NCBI RefSeq assembly: GCF_024347455.1
Contig: NZ_AP025483.1
Location: 620,001 to 684,000, forward strand
Direction: 5' to 3'
Source: Vibrio echinoideorum
GTDB taxonomy: Bacteria > Pseudomonadota > Gammaproteobacteria > Enterobacterales > Vibrionaceae
DNA length: 64,000 bases
In this document: one piece after another, positions 1-64,000 of the stretch
Numbering within the stretch: position 1 is the stretch's first letter
How the letters are laid out: each line of letters opens with the position of its first letter
The notes under the pieces: generated by a model
Database searches by the model: none
What the model was told of the DNA's origin: nothing
The model's input: the letters and a program-made list of their open reading frames with translations, nothing else
Made by a program: the position numbers and the translations under genes

Positions 1-1811
1 ACGCTTGCTGAGATAACAATCTTACCTTCGGATGTGTACTTGATGGCATTACCAACCAAGTTATACATCACTTGCTCAAGTCGTTGAGGGTCCGATGAAA
101 CTAGGCCTAAATCACTTGGCACTTGGTTAATGATGCGGATTGGCTTGTTACCTAATAGGTGATGAGAAAGCTCAAGAACCAAGTTGGTGGCGGCAGACAA
201 ATCAACGGCAGACTTTTTAATGTCCAAGCTGCCATAACGCATTTTATGGTAATCAAGCAGGTCATCAACCAGTGTTGCCAATCTCTGTCCACTATTGATG
301 ATGATATCCAGTTGGTATTTCTGATTAGCAGGAATAGGGCCATTTGCGCCGGATATTAGCGCTTCAGCAATACCAACCATGCCATGTAGCGGTGTTCTTA
401 GTTCATGTGAGGTCGTTGCTAAGAACTCATCTTTAAGCTTGTTGGCCAACTGCAGCTCTTCGTTTTGCTTTTGAATGGTCTTTAGGTTGTCCTCAAGCTC
501 ATCATTTTGGCTTCTAATTAGCTGCATTTTTTCGCGAATCGAACGCTGCATCCGTTCAAAGCTGACGGCTAAGCGGCCTATTTCGTCTTTGCGTTCGGTA
601 TTAATCATGGTTTCGTCAAGATCACCTGCAGAGACTTTCTCGGCAGCCCACGTGAGCTTGAGGAGAGGGGAAGTGATGAAATTGGACAGATAATGTGATG
701 CGACAAACACAAGAATGATCGCTGTTAGCATTACGATCACGAAGATCTTTTCTAGCTGATGAATACGAGCAAAAGCTTCTTTCTCTGGAAGCTCCACGAC
801 CAAAGCCCATGTCGCATATTTTAGTTCAATAGGAGTGTATGCCGCGATGATCGCTTGATCTTGAGTGTTGTTGAATGTCCCAACGGCTGTTTCACCTGCA
901 AGTGCTTTATTAACAACATCTAAGCTTAAATTGATCGACTCTTGTGAATGCGCGAGGCTACGGGGCAAGTGATCGTCACCGACCAATAACGTCTGAATGT
1001 TTGAACGCTTATTTACGTCGGCAATCAGCTTAGTAATGCCGTTAATCGGAAGTCTAAACATCGCATAACTGTGTAAGTAACCTTGTTGTACGATTGGCGC
1101 ACCAAGCCATGCGGTTTGTTTTCCGTCTTCGTCTTTGAAGTCAGAGACAATAACGGGCGTGTAATCTTCGTTAGATCTACGTCTATCGGTCACGTCTTTT
1201 GCTAGTCGTTGAAACGTCAGGCCTAGGTTTGAATCTTTGTATTTGCCGGTTAATAAGTTGGTGCCGTAGTCATCATGCTTAAAGACTGAGTAAGCGATAT
1301 TGCCATTGATATCGACTAATAAAATATCGTCAAAATCGGAGCGTTTAAGCAGCTCTAAGTAGGCATTATGGTAGCGCTTGTGCAGTAGACGATAACGCTC
1401 GCTGCCAATAAAACTGGTGGACTCTGGAAGAATCGATGTTTTTATTTGATCGCCAGAACCTTGAATGTAGCGCTGCTGCGCATTACTGCGTGCTTCGTCA
1501 ATATCTAAACCAAGTCGTTGGAAGGCATTGATTAAGCCGTAAAATCGCCCACCACTGGCATTGGCGAGTTCTGAACGCACAAAGCCCATCACTTGAGACT
1601 CTTGAGCTTGTAGATAATCGACAATTTGCTGTTGCTTAGTATCACGAACGGAAACAAGGTGTGAGGTACTTTGTTCCTGAAGGTCCTGACTGTGCGATTG
1701 GAGGAAAAATATCGCGATAAGTGTCACTGGGGTAATACTGAGGACAAGAAATGCCAGCATTAGGGTATTTTGAAGGCGCTTAAACTTCTGCTTACGATAG
1801 AATCTAAACAT
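1..1811 (-). CDS. Membrane sensor histidine kinase (3' part missing at window edge)
   Basis: Reading from ATG at 1811 gives 603 residues without a stop, running off the window. The order is a membrane segment (about residues 13-35), a long periplasmic sensor region of Cache-like appearance, a second membrane segment (about 350-370), a HAMP linker, a coiled coil, then a HisKA domain with the phospho-acceptor His469 in TSHELRTPLHG. It ends inside the ATPase domain, with the N-box NLVGNAIKYT at about residue 583. It should autophosphorylate in response to a periplasmic signal. A receiver domain may follow outside the window, as in hybrid kinases. By position beside rsmC it resembles V. cholerae VC0622 (from memory). 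The ligand is unknown. The Shine-Dalgarno AAGGA lies rather far from the ATG. Confidence 0.9.
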   Translation of the reverse strand, partial: MFRFYRKQKFKRLQNTLMLAFLVLSITPVTLIAIFFLQSHSQDLQEQSTSHLVSVRDTKQQQIVDYLQAQESQVMGFVRSELANASGGRFYGLINAFQRLGLDIDEARSNAQQRYIQGSGDQIKTSILPESTSFIGSERYRLLHKRYHNAYLELLKRSDFDDILLVDINGNIAYSVFKHDDYGTNLLTGKYKDSNLGLTFQRLAKDVTDRRRSNEDYTPVIVSDFKDEDGKQTAWLGAPIVQQGYLHSYAMFRLPINGITKLIADVNKRSNIQTLLVGDDHLPRSLAHSQESINLSLDVVNKALAGETAVGTFNNTQDQAIIAAYTPIELKYATWALVVELPEKEAFARIHQLEKIFVIVMLTAIILVFVASHYLSNFITSPLLKLTWAAEKVSAGDLDETMINTERKDEIGRLAVSFERMQRSIREKMQLIRSQNDELEDNLKTIQKQNEELQLANKLKDEFLATTSHELRTPLHGMVGIAEALISGANGPIPANQKYQLDIIINSGQRLATLVDDLLDYHKMRYGSLDIKKSAVDLSAATNLVLELSHHLLGNKPIRIINQVPSDLGLVSSDPQRLEQVMYNLVGNAIKYTSEGKIVISAS

Positions 1812-1990
1812 AAATTGGGTACTACTTTCCTTTGATGTACTGCTAAAAGGGGCGAAAACAAGTACAGAGAATAGAATTAACGGGTTCCAATTTAACGAAA
1901 TTAACGAGTTTTTTTACTTTGACAAGTAAGTGGTATTTAAAGCGTGTGCAAAAGCTCACTTTTATAGGCTTTTGATAAAAATATGAACAG

Positions 1991-2017
1991 ACAGCGCAGA
2001 TAATGACCCTGCGCTGT
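1991..2017 (-). terminator. rsmC terminator
   Basis: A perfect 9-bp stem (ACAGCGCAG / CTGCGCTGT) with an 8-nt loop lies just after the rsmC stop. On the minus strand it is followed by a moderately T-rich stretch. It separates rsmC from the kinase gene. Confidence 0.6.
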
Positions 2018-2027
2018 GCTAGATAGG

Positions 2028-3050
2028 CTATTTACTTGTGTGGTATATCGCGAATTTAGTGGTCTTATTTAGAGTCGCGCATTTTCCAAAAGCTTGTTCA
2101 ATAATTGGAACGTATTTTAAGAAACTGTTTGCGACAATAATCATCTCACCCGCTCGCTTTAAATGCTTAGGCGCTTGTGTAAGCAAGGTCTCAGTGGCGC
2201 TATAGCTGGTATCTAACCCTGAGTGGAATGGTGGGTTGCTAATGATAAACTGATAGTCTTTTGAGGTGTCAGAATAGACGTCAGAGGCGAACACATTACC
2301 TGTCAAACCGTTCGCTTCTAAAGTGGCTTGGCTTGACGCTACTGCGAAGGCACTAATATCACACATCTCCAGGTCGATATCAGGGTTGCGAGACGCCATA
2401 ACAGCACCTAAAACACCGGCTCCACAACCAAAGTCCAGCACCTTACCTTTTAGTTTCGGTAAAGTATCAAGCAGAAGTTGGCTACCCACATCGAATGCGC
2501 CATGGCTGAACACGCCAGGAAGGCTTTTTACGGTAAGTGATTGCTCATCAATATTAACCGTGTAGGTTTTAAACCAGTCTTGCAGGTTGAAAGTTTCAGG
2601 TTGTTCGAAACATTGACCCCAGTAGAAAGAACAACGACGCGCCGAATCGTATTTCACGACTTTGCCGTAAGGAGCGAACATCTTTTCGATGCTTTTCACA
2701 CCTGAACGGTTCTCACCAACAACGACGATCTCTGTATCCTTGCCTAGCTTGGCAAATAACATCGCCAACAGAAACTCAGCTTCAGCTTTTGCTTTTGGCC
2801 AGTAAAGCATCACTAGGTCTGCTTTCGTTTCGTCTGTAAATTCAGCACCATAAAAACGTTGAATTGTGTTGCAGCCTTCTAATTGACGGTAGTAGCTGTA
2901 ATTAGAAGTAAACACTGTGACTGATTCACAATGTTTCGCTAATTCAACAGGGAATAAGTCTTCTGCCTCACCAGCAACTAAAACATGTTTGCCTTCAAAG
3001 TAGGCGAGTTGACGTTGAGCAATCTGGCTTGGTGCAATATAAGCTGACAT
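2028..3050 (-). CDS. rsmC: 16S rRNA (guanine-1207-N2) methyltransferase RsmC
   Basis: This 340-residue protein matches the E. coli RsmC length (343). The start MSAYIAPSQ at 3050 is chosen over an upstream in-frame Met because family members begin at this point. The N-terminal half is the degenerate methyltransferase-like domain. The C-terminal half is catalytic, with the SAM-binding motif [12 protein letters not shown] and the adenine/guanine-N methyltransferase motif SNPPFHSG. It methylates G1207 of 16S rRNA in the 30S subunit using S-adenosylmethionine, in the cytoplasm. It is transcribed in the same direction as the permease gene 110 bp upstream and is closed by its own hairpin downstream. 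Confidence 0.95.
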
Positions 3051-3160
3051 AGGACACTCTATTGAATCGTTAGCAAAAAATGAGGGCGGATTTTCGCACA
3101 ATCCGCCCAAAGCTTGAAGTGTTTAATACTCGTTCGGCAACCAAGTTGCTGAAGAGTTGC

Positions 3161-4246
3161 TTAACTCTTGTCTTGCTGGTTCAAAAAGTCCTTAAACTCT
3201 TCATCGTAGATGTTGAATAGGACAATGGTAATAGCAAAAATCAATGGACCGTAGATAAGACCAATTAAGCCAAACAGTTGAATACCACCTAATAGCGAGA
3301 AGAAAATCATTAGGGTATTCATGCCAGCGCTGCCTTGCATCAGCAGTGGACGTAGAAGGTTGTCAATTGAACCTACAATCGCTACACAGTAAACCGTTAG
3401 GAAAATCGCCCACGTTGTATCACCTGTTAGGAACAAGTACGTTGCCGCTGGAATCCAGATTAATGCGGTACCCACTACAGGAATGAAAGAGGCGAAGCCC
3501 ATCATGGTGCCCCAGAATAGACCAGGGAAGCCTGCTATCCACATACCTAAACCGCCAGCAAAACCTTGCGCGATTGCCGTTAAGAATGACCCCATTACAG
3601 CTGACTTCGATACCTGCTCAATTTCAGTTAGAAGCTTGTCTTCTTGGCTTCGAGATAGTGGAAGAATGTGACGAGCTGCGCTGATGATTTTGTCGTGATC
3701 TCTTAATAAGAAGAACAGAACAAACAACATCAAGAAGAAGTCCATTAAGAAATTGGTCGCATCACCAAGAATTTTTGCACTGATACCGACAAGTTTCGAA
3801 CCGAAGCTCGTCGCGAACTCGCCCACTTTCTGTGCGATAGCTTGTGGTTCAATGTTGTCAAAAGGTAGGTAGTTATTTACAAACGACAGGGCTTTAACAA
3901 CCAGAGGATGCGCAAATAGAGTTTGAATACCGCCATGTGTCACCCATTGATAGGTGTTTTGAGAGAATAGAGACCCTTGTTGAACAATGGCTGCAAATAC
4001 GGCTAATAAAGGAATAACAATAATAAAGGTCAGGATCACACATGATAGTAGGGATACGATGTTTTCTTTATTAGGGAGTTTTTTTTCAAGCCATTCATGG
4101 ATCGGGAACATCAATAGTGAAATGATAAATGCCATCACGATTGAGTTAACGTACGGCTCGATAAGTAAATAACAAGCATAAGCCGCCGCGAGCAGGGCAA
4201 TGATGATCACCCAGTGACTGGAATTAATTTTAAGTTTTTCTGACAC
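3161..4246 (-). CDS. AI-2E/PerM family inner-membrane permease
   Basis: A 361-residue integral membrane protein starting with GTG at 4246. Hydrophobic segments occur near residues 12-50, 60-88, 150-180 and 210-345, the usual seven to eight spans of the DUF20/AI-2E transporter superfamily, with the conserved glycine-rich C-terminal part (GFPGLFWGTMMGF, FIPVVGTALIW). The position after rsmC and before hemL matches the gene called perM in V. cholerae (from memory). Relatives include AI-2 exporters (TqsA), Na+/H+ antiporters and YdiK, so the substrate cannot be assigned. Its C-terminus is short and charged. No partner gene is adjacent. Confidence 0.85.
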   Translation of the reverse strand: MSEKLKINSSHWVIIIALLAAAYACYLLIEPYVNSIVMAFIISLLMFPIHEWLEKKLPNKENIVSLLSCVILTFIIVIPLLAVFAAIVQQGSLFSQNTYQWVTHGGIQTLFAHPLVVKALSFVNNYLPFDNIEPQAIAQKVGEFATSFGSKLVGISAKILGDATNFLMDFFLMLFVLFFLLRDHDKIISAARHILPLSRSQEDKLLTEIEQVSKSAVMGSFLTAIAQGFAGGLGMWIAGFPGLFWGTMMGFASFIPVVGTALIWIPAATYLFLTGDTTWAIFLTVYCVAIVGSIDNLLRPLLMQGSAGMNTLMIFFSLLGGIQLFGLIGLIYGPLIFAITIVLFNIYDEEFKDFLNQQDKS

Positions 4247-4322
4247 GGTAATGGTCTCTATATTGGCATTCTGAGTTTATAATGGCTGCAAAACAGAGAG
4301 TTAGCAATGAGGAGTTTTGATT

Positions 4323-4448
4323 ATGGGATGCTGTAATAAAGATAAGAAATGCCAAGACGAAGAACAGCAAACAAAAAAAGAGATCCCTTGGTTCAGAATG
4401 TTCCTCGGTACAATCATGTTGTTGGTTTTTCTTTTTTGGGAACGTTAA
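4323..4448 (+). CDS. Small membrane protein with N-terminal Cys-Cys (41 aa)
   Basis: This short gene begins ATG at 4323 after a good Shine-Dalgarno (GAGGAG about 9 nt upstream) and ends at 4448. The product starts MGCCNKDKKC, has a Lys/Glu/Gln-rich stretch, then a single hydrophobic segment (FRMFLGTIMLLVFLFW) ending in ER. Three cysteines and basic residues precede the membrane span, so the N-terminus is probably cytoplasmic. It diverges from the permease gene and converges on hemL. No function is recognised. The strong ribosome site, the hydrophobic-segment design and the absence of anything else explaining the interval support a real gene. Confidence 0.6.
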   Translation: MGCCNKDKKCQDEEQQTKKEIPWFRMFLGTIMLLVFLFWER

Positions 4449-4515
4449 GCGTTTCTGAGTCGAAAGGCAGGAGAACCCAAGCGACAATATGCGTGATTGA
4501 TGAGTGCGATGTATT

Positions 4516-4540
4516 AAAAAGGGCTGCAGTAATGCAGCCC
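4516..4540 (-). terminator. hemL terminator
   Basis: GGGCTGCA (4521-4528) and TGCAGCCC (4533-4540) form an 8-bp stem with a GTAA loop. Read on the minus strand it is followed by TTTTT, so it mainly ends hemL. It may also slow transcripts of the miniprotein gene coming the other way. Confidence 0.8.
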
Positions 4541-4577
4541 TAAATTCAAACGCTTAGCTTAAATGCTCGTGGTTTGA

Positions 4578-5873
4578 TTAGTTGCTTTCAGAAGCAATGA
4601 TAGCGAAACAACGGTCAGCGGCTTCTAATGTTGCATCAATTTCTTTTGAACCATGAGCAAGAGAAGTAAAGCTTGCTTCGAATGCTGATGGTGCAAGGTA
4701 AACACCATGCTTAAGCATTAGGTGGAAGAAGCGCTTGAAGCGTTCTACATCACACTTAGTTACATCTTCGTAGCACGTTACTGATTCTTGATCAGTAAAG
4801 AAGAAACCGAACATGCCACCAACTTGGTGTACAAGCATCGGGATGCCGTGCTTTTCAGCTAGGTATTTGAAACCGCTTGCGAGCTGTTTGGTTTTCGCAG
4901 CAAGACGCTTCTCGTTGCCTTCTTCTCTTAAAAGGCTCAGACACGCGTAACCTGCAGCCATTGCTACCGGGTTACCTGAAAGCGTACCTGCTTGATAAAC
5001 TGGACCTGTTGGTGCGATGTATTGCATCACGTCTTTACGGCCACCAAAAGCACCCACTGGCATACCACCACCGATAACTTTACCAAGACACGTTAGATCG
5101 GGTTTGATGTTGTAATAAGCCTGAGCGCAACCTTCTGCAACACGGAAGCCGGTCATTACTTCATCAAAGATTAGCAATGCACCTTCTTGGTCACAGATTT
5201 CACGTAGGCCTTCGTGGAAGCCTTCTACTGGTGGGATACAGTTCATGTTGCCTGCTACTGGCTCAACGATGATACATGCGATTTCACCTTTGTTTGCAGC
5301 GAAGATTTCACGTACTGAGTCTAGATTGTTGAACGTTGCTGTTAGCGTCAGCTTAGCAAAATCAGCAGGAACACCTGGAGAGCTTGGTTGACCTAGAGTC
5401 AATGCACCAGAACCTGCTTTTACTAGTAGGCTGTCTGCGTGGCCATGGTAACAACCTTCAAACTTAAGAATTTTGTCACGACCAGTGAAGCCACGAGCTA
5501 AGCGAATTGCACTCATTGTCGCTTCTGTACCTGAGCTCACCATACGAAGTTGTTCCATAGAAGGAACCATTTCAGAGACAAGTTCAGCCATTTTGATTTC
5601 AGTTTCTGTTGGTGCACCGAAACTTAGGCCACGTTGTGCTGCATCAATCACAGCCTCACGGATAACTCCGTGGTTATGACCTAGGATCATTGGGCCCCAA
5701 GAGCCAACGTAATCGATATATGCTTTACCATCAGCATCAAAAATAAGTGGGCCGTCAGCTCGCTCAACGAAGATTGGAGAGCCACCTACACCGTTAAAAG
5801 CGCGCACTGGAGAGTTAACGCCACCCGGAATAGTTTGCTGTGCCTTTTGATACAGTTCTGCTGATTTGGTCAT
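4578..5873 (-). CDS. hemL: Glutamate-1-semialdehyde 2,1-aminomutase
   Basis: A 431-residue class-III aminotransferase-fold enzyme that converts glutamate-1-semialdehyde to 5-aminolevulinate, the committed C5-pathway step of heme synthesis. The start [11 protein letters not shown] at 5873 follows AGAGGA. An 18-residue upstream in-frame extension lacks that ribosome site and is not typical of the family. Lys265 in [13 protein letters not shown] is the expected pyridoxal-phosphate lysine, and the glycine-rich [15 protein letters not shown] motif around residue 114 holds the cofactor phosphate. The length agrees with E. coli HemL (426). It is monocistronic, divergent from erpA. Confidence 0.96.
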
Positions 5874-6169
5874 TGATATATCCTCTTTTGACTGTCGGAC
5901 CAATTGGCACGCATTGTACCTATCCACAATCCAACTAGGAATGCTTTCGCTGATATAATCCCCCGAATCTGGTTGTTTTGTGTGGTTACACGTTTTAATG
6001 CTCAGATATTGACGAGTTTACGGCAGTAAAAGTAATGATCCTGTGGTGAATACTTGAACGTTTCAGTCAGGTATTAGATAATCATCAGAATATAAGAAAA
6101 TACTCAACAACTATGGTCTCGAATTAGATTTGTATCATGTTGTTTTTGACACAGGTAAGAGAGGTTGTT

Positions 6170-6511
6170 GTGAGCGAAGTAAATATCCCATTGTCATTTT
6201 CTGATGCTGCTGCCATCCGTGTAAAAACGTTGATTGCAGAAGAAGAAAATCCAGAACTAAAACTACGTGTATACATTACAGGTGGTGGTTGTAGTGGTTT
6301 CCAATACGGCTTCACATTTGATGAAAAAGTAAATGATGGCGACACTACTATTATCAACAGCGGCGTAACGCTGGTTGTTGACCCAATGAGCCTGCAATAC
6401 TTAATGGGCGGCATGGTTGATTACACAGAAGGCCTAGAAGGCGCACGTTTCTTTGTAAATAACCCGAATGCAACGACAACATGTGGTTGTGGCGCATCAT
6501 TTAGCGTATAG
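6170..6511 (+). CDS. erpA: Iron-sulfur cluster insertion protein ErpA
   Basis: An A-type carrier of 113 residues that passes [4Fe-4S] clusters to apoproteins such as IspG/IspH. The GTG start at 6170 is preferred over an ATG 33 nt upstream because GAGAGG sits 6 nt before it and the length then matches E. coli ErpA (114). The three cluster-binding cysteines are Cys41 in GGGCSGF and Cys105/Cys107 in TTCGCGASF near the C-terminus. It is transcribed alone and ended by a strong hairpin. The insertion sequence lies 125 bp downstream and leaves the gene intact. Confidence 0.96.
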
Positions 6512-6561
6512 CTTGGACCGAAAGATAGCTTGAGTTGAAAGCTATCTTAGAAATACTGTTA

Positions 6562-6592
6562 AACGCCGAACTTATGTTCGGCGTTTTTTTTT
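6562..6592 (+). terminator. erpA terminator
   Basis: AACGCCGAAC (6562-6571) pairs with GTTCGGCGTT (6576-6585) around a TTAT loop and runs into a long T tract. This is a textbook rho-independent terminator. Confidence 0.9.
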
Positions 6593-6635
6593 ATGAATAC
6601 ATCATATAAAACAGAGGGTAAGTTCATTTCTTCTA

Positions 6636-6685
6636 TGTCAATCCCATTTTAAAATGTCCTCATTTGTCCCAAATAGAAATGTCCC
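6636..6685 (+). repeat. Left terminal inverted repeat of the IS
   Basis: It starts TGTCAATCCC and ends AAATGTCCC. Aligned with the reverse complement of the right end it shares the leading TGT, AATGTC at positions 19-24, a TTT run and the final AAATGTCCC. The transposase stop codon lies 5 bp inside it. Confidence 0.8.
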
Positions 6686-6689
6686 GTTG

Positions 6690-8048
6690 TTAGGTCTTTC
6701 GACTGGAGGTTTTGAATGGTTCGGTGAGCACTGGGTTGATGGCTCGAGGGGCTGTTTGAAGGGCTCTTTGTTGTGCACGGCGCTTGGGCGCTTTCTTACT
6801 GCGGGTTCGTTGCTGTTGTTGTTCGAATTCTTCTTGTTGTTGCTGAGCAAATTTTAAAACTTGGCCGAGGCGTTTGTTGTCGACGATTTGGGTTTGTTGA
6901 ACGTGCTCGAGTTTGTCGAAGGTTTTGAATTCGAGTTTTCGATGCCCGTATTGGATGGCGATTTCACCGTTTGGGTAGTCGAGTACCTTGACATGTTCGT
7001 GCGCTAGTCGGCTGTTTTCTTCAGTAGGTTCAATGAGATAAATCACTTTATCGTATTGAAATGTCAGCGACTTTGAGAGCTTGCGGGTTTCTTGCCAACT
7101 GAAAATATCGTCGAGTTCTTGCTTGGACTCTCGAACCGGACGATGCATGTTTTTTGGGTATTGAGCGGGCTTAGCAAAGCGATGGTTAAAATCGGCGATG
7201 AAGTAGGGAAGCCAGGCGTTGGCTTGTTCGATGGTGTCGATACCTTGTAAGCGCATCTCTTTAACCAGTCGGTCTTGCAGCGTGAGGTTGGCTCGCTCAA
7301 CGCGGCCTTTGGCTTGGGAGCTGTTGGCACAGATGAGTTCTATCGCCAGTTCTTTCAACACGCGCCCGTATTGAGTTTGGCCAACTTGTTTGTGTTTCTC
7401 CTGATTCACTCGAAAAATAGAGTGCTTGTCACTGTAAAATGCGATGGGCTTACCGTGCTCATTGAGGTATTCACGCGTGGTCATCATGTAGTCAAACGCG
7501 GATTCTGTCTCGCTGAATCTTAGGTTCATCAGACGGCTAGTCGCATCATCAATGAACACCAATAGGCAGCATTTGTCACAGCGGCCTTCAAACCAGTCAT
7601 GATGGGAGCCGTCAATTTGGATAAGTTCACCCAAGCAATCACGACGGTAACGAGGCTGATAGACCCGAGGTTTGCGTTGTGAATGTGGAAGCCACAGTCC
7701 GTCGGCGATCATCCATTGACGTAAAGTTTCGTTTGATATGGGCAAGTTGTGCAGCTCAGATAACTTTTCTTGAGCGAGTGTTGGTGAGAAGTCGCTGTAG
7801 TTTTCACGGACAAGGCTTAGCACCGAGTTTCGATAACCACTTGAATAACGATGATTGCTAGGCTTACCGCGAGCGCGATGAGCCAATCCGTTCGCACCGT
7901 ATTTACGAAGTCGGTTCATCAGGCGTTGGATGTGACGGACACTCAAGCTGAGGATCTCGGCAGCATCGGCCCGACGTATCCGTCGCTGACACACATCTTC
8001 AATTACTTTAAAACGATTGATCTCTGAATCACTCATAGTCACCAGCAT
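6690..8048 (-). CDS. IS1202/ISNCY-type DDE transposase
   Basis: A transposase of 452 residues (448 if the better family start MSDSEINR at 8036 is used). An N-terminal helix-turn-helix region (ADAAEILSLSVRHIQRLMNRLRK, quoted in part: AEILSLSVRHIQRL) is followed by an rve-type catalytic core. The acidic residues are the Asp in QIDGSHHDWFE, the Asp in FYSDKHSIFR and the Glu in KGRVERANLTLQDRL, consistent with a DDE triad. A Gln-rich and then basic tail follows (EEFEQQQQR, RSKKAPKRR). It cuts and joins the element ends during transposition. The frame is uninterrupted, so the element is potentially active. Confidence 0.88.
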   Translation of the reverse strand: MLVTMSDSEINRFKVIEDVCQRRIRRADAAEILSLSVRHIQRLMNRLRKYGANGLAHRARGKPSNHRYSSGYRNSVLSLVRENYSDFSPTLAQEKLSELHNLPISNETLRQWMIADGLWLPHSQRKPRVYQPRYRRDCLGELIQIDGSHHDWFEGRCDKCCLLVFIDDATSRLMNLRFSETESAFDYMMTTREYLNEHGKPIAFYSDKHSIFRVNQEKHKQVGQTQYGRVLKELAIELICANSSQAKGRVERANLTLQDRLVKEMRLQGIDTIEQANAWLPYFIADFNHRFAKPAQYPKNMHRPVRESKQELDDIFSWQETRKLSKSLTFQYDKVIYLIEPTEENSRLAHEHVKVLDYPNGEIAIQYGHRKLEFKTFDKLEHVQQTQIVDNKRLGQVLKFAQQQQEEFEQQQQRTRSKKAPKRRAQQRALQTAPRAINPVLTEPFKTSSRKT

Positions 8049-8105
8049 GTTGTTATGTCCATAGCGTTTACCAATATCAATTAAGCCTAGTGGTGATGAG
8101 CTAAA

Positions 8106-8154
8106 GGGACATTTTAACTTTGGAAAATAGTGACATTACAACTTTGCGCTTACA
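8106..8154 (-). repeat. Right terminal inverted repeat of the IS
   Basis: Reading inward from 8154 on the minus strand it runs TGTAAGCGCA ... AAATGTCCC. It mirrors the left end and lies just beyond the transposase start, so it probably also contains the transposase promoter. Confidence 0.8.
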
Positions 8155-8373
8155 TTCTATTCGCGCATCTTATGGGTTATGTTGAATTGTGATGTATTGC
8201 GTTTGTTTTATTTACTTTAATTATAGTAGACGCCATATTTTTTAAATTGTCGAGAGCGTCCAACTTCGATCGGTGTTGCTCTGTTAAGGTAACTCTTTGT
8301 GCATCAGGATGTTGTACATTACGTTGTGCAATAAAATCGCACGCTTCAACCACACTGCACAAAAGGATTTGTT

Positions 8374-9498
8374 ATGCCTACTCAATTTTCTGGCTCATCG
8401 CTTTCTCAGAAATTTAAGCAGCCTTGGTTAGTTTCACTCGTTCTCGTCATTTTATTGTCGATCTGGCTTGGCTTAGGTGTAGGGAAAGCTGAAGAATCGC
8501 CTGTAAAAAAGTCGACAGAAATCCCGATGGCAAAAGTCTCCTTTCAAGCGTTCACGTCTTCACCGACCTTTAAAACGATTGATCTCTACGGACGAACTGC
8601 GCCAGATAGGCATGCTCGTTTGGGGGCTGAAGTGGCTGGTAAAGTGGTCAAATTAAACGTGGTTAAAGGCGATATGGTCAAAGCAGGGCAGGCCATTGCT
8701 CAAATCGACAAAGGCGACTTAGAGATTCAACTGGAACGAGCCTCTGCTTTATATCGATTAAAACAAAAAGAATTTAAGGCCGCGCAATCATTGAAGAAAA
8801 GAGGGCTTCAAGGAGAAATCGCTTATACCACCGCAGAGGCTTCCCTAACCGAAGCCAAAGCCATGAAGCGCAATGCTGAACTGGCCTTAAAAAATACGGT
8901 TATTACATCGCCTTTTTCTGGTGTGGTTCAAGACTTGATGGTTGAACTCGGAGATTTTGTTGGCGTTGGAGACCCAGTTGCGGGAGTGATCGATCTCGAT
9001 CCTTTAGTCATCGAAGCCGATGTTAGCGAGCGCCATATTCAACATTTATTAGTTGATCAATCTGCGTCGGTTCGCCTGCTAGGGAGAGAAGAAGCTCAAG
9101 GTCGTTTGCGTTATGTATCTCGAATTTCTTCTACTTCTACGAACACCTTCCCAATAGAGATTGAAATTGATAACTCCGAAGGTTTCTTACCTGCGGGGGT
9201 CAGTGCAGAAGTAACACTCAACCTAGAAACAAGCGATGCAATCAAGATTACACCTGCAATGCTGGCACTGGATGAGGCAGGTAATCTTGGGGTCAAAACC
9301 TTAATCTCTATTGATGACTCTCCAACCGTGAAGTTTGTCGGTATTCAATTAGTCAAAGCTGAGCAAGACGGAGTATGGCTTACTGGATTAGGTCAACAAG
9401 TCGATATCATCACCGTCGGGCAAGGTTTTGTACGCGATGGTGATGCGGTGATTGCTGTTGAGCAAAATACTGAACTTTCTAAAGCGAAAGCTGAGTAG
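8374..9498 (+). CDS. vexE: RND efflux periplasmic adaptor (VexE-like)
   Basis: A 374-residue membrane-fusion protein that bridges an RND pump and an outer-membrane TolC channel. A single N-terminal hydrophobic segment (about residues 18-36) without a lipobox suggests membrane anchoring. Then come a half-lipoyl domain (GEVAGKVVKLNVVKGD-like, about 75-110), a coiled-coil hairpin (about 110-165), the second half-lipoyl part and a beta-barrel. The start follows AAAGGA. The RND gene begins 10 bp after the stop. Position between erpA and the M23 peptidase gene matches V. cholerae VC0629/VC0628 (vexEF, from memory), so the symbol is by synteny and family. The IS lies 215 bp upstream and could affect expression. 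Confidence 0.85.
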   Translation: MPTQFSGSSLSQKFKQPWLVSLVLVILLSIWLGLGVGKAEESPVKKSTEIPMAKVSFQAFTSSPTFKTIDLYGRTAPDRHARLGAEVAGKVVKLNVVKGDMVKAGQAIAQIDKGDLEIQLERASALYRLKQKEFKAAQSLKKRGLQGEIAYTTAEASLTEAKAMKRNAELALKNTVITSPFSGVVQDLMVELGDFVGVGDPVAGVIDLDPLVIEADVSERHIQHLLVDQSASVRLLGREEAQGRLRYVSRISSTSTNTFPIEIEIDNSEGFLPAGVSAEVTLNLETSDAIKITPAMLALDEAGNLGVKTLISIDDSPTVKFVGIQLVKAEQDGVWLTGLGQQVDIITVGQGFVRDGDAVIAVEQNTELSKAKAE

Positions 9499-9508
9499 GA
9501 GATAGCCG

Positions 9509-12500
9509 ATGTATTCAATTATTGATGCAGCCTTGTCTCGCGCTCGAACAATGCTTTCCCTTCTAGCGTTGATCCTTGTCGCGGGTGCTGTGACTTATAT
9601 TACGATCCCTAAGGAGTCGAGCCCTGACATCACGATTCCTATTATCTATGTTTCTGTAGGGCATCAAGGTATCTCTCCTACTGATGCCGAGCGTTTATTG
9701 GTTCGACCAATAGAACAAGAGCTTAGGTCTATTGAAGGCGTAAAAGAAATGACGGCAACGGCGGCAGAAGGCCATGCCTCTGTTGTGTTGGAATTTAATG
9801 TCGGTGTTGACCTCACCAAAGCAATGGCTGATGTTCGCGACGCCGTTGATCTGGCTAAACCCAAGCTTCCAGAAGATAGCGATGAGCCAACCGTGAATGA
9901 GGTGACGCTCGCATCGGAACAACCGGTACTTTCGGTGGTTTTATTCGGAACTGTCCCTGAACGCACCATAGTACAAATAGCTCGAGAGCTCGGAGATAAG
10001 CTCGAAAGCTATCGTCAGATCCTTGAAGTCGACATTGCAGGCGATCGCGATGACATCGTGGAAATCATCGTTGATCCATTATTGATGGAGAGTTACAGCC
10101 TAGATCAAGCGGACATCTATAACCTGATTGCTTTGAATAACCGAGTGGTGGCCGCAGGCTTTGTTGATACAGGCTACGGACGTTTCTCGGTCAAGGTCCC
10201 TTCGGTGTTTAACTCCTTAAAAGACGTACTTGAATTGCCTATTAAAGTGGATGGCAAACAGGTAGTGACTTTTGGTGATGTGGCCACCGTTCGTCGAGCG
10301 TTTCGAGATCCTGAGAGTTTTGCTCGTTTGGACGGTAAATCAGCGGTTGTCTTGGATATCAAGAAACGAGCGGGTGAAAATATCATCGAAACCGTTGAGC
10401 TAGTGAAAGCCGTGATGGCGGGTGCTCAGCAGCAAGAGGGCTGGCCAAATAATTTGCTAGTTAAGTACACGTGGGATGAATCTAAAGATGTGAAGATCAT
10501 GCTTAATGATCTTCAAAATAATATCTTATCAGCCATTATTTTAGTGGTGATTGTTATCATCGCGATTCTTGGTGTTCGCACCGCCTTGTTGGTGGGCATT
10601 TCAATTCCCGGCTCATTCCTGACAGGGCTGCTGGTGCTGTCGGTGTTTGGCTTAACCGTCAACATCGTGGTCTTGTTCTCTCTGATCATGGCTGTGGGTA
10701 TGTTGGTCGATGGTGCGATTGTGGTGACCGAATTTGCCGACCGGAGAATGCAAGAAGGGGAAAATCGAAAAGCCGCTTACCGAGATGCCGCCAAGCGTAT
10801 GGCATGGCCGATAACGGCATCAACGGCAACGACATTAGCTGCGTTTGCTCCGTTACTTTTTTGGCCTGATGTGACAGGGGAGTTCATGAAATTCCTGCCA
10901 TTAACACTGATTGCCACGTTAACGGCTTCATTGATTATGGCGTTGCTGTTTGTTCCAGTTTTAGGTGGCTTGATCGGTAAACCTCAATACGTTTCGCCTA
11001 AAAACCAAGCTCGAATGGTAGCACTGCACAATGGTGACTTCTCACAAGCAACAGGTTTAACGAAAGCGTATTACCAGACACTGTCGATTGCGATTAAGCA
11101 TCCATTTAAAATTCTGATCAGTGCGATTGTATTGTCTATCGCAGTTGGTTTTACCTACTCAAAGGCAGGGCTCGGTGCAGAGTTCTTCCCTGAGGTTGAT
11201 CCTCCATTTTTCAATGTAAAAGTTCGTTCTCATGGTGATTTATCTATCCAAGAAAAAGACCTGATCATGCGTGATATTGAACTAACGATGCTCAATCATG
11301 ATGAGTTCGATACGGTTTACACGCGAACAGGTGGTGACGACCAAATTGGTTTGATATCAATTACTCCCGTTGATTGGCAATATCGCCGCAGTGTTAAGGC
11401 GATCATTGAAGAGTTAAAGGTGCAAACCGATCAATATGCTGGGGTTGAGATTGAATATAAGTTTCCAGATGCAGGGCCTCCGGTTGAGAATGACCTAGTT
11501 ATTGAACTGTCAGCAAGAACGCCAGAGCAACTTAGTCAAGCGGCCAAGATCGTCAGAAACTGGGCGGATGGTAATCAGGCACTGACTAACATCAGCGATA
11601 CTGCGAGCAAAGATGGTATTGATTGGAAGGTGGATATTCGCCGAGACGATGCCGCGCGTTTTGCAGCAGACGCGACTTTGGTGGGTAATACCGTCCAATT
11701 CGTGACTAACGGGTTAAAGATTGGTGACTACCTCCCTGATGACTCATCAGAAGAGGTCGATATCTTAGTGCGTTACCCGAATGATAAGAGAGACATTGGC
11801 CGCTTTGACCAGTTAAGAGTCAAAACACCGGCTGGCTTGGTTCCGATTACCAACTTTGCGCAGATTGTTCCTGACCATAAGCAAGACACGATTAAGCGCC
11901 TTGATGGCAAGCGTGTGGTGAACATAATGGCAGATATGGAAGAGGGCTATAACCTTGCGCTCGAACTGCCAAAGATTGAGCAAGCGTTAAGTGAGTTGGG
12001 CTTACCAAGTAGCGTGGAGTTCCGTATCCGAGGTCAAAATGAAGAGCAAGAGAACTCGTCAGCTTTTTTGCAAAGTGCGTTTTTGGTTGCACTGGCGGTG
12101 ATGGCGCTGATTCTGATTACTCAGTTCAATAGCTTCTATCAAGCGTTTTTGATTCTTAGTGCGGTGCTGTTCTCAACGGTTGGTGTGTTTGTTGGTTTGC
12201 TTATCTTCCAGCGTCCGTTTGGCATTGTGATGTCCGGTATTGGAGTGATAGCGCTGGCAGGAATTGTGGTAAACAACAATATTGTGCTGATTGATACCTA
12301 TAACCAACTGATAAAACGCGGCTTGGACAAGCGAGATGCGATTCTCAGGACAGGTGTTCAGCGTTTAAGACCAGTAATGCTCACTACGGTTACCACCATT
12401 TTAGGCTTGATGCCGATGGTGTTAGAAATGAACATCGATCTGATTAATCAAAAGATAGAATTCGGAGCGCCGAGCACGCAGTGGTGGTCGCAACTCGCTA

Positions 12501-12616
12501 CGGCAATTGCGGGAGGTTTGGCCTTTGCAACGGTACTAACCTTGGTCCTGACACCTTGTCTGTTGATGTTAGGGCGAGATAAGAAGCCCGATGTGCTCCC
12601 AAGCAACGACGGTTAA
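9509..12616 (+). CDS. vexF: RND efflux inner-membrane pump (VexF-like)
   Basis: A 1035-residue proton- or sodium-driven antiporter with the RND layout: membrane span at about 15-33, periplasmic porter domain, a six-span bundle (about 335-535), a second periplasmic domain and a C-terminal bundle (about 855-1025). In the TM4 proton-relay region it reads LVDGAIVV (Asp401-Gly402), where AcrB has a consecutive Asp pair, so only one of the two acids is present. It is preceded by TAGGAGATAG and is tightly coupled to the adaptor gene. The VexF ortholog in V. cholerae is described as Na+-stimulated; that this copy behaves the same is an inference. Confidence 0.87.
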   Translation: MYSIIDAALSRARTMLSLLALILVAGAVTYITIPKESSPDITIPIIYVSVGHQGISPTDAERLLVRPIEQELRSIEGVKEMTATAAEGHASVVLEFNVGVDLTKAMADVRDAVDLAKPKLPEDSDEPTVNEVTLASEQPVLSVVLFGTVPERTIVQIARELGDKLESYRQILEVDIAGDRDDIVEIIVDPLLMESYSLDQADIYNLIALNNRVVAAGFVDTGYGRFSVKVPSVFNSLKDVLELPIKVDGKQVVTFGDVATVRRAFRDPESFARLDGKSAVVLDIKKRAGENIIETVELVKAVMAGAQQQEGWPNNLLVKYTWDESKDVKIMLNDLQNNILSAIILVVIVIIAILGVRTALLVGISIPGSFLTGLLVLSVFGLTVNIVVLFSLIMAVGMLVDGAIVVTEFADRRMQEGENRKAAYRDAAKRMAWPITASTATTLAAFAPLLFWPDVTGEFMKFLPLTLIATLTASLIMALLFVPVLGGLIGKPQYVSPKNQARMVALHNGDFSQATGLTKAYYQTLSIAIKHPFKILISAIVLSIAVGFTYSKAGLGAEFFPEVDPPFFNVKVRSHGDLSIQEKDLIMRDIELTMLNHDEFDTVYTRTGGDDQIGLISITPVDWQYRRSVKAIIEELKVQTDQYAGVEIEYKFPDAGPPVENDLVIELSARTPEQLSQAAKIVRNWADGNQALTNISDTASKDGIDWKVDIRRDDAARFAADATLVGNTVQFVTNGLKIGDYLPDDSSEEVDILVRYPNDKRDIGRFDQLRVKTPAGLVPITNFAQIVPDHKQDTIKRLDGKRVVNIMADMEEGYNLALELPKIEQALSELGLPSSVEFRIRGQNEEQENSSAFLQSAFLVALAVMALILITQFNSFYQAFLILSAVLFSTVGVFVGLLIFQRPFGIVMSGIGVIALAGIVVNNNIVLIDTYNQLIKRGLDKRDAILRTGVQRLRPVMLTTVTTILGLMPMVLEMNIDLINQKIEFGAPSTQWWSQLATAIAGGLAFATVLTLVLTPCLLMLGRDKKPDVLPSNDG

Positions 12617-12641
12617 AGATAAGTCCTAATTCGACGGAAAT

Positions 12642-12671
12642 AAAAAGAGCGCCTAGGTGGGCGCTCTTTTT
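12642..12671. terminator. Bidirectional terminator, efflux operon / M23 peptidase
   Basis: GAGCGCC (12647-12653) pairs with GGCGCTC (12660-12666), flanked by AAAAA and TTTTT, so it can end transcription in both directions between the convergent genes. Confidence 0.85.
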
Positions 12672-12750
12672 ATATAGCATTTTCTTTCATAGAGCGGCTT
12701 CGTTGTGAAATGCCTGAAACCTATGCACTATCTAATTAGTCGCTAGCAAC

Positions 12751-14040
12751 CTAATTAGTTGCTAGTAACTGGCCATACCGCTCAAGGTTATTGAGTCGAA
12801 TTTCCGAGTTGGCTATGAAGGTTGCTTTTGCTTTACCCGTTAACGACTTAGATTGAGGTAATTTCACGGTACGCGCATTTTTATGTACGCCATTTACTAA
12901 GAATTCATAGTGTAAGTGAGGGCCTGTCACTCGGCCTGTACCACCTAGAGTACCAATGGTTTGACCTTGTTTTACGCGTTGACCCGTTTTCACCATGCGT
13001 CGCTTCATGTGCAGGTACTTGGTGATGTAGGTGTTGCTGTGTCGAATGAACACGTAATTACCGTTAAATTGGTTATAACCAGACTTCTGGACAATACCGT
13101 CACCGGCTGCCCATATAGGTGTGCCAACAGGGGCTGCGTAGTCAGTGCCTCGGTGAGCTCGAACTTTACCGGTTACTGGGTGTTTTCTGTTAGGGTTAAA
13201 GTTGGATGTCACACGACGGAAATCAATCGGTGAGCGCAGGAAGGCTTTCTTCATTGCGCGACCGTTCTCATCGAAATAGTTGCCACTCTTATCATCCAAT
13301 ACCGCGGTAAATGAATCACCTTGGTTCTTGAATACGGCCACCATAATCTTACCGCGACCAACAACTTCGCCTTCAACCACTTTCTCTTGGTACAAGATTT
13401 TGAAGCTGTCGTTGTTGCGAATATCTAACGCAAAGTCGATATCCCAACCGAATATACCCGCCAGTTCCATGATTTGGTTTGCAGTTAGGCCTGCATTGAC
13501 GCCTGCATTCCAGAAGTTAGACGTGATGTTGGCTTCGGCATAGTTGTACTGGTAGGCCACTTCTTTTTTGTCGAAACTGGAAGAGAATGAATCACCAGAT
13601 TTAGTAATTTTAAAGTTCTCAAACGCACTAAGTTGTCGTTTTAACTGAATGAGGTCGTTGTTTTCATCAAAACCGAATTGCAATACATCGCCAGGTCTTA
13701 GATTCGATAGCTGTTTCTTAATATCGTTATTGGTATTGAGTAGCGTGATTAGCAGGCGATATGAGAGCCCAATACGTTCGAATAAAACAGAGGTACTTTC
13801 GCCTGAGCGAACGGTGTATTTCTCCCAATTGAGCACAGCTGTTGGCGGCGCGTCACTTGAACTAACAAGCGCGGATGCATTAATAGTCAGTGGGTAATGT
13901 TTCCCCACCACTAAAGCGCCCGTATCGTCACGCAAACTGCTGACATCGGGGAGTAAGAAGATCGCGACGAAAATTACGGCACTAAAAAATGCGATAAAAG
14001 CCCGGTGCAAAATAGGAAGGCGTGCAAAAATAGACAACAT
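12751..14040 (-). CDS. M23 peptidoglycan DD-endopeptidase (ShyC/MepM-like)
   Basis: A 429-residue murein hydrolase. An N-terminal membrane anchor (about residues 12-31) places it in the periplasm. An OapA/LysM-like domain (about 73-125) and a Csd3-type second domain precede the C-terminal peptidase M23 domain. The zinc ligands are visible as His296 and Asp300 in HRGTDYAAP and His375/His377 in PHLHYEF. It would cleave D-Ala-mDAP cross-links to allow sacculus growth. Position beside tyrS matches V. cholerae VC0630, known as ShyC (from memory). It diverges from tyrS with about 130 bp between the starts. Confidence 0.9.
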   Translation of the reverse strand: MLSIFARLPILHRAFIAFFSAVIFVAIFLLPDVSSLRDDTGALVVGKHYPLTINASALVSSSDAPPTAVLNWEKYTVRSGESTSVLFERIGLSYRLLITLLNTNNDIKKQLSNLRPGDVLQFGFDENNDLIQLKRQLSAFENFKITKSGDSFSSSFDKKEVAYQYNYAEANITSNFWNAGVNAGLTANQIMELAGIFGWDIDFALDIRNNDSFKILYQEKVVEGEVVGRGKIMVAVFKNQGDSFTAVLDDKSGNYFDENGRAMKKAFLRSPIDFRRVTSNFNPNRKHPVTGKVRAHRGTDYAAPVGTPIWAAGDGIVQKSGYNQFNGNYVFIRHSNTYITKYLHMKRRMVKTGQRVKQGQTIGTLGGTGRVTGPHLHYEFLVNGVHKNARTVKLPQSKSLTGKAKATFIANSEIRLNNLERYGQLLATN

Positions 14041-14169
14041 GTTCCGGTTCGTTCTGTAAATATTATGAAAATAGGCGACGGAATAGTGTAACTGGTTTCA
14101 AAATACATCGCTATTCAAGTAAGATGTCTAATTATTATATTTTTGCCAAATCTGTGGGAGTGAACAAGA

Positions 14170-15357
14170 ATGGCGAGTATTGAAGCTGCACTAGCCGAGA
14201 TCAAACGTGGCGTAGAAGAACTAATTCCAGAAGACGAACTGATTGCTAAATTAAAAGAAGGTCGTCCTTTACGCATTAAGCTGGGTGCCGATCCAACTGC
14301 TCCAGATATCCACCTAGGCCATACGGTTATCTTTAACAAGCTTCGTGCTTTCCAAGAGCTTGGTCATGAAGTGACATTCCTTATTGGTGATTTCACTGCA
14401 ATGGTTGGTGATCCATCAGGTAAGAACTCAACACGCCCGCCGCTAAGCCGTGAAGACGTATTGAAGAATGCTGAAACTTACAAAGAACAAGTATTCAAAA
14501 TTTTAGACCCTGCGAAAACTCAAATTCGTTTCAACTCTGAGTGGCTATCTGAGCTTGGTGCTGAAGGCATGATTCGTCTTGCTTCTAACCAAACAGTTGC
14601 TCGTATGCTTGAGCGTGATGACTTTAAAAAGCGTTACGCTGGTGGTCAACCGATCGCAATCCACGAATTCATGTACCCACTTCTTCAAGGCCACGACTCT
14701 GTTGCACTAGAGAGTGATGTAGAGCTGGGCGGTACTGACCAGAAGTTTAACCTTCTAATGGGTCGTGAACTGCAAAAAGCAGCAGGTCAAAAGCCACAAG
14801 CGGTACTAATGATGCCACTACTTGTTGGTCTAGACGGCGTTAAGAAGATGTCTAAGTCTGCGCATAACTACATTGGTATCAGCGAAGCACCAAGCGAGAT
14901 GTTTGGTAAGATCATGTCTATTTCTGATGATCTAATGTGGAGCTACTACGAGCTACTGTCTTTCCGTCCACTTGAAGAAGTTGCGGAACTGAAAGCTGGC
15001 GTTGAGGCGGGCAAAAACCCTCGTGACGTTAAAGTACTTTTAGCTAAAGAAATCATTGCTCGTTTCCACAGTGAAGCAGATGCTGAAGCTGCTGAGCAAG
15101 AGTTCGTTAACCGTTTTGCTAAGAATCAAGTACCAGACGAAATGCCTGAATTCGAGTTCGAAGCAGGCCTGCCAATTGCCAACGTTCTAAAAGAAGCGGG
15201 TCTAGTAAACTCTACTTCTGATGCGATGCGTATGATCAAGCAAGGTGCGGCTAAGCTTGAAGGCGAAAAAATTGAAGACAGCAAATTCGTACCTGAAGCA
15301 GGTACTGCGGTTTACCAAGTTGGTAAACGTAAGTTTGCTCGTATCACTATCAAATAA
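14170..15357 (+). CDS. tyrS: Tyrosyl-tRNA synthetase (TyrZ/short type)
   Basis: A 395-residue class-I synthetase that charges tRNA-Tyr. The HIGH motif variant is HLGH at residues 48-51 and KMSKS is at 226-230. A C-terminal S4 RNA-binding domain (about 330-395) contains [17 protein letters not shown]. At 395 residues it belongs to the shorter TyrRZ-like group rather than the 424-residue E. coli TyrS. It follows GGGAG at a good distance and ends in a strong terminator. Codon use is of the highly expressed type, with many CGT/GGT/AAC codons. Confidence 0.95.
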
Positions 15358-15393
15358 TATCAATCTATATATTAAATTGTGATAGTTATACCG

Positions 15394-15418
15394 AAAGGCA
15401 TCTACGGATGCCTTTTTT
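15394..15418 (+). terminator. tyrS terminator
   Basis: AAAGGCATC (15394-15402) and GATGCCTTT (15407-15415) form a 9-bp stem with a TACG loop, followed by a T run. Confidence 0.9.
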
Positions 15419-15516
15419 ATTGCCCCCTATTTATTGACAGAAAGTTGACGAAGTTTTTGAACGTGCATTGCTACACTATGCGCGCTGTCATATTGACAGT
15501 AATTCTGGAGATTTTT

Positions 15517-15561
15517 ATGAACAATACCGACCATCCTCCTAGTTTGAATGGAGAAGAATAA
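15517..15561 (+). CDS. Putative leader peptide MNNTDHPPSLNGEE
   Basis: A 14-codon ORF with its own strong Shine-Dalgarno (TCTGGAGA, about 6 nt before the ATG). It contains Asp-His-Pro-Pro and ends Glu-Glu before TAA. Short upstream ORFs rich in Pro and acidic residues control Mg2+ transporter genes in enterobacteria: MgtL works through ribosome stalling or destabilisation at low Mg2+. The similarity here is of logic and composition, not sequence, so the role is an inference. Its codons 2-5 pair with sequence just after the stop, so ribosome position would change leader folding. Confidence 0.45.
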   Translation: MNNTDHPPSLNGEE

Positions 15562-15585
15562 CCCGTCTCGGTATTGATCTATTGT

Positions 15586-15616
15586 CCTGCCGTTCGGGTA
15601 GGGTATCTTTGTTTTT
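15586..15616 (+). terminator. Terminator-like attenuator hairpin in the mgtE leader
   Basis: CCTGCC (15586-15591) pairs with GGTAGG (15597-15602, one G-U) around GTTCG, then TATCTTTGTTTTT. The stem is short but GC-rich and has a U-rich tail. It sits 25 nt after the leader ORF stop and about 135 nt before the transporter start. Confidence 0.5.
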
Positions 15617-15751
15617 CCCCCTCATTCTTTTCCACACACTAGATTCTAACAAATAGACACACCAGTAGCTTCAGCTCTTGGTGCGCATAAATCTATAAAC
15701 TTATGCTATTTGTTTTGATGGTCGTTACCTTTGCCAATCGGGAGATTCGCC

Positions 15752-16597
15752 ATGACGGTAATGAACAACACTTTTTTATCTATTGAAGCTCTATACTCAG
15801 ATCAAGACATCCAAGCTGTATCGAATGCATTTCAACAGTACGGACGTGAGCAACAAATTAACCTTTTGAACCGCATGCCGCTTGAAGATGCGGTGCTAGT
15901 ACTTGGGCAATGTTCTCTTAGTACGATTCAGACTTTACTTAGTGAGTTAGAGGTGCAGGGTTTTGAGAAGCGCTCTCGACATCTAGCTCACCAACTAGGG
16001 CTGATCTACTCAGAGGTTGAACCTCAACAGGGTTACCTTTCAACAGGGGTAATGAGTCATGTTAGGCAGCGTATCGGTTGGATTATTGCCTTAGCGCTGT
16101 TGGGTATTGTCTCTGGGCTTATCATTGCTCAGTATGAAGACATTCTTAGTCAGCTAGTACTTCTGGCGATCTATATGCCGGTGATCGCTGCTGCGGGTGG
16201 CAATACAGGAACACAAGCTGCGACTTTGGTCATTCGGGCCTTAGCCACAGGCGAGTTGAAGAAACGCCAGTGGGCCAACGTTCTATGGAAAGAGCTTAGA
16301 GTCGCGATTTGCTTAGCACTTGCGATTGCCTTGGTGATGATAGGCCGCATCTTACTGTTCAGTGACAACCAATCAACGGGTGGTTACGACATTAATATGA
16401 TTGCTTACGCGATTGCTGTCGCTCTGTTTATTCAAGTGACAATATCAACCGTGCTTGGCGCTGGATTGCCGATTGTTGCTCGGTTATTCAAGTTAGATCC
16501 TGCGGTGCTGGTGAGCCCTGTACTGGCTTCAATTGTCGATATTTCAGGGATGTGGATTTACTTTACGGTAGTGAATTCATTCTTGGGTATTGCTTAA
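15752..16597 (+). CDS. Short MgtE-type Mg2+ transporter lacking CBS domains
   Basis: 281 residues from ATG at 15752, which follows CGGGAG at a good distance; a TTG 21 nt upstream is less likely. Residues 1-75 resemble a shortened MgtE N-terminal helical domain. The five membrane spans of the MgtE channel domain follow directly, including the signature YMPVIAAAGGNTGTQAATL and the TM5 Asp in SPVLASIVDISGMWIYF. Full MgtE proteins are about 450 residues, with a tandem CBS pair that binds Mg2+ and gates the pore. That pair is absent here, so gating by the usual Mg2+ sensor is not possible. Substrate Mg2+ (or another divalent cation) is inferred from family. The preceding leader may supply control instead. 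Confidence 0.85.
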   Translation: MTVMNNTFLSIEALYSDQDIQAVSNAFQQYGREQQINLLNRMPLEDAVLVLGQCSLSTIQTLLSELEVQGFEKRSRHLAHQLGLIYSEVEPQQGYLSTGVMSHVRQRIGWIIALALLGIVSGLIIAQYEDILSQLVLLAIYMPVIAAAGGNTGTQAATLVIRALATGELKKRQWANVLWKELRVAICLALAIALVMIGRILLFSDNQSTGGYDINMIAYAIAVALFIQVTISTVLGAGLPIVARLFKLDPAVLVSPVLASIVDISGMWIYFTVVNSFLGIA

Positions 16598-16660
16598 CGC
16601 TTTTAAATAAAGACTCTGAAAATAAAAAGCATCGTCGAAGAAAAACATCTTAGAAAGAAA

Positions 16661-16705
16661 AATGGCTCTGAAGATCTTAAATCTTCAGCGCCATTTTTAT
16701 TTTTT
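16661..16705. terminator. Bidirectional terminator between mgtE-type gene and dacB
   Basis: AATGGC-t-CTGAAGAT pairs with ATCTTCAG-c-GCCATT, a 14-bp stem with one mismatch and a CTTAA loop (16661-16695), flanked by A-rich and T-rich runs. It serves both convergent genes. Confidence 0.85.
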
Positions 16706-16732
16706 AAGTAGAAGCTTACAGAGAGCCAAACA

Positions 16733-18166
16733 TTACTTAGGTTTGCTTTGTATTTGACTGAATTCGACTACATCTGTGTAGAAAGCACGTTCAAATTGGG
16801 TGATTGGTGCTTCTACAGGTTTGTCTGGATCTTGCTCTTCTGGGAAGTAATCACGCACAAACTGCACAAACAGAGAGTTTGGATTGCCCGCTTTATCTAA
16901 ACCAAAACCTGCCATATTGTAGCTACCGTACAAAGACCCACTTTTCGCAATAATATTACCTTGGATTGGTGCTTTTCTCATGCTCTGACGGTATTTGAGC
17001 GTTCCATTAGTGCCAGATGTAGGCATAGCCTCAATCAGGTTGAGCTGTTGATCGTTTTCCCAGATATAACGCAGAACCTGAGCCATGGTCTGTGACCTCA
17101 TTCGGTTATTTCTGGATAGTCCTGAACCATCGACGAGCTGCGCTTTACTGAGGTCAATATTAGCCTTGGTCAGCAATATCTGTTTTATCGCTTCAGTACC
17201 GTTATTGAAACTGCCTGGTTGAACATAAAATGTCGCTCCTAGCGTTTTAGTTAGATTATCTGCGATAAGGTTATCCGACTTCTTCAGCATGATATCGAGC
17301 AGTTCAGGAAGCTTTTCTGAGTTGTGACTAGCGACTAACGTGGTTTTGTCTGCTTTCGCTTTTTTACCAATAATCACATCACCTTTTACTTCTATTTTCA
17401 GTTCTTTGAGAAGCGATGCAACGACTTGATAAGTGTAAAGCTCTGGATTTTGAATCGCGAACTTGAGTGGTAGTGGCTTCTTACGCTCTACTAAGCAACC
17501 AGAGAGCTTGTAAGCGTTGTCTGGAGTGGTAATGAGCTCTAAGTCGCATTGTGTCGCCTTCTGCCCTGATCGAGTTACGGTGGCTGCGGTGGTTGTCACG
17601 TCTATCGGATAGTGAGCGGGAATATAGACACGAGTGCTGCCGTTATCTTTTGTATAAATAGAGGCTTGTGCGCAGTTGCTGTCTAAGGTCATCGCACTCG
17701 AAGGCGCGCTGTAACAAACCCCTAGAATGTCCCAAGGCCAACCCACCGCTCGCTGATAGCCCGTAAAAGTCGAGTTATCTAGGTATAAGTTGCCTTTGAT
17801 AGTTCTTGATTGCGATTTAGCATATCGAGCTAAAAGCCTTTTTAGCTGCTCTCGTTGTAGCGTCGGGTCGCCACTAAATGAAATGATTGAATCATTACCA
17901 GAACGAGCAATGCTAGTCGTGTAGTGGAAGCTATCCCCTAACTCCAATTTAGCCGCCAAAGCTGTAACTAGTTTTAAAGTACTGGCGGGTGGATAAAAGC
18001 CATCACTATTAGTGTCCATTTCATTTGAATCGCCACTCAGTGACTGCAAGATTAAACTTGTACTACTGCCATCGGGTAGTTTATTTAAAGGGGCGTAAGC
18101 GAAAGCGGTAAGTGAGTAGCTACTAAGTGATAAGCCACATAGAAGTAGGGTGGGTAGAAGGCGCAT
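16733..18166 (-). CDS. dacB: D-alanyl-D-alanine carboxypeptidase/endopeptidase (PBP4)
   Basis: A 477-residue periplasmic penicillin-binding protein of the S13 family. A signal peptide covers about residues 1-23 (cleavage near AFA-YA). The active-site SxxK is Ser62-Thr-Leu-Lys65 in PPASTLKL, the SxN motif is in SGLSRNN, and the third motif is KSG in IIAKSGSLYG. The length matches E. coli DacB (477). It trims or cleaves peptidoglycan cross-links. It lies between the Mg transporter gene and the porin gene, transcribed alone from just downstream of the porin terminator. Confidence 0.94.
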   Translation of the reverse strand: MRLLPTLLLCGLSLSSYSLTAFAYAPLNKLPDGSSTSLILQSLSGDSNEMDTNSDGFYPPASTLKLVTALAAKLELGDSFHYTTSIARSGNDSIISFSGDPTLQREQLKRLLARYAKSQSRTIKGNLYLDNSTFTGYQRAVGWPWDILGVCYSAPSSAMTLDSNCAQASIYTKDNGSTRVYIPAHYPIDVTTTAATVTRSGQKATQCDLELITTPDNAYKLSGCLVERKKPLPLKFAIQNPELYTYQVVASLLKELKIEVKGDVIIGKKAKADKTTLVASHNSEKLPELLDIMLKKSDNLIADNLTKTLGATFYVQPGSFNNGTEAIKQILLTKANIDLSKAQLVDGSGLSRNNRMRSQTMAQVLRYIWENDQQLNLIEAMPTSGTNGTLKYRQSMRKAPIQGNIIAKSGSLYGSYNMAGFGLDKAGNPNSLFVQFVRDYFPEEQDPDKPVEAPITQFERAFYTDVVEFSQIQSKPK

Positions 18167-18206
18167 AGAAGATTTCTTGGATGGCTGATGTTTTCAGTAT
18201 ACAGAT

Positions 18207-18238
18207 ATAAAAAACGCCCGCTAGATAGCGGGCGTTTT
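18207..18238 (-). terminator. Porin gene terminator
   Basis: AAAACGCCCGCTA (18211-18223) pairs with TAGCGGGCGTTTT (18226-18238). This 13-bp stem with a very short loop runs, on the minus strand, into TTTTTT. It ends the porin transcript ahead of dacB. Confidence 0.9.
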
Positions 18239-18270
18239 GATTCTATATAACAAGGAAACTTGTTAACACA

Positions 18271-19275
18271 TTAGAATGCGTATTTTAGACCTAGACGCAT
18301 AGTGTCTTCGCCTTCGACTTTAACACCTTGAGCATTTGATACGCTATCAAGATTGTTCAGTGCGTAAGCAACATAAGCGTTTAGGTTTTTGTTGAATGCG
18401 TAGTCACCTGTGATTTCGAAGAAATCACTTTTATCTTGAGATTTGCCTAGGAGGTTATCTTCTTCAGTTTTCTGGTATGCACCCATTAGAGTGAAGCCGT
18501 TACCAAAGCCGTAAGTTGCAGCAAATTCCATACCGCTGAAGTCAGAGTTGTATTTATCGTCTGCTTCACCAGTAGTGTATGTACCAGCTAGGTATAGAGA
18601 GTCTAGTGTGTAGTTAACACCAGCGATGATAGCGTTACCAGTACCTGCGTTTTCACCATTGTCACCTGCTGAGTAACCAAGACCGAAGCCTAGACCCATA
18701 GGAAGAGTGTAGATAGCAGATACACCGTAAGCATCAGTGTCTTTATCTTCACCAGCAACCAAACTTGCTTTAACTGTTAGAGCATCAACAAAGTTACCAG
18801 TATAAAGGATTGTATTGTTGATTTGCTCGTTACCAGCGTTGATGAATTCTTTTTGAGCACCAGTAAATGTCGTTACATCAGACATTTGAGAGATTTGTAC
18901 TGCTGCTGTATCTTGGCGACCAAATGATACTGCACCGAAATCACCTTGAAGACCCGCAAACATGTAACGCTGTTTGAAGTCTTCATTAGCAGTGTTGTCG
19001 CTTGAAGAGTTCACTGTTTGCTCAGCTTCGTAGAAACCAAAGCCGCTTAGTGATTCATTAATTTCTGTAGTACCACCAACGTTAAGACGGAAACGGCTGT
19101 TGTTAGCCATTGTGCCTTCAATTTCTTCACCACCGTTACCAATGAAATCGCCACGGAATTCCGCGCGACCACCAACGTTTAGTTCAGTGCCATCTTGGCT
19201 GTATACGTTTGCTGCATTTGCGCCAGCTGATACTGTTGCCGCTACTGCTAGAGCGATCAGAGTCTTGTTGTTCAT
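18271..19275 (-). CDS. ompU: OmpU-like general porin
   Basis: A 334-residue outer-membrane trimeric porin. A signal peptide (residues 1-21, cleaved after GANA) precedes the typical start NVYSQDGTELNVGGRAEF, and the chain ends in the barrel-type terminal Phe (LGLKYAF). Alternating amphipathic strands fill the rest. It follows TAGGAA at 9 nt. Location between dacB and greA matches V. cholerae ompU (VC0633, from memory). The upstream region is long and AT-rich with a TATAAT on the minus strand (19485-19480) but no recognisable -35, as expected for an activator-dependent promoter such as a ToxR-controlled one; ToxR control is an inference. Confidence 0.9.
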   Translation of the reverse strand: MNNKTLIALAVAATVSAGANAANVYSQDGTELNVGGRAEFRGDFIGNGGEEIEGTMANNSRFRLNVGGTTEINESLSGFGFYEAEQTVNSSSDNTANEDFKQRYMFAGLQGDFGAVSFGRQDTAAVQISQMSDVTTFTGAQKEFINAGNEQINNTILYTGNFVDALTVKASLVAGEDKDTDAYGVSAIYTLPMGLGFGLGYSAGDNGENAGTGNAIIAGVNYTLDSLYLAGTYTTGEADDKYNSDFSGMEFAATYGFGNGFTLMGAYQKTEEDNLLGKSQDKSDFFEITGDYAFNKNLNAYVAYALNNLDSVSNAQGVKVEGEDTMRLGLKYAF

Positions 19276-19788
19276 GTTATTAATTCCTAATTACTGTCCA
19301 TAGAAGTTTTATCAAGGATTTGAACCCTTTTGCGTATTGCCTGTATTAATCAAGCTTCATAATCATGATTAGAACAGAAGTCTGAAAAATGCCAGTGCAA
19401 TCCATGGGTTACTTTTTACCTCTAAAGTTCCATAGTCAGTTAGTAAAATGATATAAAACTAAAAAATGAACACTGTTTTATTATATCTATTGTTGTTTAA
19501 GTGTATGTTTTAAGTTGGTTTTTACAAAAGTGTGATCTGTGTTTATTTTGTTTGTTTTTTGTTTTTTTAGGTATTTAACTCTCTACTTATTGGTGAGGGA
19601 GTTATTATTCATTTTTGTGATGTCTGTAATTTAGACCTAGATAAAGCTTTTATAACGCAAAGTGGAATAAAGGTGATTTAGCCATAAAGTTTGTTTACAC
19701 TAAGCCAAATCGTTTTGTTTCTATCACCCAATAACTATGTTGGGTGGATTTATGTTGGCCAAAGAAAGCTTTGGCATAGAGGTAAAAA
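19276..19788. promoter_or_regulatory. Divergent AT-rich intergenic region ompU / greA
   Basis: 513 bp without a gene. Toward ompU there is a minus-strand -10 (TATAAT, 19485-19480) and a phased run of GTTTAAG/GTTTTAAG/GTTTTTAC at 19495-19530. Toward greA there is an imperfect AACTC/GAGTT hairpin near 19577-19605 and two hairpins in the presumed 5' leader: CACCCAA/TTGGGTG (19725-19731, 19740-19746) and GCCAAAG/CTTTGGC (19758-19764, 19769-19775). TTTACACT near 19694-19701 may be the greA -10. Confidence 0.5.
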
Positions 19789-20262
19789 ATGGAAAAGGTT
19801 CCAATGACAGTACGTGGCGCTCAAAAGCTACGTGACGAATTAGATCGCCTACTTAAGCTACGCCCTGTTATCTCAGCAGCTATCGGTGAAGCACGTGAAC
19901 TAGGTGACTTGAAAGAGAATGCTGAATACCACGCAGCTCGTGAAGAGCAGGGTATCTGTGAAGCTCAAATTCGAGATATCGAATATAAGCTATCACTGGC
20001 TCAGATCATCGATGTAACCCAGATGGACAACACGGGTAAGATTATCTTTGGTACGACAGTGACTTTGGTTGATGTGGATACGGACGAAGAATTCCGTTAC
20101 CAAATCGTTTCTGAAGATGAAGCCGAGATTAAAACGGGTCGTATTTCTGTGAAATCACCCATTGCTCGCGGTCTTATCGGTAAGATGGAAGGCGACGAAG
20201 TTCACATCTCTACCCCTGGCGGCGATAAAGATTTCGAAATTGACAAAGTTGAATACATCTAA
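19789..20262 (+). CDS. greA: Transcript cleavage factor GreA
   Basis: A 157-residue cytoplasmic factor that enters the RNA polymerase secondary channel and stimulates cleavage of backtracked RNA. The N-terminal coiled coil (about residues 1-75) carries the acidic tip Asp40/Glu43 in [12 protein letters not shown], which coordinates catalytic Mg2+. The C-terminal FKBP-like domain follows. It starts after AGAGGT. The two leader hairpins just upstream could mediate control, as leader RNA does for E. coli greA. The gene is monocistronic with a strong terminator. Confidence 0.96.
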
Positions 20263-20290
20263 TTGAATTTGCTTTGTTTCTGATAAGTAA

Positions 20291-20314
20291 AAAGGTCGCT
20301 AATGCGACCTTTTT
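20291..20314 (+). terminator. greA terminator
   Basis: AAAGGTCGC (20291-20299) and GCGACCTTT (20304-20312) with a TAAT loop, followed by TT. Confidence 0.9.
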
Positions 20315-20387
20315 CGTTTCTCACGCTACACTAAAAGACAAACGCTATGGTTTTCTCTAAGTGAAGTTAGCTTATTATTAAGCTCGC

Positions 20388-20684
20388 TTATTTGCGTGGA
20401 ATCTCGATTTTACGTGCTTCTGACTGACGGAACAGTACTAGAACTTTACCGATAGTCTGTACTTTCTCAGCTTTAGATTCACGTACAATTGCATCGATAA
20501 TCAGTTGCTTAGTCTCACGGTCTTCTGATGCAACTTTAATCTTGATCAGTTCATGGTGGTCTAGAGCCAATTCGATTTCCGCTAGAACAGCTTCAGTAAG
20601 TCCATTTGCGCCCATTAGCACGACAGGTTTTAAACTGTGAGCTAGGCCCTTTAGATGCTGCTTTTGTTTGGTACTTAGGTTCAT
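20388..20684 (-). CDS. yhbY: CRS1-YhbY domain RNA-binding protein
   Basis: A 98-residue single-domain protein of the CRM (YhbY) family. It shows the opening LSTKQKQHLKGLAHSLKPVV, the conserved GxxG-like loop in MGANGLTEAV, and the HELIKIKV strand followed by the ETKQLIIDAIVRES helix. Members bind pre-50S ribosomal particles. It diverges from rlmE with about 115 bp between the starts, the conserved gamma-proteobacterial arrangement. No clear Shine-Dalgarno is visible before the ATG at 20684. Confidence 0.93.
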   Translation of the reverse strand: MNLSTKQKQHLKGLAHSLKPVVLMGANGLTEAVLAEIELALDHHELIKIKVASEDRETKQLIIDAIVRESKAEKVQTIGKVLVLFRQSEARKIEIPRK

Positions 20685-20798
20685 TACGCGGCCAATTTTA
20701 TTTAGTATTAGGGTTGAAAAAACCTATTTTAACGCCATCTAAAGCTGAAGACTATAATTTATTCAGCAATTAGTACTTTCCTCCAATTTAGGTATCCA

Positions 20799-21428
20799 AT
20801 GAGTAAACAGAAACACTCGGCCAGTTCAGGCCGTTGGTTGAAGGAACACTTCGACGACAAGTATGCAAACGAAGCTAGAAAAAAAGGTTATCGTTCGCGT
20901 GCTTATTTCAAAATGGAAGAGATTCAAACTAAAGATAAATTGCTGACTCCTGGAATGACCATTGTGGATTTAGGGGCAGCGCCTGGCGGTTGGTCTCAAT
21001 ATGCTGCTAAGATTATTGGAGACAACGGACAAATCATTGCTTGTGATTTGTTGCCAATGGACCCGATTGCAGGAGTGAGCTTTCTGCAAGGCGATTTCCG
21101 TGAAGAAGCTGTGCTAGAAGCTTTATTGGAACGTATACAACCAAACATGGTTGATGTAGTGATGTCTGATATGGCGCCTAACATAGCTGGCAATAATTCT
21201 GTGGATCAGCCAAGAGCTATGTATTTAGTTGAATTAGCTTTGGATATGTGTCGACAAGTTCTAGCTACCAATGGTAGTTTTGTTGTAAAAGTATTCCAAG
21301 GCGAAGGGTTTGACCAATATGTTAAGGACGTCCGTGAGATGTTTAAAACAGTCAAAGTGAGAAAACCCGACTCTTCTCGAGCTCGATCTCGTGAAGTGTT
21401 TATCGTAGCAACTGGTTACAAAGGTTAA
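20799..21428 (+). CDS. rlmE: 23S rRNA 2'-O-ribose methyltransferase (U2552)
   Basis: A 209-residue RrmJ/FtsJ enzyme that methylates U2552 of 23S rRNA in 50S assembly. The SAM motif [14 protein letters not shown] is near residue 51, and the catalytic K-D-K-E set is consistent with Lys in AYFKMEEI, Asp in VVMSDMAPN, Lys in [10 protein letters not shown] and the later Glu in [10 protein letters not shown]. The length equals E. coli RlmE (209). It is followed 98 bp later by ftsH in the same direction, as in E. coli. Confidence 0.95.
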
Positions 21429-21526
21429 CGATTCTCTTCCAAGAGTGAGAGTTAACAACATGGCTACAGGTTACAAACTGTAGTACCCTACCTTTAATTA
21501 CAATTAGTTATCGAGAGGCTTACACC

Positions 21527-23512
21527 TTGAGTGACATGGCAAAAAATTTAATTCTGTGGCTTGTTATCGCGGTTGTGTTGATGTCGGTATTCCAGAGCTT
21601 TGGCCCTGGGGAAAGTAACGGCAGAGCAGTAGATTACACCACGTTTGTACAGGAAGTTGGCCAAGGCCAGATTCAAGACGCACAGTTCAATAACAGCGAA
21701 ATTACTTTCACACGTCGTGGCGGTGGTTCTAAGTATGTAACTTACATGCCTGTTTATGATCAAAAGCTACTTGATGACTTAATTAATCAAAACGTAAAAG
21801 TTCAGGGTACACCACCTGAAGAGCAGAGCCTGCTTGGCACTATCTTCATCTCTTGGTTCCCAATGATCTTACTGATTGGTGTGTGGATTTTCTTCATGCG
21901 TCAAATGCAAGGCGGCGGCGGCGGTAAAGGCGCGATGTCTTTCGGTAAGAGTAAAGCTCGAATGATGAGCGAAGAACAAATCAAAACGATGTTTGCTGAT
22001 GTTGCTGGTTGTGACGAAGCAAAAGAAGACGTTAAAGAGCTTGTTGATTATCTTCGTGACCCAAGTCGTTTCCAAAAGCTAGGTGGTAAGATCCCGACAG
22101 GTATCCTGTTGGTTGGTCCTCCTGGTACTGGTAAAACATTGCTTGCAAAAGCGATTGCCGGTGAAGCGAAAGTACCGTTCTTTACTATCTCAGGTTCTGA
22201 CTTTGTTGAAATGTTTGTTGGTGTCGGTGCATCTCGTGTGCGTGACATGTTCGAACAAGCGAAGAAAGCAGCACCTTGTATTATCTTTATCGATGAAATC
22301 GATGCTGTTGGTCGTCAGCGTGGCGCTGGTGTTGGTGGTGGTCACGATGAGCGTGAACAAACACTAAACCAAATGCTGGTTGAGATGGATGGTTTCGAAG
22401 GTAACGAAGGTATTATCGTTATCGCTGCGACTAACCGTCCAGACGTACTTGACCCAGCATTGCTTCGTCCAGGCCGTTTTGACCGTCAAGTAGTGGTTGG
22501 TCTACCGGATGTACGTGGTCGTGAACAGATTCTTAAAGTACACATGCGTAAGGTTCCACTATCAGGTGATGTTGAACCATCTCTGATTGCTCGTGGTACA
22601 CCAGGTTTCTCTGGTGCAGACCTTGCGAACCTTGTGAACGAAGCCGCTCTATTCGCTGCTCGCGGTAACAAGCGCAATGTTTCTATGGTTGAGTTTGAAT
22701 TAGCGAAAGACAAAATTATGATGGGTGCTGAGCGCCGTTCAATGGTTCTAACTGAAGAAACGAAAGAATCGACGGCTTACCATGAAGCTGGTCATGCAAT
22801 TGTTGGTCGTTTAGTGCCTGAGCACGATCCAGTGTACAAAGTATCTATCATCCCTCGTGGTCGAGCGCTTGGTGTTACTATGTATTTACCAGAACAAGAT
22901 CGTGTAAGTATGAACCGTCAACACCTAGAATCGATGATTTCTAGCCTATACGGTGGTCGTCTTGCTGAGGAATTGATTTACGGTTCAGACAAGGTATCGA
23001 CAGGTGCATCAAACGATATTGAACGTGCCACTGATATTGCTCGTAAGATGGTGACTCAATGGGGCTTCTCTGAAAAACTAGGCCCTCTTCTTTATGCAGA
23101 AGAAGAAGGTGAAGTTTTCTTAGGTCGCGGAATGAGCAAAGCTAAACACGTATCGGATGAAACCACTCGACTTATCGATGAAGAGATTCGTATCTTAATT
23201 GATCGTAATTACGCTCGAGCGAAACAAATACTCGAAGACAATATGGATTTAATGCACTCAATGAAAGATGCATTAATGAAGTATGAAACGATTGATGCGG
23301 GTCAAATTGATGATTTGATGGATCGTAAAACCGAGATCCGTGAGCCTGCTGGTTGGGGTGAACAAGTAAAAGCAGAACCTGTAAAGGAAGAAGCCAAGCC
23401 TGAAGCTGAAGTTAAATCTGAAGAACAAGCTAAAGCCGAACCAGAAGCTGAAGAGTCGAAAGTTGAAGACGTTAAATCTGAATCAGATGATACTCAAAAC
23501 AAAGATTCTTAA
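21527..23512 (+). CDS. ftsH: ATP-dependent zinc metalloprotease FtsH
   Basis: A 661-residue inner-membrane AAA+ protease. TTG at 21527 is preferred as start because GAGAGG lies 8 nt before it; the ATG at 21536 would be 17 nt away. Two membrane spans (about 7-22 and 104-124) flank a periplasmic domain. The cytoplasmic part has Walker A GPPGTGKT at 197-204, Walker B IIFIDEID at 252-259, the second region of homology, and the zinc motif HEAGH at 419-423. The tail after about residue 610 is a Glu/Lys/Ala-rich low-complexity extension. It degrades LpxC, SecY and other substrates in its family. Confidence 0.96.
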
Positions 23513-23530
23513 TCGCTAAGCTATAAATTA

Positions 23531-23557
23531 AAACCCTGAGTACGCTCAGGGTTTTTC
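23531..23557 (+). terminator. ftsH terminator
   Basis: AAACCCTGAG (23531-23540) pairs with CTCAGGGTTT (23545-23554) around TACG, followed by TT. It precedes folP, so folP may have its own promoter or depend on readthrough. Confidence 0.85.
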
Positions 23558-23604
23558 TGTTTATAGCTCAAGGTGTTTTTTTTACTCTTTAAGACCTGCC
23601 TTTC

Positions 23605-24435
23605 ATGATATTAAAAGCAAACAATAAAACGCTCGTTTTAGACCGCCCACATGTAATGGGTATCCTCAATGTCACCCCTGATTCTTTTTCTGATGGTGGG
23701 GAATTCAGTTCATTAGATAATGCCTTACTGCGAGCTGAACGAATGATTCAAGCTGGCGTTAGCATTATTGACATTGGTGGCGAATCGACCCGTCCTGGTG
23801 CTCCGGAAGTTACCTTAGAAGAAGAGCTATCCCGAGTGATTCCTGCGATTAAAGCAATTCGTGCTAAGTTTGATGTCTGGATCTCTATTGATACCAGTAA
23901 AGCGGAAGTGATGCGCCAAGCTGTTGAGGTCGGCGCAGATCTGATCAATGATGTGCGCGCTTTACAAGAGCCCGGAGCCTTAGAAGCTGCCGCAAATGCT
24001 GATGTTCCTGTTTGCCTGATGCACATGAAAGGCCAACCAAGAACCATGCAAGCTAACCCAAGTTACGATGATGTGCTAACAGATGTGGAAGGCTTTTTGA
24101 AAGAAAGAGTTGAAGCTTGTGAAACTGTAGGTATCTCTAAAGAGAAACTGATTCTTGACCCCGGTTTTGGTTTTGGTAAAACCATTGAACACAATTACCA
24201 CCTATTAGCACAACTTGATAAATTTCATAAGCTTGGGTTGCCAATTTTAGCTGGGATGTCGAGAAAATCGATGATCTTTAAGCTGTTGGACAAAGCACCG
24301 GCTGACTGCATGGTAGCAAGTGTCACTTGCGCCACGATCGCCGCAATGAAAGGTGCCCAAATTATTCGCGTCCACGATGTTGAAGATACGTTGGAAGCGA
24401 TGAAAATAATCGAAGTGATGAATAACAATCACTAA
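23605..24435 (+). CDS. folP: Dihydropteroate synthase
   Basis: A 276-residue TIM-barrel enzyme condensing 6-hydroxymethyl-dihydropterin pyrophosphate with p-aminobenzoate, the sulfonamide target in folate synthesis. Visible motifs are GILNVTPDSFSDGG (about residue 19), DIGGESTRPGA (about 57), ISIDTSK, DPGFGFGK and AGMSRKS near the C-terminus. No strong ribosome site is seen before the ATG. It is followed 18 bp later by glmM, the usual gamma-proteobacterial order ftsH-folP-glmM. Confidence 0.96.
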   Translation: MILKANNKTLVLDRPHVMGILNVTPDSFSDGGEFSSLDNALLRAERMIQAGVSIIDIGGESTRPGAPEVTLEEELSRVIPAIKAIRAKFDVWISIDTSKAEVMRQAVEVGADLINDVRALQEPGALEAAANADVPVCLMHMKGQPRTMQANPSYDDVLTDVEGFLKERVEACETVGISKEKLILDPGFGFGKTIEHNYHLLAQLDKFHKLGLPILAGMSRKSMIFKLLDKAPADCMVASVTCATIAAMKGAQIIRVHDVEDTLEAMKIIEVMNNNH

Positions 24436-24453
24436 TAATTAAGGAAAATCAAT

Positions 24454-25794
24454 ATGTCTGATAAAAGACGTTACTTCGGCACAGATGGTGTGCGTGGCAA
24501 AGTAGGCCAGTACCCGATTACACCTGATTTTGTTCTGAAGCTTGGCTGGGCCGCGGGCCGTGTTCTTGCGAAACAAGGCACGAAGAAAGTGATTATTGGC
24601 AAGGATACTCGTATCTCAGGCTACATGCTGGAATCTGCGTTAGAAGCCGGTCTTGCTGCTGCTGGTCTTCAGGCTACTTTTACTGGCCCGATGCCAACAC
24701 CTGCTGTTGCTTACCTAACACAAACATTTCGTGCGGAAGCCGGGATCGTTATCTCTGCGTCGCATAACCCATATTACGATAACGGCATCAAGTTCTTCTC
24801 TTCTGAAGGTACTAAATTGTCAGATGAAATTGAATTGGCTATCGAAGCGGAATTAGACAAAGATATCGAGTGCGTGGAATCTTCAGCATTAGGTAAAGCC
24901 GTACGTTTAAATGATGCAGCAGGCCGTTATATTGAATTTTGTAAAAGTACATTCCCACACAAAATGACGTTAGCGGGAATGAAGATTGTTGTCGATTGTG
25001 CACATGGCGCAACTTACCACATTGCTCCTGCTGTATTTAAAGAGTTGGGTGCAGAAGTGATTGCTATGGGCGTTGAACCTAATGGTACTAATATTAACCA
25101 CGAAGTAGGCGCGACAGATGTACGTGCTCTGCAAGTGAAAGTCGTTGAAGAAAAAGCAGCATTAGGTCTTGGCTTTGATGGTGACGGTGACCGCATCATT
25201 ATGGTTGATGAGTTAGGTAACAAGGTTGATGGCGACCAAATCGCTTATATCATTGCTCGTGATGCATTACGTCGTGGTGAATTGAAAGGCGGTGTTGTTG
25301 GTACATTAATGACGAACCTTGGTATGGAAAACGGGCTTAAGCAATTGGGTATTCCATTTGTTCGTGCCGCTGTTGGTGACCGTTATGTTATGGAACAACT
25401 GCAGGCTAAAGGTTGGAAGATCGGTGCTGAAAACTCTGGTCACGTTATTCTATTGGACAAAGTAACGACGGGCGATGCAATTGTTGCTGCGCTTCAAGTG
25501 CTGGCTTCAGTCGTTGATAGTGAAATGACACTAAACGAACTTTCTCAAGGTATGACTTTATACCCTCAAGTTCTAGAAAACATTCGTTTCAGTGGTGATT
25601 CAAACCCACTAGAAGCAGAAGCAGTTAAAGCTGCCGTTGTTGAAGTAGAAGCTGATCTTGGTGATAAAGGCCGTGTGCTATTACGTAAGTCTGGCACTGA
25701 GCCATTACTGCGTGTGATGGTAGAAGGTGAAGATGCAGAGCTTGTTCAAGCGTCGGCACTTAAGATTGCAGATGCGGTAAAAGCGAACTGTTAA
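24454..25794 (+). CDS. glmM: Phosphoglucosamine mutase
   Basis: A 446-residue alpha-D-phosphohexomutase converting glucosamine-6-P to glucosamine-1-P on the way to UDP-GlcNAc for peptidoglycan and LPS. The catalytic phosphoserine loop is [12 protein letters not shown], with Ser103 matching E. coli Ser102. The Mg2+ loop is DGDGDR (near residue 241), and the C-terminal phosphate-binding loop is [17 protein letters not shown] precedes the ATG. Probably co-transcribed with folP. Confidence 0.96.
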
Positions 25795-25906
25795 TTTAGC
25801 CTTAACTTTAACGGACACAATGAATTGCGTCTGTTATCAGAAGTGGTTGAGTTATATGAAGGTTAAAAGAGGCCCAAATGAGTTTTGTGTCGCTTTTGAC
25901 CTTTTT

Positions 25907-25936
25907 TTGACCATTCACTTGGTAAAGGCTTATTTT
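25907..25936 (+). promoter_or_regulatory. Candidate secG promoter
   Basis: TTGACC (25907-25912), an 18-bp spacer and TATTTT (25931-25936) lie about 135 bp before secG. The -10 is weak. No other gene was found in the 25795-26072 spacer; its remainder shows an AGGAGG-like stretch near 26000 that is not followed by a start codon. Confidence 0.35.
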
Positions 25937-26072
25937 TTAGCAAATTCTCCTTGTCAGCCTTCGCCTCATTCGCTAGTATTGCTCGGCCTTCAGTTAGGAG
26001 GTCGCTAGCCTTGTTCTTAAAAATAGTTTTTTGAACGGCGCTGGCTCAACAATTAGGAACATAGGTGGAAAA

Positions 26073-26405
26073 ATGTTTACAGTTCTACTTGTGATTTACC
26101 TGTTGGCAGCGCTTGGTGTAATTGGCCTAGTGTTGATTCAACAAGGTAAAGGCGCAGATATGGGAGCCTCTTTCGGTGCTGGCGCTTCAAACACTGTGTT
26201 TGGTGCTGGTGGCTCAGGAAATTTCCTTACCCGAATGACTGCAGTTTTTGCAACTACATTTTTTATTCTTAGCTTAGTGCTTGGTAATATGTCTACACAT
26301 AAAACTGAGTCACAATGGATTGACCCGACTCAAGGTCAGGTAATTCAGCAAGCTGATGATGCAGTGAGTGAAGTTCCGGCGCAAGGCGACGAAATTCCAC
26401 AATAA
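26073..26405 (+). CDS. secG: Preprotein translocase subunit SecG
   Basis: A 110-residue inner-membrane protein and accessory subunit of the SecYEG channel. The start [10 protein letters not shown] at 26073 follows AGGTGG; an upstream in-frame start is not needed. Two membrane spans (about 3-22 and 51-72) are separated by the conserved glycine-rich loop ([27 protein letters not shown]). The C-terminus is acidic. It directly precedes tRNA-Leu by 16 bp, the same secG-leuU order as in E. coli, and is likely in one transcript with it. Confidence 0.94.
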
Positions 26406-26421
26406 TCTGTAAAGATTTGAT

Positions 26422-26506
26422 GCCGAGATGGTGAAATTGGTAGACACGCTAGCATGAGGTGCTAGTGCCTTAGGGTGTGAGGGTTCGAGTCCCTCTCTCG
26501 GCACCA
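26422..26506 (+). tRNA. leuU: tRNA-Leu (anticodon GAG)
   Basis: An 85-nt class-II tRNA with encoded CCA. The acceptor GCCGAGA pairs with TCTCGGC. The anticodon stem CTAGC/GCTAG encloses loop ATGAGGT, giving anticodon GAG. There is a long variable arm (TGCCTTAGGGTG) and a T arm with GGTTCGAGTCC. It follows secG as in E. coli (leuU). Confidence 0.96.
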
Positions 26507-26517
26507 TGTTTACAAAC

Positions 26518-26545
26518 TTGTAAAACATCTTGTTGGGCGTATAAT
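26518..26545 (+). promoter_or_regulatory. Promoter of initiator tRNA / rimP-nusA operon
   Basis: TTGTAA (26518-26523), a 16-bp spacer and a consensus TATAAT (26540-26545) sit between the two tRNA genes. A GC-rich discriminator (GCTCGC) follows the -10, typical of stringently controlled stable-RNA promoters. Confidence 0.65.
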
Positions 26546-26559
26546 GCTCGCAAGTCGGA

Positions 26560-26636
<77 letters not shown>

Positions 26637-26752
26637 ATTTCAATGCTATTATATAGCTTGTATTGGTAGCAAGTTTGCACAGTGTGAACCTCACTGTGAG
26701 TTAAGTGTGATATCCAATGTGATGGCACTTAACATATAAGGGTCCAGCAACA

Positions 26753-26779
26753 AAAACCCCGGTTTATACGGGGTTTTTT
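26753..26779 (+). terminator. Terminator after the initiator tRNA
   Basis: AAAACCCCG (26753-26761) pairs with CGGGGTTTT (26769-26777), then TT. It sits 117 nt after the tRNA and 92 nt before rimP. Upstream of it are hairpins CACAGTG/CACTGTG (about 26679-26698) and GTTAAGTG/CACTTAAC (26700-26733). Confidence 0.8.
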
Positions 26780-26833
26780 GTTATCTAAGCATTTGTAAAT
26801 GCGTTTAGATAATGTTTGCTTGGAATTTAAATT

Positions 26834-26853
26834 GGGCTTTGAGCCCTTTTTTT
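26834..26853 (+). terminator. Second terminator-like hairpin just before rimP
   Basis: GGGCT (26834-26838) and AGCCC (26842-26846) close a 3-nt loop and run into seven Ts, ending 18 nt before the rimP ATG. The short stem suggests partial termination or attenuation of rimP-nusA. Confidence 0.6.
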
Positions 26854-26870
26854 GTTTCTGGAGTGGTTAA

Positions 26871-27326
26871 ATGACTGGTTTAGAAAGACAACTTACTGAA
26901 ATGCTTGACGCTCCAGTAGCAGCATCAGGTTATGAGTTAGTTGGATTAGAATTTATTCGTGCTGGTGAGCACTCAACGCTACGTATTTACATCGATTCAC
27001 CAAATGGTATCAATGTAGATGATTGCTCTGAAGTTAGTCACCAAGTAAGTGCCGTAATGGACGTTGAAGATCCAATTTCAGTGGCTTATCACCTTGAAGT
27101 GTCTTCACCAGGTTTAGAGAGACCACTGTTCAAAGCAGAGCATTACCAACAATTTATTGGTCACGAGGTAAGCATCGTTTTGAAAATGGCTGTCGGCAAC
27201 CGTCGTAAATGGAAAGGTGATATCCAATCTATTGAAGGCGAGACAGTAAAAGTATTGGTTGAAGGACAAGAAGAAGAATTCGTCCTTAGCAATATTGCGA
27301 AAGCTAACCTGATCCCTAAATTTTAG
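26871..27326 (+). CDS. rimP: Ribosome maturation factor RimP
   Basis: A 151-residue protein needed for 30S subunit maturation (E. coli 150). An N-terminal alpha/beta domain contains [20 protein letters not shown], then [18 protein letters not shown] and the family signature [14 protein letters not shown]. The C-terminal Sm-like barrel is at about 95-150. It opens the rimP-nusA-infB block, 35 bp before nusA. Two hairpins with T tracts precede it, so expression probably needs antitermination or readthrough. Confidence 0.95.
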
Positions 27327-27361
27327 TTCTCCTAGAGAGATGAGCTTAAGAGGCTAGATTA

Positions 27362-28849
27362 ATGAACAAAGAAATTTTGGCGGTAGTAGAAGCTGTTTCT
27401 AATGAGAAAGCAGTTCCTCGTGAGCGTATTTTTGAAGCGCTTGAAATCGCGCTTGCAACGGCAACAAAAAAGAAAAGCGAACTAGAAATTGAAGTTCGTG
27501 TTGAGATTGACCGTAAAACGGGTAATTTCGAAACTTTCCGCCGTTGGGAAGCTGTTGAGGAAGTTGAATTCCCAACAAAAGAAATCTCTATTGAAGCTGC
27601 AAAGTACGATGACCCAGAGATCGAACTTGGCGGTTTCATCGAAGATGATATCGAATCAGTAACGTTTGACCGTATTACGACTCAAACGGCTAAGCAAGTT
27701 ATCGTACAAAAAGTACGTGAAGCTGAACGCGCTCAAATCGTTGAACAGTTTATTGATAACGAAGGCGAGCTAGTCACTGGCGCAGTTAAGAAAGTTAACC
27801 GTGATACCGTTATTCTAGACCTAGGTAACAACGCTGAAGCAGTAATCCTTCGTGATGATCAACTTCCTCGTGAAAACTTCCGTCCAGGTGACCGTGTTCG
27901 TGGCCTTCTATACGCAGTTAAACCAGAAGCTCGTGGTTTCCAGCTTTTCGTTACTCGTTCTAAGCCTGAAATGCTAGCTGAGCTATTCCGTGTTGAAGTA
28001 CCTGAAATTGGCGAAGAGCTAATCGAACTTAAAGGTGCTGCACGTGACGCGGGTTCTCGTGCTAAAATCGCTGTTAAAACAAACGATAGACGTATTGACC
28101 CAGTTGGTGCGTGTGTTGGTATGCGTGGTGCACGTGTACAAGCGGTTTCTAACGATCTTGGCGGTGAGCGTATTGATATCGTTCTTTGGGACGATAACCC
28201 GGCTCAGTTCGTAATCAACGCAATGGCTCCTGCTGATGTTGCTTCTATCATCGTTGATGAAGACGCACACTCTATGGATATCGCTGTTGAAGCGGACAAC
28301 CTAGCACAAGCGATCGGCCGTAGTGGTCAAAACGTACGTCTAGCATCTCAACTTACTGGTTGGGAACTAAACGTAATGACGGTTGCTGACCTTCAGAAGA
28401 AACACCAAGAAGAAGCAGTTGCTTCTATTGAAAACTTCATGAAGCACCTAGACATCGAAGAAGACTTTGCTCAACTGCTTGTTGAAGAAGGTTTCTCTAC
28501 GCTAGAAGAAGTCGCTTACGTACCAGTAAACGAACTACTTGAAGTAGATGGTCTAGATGAAGGTATCGTTGAAGAATTACGTGGCCGTGCAAAAGATGCA
28601 CTAACTACTCTCGCGCTAGCGAAAGAAGAAGCTTTCGACGGTGTTGAACCTGCTGAAGATTTGCTAGCACTTGAAGGCCTAGAGCGTGAAATGGCTTACA
28701 AACTAGCGGCAAAAGGCGTGGCAACATTGGAAGACCTAGCTGACCAAGGCGTTGATGAACTAGAAGGCATTGAAGACCTAACTACAGAGCGTGCGGGCGA
28801 GCTAATTATGGCTGCGCGTAACATCTGTTGGTTCGGCGACGAAGAATAA
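27362..28849 (+). CDS. nusA: Transcription elongation/termination factor NusA
   Basis: 495 residues, the same as E. coli NusA. The N-terminal RNA-polymerase-binding domain (1-130) is followed by an S1 domain (about 135-200, [16 protein letters not shown]), KH1 and KH2 (about 230-345, with [14 protein letters not shown] and [13 protein letters not shown]) and two C-terminal acidic repeats (about 365-490). It modulates pausing, termination and antitermination. In E. coli it represses its own operon through terminators before rimP. Hairpins are present at that place here too, which is compatible with such feedback. Confidence 0.97.
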
Positions 28850-28871
28850 CTCAGCAAGGAGAGAGAGCGGT

Positions 28872-31562
28872 ATGACACAATTAACAGTTAAAGCACTGAG
28901 TGAAGAGATTGGTACGCCAGTTGACCGCTTAATTGAACAACTTGCTGATGCAGGCATGAAGAAAACAGATTCGGATCAAGTTACTGATTCAGAGAAGCAA
29001 TCATTGCTAACGCACCTTAAAAAGGAGCATGGCGATACTTCTGGTGAAGCAGAACCGACTCGTTTAACTCTTCAGCGCAAAACCCGCAGCACGTTAAGTG
29101 TTGCTGCTGGAGGCGGTAAGAGTAAGGATGTTCAAGTAGAGGTACGTAAAAAGCGTACGTACGTGAAGCGCAGCACTATTGAAGATGAAGCGAAACGTGA
29201 AGCTGAGGAAGTAGCTAATCGTGAAGCGGAAGAGAATGCACAACGCGATGCTGAAGAGCAAGCGAAACGTGATGCTGCAGAGAAAGCACAGCGCGAAGTC
29301 GAAGAAAAAGTAACACGTGAAGCGGATGCAAAACGTGATGCTGAAGAGAAGACTCAACGCGCACAAGCTGAAAAGGCTAAAAAAGACATGAATTCAAAAA
29401 ATGCAGACGCTAACGCACAAGCGAAAAAAGAAGCGGATGAACTAAAAGCTCGTCAAGAGCAAGAAGCAACTCGTAAAGCAGAAGCTGAAGCAGCTAAGCT
29501 TGTTGAAGAGGCTCGTAAGTTAGCAGAAGAGAACCAAGAACGTTGGTCTGAAGAAGAGAAGAAGAAGAAAGAGCAAGAGAAATCTGCGGATTACCATGTG
29601 ACTACTTCTACTTACGCTCGTGAAGCAGAAGATGCGGCTGATAAAAAAGATGAGAAAGCTCCTCGTCGTCGCAAGAAGAAACCTGCTCCAGCAACTCAAC
29701 CTAGCAATAACCGTGGTGGTCGTAACCAACGTGGTCGTGGCGGTAAAGGTAAGCTTGCTAAACCAACTTCAATGCAGCAAGGCTTTGATAAGTCAGCGAC
29801 TGTTGCTAAATCTGACGTTGCTATCGGTGAGACTATTGTTGTTTCTGAACTGGCTAACAAAATGTCAGTTAAAGCAACTGAAGTTATCAAAGTAATGATG
29901 AAGATGGGCGCTATGGCGACTATCAACCAAGTGATTGACCAAGAAACAGCACAACTTGTTGCTGAAGAAATGGGTCACAAGGTAATCCTACGTAAAGAAA
30001 ACGAACTTGAAGAAGCAGTACTAGCTGACCGTGATAACGATGCAGTTGCTGAAGGTCGTGCTCCTGTTGTTACTATCATGGGTCACGTTGACCACGGTAA
30101 AACTTCAACACTTGACTACATTCGTAAAGCACACGTTGCTTCTGGCGAAGCTGGCGGTATCACGCAGCACATTGGTGCTTACCACGTAGATACTGACAAC
30201 GGTATGATCACTTTCCTTGATACTCCTGGACACGCGGCGTTTACCGCTATGCGTGCTCGTGGTGCTCAAGCGACAGATATCGTTGTACTTGTAGTTGCAG
30301 CAGACGATGGCGTAATGCCACAAACAATCGAAGCAATCCAGCACGCGAAAGCGGCAGGTGTTCCTCTGATTGTTGCTGTGAACAAGATCGATAAAGAGGG
30401 TGCAAACCCAGACAACGTTAAGAATGAGCTAGCTCAATACGACGTTATCCCTGAAGAATGGGGCGGTGAGAACATCTTCGTTCACATCTCTGCAAAACAG
30501 GGTACAAACATCGATGGTCTTCTAGAAGCTATCCTTCTTCAGTCTGAAGTTCTTGAGCTTACAGCGATTAAAGAAGGCATGGCATCTGGTGTTGTTGTTG
30601 AATCTCGTCTTGATAAAGGTCGCGGTCCAGTTGCAACAGTACTAGTACAGTCTGGTACTCTAAACAAAGGCGATATCGTTCTTTGTGGTCAAGAGTACGG
30701 CCGTGTTCGTGCAATGCGCGATGAAAATGGTCAAGACATTGAAACTGCAGGTCCATCTATTCCTGTAGAAATTCTAGGTCTTTCTGGCGTTCCTGCTTCA
30801 GGTGACGAAGCAACGGTTGTACGTGATGAGCGTAAAGCTCGTGAAGTTGCGAACTACCGTCAAGGTAAATTCCGTGATGTTAAACTAGCTCGTCAACAAA
30901 AAGCGAAGCTAGAGAACATGTTCGCGAACATGACGGCTGGCGAAGTTGCTGAGCTTAACGTTGTACTTAAAGCTGACGTTCAAGGTTCTGTAGAAGCTAT
31001 TGCTGACTCTCTACTGAAACTGTCAACTGACGAAGTTAAAGTGAACATCGTAGGTTCTGGTGTTGGTGGTATTACTGAAACTGATGCAACTCTTGCAGCA
31101 GCTTCTAACGCTATCATCCTTGGTTTCAACGTTCGTGCTGACGCAACTGCGCGTGGTACTGTTCAGAATGAAAACCTAGATCTACGTTACTACTCAATCA
31201 TCTACCAACTGATCGACGAAGTGAAACAGGCGATGGGCGGTATGCTTGCTCCTGAATTCCGTCAAGAAATCATTGGTCTTGCTCAAGTTCGTGACGTGTT
31301 CAAGTCACCTAAGATCGGCGCAATCGCTGGTTGTATCGTGACTGAAGGTATCATTAAGCGTAACAACCCAATCCGCGTTCTTCGTGAAAACGTTGTTATC
31401 TACGAAGGTGAACTTGAGTCACTTCGTCGCTTTAAAGATGACGTACAAGAAGTTAAGAATGGTTACGAGTGTGGTGTTGGCGTTAAGAACTACAACGACG
31501 TTCGCGTTGGTGACCAGATCGAAGTATTCGAAATCGTTGAGGTTCAACGTACTCTAGACTAA
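28872..31562 (+). CDS. infB: Translation initiation factor IF-2
   Basis: 896 residues (E. coli 890). The N-terminal IF2-N domain (1-50) is followed by a long charged Lys/Glu/Arg/Ala-rich coiled linker (about 90-285), a second IF2-N domain (about 320-370), and the GTPase with P-loop GHVDHGKT at 404-411, DTPGH and NKID. Domains II-IV follow and bind fMet-tRNA. It places initiator tRNA on the 30S subunit. AAGGAG precedes the ATG. Shorter IF2 isoforms from internal starts, as in E. coli, are possible but I did not identify one. Confidence 0.97.
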
Positions 31563-31644
31563 CCAGTCTGTACGACTCGACATATTGACTAAAGTTACTA
31601 ACATTACTCGTATAGGTAATAAGTAATCGGTTGTTGAATACACC

Positions 31645-31675
31645 ATGGGGGGCTGGTTATTACCAAGCCCCCCAT
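31645..31675 (+). terminator. Strong G6/C6 hairpin between infB and rbfA
   Basis: ATGGGGGGCT (31645-31654) pairs perfectly with AGCCCCCCAT (31666-31675), and GGT/ACC continues the stem inside. The tail CTTTCTAAG is not a real T tract, so this looks more like an mRNA-stability or RNase III site, or a partial terminator. Confidence 0.55.
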
Positions 31676-31696
31676 CTTTCTAAGTGAGAAAAGAAA

Positions 31697-32110
31697 ATGT
31701 CAAAAGAATTTAGCCGCACACAACGTGTGTCTCAGCAGCTTCAAAAAGAGCTAGCACTTATCTTACAACGTGAAGTTCGTGACTCACGCATTGGTATGGT
31801 AACTATCTCAGACGTGGAAGTGTCTCGTGATCTTGCATACGCAAAAGTGTTTGTGACTTTCCTATGTATCGGTGAGCAAACACCTCAATCATGTCTTGCT
31901 GCTCTTAAAGAGCATGAAGTACCAGTTCGTATGGCTCTTGGTAAGCGTATTCGTCACCGCCTAACGCCTGAGGTTCGTTTTACTTATGACAACACTTTGG
32001 TAGAAGGCATGCGTATGTCTAACCTAGTAAGCGAAGTACTAAGCGACGACAAGCGTAAGCAAGAAGAAGCAGGCCGTACTGACGAAACTCAGTCTAAGGA
32101 CGAAGAGTAA
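31697..32110 (+). CDS. rbfA: 30S ribosome-binding factor RbfA
   Basis: A 137-residue KH-like protein that binds pre-30S particles and helps 16S 5'-end maturation and cold adaptation. It shows the family opening [19 protein letters not shown], the [14 protein letters not shown] strand-loop and the PEVRFTYD motif. The tail (about 118-137) is hydrophilic and acidic. Its stop codon overlaps the truB start by one base (TAATG), so the two are translationally coupled. Confidence 0.96.
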
Positions 32111-33063
32111 TGGCTCGCCGTCGTAAAGGTCGCCCTATAAATGGGGTAATTTTATTAGATAAGCCTACGGGCATTTCATCTAATGATGCACTGCAAAAAG
32201 TAAAACGTATTTACTTTGCAGAGAAGGCTGGGCACACCGGTGCTCTGGATCCTCTTGCGACTGGCATGCTGCCAATTTGTCTTGGTGAAGCAACGAAGTT
32301 TTCTCAGTTTCTATTGGATTCTGATAAGCGCTACGTTGTGATCGCGAAGCTTGGTGAGCGTACCAACACCTCTGACTCTGATGGTGAAGTGGTTGAAACG
32401 CGTGATATTAATGTGACTCAAGAACAACTTGAACGCTGCATTGCAAGCTTCAAAGGTGAAACGGATCAGATTCCATCAATGTTCTCTGCATTGAAGTATC
32501 AAGGTAAACCTTTGTATGAATATGCACGTGCAGGTATCGAGGTTCCTCGTGAGTCTCGCAAGATCACCGTGTATTCTATTGAGCTACTTCGCTTTGAAGG
32601 TGATGAAGTTGAGATGGAAGTACATTGTTCTAAAGGTACCTACATTCGCACAATCACTGACGATCTTGGTGAAATGCTTGGCTGTGGTGCTCACGTTACC
32701 ATGCTTCGTCGTACTGGCGTTGCAAAGTATCCATACGAGCGTATGGTCACTTTAGAGCAACTAAATGAGATCTTAGAACAAGCACAGGAGCAAGAAATTG
32801 CGCCTAAAGAGTTGCTTGATCCTCTGCTTATGGCAATGGATACCGCAGTGGAAGATCTACCGGAAGTTAATCTGAATGCGGAACTGACTGACCTAGTTCA
32901 GCACGGTATGCCAGTTCAGGTTTCTGGTGCTCCAACTGAAGGTACGGTTCGCATGACAAGTGGTGAAGAAAAGCTGTTTGTTGGTGTTGCTCATATTGCT
33001 GATGATGGCCGTGTCGCACCTAAGCGTTTGGTTGTTTTCAGAGATGAAGAACCACAAGCTTAG
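32110..33063 (+). CDS. truB: tRNA pseudouridine-55 synthase TruB
   Basis: A 317-residue enzyme that isomerises U55 in the T loop of tRNAs. The catalytic Asp47 lies in [15 protein letters not shown]. The [14 protein letters not shown] motif and a C-terminal PUA-like domain (about 250-317) follow. The ATG overlaps the rbfA stop. The next gene, rpsO, has its own promoter after a terminator. Confidence 0.96.
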
Positions 33064-33120
33064 CGCTTAAGTCGAATCAGGTAGTAGCTGTTCGTGTTTA
33101 AAGCGATCAAATAATTCAGA

Positions 33121-33155
33121 AAGCGGGCTCTTAAATTAAGTGGCTCGCTTTTTTA
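33121..33155 (+). terminator. truB terminator
   Basis: AAGCGGGCT (33121-33129) pairs with GGCTCGCTT (33142-33150) through two G-U wobbles, followed by a T run. It divides the nusA-truB part of the operon from rpsO-pnp. Confidence 0.7.
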
Positions 33156-33178
33156 GTTTTTAAGGTGTTCGATTGTTA

Positions 33179-33207
33179 TTGCACCAATTCATAAACTTCC
33201 CTATAAT
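33179..33207 (+). promoter_or_regulatory. rpsO promoter
   Basis: TTGCAC (33179-33184), an exact 17-bp spacer and consensus TATAAT (33202-33207) place the start near 33214, about 67 nt before rpsO. Confidence 0.8.
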
Positions 33208-33218
33208 CCTCGGCTCGC

Positions 33219-33274
33219 GTAGCGGCTGAATCAGAGATTGGCTGCTACAAATATAAACTTACTCTTATCAGGAG
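33219..33274 (+). promoter_or_regulatory. rpsO leader hairpin, candidate S15 autoregulatory site
   Basis: GTAGCGGC (33219-33226) pairs with GCTGCTAC (33241-33248, one G-U). An inner AATC/GATT helix narrows the loop. The ribosome site CAGGAGAG follows. In several bacteria S15 binds structured rpsO leaders to repress its own translation. The fold here is read by eye. Confidence 0.45.
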
Positions 33275-33280
33275 AGATTT

Positions 33281-33550
33281 ATGTCTCTGAATGCAGAAAC
33301 TAAAGCAGCAATCGTTGCAGAATACGCACAATCTGAAGGCGACACAGGTTCACCAGAAGTACAAGTAGCACTACTTACTGCTTCTATCAACCACCTACAA
33401 GGTCACTTCAAAGCACACAAACACGATCACCACAGCCGTCGTGGTCTATTACGCATGGTTTCTAGCCGTCGTAAGCTTCTTGATTACTTGAAAGGCAAAA
33501 ACCTTACTCGTTACCAAGACCTAATCAAGCGTCTAGGCCTACGTCGCTAA
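33281..33550 (+). CDS. rpsO: 30S ribosomal protein S15
   Basis: 89 residues, the standard length. It has the conserved [19 protein letters not shown] and [20 protein letters not shown] regions that bind the 16S three-way junction near helix 22. It has its own consensus promoter and a leader hairpin, and is closed by a strong terminator. pnp follows 379 bp downstream. Codon use is highly biased, as for ribosomal proteins. Confidence 0.98.
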
Positions 33551-33580
33551 TAGCGATGTCTGCAAAGACAGTTTGAAGAA

Positions 33581-33605
33581 AAGGAGCATTTATGCTCCTT
33601 TTTTT
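33581..33605 (+). terminator. rpsO terminator
   Basis: AAGGAGCA (33581-33588) and TGCTCCTT (33593-33600) with TTTA loop, then five Ts. Confidence 0.9.
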
Positions 33606-33929
33606 GTGCCTGTAAGAAAATGTTTGACCGGATGCTCAGAATATCATCTGGCTTTTTCTGATAGGAAATATCTCTCCTAATAAAAATAGTTTATACTACG
33701 CCCGCCTATGCGTTTTCAACGCTGGGCAATCAACCTCTCAAGACGTTACAGTCACAGATGTCGGCCAATAGGTCGCGACTATTCAAAGGCGGATTTGGTC
33801 TTAATTCGGCGTATGAACTCATACAAAGAAGCATCATTCCCGAGTCCCTTTTTACTAGTCGCGATTGGTAATATCTTGAGTCATTATTCACTTAATCTAA
33901 AGTCATGACTTTAGAGCTAAGGATATACA
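33606..33929 (+). promoter_or_regulatory. pnp leader region
   Basis: 324 bp without a convincing gene. A -10 candidate TATACT (33692-33697) with a poor -35 would start transcription near 33704. The leader then has hairpin GCGTT/AACGC (33710-33722), a partly self-complementary AATAGG...TATT segment around 33769-33785, and a 20-bp perfect palindrome TCTAAAGTCATGACTTTAGA (33896-33915) immediately before the ribosome site AAGGA. E. coli pnp is autoregulated through RNase III cleavage of a leader hairpin; a similar scheme is plausible here. Confidence 0.45.
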
Positions 33930-36050
33930 ATGTTTGAAAAACCAGTTGTAAAATCGTTCCAGTACGGTAACCACACCGTTACTCTAGAAACGGGCGTAAT
34001 GGCACGTCAAGCTACTGCTGCTGTAATGGCAACTATGGACGATACATCAGTATTCGTTTCTGTTGTTGCTAAGAAAGAAGCTGTTGCGGGTCAAGATTTC
34101 TTCCCTCTAACAGTTAACTACCAAGAGCGTACATACGCTGCGGGTAAAATCCCAGGTGGTTTCTTCAAGCGTGAAGGTCGTCCTTCTGAAGGCGAAACGC
34201 TAACAGCTCGTCTGATTGACCGTCCAATTCGTCCACTTTTCCCAAGTGCGTTTAAAAACGAAGTTCAAGTTATCGCTACGGTTGTTTCTATCAACCCTGA
34301 CGTAAACCCAGACATGATCACTATGATCGCAACGTCTGCTGCTCTTGCTATCTCTGGTGCTCCATTCAATGGTCCTATCGGTGCTGCACGTGTTGGTCAC
34401 ATCGACGGCGAACTTGTTCTTAACCCATCAAATACTGAGCTTGAAAGTTCTAAACTAGACCTAGTTGTGTCTGGTACAGAAGGCGCAGTACTAATGGTTG
34501 AATCTGAAGCAGATAACCTATCTGAAGAAGAAATGCTTGCAGCTGTTGTTTACGGTCACGACCAACAACAAGTTGTAATCAAAGCGATCAACGAGTTTGC
34601 AGCTGAAGTTGCAACACCATCTTGGAACTGGGAAGCACCTGCAGTTAACACTGAGCTTAAAGCTAAAGTTGCTGAGCAAGCTGAAACTCGTCTATCTGAC
34701 GCGTACCAGATCACTGAGAAAATGGCTCGTTACGAGCAAGTTGGAGCAATCAAGAGCGACGTTGTTGAAACTCTAATTGCACAAGATGAAAACCTAGATG
34801 AGCGCGAAATCCGCGGCATGCTTGGTTCTCTAGAGAAAAACGTAGTACGTAGCCGCATCATTGCTGGCAACCCACGTATCGATGGCCGTGAAAAAGACAT
34901 GATTCGTGCGCTAGACGTACGTACTGGTGTTCTTCCTCGTACACACGGTTCTTCTCTATTTACTCGTGGTGAAACTCAAGCACTTGTTACTGCAACGCTT
35001 GGTACACAACGTGATGCACAAATCATCGATAGCCTAATGGGTGAGAAGAAAGACAACTTCCTTCTACACTACAACTTCCCTCCATACTGTGTAGGTGAGA
35101 CTGGTTTCGTTGGTTCTCCTAAGCGTCGTGAAATTGGTCACGGTAAGCTTGCTAAACGTGGTATCCAAGCAGTAATGCCTTCTGTTGATGAATTCCCATA
35201 CACAGTTCGTGTTGTATCGGAAATCACTGAATCTAACGGTTCTTCTTCAATGGCTTCTGTATGTGGTACATCTCTAGCGCTTATGGATGCTGGTGTTCCA
35301 ATCAAAGCTTCTGTTGCGGGTATCGCAATGGGTCTTGTTAAAGAAGGCGACGACTTCGTTGTTCTTTCTGACATCCTTGGCGATGAAGATCACCTAGGTG
35401 ACATGGACTTTAAAGTAGCAGGTACTAACGCTGGTATCACTGCACTTCAAATGGACATCAAGATCGAAGGTATCACTAAAGAGATCATGCAAATTGCTCT
35501 TAACCAAGCGCAAGGTGCACGTAAGCACATCCTTTCTGTAATGGATGAAGCTATCTCTGGTGCTCGTGACGATATCTCTGAATTCGCTCCACGTATCCAC
35601 ACAATGAAAATCAGCTCTGATAAGATCAAAGATGTTATCGGTAAAGGCGGTGCAGTTATCCGTGCTCTTTGTGAAGAAACGGGTACTACGATTGAAATCG
35701 AAGACGATGGCACAATCAAGATTGCTGCTACTGAAGGCGCAGCTGCTAAAGAAGCTATCCGTCGTATCGAAGAGATCACAGCTGAAGTTGAAGTTGGCCG
35801 CATCTACCAAGGTAAAGTTGCTCGTCTAGCTGACTTCGGTGCATTCGTTACTATCCTTCCAGGTAAAGATGGTCTAGTACACATCTCTCAAATCGCTGAC
35901 AAGCGTGTTGAGAAAGTGTCTGACTACCTAACTGAAGGTCAAGAAGTTCCTGTTAAGGTTCTTGAAATTGACCGTCAAGGCCGTGTACGTCTAAGCATGA
36001 AAGAAGCAGTTGAAACGCCTGTTGAAGGCGAAGCACCTGCTGCTGAGTAA
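33930..36050 (+). CDS. pnp: Polynucleotide phosphorylase
   Basis: A 706-residue 3'-5' phosphorolytic exoribonuclease and degradosome subunit. Two RNase PH domains (about 10-145 and 310-460) are joined by a helical domain. A KH domain contains [15 protein letters not shown] (about 563-577). The C-terminal S1 domain (about 620-690) reads [17 protein letters not shown]. It degrades mRNA and trims sRNA. The length fits E. coli Pnp (711). It is preceded by a structured leader and followed by a strong terminator. Confidence 0.97.
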
Positions 36051-36120
36051 TTCTTAGTGTATTAATGGGAATATCGCTTTTTAGTGATTTCTAACCCATT
36101 GGTAAAAAAGCATGTTATAA

Positions 36121-36146
36121 AGGGGAGCATATCGCTCCCCTTTTTT
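36121..36146 (+). terminator. pnp terminator
   Basis: AGGGGAGC (36121-36128) pairs with GCTCCCCT (36134-36141) around ATATC, followed by Ts. Confidence 0.9.
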
Positions 36147-36174
36147 ATTGCGGTCATAACAGGAGTAATTATTT

Positions 36175-37125
36175 GTGAAATGGTTTCAAACCGCGAGTAT
36201 GTGTTTACTGCTTGTACTAACTGGTTGTGCGACAACATCAGATAACACCTCACGTTGGGTGTATCCACCAATGGCTGTGCCACTGCAACCAAGCGTTCAA
36301 CAAGAAGTTCAAATTGCACGCCTTAGTCAGTTACTGCAGCGTCCAGATTTGAACGATGAAGTTAGAGCTAAAATGTTGTTCGAGCGCGGTAACTATTACG
36401 ACAGCGTTGGCCTGCGTGATTTAGCGCGTCTTGATTTCAATCAGTCTCTTTCATTGAACCCCGCTCAACCTAATATCTTCAACCTTTTGGGTGTTTACTT
36501 TACGCAAGTAGGGGAGTTTGATGCCGCTTATGAATCTTTTGATTCTACGTTAGAGCTTGATCCTGCAAACTCGTACGCAGAAAGAAACCGCTCTATCGCA
36601 CTCTATTATGGTGAGCGTTACGACTTAGCTAACGAAGAGATGATGAAACATTACGCCGATGATCCAAGTGATCCATTCCGTGCGCTTTGGCTTTACATCA
36701 TCCAGCATGAACTCACGCCTGAACAAGCTAAGATTGATTTGCAAACCCGTTATGAGAGTCGTGATGAGCAATGGGGTTGGGTGTTAGTTGCAATCATGCT
36801 TGACGACATTACTGAAGAACAGGCTTTCAAAGCTATCCTAACTGGTACTCGTGATAACACGCTTCTTGCTCAACGCTTAACAGAGACGTACTTCTACCTT
36901 GCTAAGCGTCACCACATGAATGGTGATTACGCGAATGCTATCTCTTTGTACAAGTTAGCGGTTTCTTTTAACGTGTATGAATACGTAGAACACCGTTACT
37001 CTTTCTTAGAGTTAAGCCGTATCTTCACTACGCTTAAAGCCGAACATTTGGCGCAATCTAAATTAGCGGCCGCTAAATTGGCAGAAGCTGAAGAAGAAGC
37101 TGAAGAAGAAGCTAACGCTAAGTAA
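36175..37125 (+). CDS. nlpI: Lipoprotein NlpI
   Basis: A 316-residue outer-membrane lipoprotein. GTG start with AGGAG 9 nt upstream. The signal peptide ends in lipobox LTGC (Cys18). TPR motifs occupy about residues 60-260 (RGNYYDSVGLRDLARLDFNQ, FNLLGVYFTQVGEFDAAYES). The tail is Glu/Ala-rich. NlpI is an adaptor for peptidoglycan endopeptidases and the Prc protease. It follows pnp, its conserved neighbour, but behind a terminator. Confidence 0.94.
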   Translation: MKWFQTASMCLLLVLTGCATTSDNTSRWVYPPMAVPLQPSVQQEVQIARLSQLLQRPDLNDEVRAKMLFERGNYYDSVGLRDLARLDFNQSLSLNPAQPNIFNLLGVYFTQVGEFDAAYESFDSTLELDPANSYAERNRSIALYYGERYDLANEEMMKHYADDPSDPFRALWLYIIQHELTPEQAKIDLQTRYESRDEQWGWVLVAIMLDDITEEQAFKAILTGTRDNTLLAQRLTETYFYLAKRHHMNGDYANAISLYKLAVSFNVYEYVEHRYSFLELSRIFTTLKAEHLAQSKLAAAKLAEAEEEAEEEANAK

Positions 37126-37146
37126 AGCGATACATTTTGATTCCGA

Positions 37147-37174
37147 AAAGCCGCTGCCTGTCAGCGGTTTTTTT
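37147..37174 (+). terminator. nlpI terminator
   Basis: CCGCTG (37151-37156) and CAGCGG (37162-37167), flanked by AAAAG and a seven-T tail. Confidence 0.8.
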
Positions 37175-37223
37175 ATGGCCCTTTTTTATGCTCCTTTTTT
37201 ATAAACGGGGAGCTCGTTTTTGA

Positions 37224-37270
37224 TTGCTTTTTATTTAAACAACATTAAAATAGTTAGCCTTGCTAATTAA
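37224..37270 (+). promoter_or_regulatory. MarR-gene promoter with operator 1
   Basis: TTGCTT (37224-37229), 16-bp spacer, TAAAAT (37246-37251), then TTAGCCTTGCTAATTAA at 37254-37270. Its core TTAGC-CTT-GCTAA is a perfect inverted repeat lying over the expected start of transcription, as an autorepressor site would. A near-identical site precedes the MATE gene. Confidence 0.6.
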
Positions 37271-37295
37271 ATGTGAATTCTGTGGTTGGAAATCT

Positions 37296-37703
37296 ATGCT
37301 GGACCAAAATCTAGAAAAAATTGAACGCTTTGCTTCTAAGATATGGCGAACTCAAACTAATGAAGATCCTATCTGCCAGTTGAGTTTCAATGAGTATGAT
37401 TATTTGAAGGTCATTCAGGCTGCGCCAGAGCCAATTAGGTTGACCGACCTTGCCATTGAGATGCAAGTGACTAAGCCTTCAGCGACTACCATGGTTCAAA
37501 GGTTAGAAAGAAAAGGTCTCGTTGAACGTAAAGCTTCTCTAGAAGATGCGAGATCCAAATTGGTAATTTTGACCGATAAGGCAGAAGTGGGGTTGGAAGA
37601 AGAAAGTAAGATCTATCAGGTAATGGCACAAATATTAGAAAGTCGTTTGTCTGAGCAGGAATCCTTACAATTAAACCAGCTGTTAGATAAAGCTTTGAAG
37701 TAA
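37296..37703 (+). CDS. MarR-family transcriptional regulator
   Basis: 135 residues from ATG at 37296; a longer reading from a TTG overlaps the presumed operator and is unlikely. A winged helix-turn-helix covers about residues 35-100, with the MarR features LTDLAIEMQVTKPSATTMVQ, LERKGLVERKAS and the wing EDARSKLVILTDKA. N- and C-terminal helices form the dimer. It precedes a MATE efflux gene by 88 bp, and both promoters carry the same 17-bp sequence, so it most likely represses itself and the pump until a ligand binds. Confidence 0.85.
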   Translation: MLDQNLEKIERFASKIWRTQTNEDPICQLSFNEYDYLKVIQAAPEPIRLTDLAIEMQVTKPSATTMVQRLERKGLVERKASLEDARSKLVILTDKAEVGLEEESKIYQVMAQILESRLSEQESLQLNQLLDKALK

Positions 37704-37720
37704 ACAATTTAGATATTTAA

Positions 37721-37737
37721 TTAGCCTTGTTAACTAA
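37721..37737 (+). promoter_or_regulatory. MarR operator 2 before the MATE gene
   Basis: TTAGCCTTGTTAACTAA matches operator 1 at 15 of 17 positions. It lies 54 bp before the MATE start, downstream of a possible TTGAAG -35. Confidence 0.55.
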
Positions 37738-37791
37738 TTTTCGAGCCGCATCTTAATGATAGGTGGCTCACAGATGAAAGTAGAGTAAGAA

Positions 37792-39129
37792 ATGAGTAAC
37801 TCAATTAGTCGTCAGTTTTGGCGATACACAATTCCTACTGTTGCGGCTATGTTAGTGAATGGCCTCTACCAAGTGGTGGATGGTATTTTCATTGGTCGTT
37901 ATGTTGGTGCCGATGGACTTGCGGGTATTAATGTCGCGTGGCCTGTGATTGGTTCGATCTTGGGTATTGGCATGCTCGTGGGTGTTGGTACTGGTGCGCT
38001 TGTCTCTATTCGTCAAGGAGAAAAGGACACCCAAGGTGCTAAGCAAATCTTAGCGACGGGTTTAACTTTGTTGTTAGCGATAACACCAATTGTCTCTATA
38101 GTGCTGTTCTTGTTTGCTGATAATTTCCTGTTATGGCAGGGTGCTGAAGGCAGGGTGTTTGATCTTGGGTTGCAGTATCTACACATTCTTATTGGAGCGA
38201 GTGTATTTACCTTAGGTTCTATCGCTATGCCGTTTTTGCTGCGGAACGATGACAGCCCCAACTTAGCTACAATACTGATGATCGTCGGTGCGGTGATTAA
38301 CATCGTTCTTGATTACTTGTTTATCGCATTGTTTGGTTGGGAGTTGATGGGCGCAGCAGTGGCGACTGCCATTGCTCAATTTGTGGTAACAGGTTTAGGC
38401 TTAGCGTATTTCTTCTCTCGTAGAGCAAACCTTCGTTTACGTTGGAGTGAACTAAGGCTGAAGCTCGATGTGATTCCTCAAATTTTTGCTATCGGTACTT
38501 CAAGCTTCTTTATGTATGCCTATGGCTCGATGATGGTCGCTCTGCATAATGCTTTATTTGCACAGTATGGTAACCAATTGATGATTGGTGCGTACGCTAT
38601 ATTAGGCTACATCGTGACGGTTTATTACCTCACAGCTGAAGGTATCGCGAACGGGATGCAGCCATTAGTAAGCTACAATCATGGTGCTCGTAATCAAGCC
38701 AATATTCGTAAGTTGTTAAAGATTGCGATGGTGAGTTCAGTATTGATTGGTATCGCTTTTGTGTTGCTCTTGAACCTATTCCCGAGAGAGTTTGTCTCAG
38801 TGTTTAGTTCTGATGAACCACAACTGATTGAATACACGGTACTGGGTATTCGACTTCATATGTTTGCATTGGCTCTAGATGGTTTCTTGGTTGTGGCTGG
38901 TGCTTATTATCAGGCAGTGAATAAGGGCAGTAAGGCGATGTTTGTGACGATAGGTAACATGCTTATCCAGTTACCTTTCTTGTACATCATGCCTAAGTTA
39001 TATGGTGTTCCGGGAATATGGATTGCGTATCCGCTATCGAATATTGCGTTGAGTGTAGTCGTGATGGTGATGTTGTATAAAGATGTAAAAAAGCTCGAAC
39101 CCTCGACGCTGGAAGCGGCAGCAGCGTAG
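37792..39129 (+). CDS. MATE-family efflux transporter
   Basis: 445 residues with about twelve membrane spans in two pseudo-symmetric halves (MatE domains about 15-175 and 235-395). Family motifs are visible in VDGIFIGRYVGADGLAGINVAWP and in the second-half segment GIANGMQPLVSYNHGA. It would expel cationic drugs or metabolites using a Na+ or H+ gradient in the inner membrane. The MarR gene upstream and shared operator suggest inducible control. Relatives in this branch resemble the MepA/DinF-like type. Substrate unknown. Confidence 0.88.
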   Translation: MSNSISRQFWRYTIPTVAAMLVNGLYQVVDGIFIGRYVGADGLAGINVAWPVIGSILGIGMLVGVGTGALVSIRQGEKDTQGAKQILATGLTLLLAITPIVSIVLFLFADNFLLWQGAEGRVFDLGLQYLHILIGASVFTLGSIAMPFLLRNDDSPNLATILMIVGAVINIVLDYLFIALFGWELMGAAVATAIAQFVVTGLGLAYFFSRRANLRLRWSELRLKLDVIPQIFAIGTSSFFMYAYGSMMVALHNALFAQYGNQLMIGAYAILGYIVTVYYLTAEGIANGMQPLVSYNHGARNQANIRKLLKIAMVSSVLIGIAFVLLLNLFPREFVSVFSSDEPQLIEYTVLGIRLHMFALALDGFLVVAGAYYQAVNKGSKAMFVTIGNMLIQLPFLYIMPKLYGVPGIWIAYPLSNIALSVVVMVMLYKDVKKLEPSTLEAAAA

Positions 39130-39151
39130 GGCATTTTTCTTGAATTGAATT

Positions 39152-39181
39152 AAAAAGGTCTAGCGCATGCTAGACCTTTTT
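39152..39181. terminator. Bidirectional terminator MATE gene / ubiV
   Basis: AAAAGGTCTAGC (39153-39164) pairs perfectly with GCTAGACCTTTT (39169-39180), loop GCAT, with A and T runs on both sides. Confidence 0.9.
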
Positions 39182-39212
39182 GTATGCGTAATTTGTTGGC
39201 TTAATCGCTGTG

Positions 39213-40091
39213 CTAGATGTTCTTAACGTCTAGGCCTGCGAGTTGATGCCAGTAACCGTTGCATTGACGGCTTTCGATTGGCATTGGCTTTTGGCCGTGC
39301 TCATTGGCTTTGAAGTTGTTGATCTCAGAGAAAGTATCGATACCGAGTGGGCTTAAACGTACAACATCAACTAAGTCATGCATGTTGGGTAAGTCATTCA
39401 CTAGGTTGTAGCAGTAGCCTGATTGTGTCTGGATACCATTAAGGTTAAATACAGACTGGCCTTCTTGGCTATCTACTTGTAGCCCTGTTGGATACTTGAT
39501 GCAGCAAGTTTCGCAGTCGTCTTTAGCTTTGTTTTCTGCACGAGCGGTAAAGCAGCGTGCTGAATAAGCAAGAGGCAGATAGCCGTGGCTAAACACTTCC
39601 ACTTCAAACTTATTACGGATGTTCAACTCTTCGCATTGGGTCATCACGTTGTTTAACCAATCACGAGAAAGCTCAACAGGCATACACCAACGGGTCATGC
39701 CTTGCTTTAAGAATAGGTTCAGAGTTCGAGCGTTGTAGGTATTGACTGCTGGGCCGACAATAAACGGTACTTTGCTTTCGCTTGCTAGCTGAATCGCAGA
39801 CACGTCATTGGCTTCAATGGCGAAGTCGCCGTTATCAATGTACTTCTTCATGATGTTGACTTCGCTTGATGCTTCCAGCAAGGCCATGGTCGATAACACC
39901 ACCTGCTTACCTGAGGCCGACAGCTCTTTGGCGATATCCATCCAATGCTTGGCTTTCATCTCACGACGTTTTGAGCAAACCGATTCACCTAGATAGATGA
40001 TATCAGCAGAGCTTGATTTCGCTTGCTCATAGAAACTTTCAACGTCTTGTTTTGGCCAAAAATAAAGCAGAGGGCCTAATGCGTATTTCAT
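39213..40091 (-). CDS. ubiV: O2-independent ubiquinone hydroxylation protein UbiV
   Basis: A 292-residue U32-family protein (E. coli UbiV 292). The start MKYALGPLLYFW at 40091 follows GGAGAA; a Met four residues earlier lacks that spacing. Cysteines in SVCSKRRE, ARCFTARAE and DDCETCCIKYP fit the four-cysteine [4Fe-4S] site of UbiV. With UbiU it forms the complex that hydroxylates the ubiquinone ring without oxygen, using prephenate as oxygen donor in E. coli. It is 18 bp downstream of ubiU in one operon. Confidence 0.93.
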   Translation of the reverse strand: MKYALGPLLYFWPKQDVESFYEQAKSSSADIIYLGESVCSKRREMKAKHWMDIAKELSASGKQVVLSTMALLEASSEVNIMKKYIDNGDFAIEANDVSAIQLASESKVPFIVGPAVNTYNARTLNLFLKQGMTRWCMPVELSRDWLNNVMTQCEELNIRNKFEVEVFSHGYLPLAYSARCFTARAENKAKDDCETCCIKYPTGLQVDSQEGQSVFNLNGIQTQSGYCYNLVNDLPNMHDLVDVVRLSPLGIDTFSEINNFKANEHGQKPMPIESRQCNGYWHQLAGLDVKNI

Positions 40092-40109
40092 TGAGTTCTC
40101 CATGTGGCT

Positions 40110-41123
40110 CTATTGCCATTTACGGTGATAAGCGCCAAGCGTAGTTTGTGTACCTTCCGATACATTCGCCAGTGTCGCATTCCAAGCTTGTTCCACCTGG
40201 TATTGTTCTGGATTGGCTAAGTAGCGGTCGATAGCTGCTCGCCAAGTTTTAGTTACTTGTTCAACATAAGCTGGGCTACGCTGGCGACCTTCAATTTTAA
40301 CTGAGGCTACATCAGCGGCAAAAAGCTCTGGTAACATTGACAGCGTATTGAGACTAGTTGGCTCTTCAAGTGCGTGGTAGCGTTTACGTTCACCATCAAT
40401 GTTCGCTTCAAAGCGACCTTTGCACAGTGTTGGGTAGCCTGCGTTCTCACCGGCTACATATTTGTCGATAAGGATCTCATTCAATCGCGATTCTAGGCCA
40501 GTTTCTGTTTCTTGCCAGCGGACGTATTTTGCTGGAGAGCATGCGCCAACCGTATTGGGTGATTCACCTGTCATGTATGAAGAGAGGTAACAACGACCTT
40601 CAGCCATAATGCACAAACTACCAAAAGCGAATACTTCAAGGTCAACGTCAGAAGTGATATTACGAGAAAGCTGTTTGACCTGATGAATCGATAATACGCG
40701 AGGCAATACCACACGTTTAACGTTGAAGTTTTTGTGATAGAAGTCGATTGCTGCTGCATTGGTTGCAGAAGCTTGTACCGAGAGGTGCAGTTCTAAATCT
40801 GGATACTTATTTGCTGCGTATTCGAGAACCGCAATATCAGCGATGATTAAGGCATCAACCCCAAGTGCAGCTGCGTTGTCTACGGCATTGGTCCAGCGTT
40901 CGAAGCCATTTGGGTGAGCAAAAGTATTTAAGGCAACATGAATTTTCTTGTTGCGGTCATGCACATACTGCACAGCACGATCGAGCTTTTTACCCGCAAA
41001 GTTTAGGCCTGCAAAGTGTCGGGCATTGGTATCGTCTTTGAATCCGATATAGACAGCATCCGCACCGCAATCAATGGCGGTTTTCAAAGCAGGTAAGTTA
41101 CCCGCTGGGCATAAGAGTTCCAT
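40110..41123 (-). CDS. ubiU: O2-independent ubiquinone hydroxylation protein UbiU
   Basis: A 337-residue U32 peptidase-like protein. It opens with the family signature MELLCPAGNLPALKTAIDCGADAVY (quoted in part: ELLCPAGNLPALKTA). Cysteines in AEGRCYLSSY, VGACSPAKY and TLCKGRFE fit the iron-sulfur ligands of UbiU. It partners UbiV for anaerobic ubiquinone synthesis. Upstream on the minus strand I looked for the FNR site expected in front of anaerobic genes and found only a TTGAT half near 41187. The accessory lipid-binding gene ubiT lies 2.5 kb away beyond the GGDEF-EAL gene. Confidence 0.94.
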   Translation of the reverse strand: MELLCPAGNLPALKTAIDCGADAVYIGFKDDTNARHFAGLNFAGKKLDRAVQYVHDRNKKIHVALNTFAHPNGFERWTNAVDNAAALGVDALIIADIAVLEYAANKYPDLELHLSVQASATNAAAIDFYHKNFNVKRVVLPRVLSIHQVKQLSRNITSDVDLEVFAFGSLCIMAEGRCYLSSYMTGESPNTVGACSPAKYVRWQETETGLESRLNEILIDKYVAGENAGYPTLCKGRFEANIDGERKRYHALEEPTSLNTLSMLPELFAADVASVKIEGRQRSPAYVEQVTKTWRAAIDRYLANPEQYQVEQAWNATLANVSEGTQTTLGAYHRKWQ

Positions 41124-41309
41124 TTGCTCACTACCAGTAGAAATAAGTTGAGGCGAGCATTTTATGAAGAATTATGAATGACAGAATTGATGTAAGGCAG
41201 GTTTAGATGGATAAATCTACTTTTACTCCGTTTGAGGTACTGACTCGTGACCATTTTGCTTGGTTTTGTGGGTTTGATTTATAAGGGGAGTTTGAGTCGA
41301 ATTACTTAA

Positions 41310-43349
41310 CTAGTTTTTATGACGGCGATTCTGGGCAAATAGCTCTTCAACATCTTGTTTTGGCTGAGGGCGGTAGAAATGGAATCCCTGAATGGAGCTA
41401 CAGTTGAGGTTGGACAGTAGCGTCGCTTGTTCACTGGTTTCGACACCTTCCGCAACCACTGTTAAATCGAGAGATTTACCAAGGTTGATGATGTTTTCGA
41501 TTACTGTGATTTGCTTTGGTAGCGTATCGATATCAGAGATAAAAGCTCGGTCAATTTTAAGCTCATCAATTGGGAAGCGAGCCAAATAAGACAGAGAAGA
41601 GTAACCCGTACCAAAATCATCGATGGACAGAGCAAAGCCCAGCTTTTTAATAGCATTGAGCATTTGAAGTGTGTGCTCACTATCACTCATTACTGCACTT
41701 TCTGTTAACTCAAACGTAATTGCACTTGGATCTAACTCAGTAGAACGCAGTAGTTTTTCAACGTAATCAATCAGTTTTGGGTTGCCAAATTGCTCTGGCG
41801 AAAGGTTGATCGCTACGCGGCCTGGAAGGATACCTTGCATCTTCCAGCGTTTAACCGTAGCAAATACCTCACGCATAACCACACGACCAAGCTGCTCGAT
41901 AAGGCCGGCACGTTCTGCTACTGGGATGAATGCCGCAGGGCTGATATAGCCTTCTACAGGGTGCTTCCAACGTACCAGAGCTTCAGCGCCATTGATGGTG
42001 AAGTCACGCGCATTCACCTTCGGTTGATACCAAACTTCGAGTCCGTTCTGTTGAAGTGCTTTTTGTAGTTCTATCTCAAGCCATAGGCGCATACGCGCTT
42101 CTTTGTTCATCTGTTCGTTGAACTTAATCAAGCGGTTACGACCACGATCTTTGGCTTCATACATCGCAGTGTCTGCATTTTGCAGCAAGATACGTGCGTC
42201 TGTACCATCTTGAGGAAAGCTCACGCTGCCAATCGAGCAGGCCAAGCGCTTACTAAAGTGATGAAGATCGAAGGGCTGATTGATCAACGCGATGATCTTT
42301 TCTGAGAGCGTCTCTGGCGTTCGAGGGTGTTCTGGTTCTGGCAGAATGATACCAAATTCATCGCCACCTAAGTGACCAATAACAGCTTGTCGAGGTAGTA
42401 GGCGTTTTAAGCGAGAAGCGACCTCTTTAATCACCTTGTCACCGATGTGATGGCCCAGTGAGTCATTGATATTTTTAAAGTTATCAATGTCCAAATAGAG
42501 CATCACAACAGGAGTGTCATTCTGAATGAACTGCTCAAGGCGCTTGGTAAATCCTACTCGATTATAAAGCTTCGTCAGCGCATCAATGTAGGCGTCTTCA
42601 CTGTTAGCCGGTGTAAACTGCTTTGCAGTCTCTTGCGCGTCTTGGATAAGAACAAGTTGCGTATTACTTCCAAGAATGGAAGTTGAGTCGATATGCAATT
42701 GAACTTTACGTTCAAAACCACATCTGGCGCCCGTTAAGCAAACTAAACCAGACTCAGAAATAATAGAACTCAGGTTATTATTGAAGACTGTTTTGGTTTG
42801 TTCATCGATAAATAAGCGACCTAATTCTTCGCCAATTAATTCAGTGGTCGAGTTGAACCCGAGCAATCGTGCTGCGGCCGGGTTTGACGACAAGATGTAG
42901 TCGCTTTCGACTAGGAGTAACCCGTCTGGGAGCAGTTGAGATAGCTTGTGGAATTTTGCTTCGGATTCCTCTAAAGAACGGACAAGCACTTGGTTCTCTG
43001 AGGTGTCGAAGGCGTGAAAGACGATGTAGTCGGTTTTGTTGCCGTGAGTAAGAGGGGATATGCTGAAATGCAGACTGGTATCGAGATCGGTTTCGTTGAG
43101 GGTGACTTCGGCCTCAATCGCTTCGCCATTGAACGCACGCTCATAATACGGTTTAAGGTGTTGGTAGAATTGTTCGCCCAGTGTTTGGCGGTCATTCATG
43201 CCAGCAAGCTCTGTTTGACTTAAACCAGCAATATCGCAATAACGCTCATTAACCATAAAATAATTATGTTGAGCATCAAGGACAGCAAAAAAAAACGGAC
43301 TGTTTGCCGTTAGCTGGGTAAACCAATGTTGTAGTTGTTGGGGTGGCAT
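41310..43349 (-). CDS. PAS-GGDEF-EAL cyclic-di-GMP enzyme (RocS-like)
   Basis: About 680 residues. Two N-terminal PAS-like domains (about 10-125 and 130-225) precede a GGDEF domain, with an intact active-site GGDEF in HLGGDEFGIIL near residue 326. The EAL domain begins near residue 435 with GAEALVRWKHP (about 456), the DDFGTGYSSL loop (about 573) and the KIDRAFI motif. Both active sites look complete, so it could be bifunctional. Placement between ubiU and ubiT agrees with V. cholerae VC0653, RocS (from memory), a regulator of rugosity and motility. ATG at 43349 is chosen over an adjacent TTG. No transmembrane span is obvious, so it is cytoplasmic. Confidence 0.92.
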   Translation of the reverse strand: MPPQQLQHWFTQLTANSPFFFAVLDAQHNYFMVNERYCDIAGLSQTELAGMNDRQTLGEQFYQHLKPYYERAFNGEAIEAEVTLNETDLDTSLHFSISPLTHGNKTDYIVFHAFDTSENQVLVRSLEESEAKFHKLSQLLPDGLLLVESDYILSSNPAAARLLGFNSTTELIGEELGRLFIDEQTKTVFNNNLSSIISESGLVCLTGARCGFERKVQLHIDSTSILGSNTQLVLIQDAQETAKQFTPANSEDAYIDALTKLYNRVGFTKRLEQFIQNDTPVVMLYLDIDNFKNINDSLGHHIGDKVIKEVASRLKRLLPRQAVIGHLGGDEFGIILPEPEHPRTPETLSEKIIALINQPFDLHHFSKRLACSIGSVSFPQDGTDARILLQNADTAMYEAKDRGRNRLIKFNEQMNKEARMRLWLEIELQKALQQNGLEVWYQPKVNARDFTINGAEALVRWKHPVEGYISPAAFIPVAERAGLIEQLGRVVMREVFATVKRWKMQGILPGRVAINLSPEQFGNPKLIDYVEKLLRSTELDPSAITFELTESAVMSDSEHTLQMLNAIKKLGFALSIDDFGTGYSSLSYLARFPIDELKIDRAFISDIDTLPKQITVIENIINLGKSLDLTVVAEGVETSEQATLLSNLNCSSIQGFHFYRPQPKQDVEELFAQNRRHKN

Positions 43350-43607
43350 CAAAGTACTACCAATTCTCCAAGAGCTTGAATATTCACTATCGATAAATAT
43401 TTATTACTTTTTGTGTGGCTATCGATATTTACCTGTGAGTGCAGCGATCCGCTGTAATTCTCATTACCTGAGTTACTATAACTGTGATTTTCAGGATATT
43501 AAAGGTCGAGTATCAAAGAGAAGTTAATTTGATACATAACAGTAACTGAGATTTCAACATCATCTATGATGCATTCCATATTATTGACAAAGTTACGGAT
43601 AAGTCAC

Positions 43608-44135
43608 GTGATAAACAAGATTCGCACTCAACTAGTTCAAAATGCCGCATCAATTTTGCGATCTCCAGTCCAGTTATTGCCTAAAACAGTACAAAAAAGA
43701 GCCTTATTAGAAGCACTGAAAAATGTTTTTAAGGAAGCTTTAGAAGACGGTGACTTTGAGTTCTTAGAAGACAAGTGGCTTAAGGTCTCAATAAAAGATA
43801 TGGGATTAAGTTGGTGTATTAGCTACCAAAATGAGCAACTAGTTGTAGCTGATAAAGATGTTGATGAAGATGTAAGCTTCAGCGGTAATCTGAACGATCT
43901 TGTACTCATTGCGGGCCGTAAAGAAGACCCTGATACGCTTTTCTTCCAACGTAGACTGTCTATTGAGGGTGATACTGAGCTAGGTTTAGAAGTCAAAAAC
44001 TTGATGGATAGCGTAGATTTGGACTTATTGCCGACTCCTATGAAAACTTTGTTAAATCAATTAGCTGATTTTGTGCAGAAGGGGGTACAATCCCCAGATA
44101 CACAAAGTGAGGTAATGAATGCTTATTCGAACTGA
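43608..44135 (+). CDS. ubiT: Ubiquinone biosynthesis accessory factor UbiT
   Basis: An SCP2-domain lipid-binding protein working with UbiU-UbiV in anaerobic ubiquinone synthesis. The GTG start at 43608 gives 175 residues, matching E. coli UbiT (174) from the first conserved helix; an ATG at 43566 would add 14 residues with poor ribosome binding. Conserved segments are DVSFSGNLNDLVLIAGRKEDP and DTLFFQRRLSIEGDTELGLEV. It overlaps the following GNAT gene by 17 bp, so the two are coupled. Confidence 0.92.
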   Translation: MINKIRTQLVQNAASILRSPVQLLPKTVQKRALLEALKNVFKEALEDGDFEFLEDKWLKVSIKDMGLSWCISYQNEQLVVADKDVDEDVSFSGNLNDLVLIAGRKEDPDTLFFQRRLSIEGDTELGLEVKNLMDSVDLDLLPTPMKTLLNQLADFVQKGVQSPDTQSEVMNAYSN

Positions 44136-44622
44136 AGCACCGGCAGATATACTTGTCATTGATCGTTTATTGAAATCTGTTTTTGATACGGATGCAGAAG
44201 CTAATTTGGTTATGAGCTTGCGTGAGAATAGTCATTTAACGCTATCGCTGGTGGCTTGTTCTGATGACGGTGAGGTGGTTGGTCACCTGATGTTTAGCCC
44301 TATCACCCTCGACGGTGACGATCATAACTGGCAGGGCCTTGCGCCTCTAGCTGTGAAAGAAGAGTATCGTAATCAAGGTATTGCGAAGTCTTTGGTCGAA
44401 GAAGCTTTCTCTACTTTAGTTGATTTTGGTTATCCAGCCTGTGTTGTGCTAGGTAACCCTGCTTACTATGGTCGCTTTGGGTTCAAAGCAGCGAATGAAT
44501 TTGGCCTTAGTTGTGTTTGGGATGTGCCTGAAGGGGCGTTCCAAGCCATTGAACTGGTCGAAGGTACGTTGGCTGGTCATTCGGGTGAGATTGCTTATAG
44601 CCCAGAGTTTGATGACTTATAA
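44119..44622 (+). CDS. yhbS: GNAT N-acetyltransferase (YhbS-like)
   Basis: 167 residues with a GNAT fold. The acetyl-CoA-binding motif appears as PLAVKEEYRNQGIAKSLVEE, with strand 4 LMFSPITL before it and the YYGRFGF loop typical of YhbS proteins. It overlaps the end of ubiT, as yhbT-yhbS are neighbours in E. coli. The acceptor substrate is not known from sequence. A strong terminator follows 80 bp downstream. Confidence 0.88.
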   Translation: MLIRTEAPADILVIDRLLKSVFDTDAEANLVMSLRENSHLTLSLVACSDDGEVVGHLMFSPITLDGDDHNWQGLAPLAVKEEYRNQGIAKSLVEEAFSTLVDFGYPACVVLGNPAYYGRFGFKAANEFGLSCVWDVPEGAFQAIELVEGTLAGHSGEIAYSPEFDDL

Positions 44623-44701
44623 CCAACGACACTTAGATGCAGTGCTAAAGTAGCCATGCGCATCAGAAGATAGCGCTAAACTACATGAACTGATTCAGTA
44701 T

Positions 44702-44733
44702 AAATAAAGGAGCTTGATGCTCCTTTATTTTTT
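44702..44733 (+). terminator. Terminator after yhbS
   Basis: AAATAAAGGAGC (44702-44713) pairs with GCTCCTTTATTT (44719-44730) around TTGAT, then TTT. Confidence 0.9.
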
Positions 44734-44839
44734 GTTAGTATCAGCCCGTTCTAATAAGCTTCTTTCAATTAGTTCAGTACCAATAAATACAGCTTCAACA
44801 AACTCAGATCTAACAAACTTAAGGTTACAACCGCTAGAT

Positions 44840-45238
44840 ATGTCACAAACACACGCGCAATACCTGCAAGAGATGGGCATCAGCCAATGGGAGCTTAGTC
44901 ACCCTGAACGTTTGGCTGGTTACGAGTCTGAACTGACTCCGCTCTCTAATGACTGCAAGTTATTACTAGTTTCTCCTGAAAAACCGCAGGAAGATCTCGC
45001 CGTGATGTTTGAGCGAGTTCTCAAAAGTATTAAGCTCGACTTATCTCAAGCATTACATATTCAACCTCAACATTTATCTTCCCTTGATCTAGGCGCGGTT
45101 GAATGGGTGTGGTTTGCTGGTTGTGACTCCAGTCATGAACTGAATGCAAAGACACTTCAATCTCCATTACTGTCTGACATTAACGGAAACAACCAACATC
45201 GCCGCGACTTATGGCAACAAATTTGTGCTTATGACTAA
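44840..45238 (+). CDS. holD: DNA polymerase III psi subunit
   Basis: A 132-residue clamp-loader accessory protein that links the chi subunit and SSB to the complex. The start MSQTHAQYLQEMGISQWEL matches the psi N-terminus that contacts the clamp loader; a 42-residue upstream extension in frame is not family-like. The conserved core includes LSPEKPQ-like and VEWVWFAGC segments. It overlaps rimI by 8 bp, the same holD-rimI order as E. coli. The ribosome site is weak, in keeping with low expression. Confidence 0.9.
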   Translation: MSQTHAQYLQEMGISQWELSHPERLAGYESELTPLSNDCKLLLVSPEKPQEDLAVMFERVLKSIKLDLSQALHIQPQHLSSLDLGAVEWVWFAGCDSSHELNAKTLQSPLLSDINGNNQHRRDLWQQICAYD

Positions 45239-45686
45239 TCAATTATTACCGACTTCAGAACAACACCTTGACGCTATTTGGAAGATTGAGCAGAGCGCGC
45301 ATTCTCATCCTTGGTCCGAAAACATGATCCGTGATCTTAATAGCCGTGGAGGCAGCCACCGTGTTTTAGAGGTGGGTGGAGAGGTTGTCGGTTATTTCTA
45401 CGCACAAAATATTGTTGGTGAAGTGACCTTGCTTACGATAGCGGTTGATCCGAAGCATCAAGGTAAAGGTTATGGTAAAGCTTTGGTGGAGCACTTTCTC
45501 GATATGTGTGAGCAAGCTGACGCTGAAAGTGCTTGGTTGGAAGTTCGAGAAAGTAACGTTAATGCTTTTCATCTTTACGAGAAGGCTGGCTTTAATGAAG
45601 TCGACCGCCGTCGTAACTATTATCCAACCAAGCAAGGCAATGAAGATGCGATCATTATGAGCTATCTTTTTATGTCGTTTAGCTAG
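45231..45686 (+). CDS. rimI: Ribosomal protein S18 N-alanine acetyltransferase RimI
   Basis: 151 residues (E. coli 148). A GNAT enzyme acetylating the N-terminal Ala of S18. The start MTNQLLPTSEQ at 45231 overlaps the end of holD. The acetyl-CoA motif is in HQGKGYGKALVEHF. The C-terminal part has the family residues WLEVRESNVNAFHLYEKAGF followed by RRNYYP. It is translationally coupled to holD. Confidence 0.94.
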   Translation: MTNQLLPTSEQHLDAIWKIEQSAHSHPWSENMIRDLNSRGGSHRVLEVGGEVVGYFYAQNIVGEVTLLTIAVDPKHQGKGYGKALVEHFLDMCEQADAESAWLEVRESNVNAFHLYEKAGFNEVDRRRNYYPTKQGNEDAIIMSYLFMSFS

Positions 45687-45760
45687 TCATATTATGTCTT
45701 TTGGCTAACCCTAGATAGCTAACCACAGAATCAGCGATGAAATTGGGTGTAAACTGACCC

Positions 45761-45789
45761 TTTAGAAAGTGACTCGCTTTCTGTATAAT
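45761..45789 (+). promoter_or_regulatory. prfC promoter candidate
   Basis: TTTAGA (45761-45766), a 17-bp spacer and consensus TATAAT (45784-45789) give a start near 45796, which is ten bases upstream of a strong terminator-like hairpin. Confidence 0.6.
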
Positions 45790-45805
45790 CCGCACACAGA
45801 ATTCA

Positions 45806-45835
45806 AGGGCAAGTATTATCTACTTGCCCTTTTTA
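45806..45835 (+). terminator. Terminator/attenuator hairpin between rimI and prfC
   Basis: AGGGCAAGTA (45806-45815) pairs with TACTTGCCCT (45821-45830) around TTATC and is followed by Ts. It may end the holD-rimI transcript, but because it lies downstream of the prfC promoter it would also interrupt prfC transcripts. The 3' arm (GCCCTTT, 45826-45832) can alternatively pair with AAAGGGC at the prfC ribosome site (45850-45856). Confidence 0.75.
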
Positions 45836-45860
45836 CGCTTTAGATCAGCAAAGGGCGACT

Positions 45861-47441
45861 ATGTCTTTCCAACAAGAAGTGAGCAAACGTAGAACGTTTG
45901 CGATTATCTCTCACCCGGATGCGGGTAAAACCACGATTACTGAAAAAGTTCTTTTATTCGGAAACGCAATTCAAAAAGCGGGTACCGTAAAAGGCCGTGG
46001 CTCTAACCAGCACGCTAAATCTGACTGGATGGAGATGGAAAAAGAACGTGGTATTTCGGTAACCACGTCGGTAATGCAATTCCCATACAATGATTGCCTA
46101 GTAAACCTACTCGATACTCCAGGACACGAAGATTTCTCGGAAGATACGTACCGTACACTAACAGCGGTTGACTCTTGTTTGATGGTTATCGATGCTGCGA
46201 AAGGTGTCGAGGATCGTACTCGTAAACTGATGGAAGTAACGCGCCTACGTGATACTCCAATCGTAACGTTTATGAACAAACTTGACCGTGATGTTCGTGA
46301 CCCAATGGAAGTGCTTGATGAAGTGGAAAGCGAGCTAGGTATGGCTTGTGCTCCAATCTCATGGCCAATCGGTTGTGGTAAAGAGTTTAAAGGTGTTTAT
46401 CACATTCATCGTGATGAAACGATCTTGTACGAATCTGGCCACGGCCATGAGATCCAAGAAGTTCGCATCATTAAAGGTTTAGATAACCCTGAACTAGACG
46501 AAGCTGTTGGCGAAGATCTGGCGAGCAGTGTTCGTGAAGAGCTTGAATTGGTTATTGGCGCATGTCCTGAGTTTGATCTCGATTTGTTCCTTGCTGGTGA
46601 ACTAACGCCTGTTTACTTCGGTACGGCATTGGGTAACTTTGGTGTTGACCACATGCTAGATGATTTGACTAAGTGGGCTCCGGGCCCTCAAACTCGTCAA
46701 GCTAACGAGCGTGATGTTGAAGCGACAGAAGAGAAGTTCTCTGGCTTCGTCTTCAAGATCCAAGCAAACATGGATCCAAAACACCGTGACCGTATCGCAT
46801 TCATGCGTATCGTTTCGGGTACTTACAACCAAGGTATGAAGATGAATCATGTTCGTACTGGCAAGAACGTAAGTATTTCGGATGCGGTAACTTTCATGGC
46901 GGGCGACCGTGCGCGAGCTGAAAAAGCGTATGCTGGTGACATCATTGGCTTGCATAACCATGGCACAATCCAGATTGGTGATACCTTTACTCAAGGCGAA
47001 AGCTTGAAGTTCGCTGGTATTCCAAACTTCGCGCCTGAGCTATTCCGTCGTATTCGTCTACGCGATCCACTAAAGCAGAAGCAACTTCTAAAAGGTTTGG
47101 TTCAGCTTTCTGAAGAGGGCGCAGTACAAGTATTCCGTCCTATGCAGAACAACGATTTGATCGTTGGTGCGGTTGGTGTACTTCAGTTTGACGTGGTTGT
47201 AGCGCGCTTGAAAGCGGAATACAACGTAGAAGCTATCTACGAAGGTGTTAACGTTGCAACAGCTCGCTGGGTTGAATGTGATGACGTGAAGAAACTAGAA
47301 GAGTTCAAACGTAAGAACCAAGCTAACCTAGCGTTAGATGGTGGTGATAACCTGTCTTACATCGCACCTACAATGGTGAACTTGAACCTGGCTTCTGAAC
47401 GTTTCCCTGACGTTCAGTTCCGAGCGACGCGCGAGCACTAA
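45861..47441 (+). CDS. prfC: Peptide chain release factor 3
   Basis: A 526-residue GTPase (E. coli 529) that recycles RF1/RF2 from terminated ribosomes. The P-loop SHPDAGKTT is at residues 17-25, the switch [12 protein letters not shown] and NKLD motifs are in place, and domains II-III follow to residue 526. The ribosome site is in AAAGGGCGA and can be masked by pairing to the hairpin upstream. It ends in a terminator, after which the gene order typical of other vibrios changes. Confidence 0.96.
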
Positions 47442-47477
47442 TAGTGACAGTTCCACATAACACAGTTGGATAATATT

Positions 47478-47511
47478 AAAGCCGAATTGCTTCTAGCATT
47501 CGGCTTTTTTG
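47478..47511 (+). terminator. prfC terminator
   Basis: AAAGCCGAAT (47478-47487) pairs with ATTCGGCTTT (47498-47507), followed by Ts. Confidence 0.85.
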
Positions 47512-47547
47512 TTACACTAAGAGTACACCGTTTTGATGGAGTAAAGC

Positions 47548-48378
47548 GTGTTTGACCTCAATTTAGTAAAGCCATTTCTCTCTGTATATCAACAAAGATC
47601 GATCACCAAAGCTGCTGAATCATTAGGGCTAACTCAACCTGCAGTCAGTGCTGCAATCAAAAGGTTTGAAGCGGTCGTAGGCTATGCATTATTTGTTAGA
47701 GTGGGTCGCTCAATAGAACCAACCTCGATGGCGCACAAATTAGCAGGCCAACTGTCAAGTGCGTTAGAGTTGATGGAAGGTGCTGTATCTAGGAAGCGAG
47801 ACTTTACGGTTTACATCCCTGTTAACCTTCTCCATAAACTACCTATGCTCAATGGCGTTCAATTAGTTGAATCACCCATATCTGTCGATCATATAATTGA
47901 AGATATTCGATTGAATCGGGTCGACCTAGTTGTGGATACTGGTTTACCAAAGCAGGCGAGTCTAGAGTCTGAATTTGCGACTACTGACAGGATTATTCTT
48001 ATGAGTGACCCTGAAGTGAGTAAATTTGGTGAACGAATTTCCATGGAAGAGTTTCTTGCAGCACGGCATGTAACCTTGAAGCTACTGCGACAAGATACTC
48101 AAATTGTCGACTTCCTTTCTGAAAAGAGCTTTACTCGTGATGTGGCGATTGAAGTTCGAAACCTAACGAACTTAATCTTAGCAGTAAAAGGGACCGACTA
48201 TATTGCAGCTATCCCGGTTAGCATGATCCATTTAGCGAAAACTTTCGGTTTACAAATCCACGAACCTCCATTTGCGATGCGCCCGGTGGAATTCGAATTG
48301 TTCTACCACAAAAAGTATCAAACTAATGGGCAACACCAAGAATTACGAGAGAAGATAAAAGAGTTATTAAACAATTAG
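47548..48378 (+). CDS. LysR-family transcriptional regulator
   Basis: 276 residues. The GTG start at 47548 has GATGGAG 8 nt before it. The N-terminal winged helix-turn-helix (about 1-60) reads FLSVYQQRSITKAAESLGLTQ and AVSAAIKRFE. The substrate-binding part (about 85-275) is shorter and more divergent than usual. It lies in the accessory stretch after prfC and converges on, and overlaps by 4 bp, the gene of an unknown outer-membrane protein. Its target is unknown; the two neighbouring surface-protein genes are candidates only by position. Confidence 0.87.
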   Translation: MFDLNLVKPFLSVYQQRSITKAAESLGLTQPAVSAAIKRFEAVVGYALFVRVGRSIEPTSMAHKLAGQLSSALELMEGAVSRKRDFTVYIPVNLLHKLPMLNGVQLVESPISVDHIIEDIRLNRVDLVVDTGLPKQASLESEFATTDRIILMSDPEVSKFGERISMEEFLAARHVTLKLLRQDTQIVDFLSEKSFTRDVAIEVRNLTNLILAVKGTDYIAAIPVSMIHLAKTFGLQIHEPPFAMRPVEFELFYHKKYQTNGQHQELREKIKELLNN

Positions 48379-49064
48379 AAATCGAAGGCTAATCCGAATT
48401 CAACGTAATTATCGGCTTCAGGTCTTATGGTGTAAGTGACGGAAGGCTTTATGTATTTTAGGTTTATGAATGTAGCGACTTCGTAGTAGTGGGAGTTTTG
48501 TCTTGAACTCAACCTATCGAGGCTTCTATCTTGCCAGTGCCACTCATCGTCTTTAATGCCTATTTCTTGATTGTACTTAACAAGAAAGTCAGCATAGCTA
48601 ATAGGGCTCCACAGAAAGCCAGCACTATAGTCTATAGAATCTGCAGCTATTTTTTCTACGCATACATTTGACTTACAATACTCTTGATCAAAAGCGTAGT
48701 TGTAATTGATATCTCCGATTAAAGTCCAATTATCGTGGATTAGCTTTGCTACGAAAATACCGGTTGTAATCTCATCTTCACTGACTTTTAATGTGTTTTC
48801 AGTGTAGTACGTGTCCCCTTGCCAGAATGAATATCCCAACCCTGCTTGCCAGTAGTCTTGAGTATCAACCTCTCCAAAAACACGCAATTTATCATTGATT
48901 TGATAGTTTATATCAAGTGTGGCGACTGTCTTATCATTGTCTGGGCTTTGAGATAAGCTGACGGAAAAGATATCTGTAAAACGCTCAATAGATTCAACAA
49001 GGGTGTCATTTGCAGATGAATGAAAAGGAAAGGTGGAAGCAAGTATTAGTAGAAGGCGTTTCAT
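48375..49064 (-). CDS. Uncharacterised outer-membrane beta-barrel protein
   Basis: 229 residues with a probable signal peptide (1-18, cleaved near SSA-ND) and a C-terminal Phe (VEFGLAFDF), the signal for barrel assembly. The body alternates polar and hydrophobic residues in short strands rich in Tyr/Trp/Asp, such as TVATLDINYQIN, WQAGLGYSFWQ, LIGDINYNYAF and YYEVATFINLKY. Two Cys (CKSNVC) may form a disulfide in a surface loop. I do not recognise a specific family. Its gene is downstream of the repeat-protein gene in the same direction, but a terminator separates them. Confidence 0.75.
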   Translation of the reverse strand: MKRLLLILASTFPFHSSANDTLVESIERFTDIFSVSLSQSPDNDKTVATLDINYQINDKLRVFGEVDTQDYWQAGLGYSFWQGDTYYTENTLKVSEDEITTGIFVAKLIHDNWTLIGDINYNYAFDQEYCKSNVCVEKIAADSIDYSAGFLWSPISYADFLVKYNQEIGIKDDEWHWQDRSLDRLSSRQNSHYYEVATFINLKYIKPSVTYTIRPEADNYVEFGLAFDF

Positions 49065-49100
49065 AATTAAATTCCGAATCGCTTTCCTTAGCTAGTGAGT

Positions 49101-49137
49101 AAAAACACCCGATAATAGCGTTTACTATTATCGGGTG
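49101..49137 (-). terminator. Repeat-protein gene terminator
   Basis: CACCCGATAATAG (49106-49118) pairs perfectly with CTATTATCGGGTG (49125-49137). On the minus strand the 13-bp stem runs into TTTTT. Confidence 0.9.
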
Positions 49138-49160
49138 AGAGGATTTAACTTGGTTTTAGA

Positions 49161-51527
49161 TTAACCGCGTAAGCGTTGTTGAATGGCGGATTTAGCTTTT
49201 TGTAGTTTAGCTGGGTCAATGTTTTTGAGCTTGTTACGGTCGATAGACTTGATACGAGACTTGATTTCGTTGCCATCAATTGGTGTCACCACACCATTAG
49301 CGTTGATATGTACTAATTTTCCTTCTGTTGCTGTGTCACCACCTATTCGTACAATTTTGCTGCCATCAGTTTCATTATCGATAACTTTTACATCAAACTT
49401 TTTACCAGCCTCTGAGTTATAAGGGTTCACAGTAAGTTGACCATCTTTGTATTCTAGATATGCAACTTCTTCACCGTTAACAGAGAAGTATCCGTAATGA
49501 CCTTGTTCTTCTTCACGAACACCAGATACTTGGTAGTGATTGTTTTCCATACCACCATCGATGCTTGGCAGTTCATTATCTGGAGTGCCAGGTTTGCCCC
49601 AACCTAAGTCAGCAGACTTGATAGCATCAGCAACACGGTCGCCAGAGATGATTTGAGCCATGCCGTTTTCAGCGATATGAACTAGAGAGAGCTCACCACC
49701 ATTACTGATAACGTAGTACTCAGTGCCACCCATTTGAATGCCAGACATTACTTGCCCATCATTACCAGTAATGACATAACCGTTGTTTACTTTAGAAATT
49801 GTGCCGACCGTTTCGCCGTTAACGATAACTTGATCGCCAATAACAGCCACTGCATTTTGCCCCCAGTCACCTTCGCCGTATTCAGGAAGGTCATTGTCTG
49901 GTGTGCCTGGTTTGCCCCAACCCAAGTCAGCAGACTTGATAGCATCAGCAACACGGTCGCCAGAGATGATTTGAGCCATGCCGTTTTCAGCGATATGAAC
50001 TAGAGAGAGCTCACCACCATTACTGATAACGTAGTACTCAGTGCCACCCATTTGAATGCCAGACATTACTTGCCCATCATTACCAGTAATGACATAACCG
50101 TTGTTTACTTTAGAAATTGTGCCGACCGTTTCGCCGTTAACGATAACTTGGTCGCCAATAACAGCCACTGCATTTTGCCCCCAGTCACCTTCGCCGTATT
50201 CAGGAAGGTCATTGTCTGGTGTGCCTGGTTTGCCCCAACCCAAGTCAGCAGACTTGATAGCATCAGCAACACGGTCGCCAGAGATGATTTGAGCCATGCC
50301 GTTTTCAGCGATATGAACTAGAGAGAGCTCACCACCATTACTGATAACGTAGTACTCAGTGCCACCCATTTGAATGCCAGACATTACTTGCCCATCATTA
50401 CCAGTAATGACATAACCGTTGTTTACTTTAGAAATTGTGCCGACCGTTTCGCCGTTAACGATAACTTGGTCGCCAATAACAGCCACTGCATTTTGCCCCC
50501 AGTCACCTTCGCCGTATTCAGGAAGGTCATTGTCTGGTGTGCCTGGTTTGCCCCAACCCAAGTCAGCAGACTTGATAGCATCAGCAACACGGTCGCCAGA
50601 GATGATTTGAGCCATGCCGTTTTCAGCGATATGAACTAGAGAGAGCTCACCACCATTACTGATAACGTAGTACTCAGTGCCACCCATTTGAATGCCAGAC
50701 ATTACTTGCCCATCATTACCAGTAATGACATAACCGTTGTTTACTTTAGAAATTGTGCCGACCGTTTCGCCGTTAACGATAACTTGGTCGCCAATAACAG
50801 CCACTGCATTTTGCCCCCAGTCACCTTCGCCGTATTCAGGAAGGTCATTGTCTGGTGTGCCTGGTTTGCCCCAACCCAAGTCAGCAGACTTGATAGCATC
50901 AGCAACACGGTCGCCAGAGATGATTTGAGCCATGCCGTTTTCAGCGATATGAACTAGAGAGAGCTCACCACCATTACTGATAACGTAGTACTCAGTGCCA
51001 CCCATTTGAATGCCAGACATTACTTGCCCATCATTACCAGTAATGACATAACCGTTGTTTACTTTAGAAATTGTGCCGACCGTTTCGCCGTTAACGATAA
51101 CTTGGTCGCCAATAACAGCCACTGCATTTTGCCCCCAGTCACCTTCGCCGTATTCAGGGAGGTCATTGTCTGGGGTAATGTATACGGGGAATGAAGGAGT
51201 AGCTTCGTCAGTATCAGAAGATGAACTCGAACTACTTGAAAACAACCCCGCTACTAATGCTGCGGAAGCTGCACCAACAGCTGCCCAAGTACCATTCGAT
51301 TGTTTCTCGTAGGTCACGTCATCGACAGTAGCTGTCGTGCCTGGAGTTGCATTGGCATATTGTTCGTTTAACTTATACTGGACAGAAGCATCGATAGCGC
51401 TTATCTGCCCGTCAATAAGTTGAAGTGTTTGCTGGTTAGCTAGTTCTACGTCAACTTGAGGTGCAGAAGCAAAAACAGGTGCTGCTAATATGCTAGAAAT
51501 TGAAATGGCTAAGAGTGATGCTTTCAT
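49161..51527 (-). CDS. Secreted tandem-repeat protein (five 106-residue repeats)
   Basis: 788 residues from MKASLLAIS at 51527 (an upstream in-frame Met would precede the signal peptide by 32 residues). Signal peptide 1-22, a segment of about 60 residues, the hydrophobic AASAALVAGLF, a polyserine run (97-104), then five almost identical 106-residue repeats (118-647). Each starts TPDNDLPEYGEGDWGQNAV and ends ADAIKSADLGWGKPG. Residues 648-788 hold a diverged sixth copy (VNGEEVAYLE, LVHINANG, IKSRIKSID) and a basic tail ending QQRLRG. Repeats look like small beta-rich extracellular domains. There is no LPxTG, autotransporter barrel or type I secretion signal that I can see. Surface or matrix role is an inference. 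Confidence 0.85.
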   Translation of the reverse strand: MKASLLAISISSILAAPVFASAPQVDVELANQQTLQLIDGQISAIDASVQYKLNEQYANATPGTTATVDDVTYEKQSNGTWAAVGAASAALVAGLFSSSSSSSSDTDEATPSFPVYITPDNDLPEYGEGDWGQNAVAVIGDQVIVNGETVGTISKVNNGYVITGNDGQVMSGIQMGGTEYYVISNGGELSLVHIAENGMAQIISGDRVADAIKSADLGWGKPGTPDNDLPEYGEGDWGQNAVAVIGDQVIVNGETVGTISKVNNGYVITGNDGQVMSGIQMGGTEYYVISNGGELSLVHIAENGMAQIISGDRVADAIKSADLGWGKPGTPDNDLPEYGEGDWGQNAVAVIGDQVIVNGETVGTISKVNNGYVITGNDGQVMSGIQMGGTEYYVISNGGELSLVHIAENGMAQIISGDRVADAIKSADLGWGKPGTPDNDLPEYGEGDWGQNAVAVIGDQVIVNGETVGTISKVNNGYVITGNDGQVMSGIQMGGTEYYVISNGGELSLVHIAENGMAQIISGDRVADAIKSADLGWGKPGTPDNDLPEYGEGDWGQNAVAVIGDQVIVNGETVGTISKVNNGYVITGNDGQVMSGIQMGGTEYYVISNGGELSLVHIAENGMAQIISGDRVADAIKSADLGWGKPGTPDNELPSIDGGMENNHYQVSGVREEEQGHYGYFSVNGEEVAYLEYKDGQLTVNPYNSEAGKKFDVKVIDNETDGSKIVRIGGDTATEGKLVHINANGVVTPIDGNEIKSRIKSIDRNKLKNIDPAKLQKAKSAIQQRLRG
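49587..51176 (-). repeat. Five tandem 318-bp coding repeats
   Basis: Exact 318-bp periodicity from 51176 down to 49587. Copies differ at only a handful of bases: the copy nearest the N-terminus has GGGAGG where the others have GGAAGG, and the last copy has TTGATC for TTGGTC and a few silent changes at its end. Such near-identity over 1.6 kb points to recent expansion or continuous homogenisation. Confidence 0.97.
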
Positions 51528-51771
51528 AAAGTAGGATCTCGTTATTGAATGGAGCGTCTTGCTATCAATGCCTCCTTGGCAAGTGCGTTTATTATTCGCT
51601 GTGGTGAGATTTTCTACAAGCAAGCCAGCTAGTGTTGATGTATAAATCTAATTTATGTTTTTACGGTTTTAAGGTTGTTTGTTGAGCTTTAATGTAATTT
51701 GTATGTGTAGTTTTGATGCTTTGTTTTATGTATTTTTTTTTGTGAGCGTTAAGACAAGACTTGAGGTAAGT

Positions 51772-51927
51772 ATGTTGGGTTGGATAAAAGCTTGGATTAA
51801 GAAATACGATAAGTGGTGTGAAGAGCTTGGTTTAACGCCTGAGAACAAGCGCAGTTGTGTTGCTTATCGTCGTGATCCTCAAGGTAAACAAACAGAGAGT
51901 AGGGAAGATGACACAGCAAATAAATGA
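51772..51927 (+). CDS. DUF5363-like small protein (51 aa)
   Basis: A short protein starting MLGWIKAWIKKYDKWCEELG after GAGGTAAG, with the pattern LTPENKRSCVAYRRDP and a hydrophilic tail. I recall this pattern as the DUF5363 family of small Vibrio proteins; that assignment is from memory. An N-terminal amphipathic helix and two cysteines are visible. It overlaps the TatD-family gene by 20 bp in another frame, suggesting co-translation. Function unknown. Confidence 0.7.
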   Translation: MLGWIKAWIKKYDKWCEELGLTPENKRSCVAYRRDPQGKQTESREDDTANK

Positions 51928-52720
51928 CTTTCCGCTGTTTGATACTCATTGCCATGCGGATTTTGAGGCTTTTGAGCAAGGTTATACACCGGATCAAAGT
52001 ATTGATAGCTATCTTAAAGAAGCGAAACAAGCGCAAGTCGAAAAGTTAATCATCCCTTCTATTGGCCAAAGTAACTGGAGGAAGCTCGATAAAATCGCCA
52101 AATCTTACTCTAATGTTTACTACGCCTTAGGTTTCCATCCTTACTTTTTAGAGCAAGCCAATGACGAGCAATTCTCAGATCTTCGCCAATTACTCTCATC
52201 AAAAAACAGTCAATGCGTTGCGATAGGAGAGTGTGGTCTCGACTTTTTTGTCGATGTCGAGCGGGAGAAGCAAGAGCGCTTTTTTATCCAACAAATGGAG
52301 CTAGCGAAGGCATTTGAGCTGCCTTTGATCATCCATGAGAGGAAGTCTTATAACCGACTCATTGAACTATTAAAGCAGCACAAGTTCACTTTTGGTGGGG
52401 TGATTCACGGTTTTTCTGGGAGTGAGCAGCAAGCTTTGGCGTGGATCAAGCTCGGTTTCTATATTGGTGTCGGTGGAACGATTACTTACCCAAGAGCACA
52501 AAAAACACGCACAACCATCGCAAAACTGCCTCTTGAATGCTTGGTATTGGAAACGGATGCTCCGGACATGCCCATGTATGGAAACCAAGGAAATGTTAAT
52601 CATTCCAAACATTTAGTTACGATCTTAAATGAACTATTTTTGCTTAGAAAAGAGCCAAAGCAATCGGTTGCAGCGCAAATTTGGCAAAATAGCCATCGTG
52701 CATTCGGTATATGTGAATAA
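51908..52720 (+). CDS. TatD-family metal-dependent hydrolase (YjjV-like)
   Basis: 270 residues of the TatD/amidohydrolase TIM-barrel. Metal ligands appear as FDTHCHADF (the HxH pair near residue 12), GECGLDF (Glu), IHERKS, IHGFSGS and LETDAPDMP (Asp). Family members are Mg2+-dependent DNases or deoxyribonucleases acting in DNA repair, and YjjV is the closest E. coli type by N-terminal pattern. It starts inside the end of the small DUF5363-like gene and is followed by the nupC promoter region. Confidence 0.88.
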   Translation: MTQQINDFPLFDTHCHADFEAFEQGYTPDQSIDSYLKEAKQAQVEKLIIPSIGQSNWRKLDKIAKSYSNVYYALGFHPYFLEQANDEQFSDLRQLLSSKNSQCVAIGECGLDFFVDVEREKQERFFIQQMELAKAFELPLIIHERKSYNRLIELLKQHKFTFGGVIHGFSGSEQQALAWIKLGFYIGVGGTITYPRAQKTRTTIAKLPLECLVLETDAPDMPMYGNQGNVNHSKHLVTILNELFLLRKEPKQSVAAQIWQNSHRAFGICE

Positions 52721-52764
52721 AATCGAAGGTTTTTGTTTATCGTTTGCGTAAATTGCACTGAGCT

Positions 52765-52859
52765 TGTGATTTGGTTCACATTTGCGTGTGAATGGTACAT
52801 GAATCTTGTACGAAAGTGTGAGGACGGCATTACTTTATTAGTGGTCGCATGAGTATAAT
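52765..52859 (+). promoter_or_regulatory. nupC promoter with three CRP-like sites
   Basis: TGTGATTTGGTTCACA (52765-52780) is a full-consensus CRP site. Two weaker sites share the TGTGA half: TGTGAATGGTACATGA (52787-52802) and TGTGAGGACGGCATTA (52817-52832). With TATAAT at 52854-52859 and a start near 52866, the centres fall near -93.5, -71.5 and -41.5. No good -35 is seen, so activation is probably required. Confidence 0.7.
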
Positions 52860-52924
52860 TGCCTCCGCTTTATAGCCCCATTTTGTAACACGCCAATAAA
52901 TAACTAATAAGGAAGTCATAAACT

Positions 52925-54187
52925 ATGAGCCTGTTTATGAGCCTCGTCGGAATGGTTGCACTGATTGCAATCGCAGTACTACTATCCGACAACCGCAAAG
53001 CAATTAATATCAGAACAGTGGGTGGCGCTTTCGCTATCCAATTCGCACTTGGTGCATTCGTACTTTACATCCCTTGGGGTCGTGATCTACTTGCAGGTTT
53101 CTCTGCTGGTGTAGCAAACGTGATCGACTACGGTAAAGATGGTACTGGCTTCCTATTTGGTAGCCTTGTTAACTTCTCAGTTGACGGTATCGGTTTCATC
53201 TTTGCATTCCAAGTTCTACCAACACTAATCTTCTTCTCTGCTCTTATCTCTGTACTTTACTACATTGGTGCGATGCAAGTTGTAATCAAGGTTCTTGGTG
53301 GTGGTCTTCAGAAAGCTCTAGGTACTTCTCGCGCCGAGTCAATGTCTGCAGCAGCAAACATTTTCGTTGGTCAAACTGAAGCACCTCTAGTAGTTCGTCC
53401 ATTTGTTCCTAAAATGACTAACTCTGAACTATTCGCAGTAATGTGTGGTGGTTTAGCATCTGTTGCTGGTGGTGTACTAGCGGGTTACGCATCTATGGGT
53501 GTACCTCTAGAGTACCTAGTAGCAGCGTCATTCATGGCAGCACCTGGTGGTCTACTATTCGCTAAAATCATCAAACCTGAAACTGATGAAGTTGACGAGA
53601 ACCTAGGTTCAGACATCGACGGTGGCGACGACAAGCCTGCTAACGTTATCGATGCAGCTGCTGGCGGTGCGTCAGTTGGTCTACAACTAGCACTTAACGT
53701 TGGTGCAATGCTACTAGCATTCATCGGTCTAATCGCTCTTATCAACGGTATCCTAGGTGGCATCGGTGGTTGGTTCGGTATGGAAAACCTAACTCTAGAA
53801 CTTCTTCTAGGTTGGATCTTCGCACCGTTAGCATTCATCATTGGTGTTCCATGGGAAGAAGCAACTATTGCTGGTTCTTTCATTGGTCAGAAGACAGTTG
53901 TTAACGAATTCGTTGCATACCTAAACTTCGTACCATACATCGGTGACAACGCTCAAATCGTTGAAGCGACTGGTCAAGTAATGTCTGTTAAGACTCAAGC
54001 AATTATCTCGTTCGCTCTATGTGGTTTCGCAAACCTTTCTTCAATTGCGATTCTTCTAGGTGGTCTAGGTGGTATTGCTCCAAACCGTCGTCACGACATC
54101 GCACGTATGGGTGTTAAAGCGGTTGTAGCTGGTACTCTATCTAACCTGATGGCAGCAACAATTGCTGGCTTCTTCCTGTCTTTCTAA
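52925..54187 (+). CDS. nupC: Concentrative nucleoside transporter (NupC/vcCNT type)
   Basis: A 420-residue inner-membrane Na+-coupled nucleoside importer. The sequence is very close in pattern to V. cholerae vcCNT, whose crystal structure is known. The two hairpin signature motifs are visible: GQTEAPLVVRPF (about residue 157) and NEFVAYLNF, together with AAANIF before the first and FALCGFANLSSIAI in the last third. These hold the nucleobase, ribose and Na+. It lies directly upstream of the deo genes, so imported nucleosides feed deoCABD. A strong GAAA-loop terminator ends it. Confidence 0.94.
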   Translation: MSLFMSLVGMVALIAIAVLLSDNRKAINIRTVGGAFAIQFALGAFVLYIPWGRDLLAGFSAGVANVIDYGKDGTGFLFGSLVNFSVDGIGFIFAFQVLPTLIFFSALISVLYYIGAMQVVIKVLGGGLQKALGTSRAESMSAAANIFVGQTEAPLVVRPFVPKMTNSELFAVMCGGLASVAGGVLAGYASMGVPLEYLVAASFMAAPGGLLFAKIIKPETDEVDENLGSDIDGGDDKPANVIDAAAGGASVGLQLALNVGAMLLAFIGLIALINGILGGIGGWFGMENLTLELLLGWIFAPLAFIIGVPWEEATIAGSFIGQKTVVNEFVAYLNFVPYIGDNAQIVEATGQVMSVKTQAIISFALCGFANLSSIAILLGGLGGIAPNRRHDIARMGVKAVVAGTLSNLMAATIAGFFLSF

Positions 54188-54225
54188 TCAGTTAGAAATC
54201 GATATATAGACGCCATAATAATATC

Positions 54226-54259
54226 GCCCCGTAGCAAGAAATTGCTGCGGGGCTTTTTT
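54226..54259 (+). terminator. nupC terminator
   Basis: GCCCCGTAGCAA (54226-54237) pairs with TTGCTGCGGGGC (54242-54253, one G-U) closed by a GAAA tetraloop, then six Ts. Confidence 0.92.
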
Positions 54260-54399
54260 GTTTTTGGGCCTAGTGATTTTGAGCATTAGCATGAGTGAAT
54301 GCTTGGAGTCGAAAATGGGTCTAGAATGTTTTTTTGAGATACAAACCGTTTGCGTTCTAAGGAGCACTACAATTTATTGATGGATACCTATAATGTATA

Positions 54400-54535
54400 A
54401 GCTTAAGGGACAGGATGTCTCTTGTTGGCAAGAAAGTAACTGCTTGGATTTATCTAAAGGTTATTCTTCTGGGATTAAGCCAAACTTAGCGATACGCTAT
54501 AGATGTTAGACACAACATGACTGATTTGTTGTGCC
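54400..54535 (+). ncRNA. Candidate structured RNA between nupC and deoC
   Basis: No ORF explains this stretch, which carries several compatible helices. AAGGGACA/TGTCTCTT closes a GGA loop (54405-54423). TTGGC/GCCAA (54425-54429, 54479-54483) encloses a long hairpin with AAGAA/TTCTT, TAAC/GTTA and TTGGAT/ATCTAA stacked (54430-54468). TAGCG/CGCTA follows (54488-54500), then CACAACA/TGTTGTG (54511-54533). A TATAAT at 54389-54394 lies just before but without a good -35. It could be a leader element of deoC, an independent small RNA or decayed sequence. I do not recognise a known riboswitch. Confidence 0.35.
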
Positions 54536-54710
54536 ATAGACCAAACTGGTACTGTGCGGTGACAAGGATTGCAATTGATAGCGAAAGTTATCAAGTCTTC
54601 AGGGAACCAAGTCCGTTCATTTGTGACTACTGAGCATTACTAAAATATCCATCTATACTGGATGGGTGGCGAAGTAGTTAACTATTTGAATATATTGATC
54701 GGAGATAGAA
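54536..54710 (+). promoter_or_regulatory. deoC upstream region
   Basis: A -10 candidate TATACT (54654-54659) is preceded by a CRP-like half site TGTGA (54622-54626). TTGCAATTG near 54570 resembles a CytR-type half motif. The ribosome site is CGGAGATAG. Regulation by CRP/CytR is expected for deo genes, but the sites here are weak. Confidence 0.35.
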
Positions 54711-55487
54711 ATGAGCGATTTAAAAGCAGCAGCTCTACGTGCACTTAAACTTATGGACCTAACGACGCTAAATGATGACGATACTACTGAAAAAGTAGTG
54801 GCGCTTTGTCATGACGCGAAGACTGCAGTTGGTAACACCGCTGCAATCTGTATTTACCCTCGCTTCATCCCAGCCGCTAAGAAGGCGTTGCGTGAGCAAG
54901 GTACTCCAGAAGTACGCATCGCGACTGTAACTAACTTCCCTCATGGTAATGACGACATCGAAATTGCTGTTGCAGAAACGAAAGCAGCGGTAGCGTACGG
55001 AGCAGACGAAGTTGACGTAGTATTCCCATACCGTGCTCTTATTGCTGGCAACGAAGAAGTTGGCTTTGAGCTAGTTAAGCAATGTAAAGCCGCTTGTGGT
55101 GACATCACGCTTAAAGTGATCATCGAAACTGGTGAGCTAAAAGAAGAAGCACTGATCAAGAAAGCTTCTCAGATCTGTATCGAAGCAGGTGCAGACTTCA
55201 TCAAAACTTCAACAGGTAAAGTGCCAGTAAACGCGACTCCTGAATTCGCGCGCATGATGCTTGAAGTTATTCGTGACATGGGCGTGGCTAAAACTGTTGG
55301 TTTCAAACCAGCTGGTGGCGTACGTACAGCTGAAGATGCTCAAGCTTACCTAGCAATGGCTGATGAGCTACTAGGCGCTGAATGGGCAGACAACATGCAC
55401 TACCGTTTTGGTGCTTCAAGCCTACTAACTAACCTTCTTAATACATTAGAAGTGACAGACCAGACTGCTGATCCAGCAGCATACTAA
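54711..55487 (+). CDS. deoC: Deoxyribose-phosphate aldolase
   Basis: 258 residues (E. coli 259). A TIM-barrel class-I aldolase splitting 2-deoxyribose-5-P into acetaldehyde and glyceraldehyde-3-P. The Schiff-base Lys165 is in DFIKTSTGK, matching E. coli Lys167, with the second catalytic Lys in [11 protein letters not shown]. First gene of deoCABD, with a 111-bp gap before deoA. Confidence 0.97.
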
Positions 55488-55598
55488 TTTACCCATTCGG
55501 GTATATAACAATTAAGTCTGTTTGATGGAGTGGCGTTAAGTCACTCCATATTACCTCTTTCCCTACACACCATACTCACTAGAGTTTGGGAGGCACTA

Positions 55599-56927
55599 AT
55601 GTATCTACCTCAAGAAATTATTCGCAGAAAACGTGATAACGAAGTACTGACCACAGAAGAAATTAACTTTTTCATCCAAGGTGTCGCTAAAAACACGGTT
55701 TCTGAAGGCCAAATTGCCGCATTCGCAATGGCTATCTTTTTTAATGAAATGACGATGCCAGAACGTATCGCACTAACATGTGCAATGCGTGATTCAGGCA
55801 TGGTGATTGACTGGAGCCACATGAACTTTGATGGCCCAATCGTTGATAAACACTCCACTGGTGGTGTTGGTGACGTAACTTCTTTGATGCTTGGCCCTAT
55901 GGTGGCAGCATGCGGCGGTTTCGTTCCAATGATCTCTGGTCGTGGTTTAGGCCACACTGGCGGTACGCTAGACAAGCTAGAATCTATCCCTGGTTACAAC
56001 ATTACACCAACCAACGATGTGTTTGGTGCCGTAACCAAAGAAGCTGGCGTGGCGATCATCGGCCAAACCGGCGACCTAGCACCGGCTGACAAGCGTGTTT
56101 ACGCGACTCGTGATATCACAGCAACAGTAGATAACATCTCGCTAATCACCGCTTCAATCCTATCTAAGAAACTGGCTGCTGGCCTTGATTCTCTAGTGAT
56201 GGACGTAAAAGTCGGTTCAGGCGCATTCATGCCAACGTATGAAGCTTCTGAAGAACTAGCAAAATCTATCGTTGCAGTAGCAAACGGTGCAGGCACTAAA
56301 ACAACAGCAATCCTAACGGACATGAACCAAGTTCTGGCTTCTTCAGCGGGTAACGCAGTTGAAGTCCGTGAAGCGGTTCAATTCCTAACTGGTGAATACC
56401 GTAACCCACGTTTGTTGGAAATCACGCTAGCATCGTGTGCGGAAATGTTGGTGCTGGGTAACCTAACAAAAGATTCAGATGAAGCGCGTGAAAAACTGAT
56501 GACAGTACTGGATAACGGTAAAGCAGCAGAGTGCTTCGGTAAGATGGTTGCGGGCCTTGGTGGTCCAGCAGATTTCGTAACGAACTACGATAACTACCTA
56601 GAAAAAGCAGAAATTGTTAAACCAGTGTACGCCCTCGAAAGCGGTGTAGTATCAGCGATGGATACGCGTGCAATTGGTATGGCTGTCGTTGGTATGGGTG
56701 GTGGTCGCCGCGTAGCAACAGACAGCATTGATTACGCAGTCGGTTTTGATAGCTTCATTCGCCTTGGCGAAGTAGCAAGCGACGATAAACCATTAGCAAT
56801 GATTCATGCTCGCAATGAACAACAGTGGCAAGAAGCTGCGACGGCATTACAAAATGCAATCACTGTGGGCGGAGAATATACAGCAACGCCAGATGTTTAC
56901 CGTCAGATTCGTTCTGAAGACGTGTAA
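55599..56927 (+). CDS. deoA: Thymidine phosphorylase
   Basis: 442 residues (E. coli 440). The start [13 protein letters not shown] at 55599 follows GGGAGGC; a longer reading is rejected. It has the family signature [20 protein letters not shown] (about 115-134), the phosphate-binding KHSTGGVGD and the [17 protein letters not shown] segment. It phosphorolyses thymidine to thymine and deoxyribose-1-P. Member of the deoCABD unit. Confidence 0.97.
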
Positions 56928-57003
56928 ATAACAGATATCGGTATACCTCGTGTATACCGATAAACAGAGTTCTGGTGCAAAGAGCAATAAGTTGGTGAAG
57001 AAA

Positions 57004-58224
57004 ATGAAAAGAGCATTTATTTTAGTTTTAGATTCATTCGGTATCGGTGAAACAGCGGATGCTGACACATTCGGCGATGTAGGTTCGGATACAATGGGTC
57101 ACATTGCTGACCATTGTGATCAAGGCCTTGCAGACAACGCGGATCGTAAAGGTCCACTAACGCTGCCAAACCTGTCTAAGCTAGGTTTAGCGATGGCTCA
57201 CAAAGAGTCGACAGGTCGCTTTGCTCCTGGTATGGACGCAGACGCTGAGATCATTGGCGCTTACGGTCATGCTGCTGAGCTGTCTTCTGGTAAAGACACG
57301 CCATCAGGTCACTGGGAAATCGCAGGTGTGCCGGTATTGTTTGACTGGGGCTACTTCACTGACAAAGAGAACAGCTTTCCAAAAGAACTGACTGACCGCA
57401 TCCTTGAGCGTGCTGGTCTGTCTGACTTCTTAGGTAACTGCCACTCATCGGGTACAGAAATCCTAGATAACCTAGGTGAAGAACACATGAAGACTGGCCT
57501 GCCAATCTTCTACACTTCTGCAGACTCTGTTTTCCAGATCGCATGTCATGAAGAGACATTCGGCCTACAAAACCTATTAGACCTTTGTCAGATTGCTCGT
57601 GAAGAGCTAGCTGACTACAACATTGGTCGTGTTATCGCTCGTCCGTTTATTGGTGCAGGTAAAGGTCAATTCGAACGTACTGGTAACCGTCGTGACCTTT
57701 CTGTTGAGCCACCAGCGGCGACGGTACTTCAGAAGCTGGTTGATGAGAAGGGCGGCAACGTTCACTCAATCGGTAAGATATCTGATATCTACGCAGGTTG
57801 TGGTATCACTCAGAAAACGAAAGCAACAGGTATTCCAGCGCTATTTGAAGCAACCAAAGAAGCGATCACTGAAGCGGGCGACAACACTATCGTGTTCACT
57901 AACTTCGTTGATTTCGACTCAGCATACGGCCACCGTCGTGATGTTGCCGGTTACGCAGCTGCGCTTGAGTACTTCGATGGCCGTATCAATGAAATCATCG
58001 ATATGATGAAAGAAGATGACGTGCTTATCCTGACAGCAGACCACGGTTGTGACCCAACATGGCCAGGTTCCGACCATACTCGTGAGCATATCCCTGTGAT
58101 TGTTTACGGTAACAAGGTTCCAGCAGGCTCTCTAGGCCGTCGTGATACCTTCGCTGATATCGGTCAAAGCTTAGCGTCATACTTTGGCACATCGCCAATG
58201 GGACACGGTACAAGCTTTCTATAA
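57004..58224 (+). CDS. deoB: Phosphopentomutase
   Basis: 406 residues (E. coli 407). An alkaline-phosphatase-superfamily enzyme interconverting (deoxy)ribose-1-P and -5-P with Mn2+. The start [16 protein letters not shown] holds the first metal Asp. Later metal ligands appear in [28 protein letters not shown] and [21 protein letters not shown] strong hairpin terminator lies just after it, before deoD. Confidence 0.97.
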
Positions 58225-58232
58225 TAGTTAAC

Positions 58233-58264
58233 GAAGAGAGAGGGAAACCTCTCTCTTCTTTTTT
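58233..58264 (+). terminator. Intra-operon terminator deoB / deoD
   Basis: GAAGAGAGAGG (58233-58243) pairs perfectly with CCTCTCTCTTC (58248-58258) around a GAAA loop, followed by six Ts. It ends 24 nt before the deoD start. Confidence 0.88.
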
Positions 58265-58287
58265 GTTTGAGATTAAGGATATTTTCA

Positions 58288-59007
58288 ATGGCTACTCCAC
58301 ATATTAATGCTGAAATGGGTGATTTCGCTGACGTAGTTCTAATGCCTGGCGATCCGCTACGTGCTAAATACATCGCTGAAACCTTCTTAGAAGACGTGGT
58401 TCAGGTGTGCGACGTTCGCAACATGTTTGGTTACACGGGTACTTACAAAGGTCGTAAGGTCTCTGTAATGGGGCACGGTATGGGCATTCCATCTTGTTCT
58501 ATTTACGCGACTGAGTTGATCAAAGACTTTGGTGTTAAAAAGATCATTCGTGTAGGTAGCTGTGGTGCAGTGAGTGAAGATATCAAAGTTCGTGATGTCG
58601 TTATCGGTATGGGGGCATGTACGGATTCAAAAGTGAACCGTATTCGCTTTAAAGGCCATGACTTCGCCGCAATCGCAGATTACAAAATGGTACGCGCTGC
58701 TGAAGATGCAGCTAAAGCTCGTGGTGTCGACGTTAAAGTCGGTAATCTATTCTCAGCTGAACTGTTCTACACGCCAGATCCTGAAATGTTCGACGTAATG
58801 GATAAGTACGGCATTGTTGGCGTAGAGATGGAAGCGGCAGGTATCTATGGTGTGTGTGCTGAATATGGCGCAAAAGCTCTGACTATTTGTACTGTTTCTG
58901 ATCACATCAAAACAGGCGATCAAACCACATCAGATGAACGTCAAACGACTTTTAACGACATGATGGTAATTGCCTTAGATTCTGTTCTTCTTGGTGATCA
59001 AGAGTAA
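58288..59007 (+). CDS. deoD: Purine-nucleoside phosphorylase DeoD
   Basis: 239 residues, equal to E. coli DeoD, from [15 protein letters not shown] at 58288 after TAAGGA. Hexameric PNP-I type with [15 protein letters not shown] (phosphate site), RVGSCGAV and the signature [18 protein letters not shown]. The catalytic Asp is in [11 protein letters not shown]. It phosphorolyses purine (deoxy)nucleosides. The terminator just upstream suggests lower or separately tuned expression. Confidence 0.97.
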
Positions 59008-59042
59008 TCATTATTCTATAGCTCGATAAGCTAACAGATAAC

Positions 59043-59079
59043 AAAAAGCCCTGACGCTGCCTGAGCGTCGGGGCTTTTT
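59043..59079 (+). terminator. deoD terminator
   Basis: AAAAGCCC-t-GACGCT pairs with AGCGTC-g-GGGCTTTT (59044-59078) with a GCCTG loop, followed by T. Confidence 0.9.
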
Positions 59080-59205
59080 ATTGGCAATGATTTATTATTG
59101 AGCGCTATTCTTGGTTTCTAGAAGGCCCCGTGATCTCAATCGAAATAATTCATATTGCCTAATCTGAGGTTTTTATTTCGTGATTCCAAGGCGCGATAGG
59201 CTAGC

Positions 59206-59817
59206 TTATGAGCTCACATTTTTAAGCAGTAAGTTCTCGCCAGATTTGGTTTGTCTTTTTCGAATCAGCATGATGAATAAAACACCACTGATGAAGCCCA
59301 TTAAGACCATACCGATCATGTAACGATCGCTCTTACGATAATGGTGATCAGAAATCGCCGTCATTTTACCTGTTTCAAAAGTCACACGGATAAAGCCGAT
59401 GATCGTTTTTTCGGGCGAGTAAATAGGTTCGACTAACTGCTGTCTGCCGATACTTGCTGTTGAAAGTGGCGTGTCTAAGCCAAGAACTTCGCGTACCGAG
59501 AGTGCTTTTTCGCTCGAAGCTAGACGAATACCCTCTGCATCATAGATCGTAGTATCAAATACCAGTCGGTCTTGAGATAGCTGATTAGTCAGCTCAAGTA
59601 ATCGTTCTTGGTCTTGTTGGGTGATCATCTTGCTAGCCGAAAGCGATGCCTGAGAGATAAGAACCTTAGTTAGTGTCTCTAGCTGTTTTGCTTGGATTTT
59701 TTCGTTACCTTTACTGATAACAACCGTATTTTTGATCGTTACGACGAACATGGTAGCCAACAAAATTAAGGCTAGCATTCGTAAAGCGTTACGTATTGAG
59801 AACAATGATTCATTCAT
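59206..59817 (-). CDS. SMP-family membrane protein YtjB
   Basis: 203 residues, two membrane spans (about 12-30 and 165-182) flanking a periplasmic domain of about 130 residues that includes LVFDTTIYDAEGIRLASSE, reminiscent of a small sensor fold. Short basic cytoplasmic tail. It diverges from serB, the conserved place of ytjB (smp) in gamma-proteobacteria. Molecular function is not known. Confidence 0.85.
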   Translation of the reverse strand: MNESLFSIRNALRMLALILLATMFVVTIKNTVVISKGNEKIQAKQLETLTKVLISQASLSASKMITQQDQERLLELTNQLSQDRLVFDTTIYDAEGIRLASSEKALSVREVLGLDTPLSTASIGRQQLVEPIYSPEKTIIGFIRVTFETGKMTAISDHHYRKSDRYMIGMVLMGFISGVLFIMLIRKRQTKSGENLLLKNVSS

Positions 59818-59926
59818 GTTTCACGAAGCCTGAAATAAACAAATGTTATGATTAAGACATATTGAGACTTGCGTTTTCAAATTGCAATAGGTTAACGTTT
59901 AGCATAGTTAATTAGGAATCATACAC

Positions 59927-60907
59927 ATGGACGATCATAAATATCTGCCGATTAAAAGGCATACGACATTATTAACCCGACTCCCCGAGACTCGTTTTGC
60001 TTCTCAACTCGCGAAGGCTAAAGCCAATTGGATTGTATTTGGTGAGTATTTATCACCACAATCTTTCGATGACGTCGATTTCTTCACCGGTACATACAAC
60101 ACTATTCTAGATACATGGAAAGTGGGTAAATACGAAGTGGCATTGATGTCTGGAAACTTAACCCCAGCACACGAAGAAATCCTACAAGCGTTGAAACTTG
60201 ATTATGCTTGCCTTAGCGAGGTTCCTGACCTATCTAAGCCAGGTTTGATCGTAATGGATATGGATTCCACAGCGATTCAGATTGAATGTATCGATGAGAT
60301 AGCCAAGTTAGCTGGAGTAGGTGAGTTAGTTTCTGAAATTACAGAGCGCGCAATGCAAGGTGAGCTCGATTTTGAACAGAGCCTGCGTCAGCGTGTTGGG
60401 GCGCTTAAAGGTGCTGATGAAGCTATTCTTGAGCAAGTGCGCCAATCACTGCCATTCATGCCAGACTTAGTTGGGCTTGTTAACACGCTGAATAAACTTG
60501 GTTGGAAAACGGCTATCGCGTCTGGTGGCTTTACTTATTTCTCCGATTACCTAAAAGATACGCTCGATCTTGACCATGCTCAGTCAAACACCCTAGAGAT
60601 TATCGATGGTAAATTGACGGGTGAAGTTTTAGGTGATGTTGTCTCGGCGCAAACCAAGGCCGACATCTTAGTTGAACTGGCTGAAGAGTATGAGCTTGAA
60701 CTGCACAACACGGTAGCCGTAGGTGATGGTGCTAATGACTTGGTTATGATGGGCTCTGCGGGCTTAGGCATTGCCTACCATGCGAAACCGAAGGTAGAGC
60801 AGCAAGCTCAAGCCGCTGTGCGTTATGCTGGTTTAGGTGGGGTACTTTGTATTCTGTCGGGCGTGTTGGCTAAACAACAGAAAATTAGTTGGCAAGCGAA
60901 ACCTTAA
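59927..60907 (+). CDS. serB: Phosphoserine phosphatase
   Basis: 326 residues (E. coli 322), last step of serine synthesis. An N-terminal regulatory part (1-100) precedes the HAD core, with the nucleophile motif MDMDSTAIQIE (Asp111, Asp113), the ASGGF motif II, and VGDGANDLVMM motif IV. AGGAA precedes the ATG. Divergent from ytjB. Confidence 0.96.
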   Translation: MDDHKYLPIKRHTTLLTRLPETRFASQLAKAKANWIVFGEYLSPQSFDDVDFFTGTYNTILDTWKVGKYEVALMSGNLTPAHEEILQALKLDYACLSEVPDLSKPGLIVMDMDSTAIQIECIDEIAKLAGVGELVSEITERAMQGELDFEQSLRQRVGALKGADEAILEQVRQSLPFMPDLVGLVNTLNKLGWKTAIASGGFTYFSDYLKDTLDLDHAQSNTLEIIDGKLTGEVLGDVVSAQTKADILVELAEEYELELHNTVAVGDGANDLVMMGSAGLGIAYHAKPKVEQQAQAAVRYAGLGGVLCILSGVLAKQQKISWQAKP

Positions 60908-60970
60908 AGGTTCTTTTTATATATTGAATTTTTAAGCTTTATTGCTCATTTCAATGACAGTTCAGACACA

Positions 60971-60998
60971 AAAAAGCAGGCAATCAGCCTGCTTTTTT
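60971..60998. terminator. Bidirectional terminator serB / PilZ gene
   Basis: AAAAAGCAGGC (60971-60981) pairs perfectly with GCCTGCTTTTT (60987-60997), loop AATCA. Confidence 0.9.
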
Positions 60999-61030
60999 TA
61001 TTTTTAATTCTGGTGTATCTACGGCGTTAG

Positions 61031-63379
61031 CTAGCGTGTTAGCTCTAACCGAATCAATACTTCATCGGTAATATCTTCTATCTCACCATAACCGACAAAA
61101 GCGGTGACCTCATTCTCTAACTTCTTCGCTTGGTGCATGCTAATTTTTGAAAGCTCTTCTAAATCCAGTTGGAATAAACTCGTTAGCGGGTTAAAGATGG
61201 GAGCGGTTGTGACTCGCAGTACGTACACGTCCCCTAAGTGCTGGGCTTTCTTGATGAATAAGATTCGCTCTTTTGCAGAAGCGAAATCTTTGACCAATTT
61301 AGTGTGCACGGATTGGATCTTGTCACCAAACTTAACTGCAGCAATATATACATCGTGGTGTTTGGGTACTGCACCTTCAATTCTTTTCAGTGGTTCAGCC
61401 AATAGAGAGTTAGAGTGTCCTTTGAAAATGGGCTCAAGTGAGAACTTTTGGTTGTGCCCAAGTTTCGCGAGTAACGCTAAGTGCTTATTCAATGGGAAGT
61501 TCACGCCAATAATCTTACAACGCAGTGTTGAACTTGGCTTATCGATGAATATCGGATTACTGACCATCTTGCTAAGTAAAATATTGTGTAGTGATTCGAG
61601 CAGTGAATGCGTTGGCAGTATTTCTTTCTTTTTAATCAGCTTGCTTTGGTTCTGATCGATAAGCCCGTTTAGAAAGGCAATGGTGCGCATTGTCTTAGCG
61701 TTCTCTGCGATAACCAATTGTACGTTTCGACCGTTAGGGCTTACTCGAATCACGAGATAAGGCACAGTGCTTAATGGCAAGTTCTTATCATAGAGTTGCA
61801 GCTCATTAAAATTCACCAATACTGGGTCATTGATCTTGAGGACCATTGGCTGCTCAAGGGTAATGCTTAGCCCGCGTTTCGAGATGTCTAAGGTATGTCC
61901 GTTCGCTGCCGCACCATCTTGCGAGGTAAGCTGTAACGGAGATTTAAATTGGTATCTCGGTTCTTTACGACGAGTAAGAGAATCAAAATAAATACTCTGA
62001 ATATTCCCAACCACTGTTCGTGGATGACGGAATCGGTTCAGTTCACTGCTTGGAATGCGAGGTTTTTCACTTAATAGATAATCAGCCGCACTTTCGTGAT
62101 CACCGATCTCTTGCAAGATGCCGCAATGAGTCAACTGCTCTGAGCTTTGAGCCAACGTATCCGAATGTTTCGCTAGTGCTTGTCTTTCGGTATCGGATAG
62201 TTCGAAAACAGAGAACTTGAACGCTTTCCAGCTTTTACGTTTACCACCGATATGCCAGAACAATTGTCTCTGTTCGCGAGAGGCCTCAGGTAGCATCATC
62301 GAGTAGAACAAAGTCTTGTTCTGATGCTCGTGAGTAAAAGAGTAAATAACGTTACTGGTTCCTTTCACCCCAGGTTTAGCCAGTAAATTCATTCTTTGTT
62401 CGTTGAACAGGGTGCCCAGAGCTTGCTGGTTGCGTTCATCATGCCAATATTGCCACAACGGATGGTTGTTATCCGTGAGTAGGGCAAGCTTTAGTTCGCT
62501 GCCATTGAAGAACAGAGGAAGGTTACAGGTGTGTTTTAAATAGGTGTGTTCGATGCCTCGAGTGCGGGTTCGAATAACCCTATCTTGATTCTCATGGCTA
62601 GTTTTCTTACTTGAGCTATTTAAAGACTCACCGAGTAAGCGACCCACAATATTGTTATCGCTTATCTTGATGGTTCTTAGAAACTTGACTGCGTTGTTCT
62701 CATAAGATTCATCAATGCCCAGAACTCGGAATTCAACAGCTTGGTTAACATCGATTTCTAGTGACTTCTCAACAAGCTCTGTGAATTTGACACTGATGAT
62801 CTCACCAAGATTGTATCGAAAAGCACTCGGTACTTTGAATTTTGCACCCGAAGGAGAGATATCAACCGTAACACCATGCAAGCTTTGACCTTTAGATGTT
62901 GTAACCTCAACCTGTGAACTGATCTTAAGTCTGTTTTCTTTACGCTTTAAATCGTAGCCTAAGTTAATAGCCTCTGCTTCGTATGGGCTATTCGCGCTAG
63001 TTATGTCGTGGTTATTTTGAGATGAGGTATTAACGACACTACGAAGTGGCTGAGTTCGTGGCGTCATGACCAACTCCCACACCCCTTCTGTATAGCCTTT
63101 AAATTTTTTAGTGCCACGTTGATATGCGTTCAAAGCTATGTCATCAAGCCAGTGTTTACGACCATCTAGCGTGAACTGGCGACATTCATTATCAATACGT
63201 CCACGTAAATCAATGCTCTTTGTACACGGAGCCATGATACGATTCAGTTCCATTTTAACGAGCAGCTTTAGAGACGGCGATTCGTCTTCTGTCATTTGAG
63301 AAAGAAGGAATTCGAAATCTTCGGCGTGGTAAGCCGGGATTAGTCGTTCTGCTACAGATAGAATTTCAGATTGCTGCAT
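61031..63379 (-). CDS. Double PilZ-domain protein (PlzC-like)
   Basis: A 782-residue cytoplasmic protein with two PilZ domains carrying complete c-di-GMP motifs. In the first, RKENR is near residue 145 and DISPSG near 173. In the second, RKEPR is near 470 and DISKRG near 498. The regions before, between (about 250-460) and after them are not recognised. No membrane span or signal peptide. By position next to serB and radA it corresponds to V. cholerae VC2344 (PlzC, from memory). It is likely a receptor for c-di-GMP made by enzymes such as the RocS-like protein in this window. Confidence 0.88.
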   Translation of the reverse strand: MQQSEILSVAERLIPAYHAEDFEFLLSQMTEDESPSLKLLVKMELNRIMAPCTKSIDLRGRIDNECRQFTLDGRKHWLDDIALNAYQRGTKKFKGYTEGVWELVMTPRTQPLRSVVNTSSQNNHDITSANSPYEAEAINLGYDLKRKENRLKISSQVEVTTSKGQSLHGVTVDISPSGAKFKVPSAFRYNLGEIISVKFTELVEKSLEIDVNQAVEFRVLGIDESYENNAVKFLRTIKISDNNIVGRLLGESLNSSSKKTSHENQDRVIRTRTRGIEHTYLKHTCNLPLFFNGSELKLALLTDNNHPLWQYWHDERNQQALGTLFNEQRMNLLAKPGVKGTSNVIYSFTHEHQNKTLFYSMMLPEASREQRQLFWHIGGKRKSWKAFKFSVFELSDTERQALAKHSDTLAQSSEQLTHCGILQEIGDHESAADYLLSEKPRIPSSELNRFRHPRTVVGNIQSIYFDSLTRRKEPRYQFKSPLQLTSQDGAAANGHTLDISKRGLSITLEQPMVLKINDPVLVNFNELQLYDKNLPLSTVPYLVIRVSPNGRNVQLVIAENAKTMRTIAFLNGLIDQNQSKLIKKKEILPTHSLLESLHNILLSKMVSNPIFIDKPSSTLRCKIIGVNFPLNKHLALLAKLGHNQKFSLEPIFKGHSNSLLAEPLKRIEGAVPKHHDVYIAAVKFGDKIQSVHTKLVKDFASAKERILFIKKAQHLGDVYVLRVTTAPIFNPLTSLFQLDLEELSKISMHQAKKLENEVTAFVGYGEIEDITDEVLIRLELTR

Positions 63380-63540
63380 ACTTTTCTTGTTAGAATGGCC
63401 GGTGCGTTATTGTTATCGACAAGTTGTATTTGATCTTTAGATATTCGTGACCCTACTGCAACGTTTATTTTCATGCGTACGGTCAACGGGGTCACAGAAT
63501 CGCAACATTTACCAGTTACCAAGCAAATTATTGAGGTTTT

Positions 63541-64000
63541 ATGGCTAAGGCAAAACGAGCTTATGTGTGTAATGACTGTGGCGCTGACTTTCCACGTTGG
63601 CAAGGACAGTGCAATGCATGTGGTGCTTGGAACACGATTACAGAAGTTAGGTTAGCTGCTTCACCTCAAGTTGCGCGTAATGAACGATTAAGTGGTGGCT
63701 ACGCGGGTGGCGCAACGGAATCTTCGGTTCAAACTCTCTCTGAAATCAACTTGCAAGAGGTCCCACGTTTCAGCAGTGGCTTTAAAGAGCTCGACCGTGT
63801 TTTAGGCGGTGGTGTTGTTCCTGGTGCCGCTATCCTGATTGGTGGTAACCCTGGTGCCGGTAAATCAACGCTGTTATTGCAAACCATGTGTCAGCTTTCT
63901 TCTCAACTACCGACACTTTATGTCACTGGGGAAGAATCTCTTCAACAGGTCGCGATGCGTGCTTCTCGATTAGGATTACCGAAAGAGCATCTTAAAATGC
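63541..64000 (+). CDS. radA: DNA repair protein RadA (5' part)
   Basis: The first 153 residues from ATG at 63541 (GAGG upstream), running off the window. An N-terminal C4 zinc finger (CNDCG ... CNACG) is followed by a RecA-like ATPase with Walker A GGNPGAGKSTLLLQ near residue 105. RadA (Sms) promotes branch migration in recombination. It diverges from the PilZ gene, the usual serB-...-radA neighbourhood. Confidence 0.95.
   Translation, partial: MAKAKRAYVCNDCGADFPRWQGQCNACGAWNTITEVRLAASPQVARNERLSGGYAGGATESSVQTLSEINLQEVPRFSSGFKELDRVLGGGVVPGAAILIGGNPGAGKSTLLLQTMCQLSSQLPTLYVTGEESLQQVAMRASRLGLPKEHLKM

Follow-up and report, generated by a model that had tools for sequence, protein, structure and literature searches.

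A conserved leader ORF and its RNA pairings upstream of a short mgtE-like gene in Vibrionaceae: a candidate for control through leader translation

Among the cis-acting RNAs found before Mg2+ transport genes, Rfam includes the Mg2+ riboswitch known as M-box/ykoK and a Mg sensor of mgtA. Other Mg2+ transporter leaders are controlled through a short upstream ORF. Translation of the 8-aa mgtQ of Salmonella frees the ribosome site of mgtB via alternative stem-loops, and its action needs Asp2 and Glu5 (PMC8092293). For MgtL, PMC11282234 describes an EPDP motif, ribosome drop-off at low Mg2+ and the involvement of Rho; CorL is presented in PMC11552253 as similar to MgtL in action.

We analyzed a window of 64,000 nucleotides from Vibrio echinoideorum, in which a preliminary description had proposed a 14-codon ORF with its own ribosome site in the leader of an MgtE-type gene. 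This ORF is indeed present: it occupies 15517-15561 on the + strand, from the ATG at 15517 to the TAA at 15559-15561, encodes the peptide MNNTDHPPSLNGEE and is preceded by GGAG (15507-15510) and a six-base gap. The gene on its 5' side (14170-15357) is presumably tyrS. The leader stretch 15478-15760 folds more stably than its shuffles (z -3.43; 1/200 shuffles as good). A putative promoter element, TGCTACACT, is seen at 15469..15477; a promoter consensus scan called no promoter on the + strand. No Rfam family matches over the leader at gathering score, and at E values up to 5 the search returns two minus-strand matches only, from unrelated families and far below gathering score. Elsewhere in the window, Rfam places an S15 leader (33218-33337), a rimP leader (26721-26853) and two tRNAs (26422-26503 and 26560-26633). 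In the open-licence PMC literature, no Vibrio mgtE leader is found among the matches listed.

The gene downstream encodes 281 aa and matches PF01769 MgtE alone in Pfam (E 4.2e-33; 114.7 bits for a gathering score of 27.6). The product aligns with residues 281-468 of the Thermus MgtE (2yvx), that is, with the membrane part only, and scores under the cut-off of the NCBIfam MgtE equivalog TIGR00400 (145.5 vs 232.75 bits). The cytoplasmic gating domains of MgtE are named N and CBS. These domains are described, in PMC8104411 and PMC5882242, as the route by which Mg2+ closes MgtE. A second, long MgtE is found elsewhere in the same 5.7 Mb genome, as an open frame of 454 aa that is 23% identical.

Loci fetched via the protein form a set of 102 (L033-L095, L126-L163 and L174, L126 being the window itself), which is redundant, as some species occur twice. 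Structural comparisons use a sequence-only alignment of 55 representatives, less than 90% alike and drawn from 125 distinct leaders, or a set of 58 obtained by adding L134, L136 and L164; L138 is excluded for want of a leader start. The features discussed below are as follows, all on the + strand and in order of position.

15469..15477, +: extended -10-like element TGCTACACT (TGnTAnnnT); TA and the final T are invariant in the 55 representatives
15485..15499, +: P0, 5' hairpin CTGTCA-TAT-TGACAG; 6/6 pairs with both-side changes
15507..15510, +: leader Shine-Dalgarno GGAG; columns at least 90% conserved in the alignment of 55 representatives
15517..15561, +: leader ORF MNNTDHPPSLNGEE, core M-x-x-x-D-x-P-P; present in 99/102 protein-found loci, Pro codons varying at third positions only
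15522..15530, +: P2, 5' strand, codons 2-5, CAATACCGA; partner 15568-15576; 1/9 pairs with both-side changes, and swap test
15528..15535, +: long-range helix, 5' strand, ORF bases CGACCATC, codons 4-7; 8/8 pairs in 48/58
15550..15559, +: P4, 5' strand, ORF end, GGAGAAGAAT; partner 15624-15633; swap test and run counts
15568..15576, +: P2, 3' strand, TCGGTATTG; partner 15522-15530; same basis as the 5' strand
15586..15602, +: P3, hairpin CCTGCC-GTTCG-GGTAGG; 5/6 pairs with both-side changes; terminator-like in this species
15624..15633, +: P4, 3' strand, pyrimidine-rich, ATTCTTTTCC; partner 15550-15559; swap test and run counts
15717..15724, +: long-range helix, 3' strand, GATGGTCG; 15 bases 5' of the mgtE Shine-Dalgarno
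15725..15729, +: P5 (candidate), 5' strand TTACC; partner GGTAA at 15757-15761; both near-invariant
15736..15747, +: mgtE ribosome-site hairpin AATC-GGGA-GATT, with the Shine-Dalgarno in a GNRA-type loop; near-invariant
15752..16597, +: short MgtE-like gene, 281 aa; membrane domain, with N/CBS gating domains not recognisable

Of the 102 loci fetched via the protein, 99 encode a leader peptide of the form M-x-x-x-Asp-x-Pro-Pro 5' of the short MgtE-like gene. This count demands ATG, A[AG][CT] at codon 2, GA[CT] at codon 5, a GGA ahead of the start codon and a match to the ribosome-site pattern of mgtE; Pro is not demanded in these loci. A protein-based scan of named genomes finds the leader in 62 of 63 loci, and a protein search of 40 other genomes of the family yields 30 loci, 28 of which have it; the strict filter is passed by 27 of the 30, and L160 has a leader whose ribosome site is weaker. 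Peptide length ranges from 11 to 19 aa. The leaderless loci among the 102 are L091, L138 and L139. L091 and L138 show no difference across the 600 bases that were compared: both have CTG in place of the leader's ATG, the partners GGTCGTTACC and GGTAATGA are missing as well, and the ribosome-site hairpin is retained. At L139, in a genome with two copies of the gene, neither the leader nor the ribosome-site motif was found by pattern.

At the DNA level, a strict pattern that needs the Pro codons was applied to 329 genomes of the family; 170 of them match, and these matches cover 6 of 13 genera. Pattern-negative genomes of the family include some without a visible short gene (best E about 1e-10 to 1e-30) and others with a diverged leader. 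The diverged leaders of L134-L136 read MSN[A/T]DNPPSSRGEK, in which Asp-x-Pro-Pro is retained and neighbouring bases are altered; the exact GATGGTCG partner is absent there despite the intact leader. Across the wider order, 25 genomes out of 394 contain a comparable pattern; 24 of these belong to the genus of the window, and the remaining one comes from a different family. In this last genome (L164 / L174), short mgtE and leader occur together with different upstream neighbours, which suggests a joint, horizontal transfer. A protein search of 80 genomes of other families, at a cut-off of E 1e-20, recovered the short gene from that one only; from 12 others it recovered relatives whose open frames span 428-462 aa. 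Ten other genomes of the L164 / L174 genus were searched: seven matched only through frames of 428-445 aa and three had no match.

The association with a transporter is looser in one genus, g10, where a pattern search finds the leader in 8/8 genomes. In seven of them (L102-L104 and L106-L109), which came via the pattern search and are outside the 102, the gene after the leader encodes 93-128 aa resembling the N-terminal part of the short MgtE, with no MgtE membrane domain; the sequence of L106 spans just 501 bases from the start codon. Six of these seven products consist of the N-terminal part followed by one hydrophobic stretch. The short-product loci keep the mgtE ribosome site as well as the leader, and in six genomes the product has a similar length of 126-128 aa, which hints that the gene has been kept and reshaped. 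L105, in the same genus, and Salinivibrio proteolyticus (L095) encode the full 281 aa. The leader can thus outlive the transporter domain, and the absence of the membrane domain in 7/8 g10 genomes weakens both a strict Mg2+-transporter leader and a Mg2+ cue. The leader is therefore not strictly that of a transporter.

The peptide itself is constrained. On an mgtE tree of 72 tips, picked without requiring Pro, the two Pro codons underwent at least 11 changes, every one at a third position, whereas the four first and second positions show no change. The form M-x-x-x-D-x-P-P is common to all 99 leaders, with Asp demanded by the search. Several leader patterns demand the Pro codons, so that Pro conservation in the sets obtained with them is partly by construction. 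The Pro-Pro pair that had been singled out beforehand is, from these third-position-only changes, selected at the peptide level. The Glu-Glu end, which had been likened to the acidic residues of MgtL, fares differently. The C-terminal GEE varies among leaders, being replaced by GEK, GVK, VENQ.., CKGSL, VAG and others; VAG ends occur in three loci, and in L053 and L088 this ending resembles a one-base deletion. We therefore ruled out this tail as an MgtL-like signal, and Asp5 is the sole conserved acidic residue.

Constraint at the RNA level is superimposed. Codons 2 (AAC, Asn2), 5 (GAC, Asp5) and 6 (CAT, His6) are identical in 62/62 loci of Vibrio and Salinivibrio; among the 17 comparable codons of the gene (two-fold-degenerate, with an invariant residue), not one is fixed in the same loci. 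Over the 125 distinct leaders, AAC is found 124 times, GAC 125 times and CAT 124 times. Amino acids at codons 3 and 4 vary (N, D, T or V, and T, I or N, respectively; diverged loci add S and A). The leader ORF is thus under two overlapping constraints, one on the peptide and one on the RNA.

The strongest pairing involves ORF bases and the region just 5' of the mgtE ribosome site. We searched a zone of about 110 bases 5' of the mgtE Shine-Dalgarno for partners of CGACCATC, with no preselection by pattern. A partner with 8/8 pairs (G-U allowed) is found in 48 of 58 representatives, for 0.43 expected from dinucleotide shuffles, and one with 7/8 pairs in 53 of 58, for 8.4 expected. In a reading of the 125 distinct leaders that picked the partner by pattern, GATGGTCG occurs in 101, all pairs are formed through G-U in 15, and 5-7 pairs are formed in 9. 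The minimum-energy fold of the window's leader contains this long-range helix, and in nested folds the mean pair probability of the helix exceeds 0.5 in 29/58 representatives (10/58 for P2). Own partners of this helix score -12.99 vs -12.75 when swapped (3/2000 permutations as good) and -8.5 when shuffled; the helix varies too little for compensation to be visible. Apart from some G-U variants, the mgtE ribosome-site hairpin is near-invariant across the 125 distinct leaders, and it persists where much of the leader has changed.

Local helices complete this picture. For P0, P2 and P3 taken together, with the structure drawn from the window's sequence, double-change cells number 95 vs 35.1 +/- 4.7 in shuffles and 21-34 in slid controls, and 85.5% of cells are paired vs 79.1% in shuffles and at most 45.5% in slid controls; the representatives are related, so shuffle and swap figures should not be taken as probabilities. 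The number of pairs having a double change, 12 vs 10.5 in shuffles, is unremarkable (86/500 shuffles reach it). Double changes are carried mostly by P0 and P3. P2 corresponds to the complementarity previously proposed between codons 2-5 and a segment past the stop, which is exact (CAATACCGA at 15522-15530, the reverse complement of TCGGTATTG at 15568-15576). Covariation in relatives, whose absence was to count against it, is seen at one of its nine pairs, the first base of codon 3, which forms A-U in 43 representatives, G-C in 8 and G-U in 4 and is never unpaired. Its duplex energy is -10.5 kcal/mol with own partners vs -9.2 with swapped ones, and 0/2000 permutations are as good. RNAalifold did not choose P2 on the alignment of 55 representatives.

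In P4, the ORF end pairs with a pyrimidine-rich segment, with -15.2 kcal/mol for own vs -13.2 for swapped partners (0/2000 permutations as good). An unbroken run of at least 9 pairs is found in 38/58 representatives vs 18.0 in shuffles, and one of at least 10 pairs in 31 vs 9.6. The sequence of P4 varies from clade to clade, and in some loci, for example L053, L079, L140, L146, L152, L162 and L164, the best duplex lies off the P4 site. A further pairing, P1, between the leader Shine-Dalgarno and a segment 3' of P2, is weak (-8.2 own vs -7.6 swapped, 1/2000). P5 gave no signal in a wide-segment swap test, in which 1004/2000 permutations were as good. By eye, L134 and L136 have a differently placed match of the TTTACT/AGTAAA type round the mgtE start, which is no more than suggestive and is absent from L135. 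The helix put forward in the preliminary description is thus upheld as P2, with some compensatory change, but the description was incomplete, missing P4 and the pairing of the ORF to the ribosome-site region. Neither of two outcomes named beforehand as counting against it, an unconserved ORF and a lack of covarying pairing in relatives, was observed.

From these comparisons the ORF is conserved, its Pro-Pro codons are under coding selection and its bases lie within conserved RNA pairings; what we infer is in which direction, on which cue and at which level the leader exerts control. The reading that we favor, for which confidence and doubt are evenly balanced, is that of a cis-acting leader controlling the short mgtE via the translated upstream ORF, chiefly at the mgtE ribosome site. 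With no ribosome on the ORF, CGACCAUC would pair with GAUGGUCG and close the mgtE start region, the mgtE Shine-Dalgarno already lying within its small hairpin inside the closed fold. A translating ribosome that slows or drops off at Asp-x-Pro-Pro would cover CGACCAUC, the helices would open and mgtE would be translated. The cue may be whatever slows the ribosome at Asp-x-Pro-Pro; low Mg2+ is a natural candidate because the gene is Mg2+-transporter-like, and EF-P or the supply of prolyl-tRNA are alternatives. That the strongest pairing joins the ORF to the region just 5' of the mgtE ribosome site argues for control of the mgtE start and not, or not only, of transcript length. In L091 and L138 the leader start and the partner bases were lost together, which is consistent with a closed fold doing harm once its opener is missing. 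The co-occurrence of gene and leader in a different neighbourhood (L164 / L174) likewise speaks for this reading, and the lack of the exact GATGGTCG in L134-L136 speaks against it. Nested folding, which cannot treat pseudoknots, predicts no switch: blocking the ORF changes the mean unpaired probability of the mgtE Shine-Dalgarno from 0.65 to 0.60 over the 58 representatives, with shifts above 0.05 upward in 10/58 and downward in 20/58, and the mean with an initiating ribosome is 0.68. Simulated ribosome occupancy was set aside as a predictor of the direction of control, having no consistent effect. We may also hypothesize, much more speculatively and as a decidedly unlikely case, that this Vibrionaceae MgtE-type protein without a cytoplasmic Mg2+ gate is gated at the RNA level: a Mg2+-stabilised long-range pseudoknot, made of P2, the ORF-to-ribosome-site helix and perhaps P5, would close the mgtE start, ribosome slowing at Asp-x-Pro-Pro in the pseudoknot loop would open it, and folding and nascent-chain pausing would jointly read Mg2+.

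Translation of the leader might instead set termination before mgtE, either intrinsic (P3 and its U-run) or Rho-dependent, the Rho site then being the C-rich, G-poor stretch 3' of P3. Attenuation of the MgtL/CorL kind is used by mgtA and corA in Salmonella and E. coli, as stated in PMC11552253 and PMC11282234. Here, a terminator-like site is found in the window and in 30/58 representatives, compared with 12/58 when shuffled, but it is missing in the other 28, so that P3 was rejected as a general, conserved intrinsic terminator. Similarly, C exceeds G in 56/58 post-P3 stretches, yet is more than twice as frequent in just 15/58. Attenuation also leaves the pairing to the mgtE ribosome-site region unexplained, and we regard it as possible but on the whole doubtful.

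The several conserved pairings, the variable amino acids at positions 3 and 4 and the fixed wobble positions of codons 2, 5 and 6 in 62/62 loci would all be expected of a structured RNA that senses Mg2+ or another ligand and in which the ORF is incidental. We find this unlikely: Pro-Pro codons vary at third positions only, the start, the Shine-Dalgarno and a nearby stop are all retained, the diverged L134-L136 hold Asp-x-Pro-Pro while adjacent bases change, and Rfam offers no plausible match. A protein or small RNA acting in trans on the invariant bases round the ORF or the mgtE ribosome site could account for the retention of GCTAATCGGGAGATTCGC in L091, L134-L136 and L138, where much else has changed. 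Such a factor is highly improbable, since the invariant leader bases have an equally conserved partner in cis and GCYAATCGGGAGATTCGC has a single exact occurrence in the window's genome, where looser sites may exist.

Control through the translated ORF can now be compared with the described systems. In all of MgtL, CorL and mgtQ, ORF bases and helices overlap; the bases of the present ORF likewise take part in P2, P4 and the long-range pairing. It may also be a translated upstream ORF of this class, with coding-type selection apparent on Pro-Pro before a PF01769 gene, the membrane domain being missing in 7/8 g10 genomes. As in MgtL of enterobacterial mgtA, a leader peptide with Pro and an acidic residue is encoded within overlapping helices (PMC11282234, PMC11552253). 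MgtL has EPDP and Rho-dependent termination, whereas here no such run is found, only Asp5 and Pro7-Pro8 being conserved, and one conserved acidic residue and Pro-Pro go with pairing to the ribosome-site region. The expectation that a peptide unlike MgtL in sequence would, if functional, be an independent solution is in keeping with this. As with CorL of corA, the ORF is short and embedded in RNA structure 5' of a Mg2+ transporter gene, but CorL is Rho-based and differs in transporter family and peptide (PMC11552253).

The parallel in logic is mgtQ. The present leader would share with it a very short ORF whose bases enter alternative helices, by which the ribosome site of the Mg2+ transporter gene is either exposed or masked, and peptide residues that disturb the ribosome. 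Unlike mgtQ, which has 8 aa and lies between two operon genes in the mgtC-mgtB intergenic region, the ORF described here has 11-19 aa and is the first after a promoter-like element; mgtQ needs Asp2 and Glu5, whereas here Asp-x-Pro-Pro is invariant and the gene is of the MgtE type. The present leader would share logic with these known systems, but differs from them in sequence, motif, gene type and position. If this is true, leader-peptide control would have been invented independently in another bacterial family and for another type of transporter. The same bases would then serve as peptide signal and long-range RNA contact, so that sensing by the RNA and by the ribosome should be separable by mutation.
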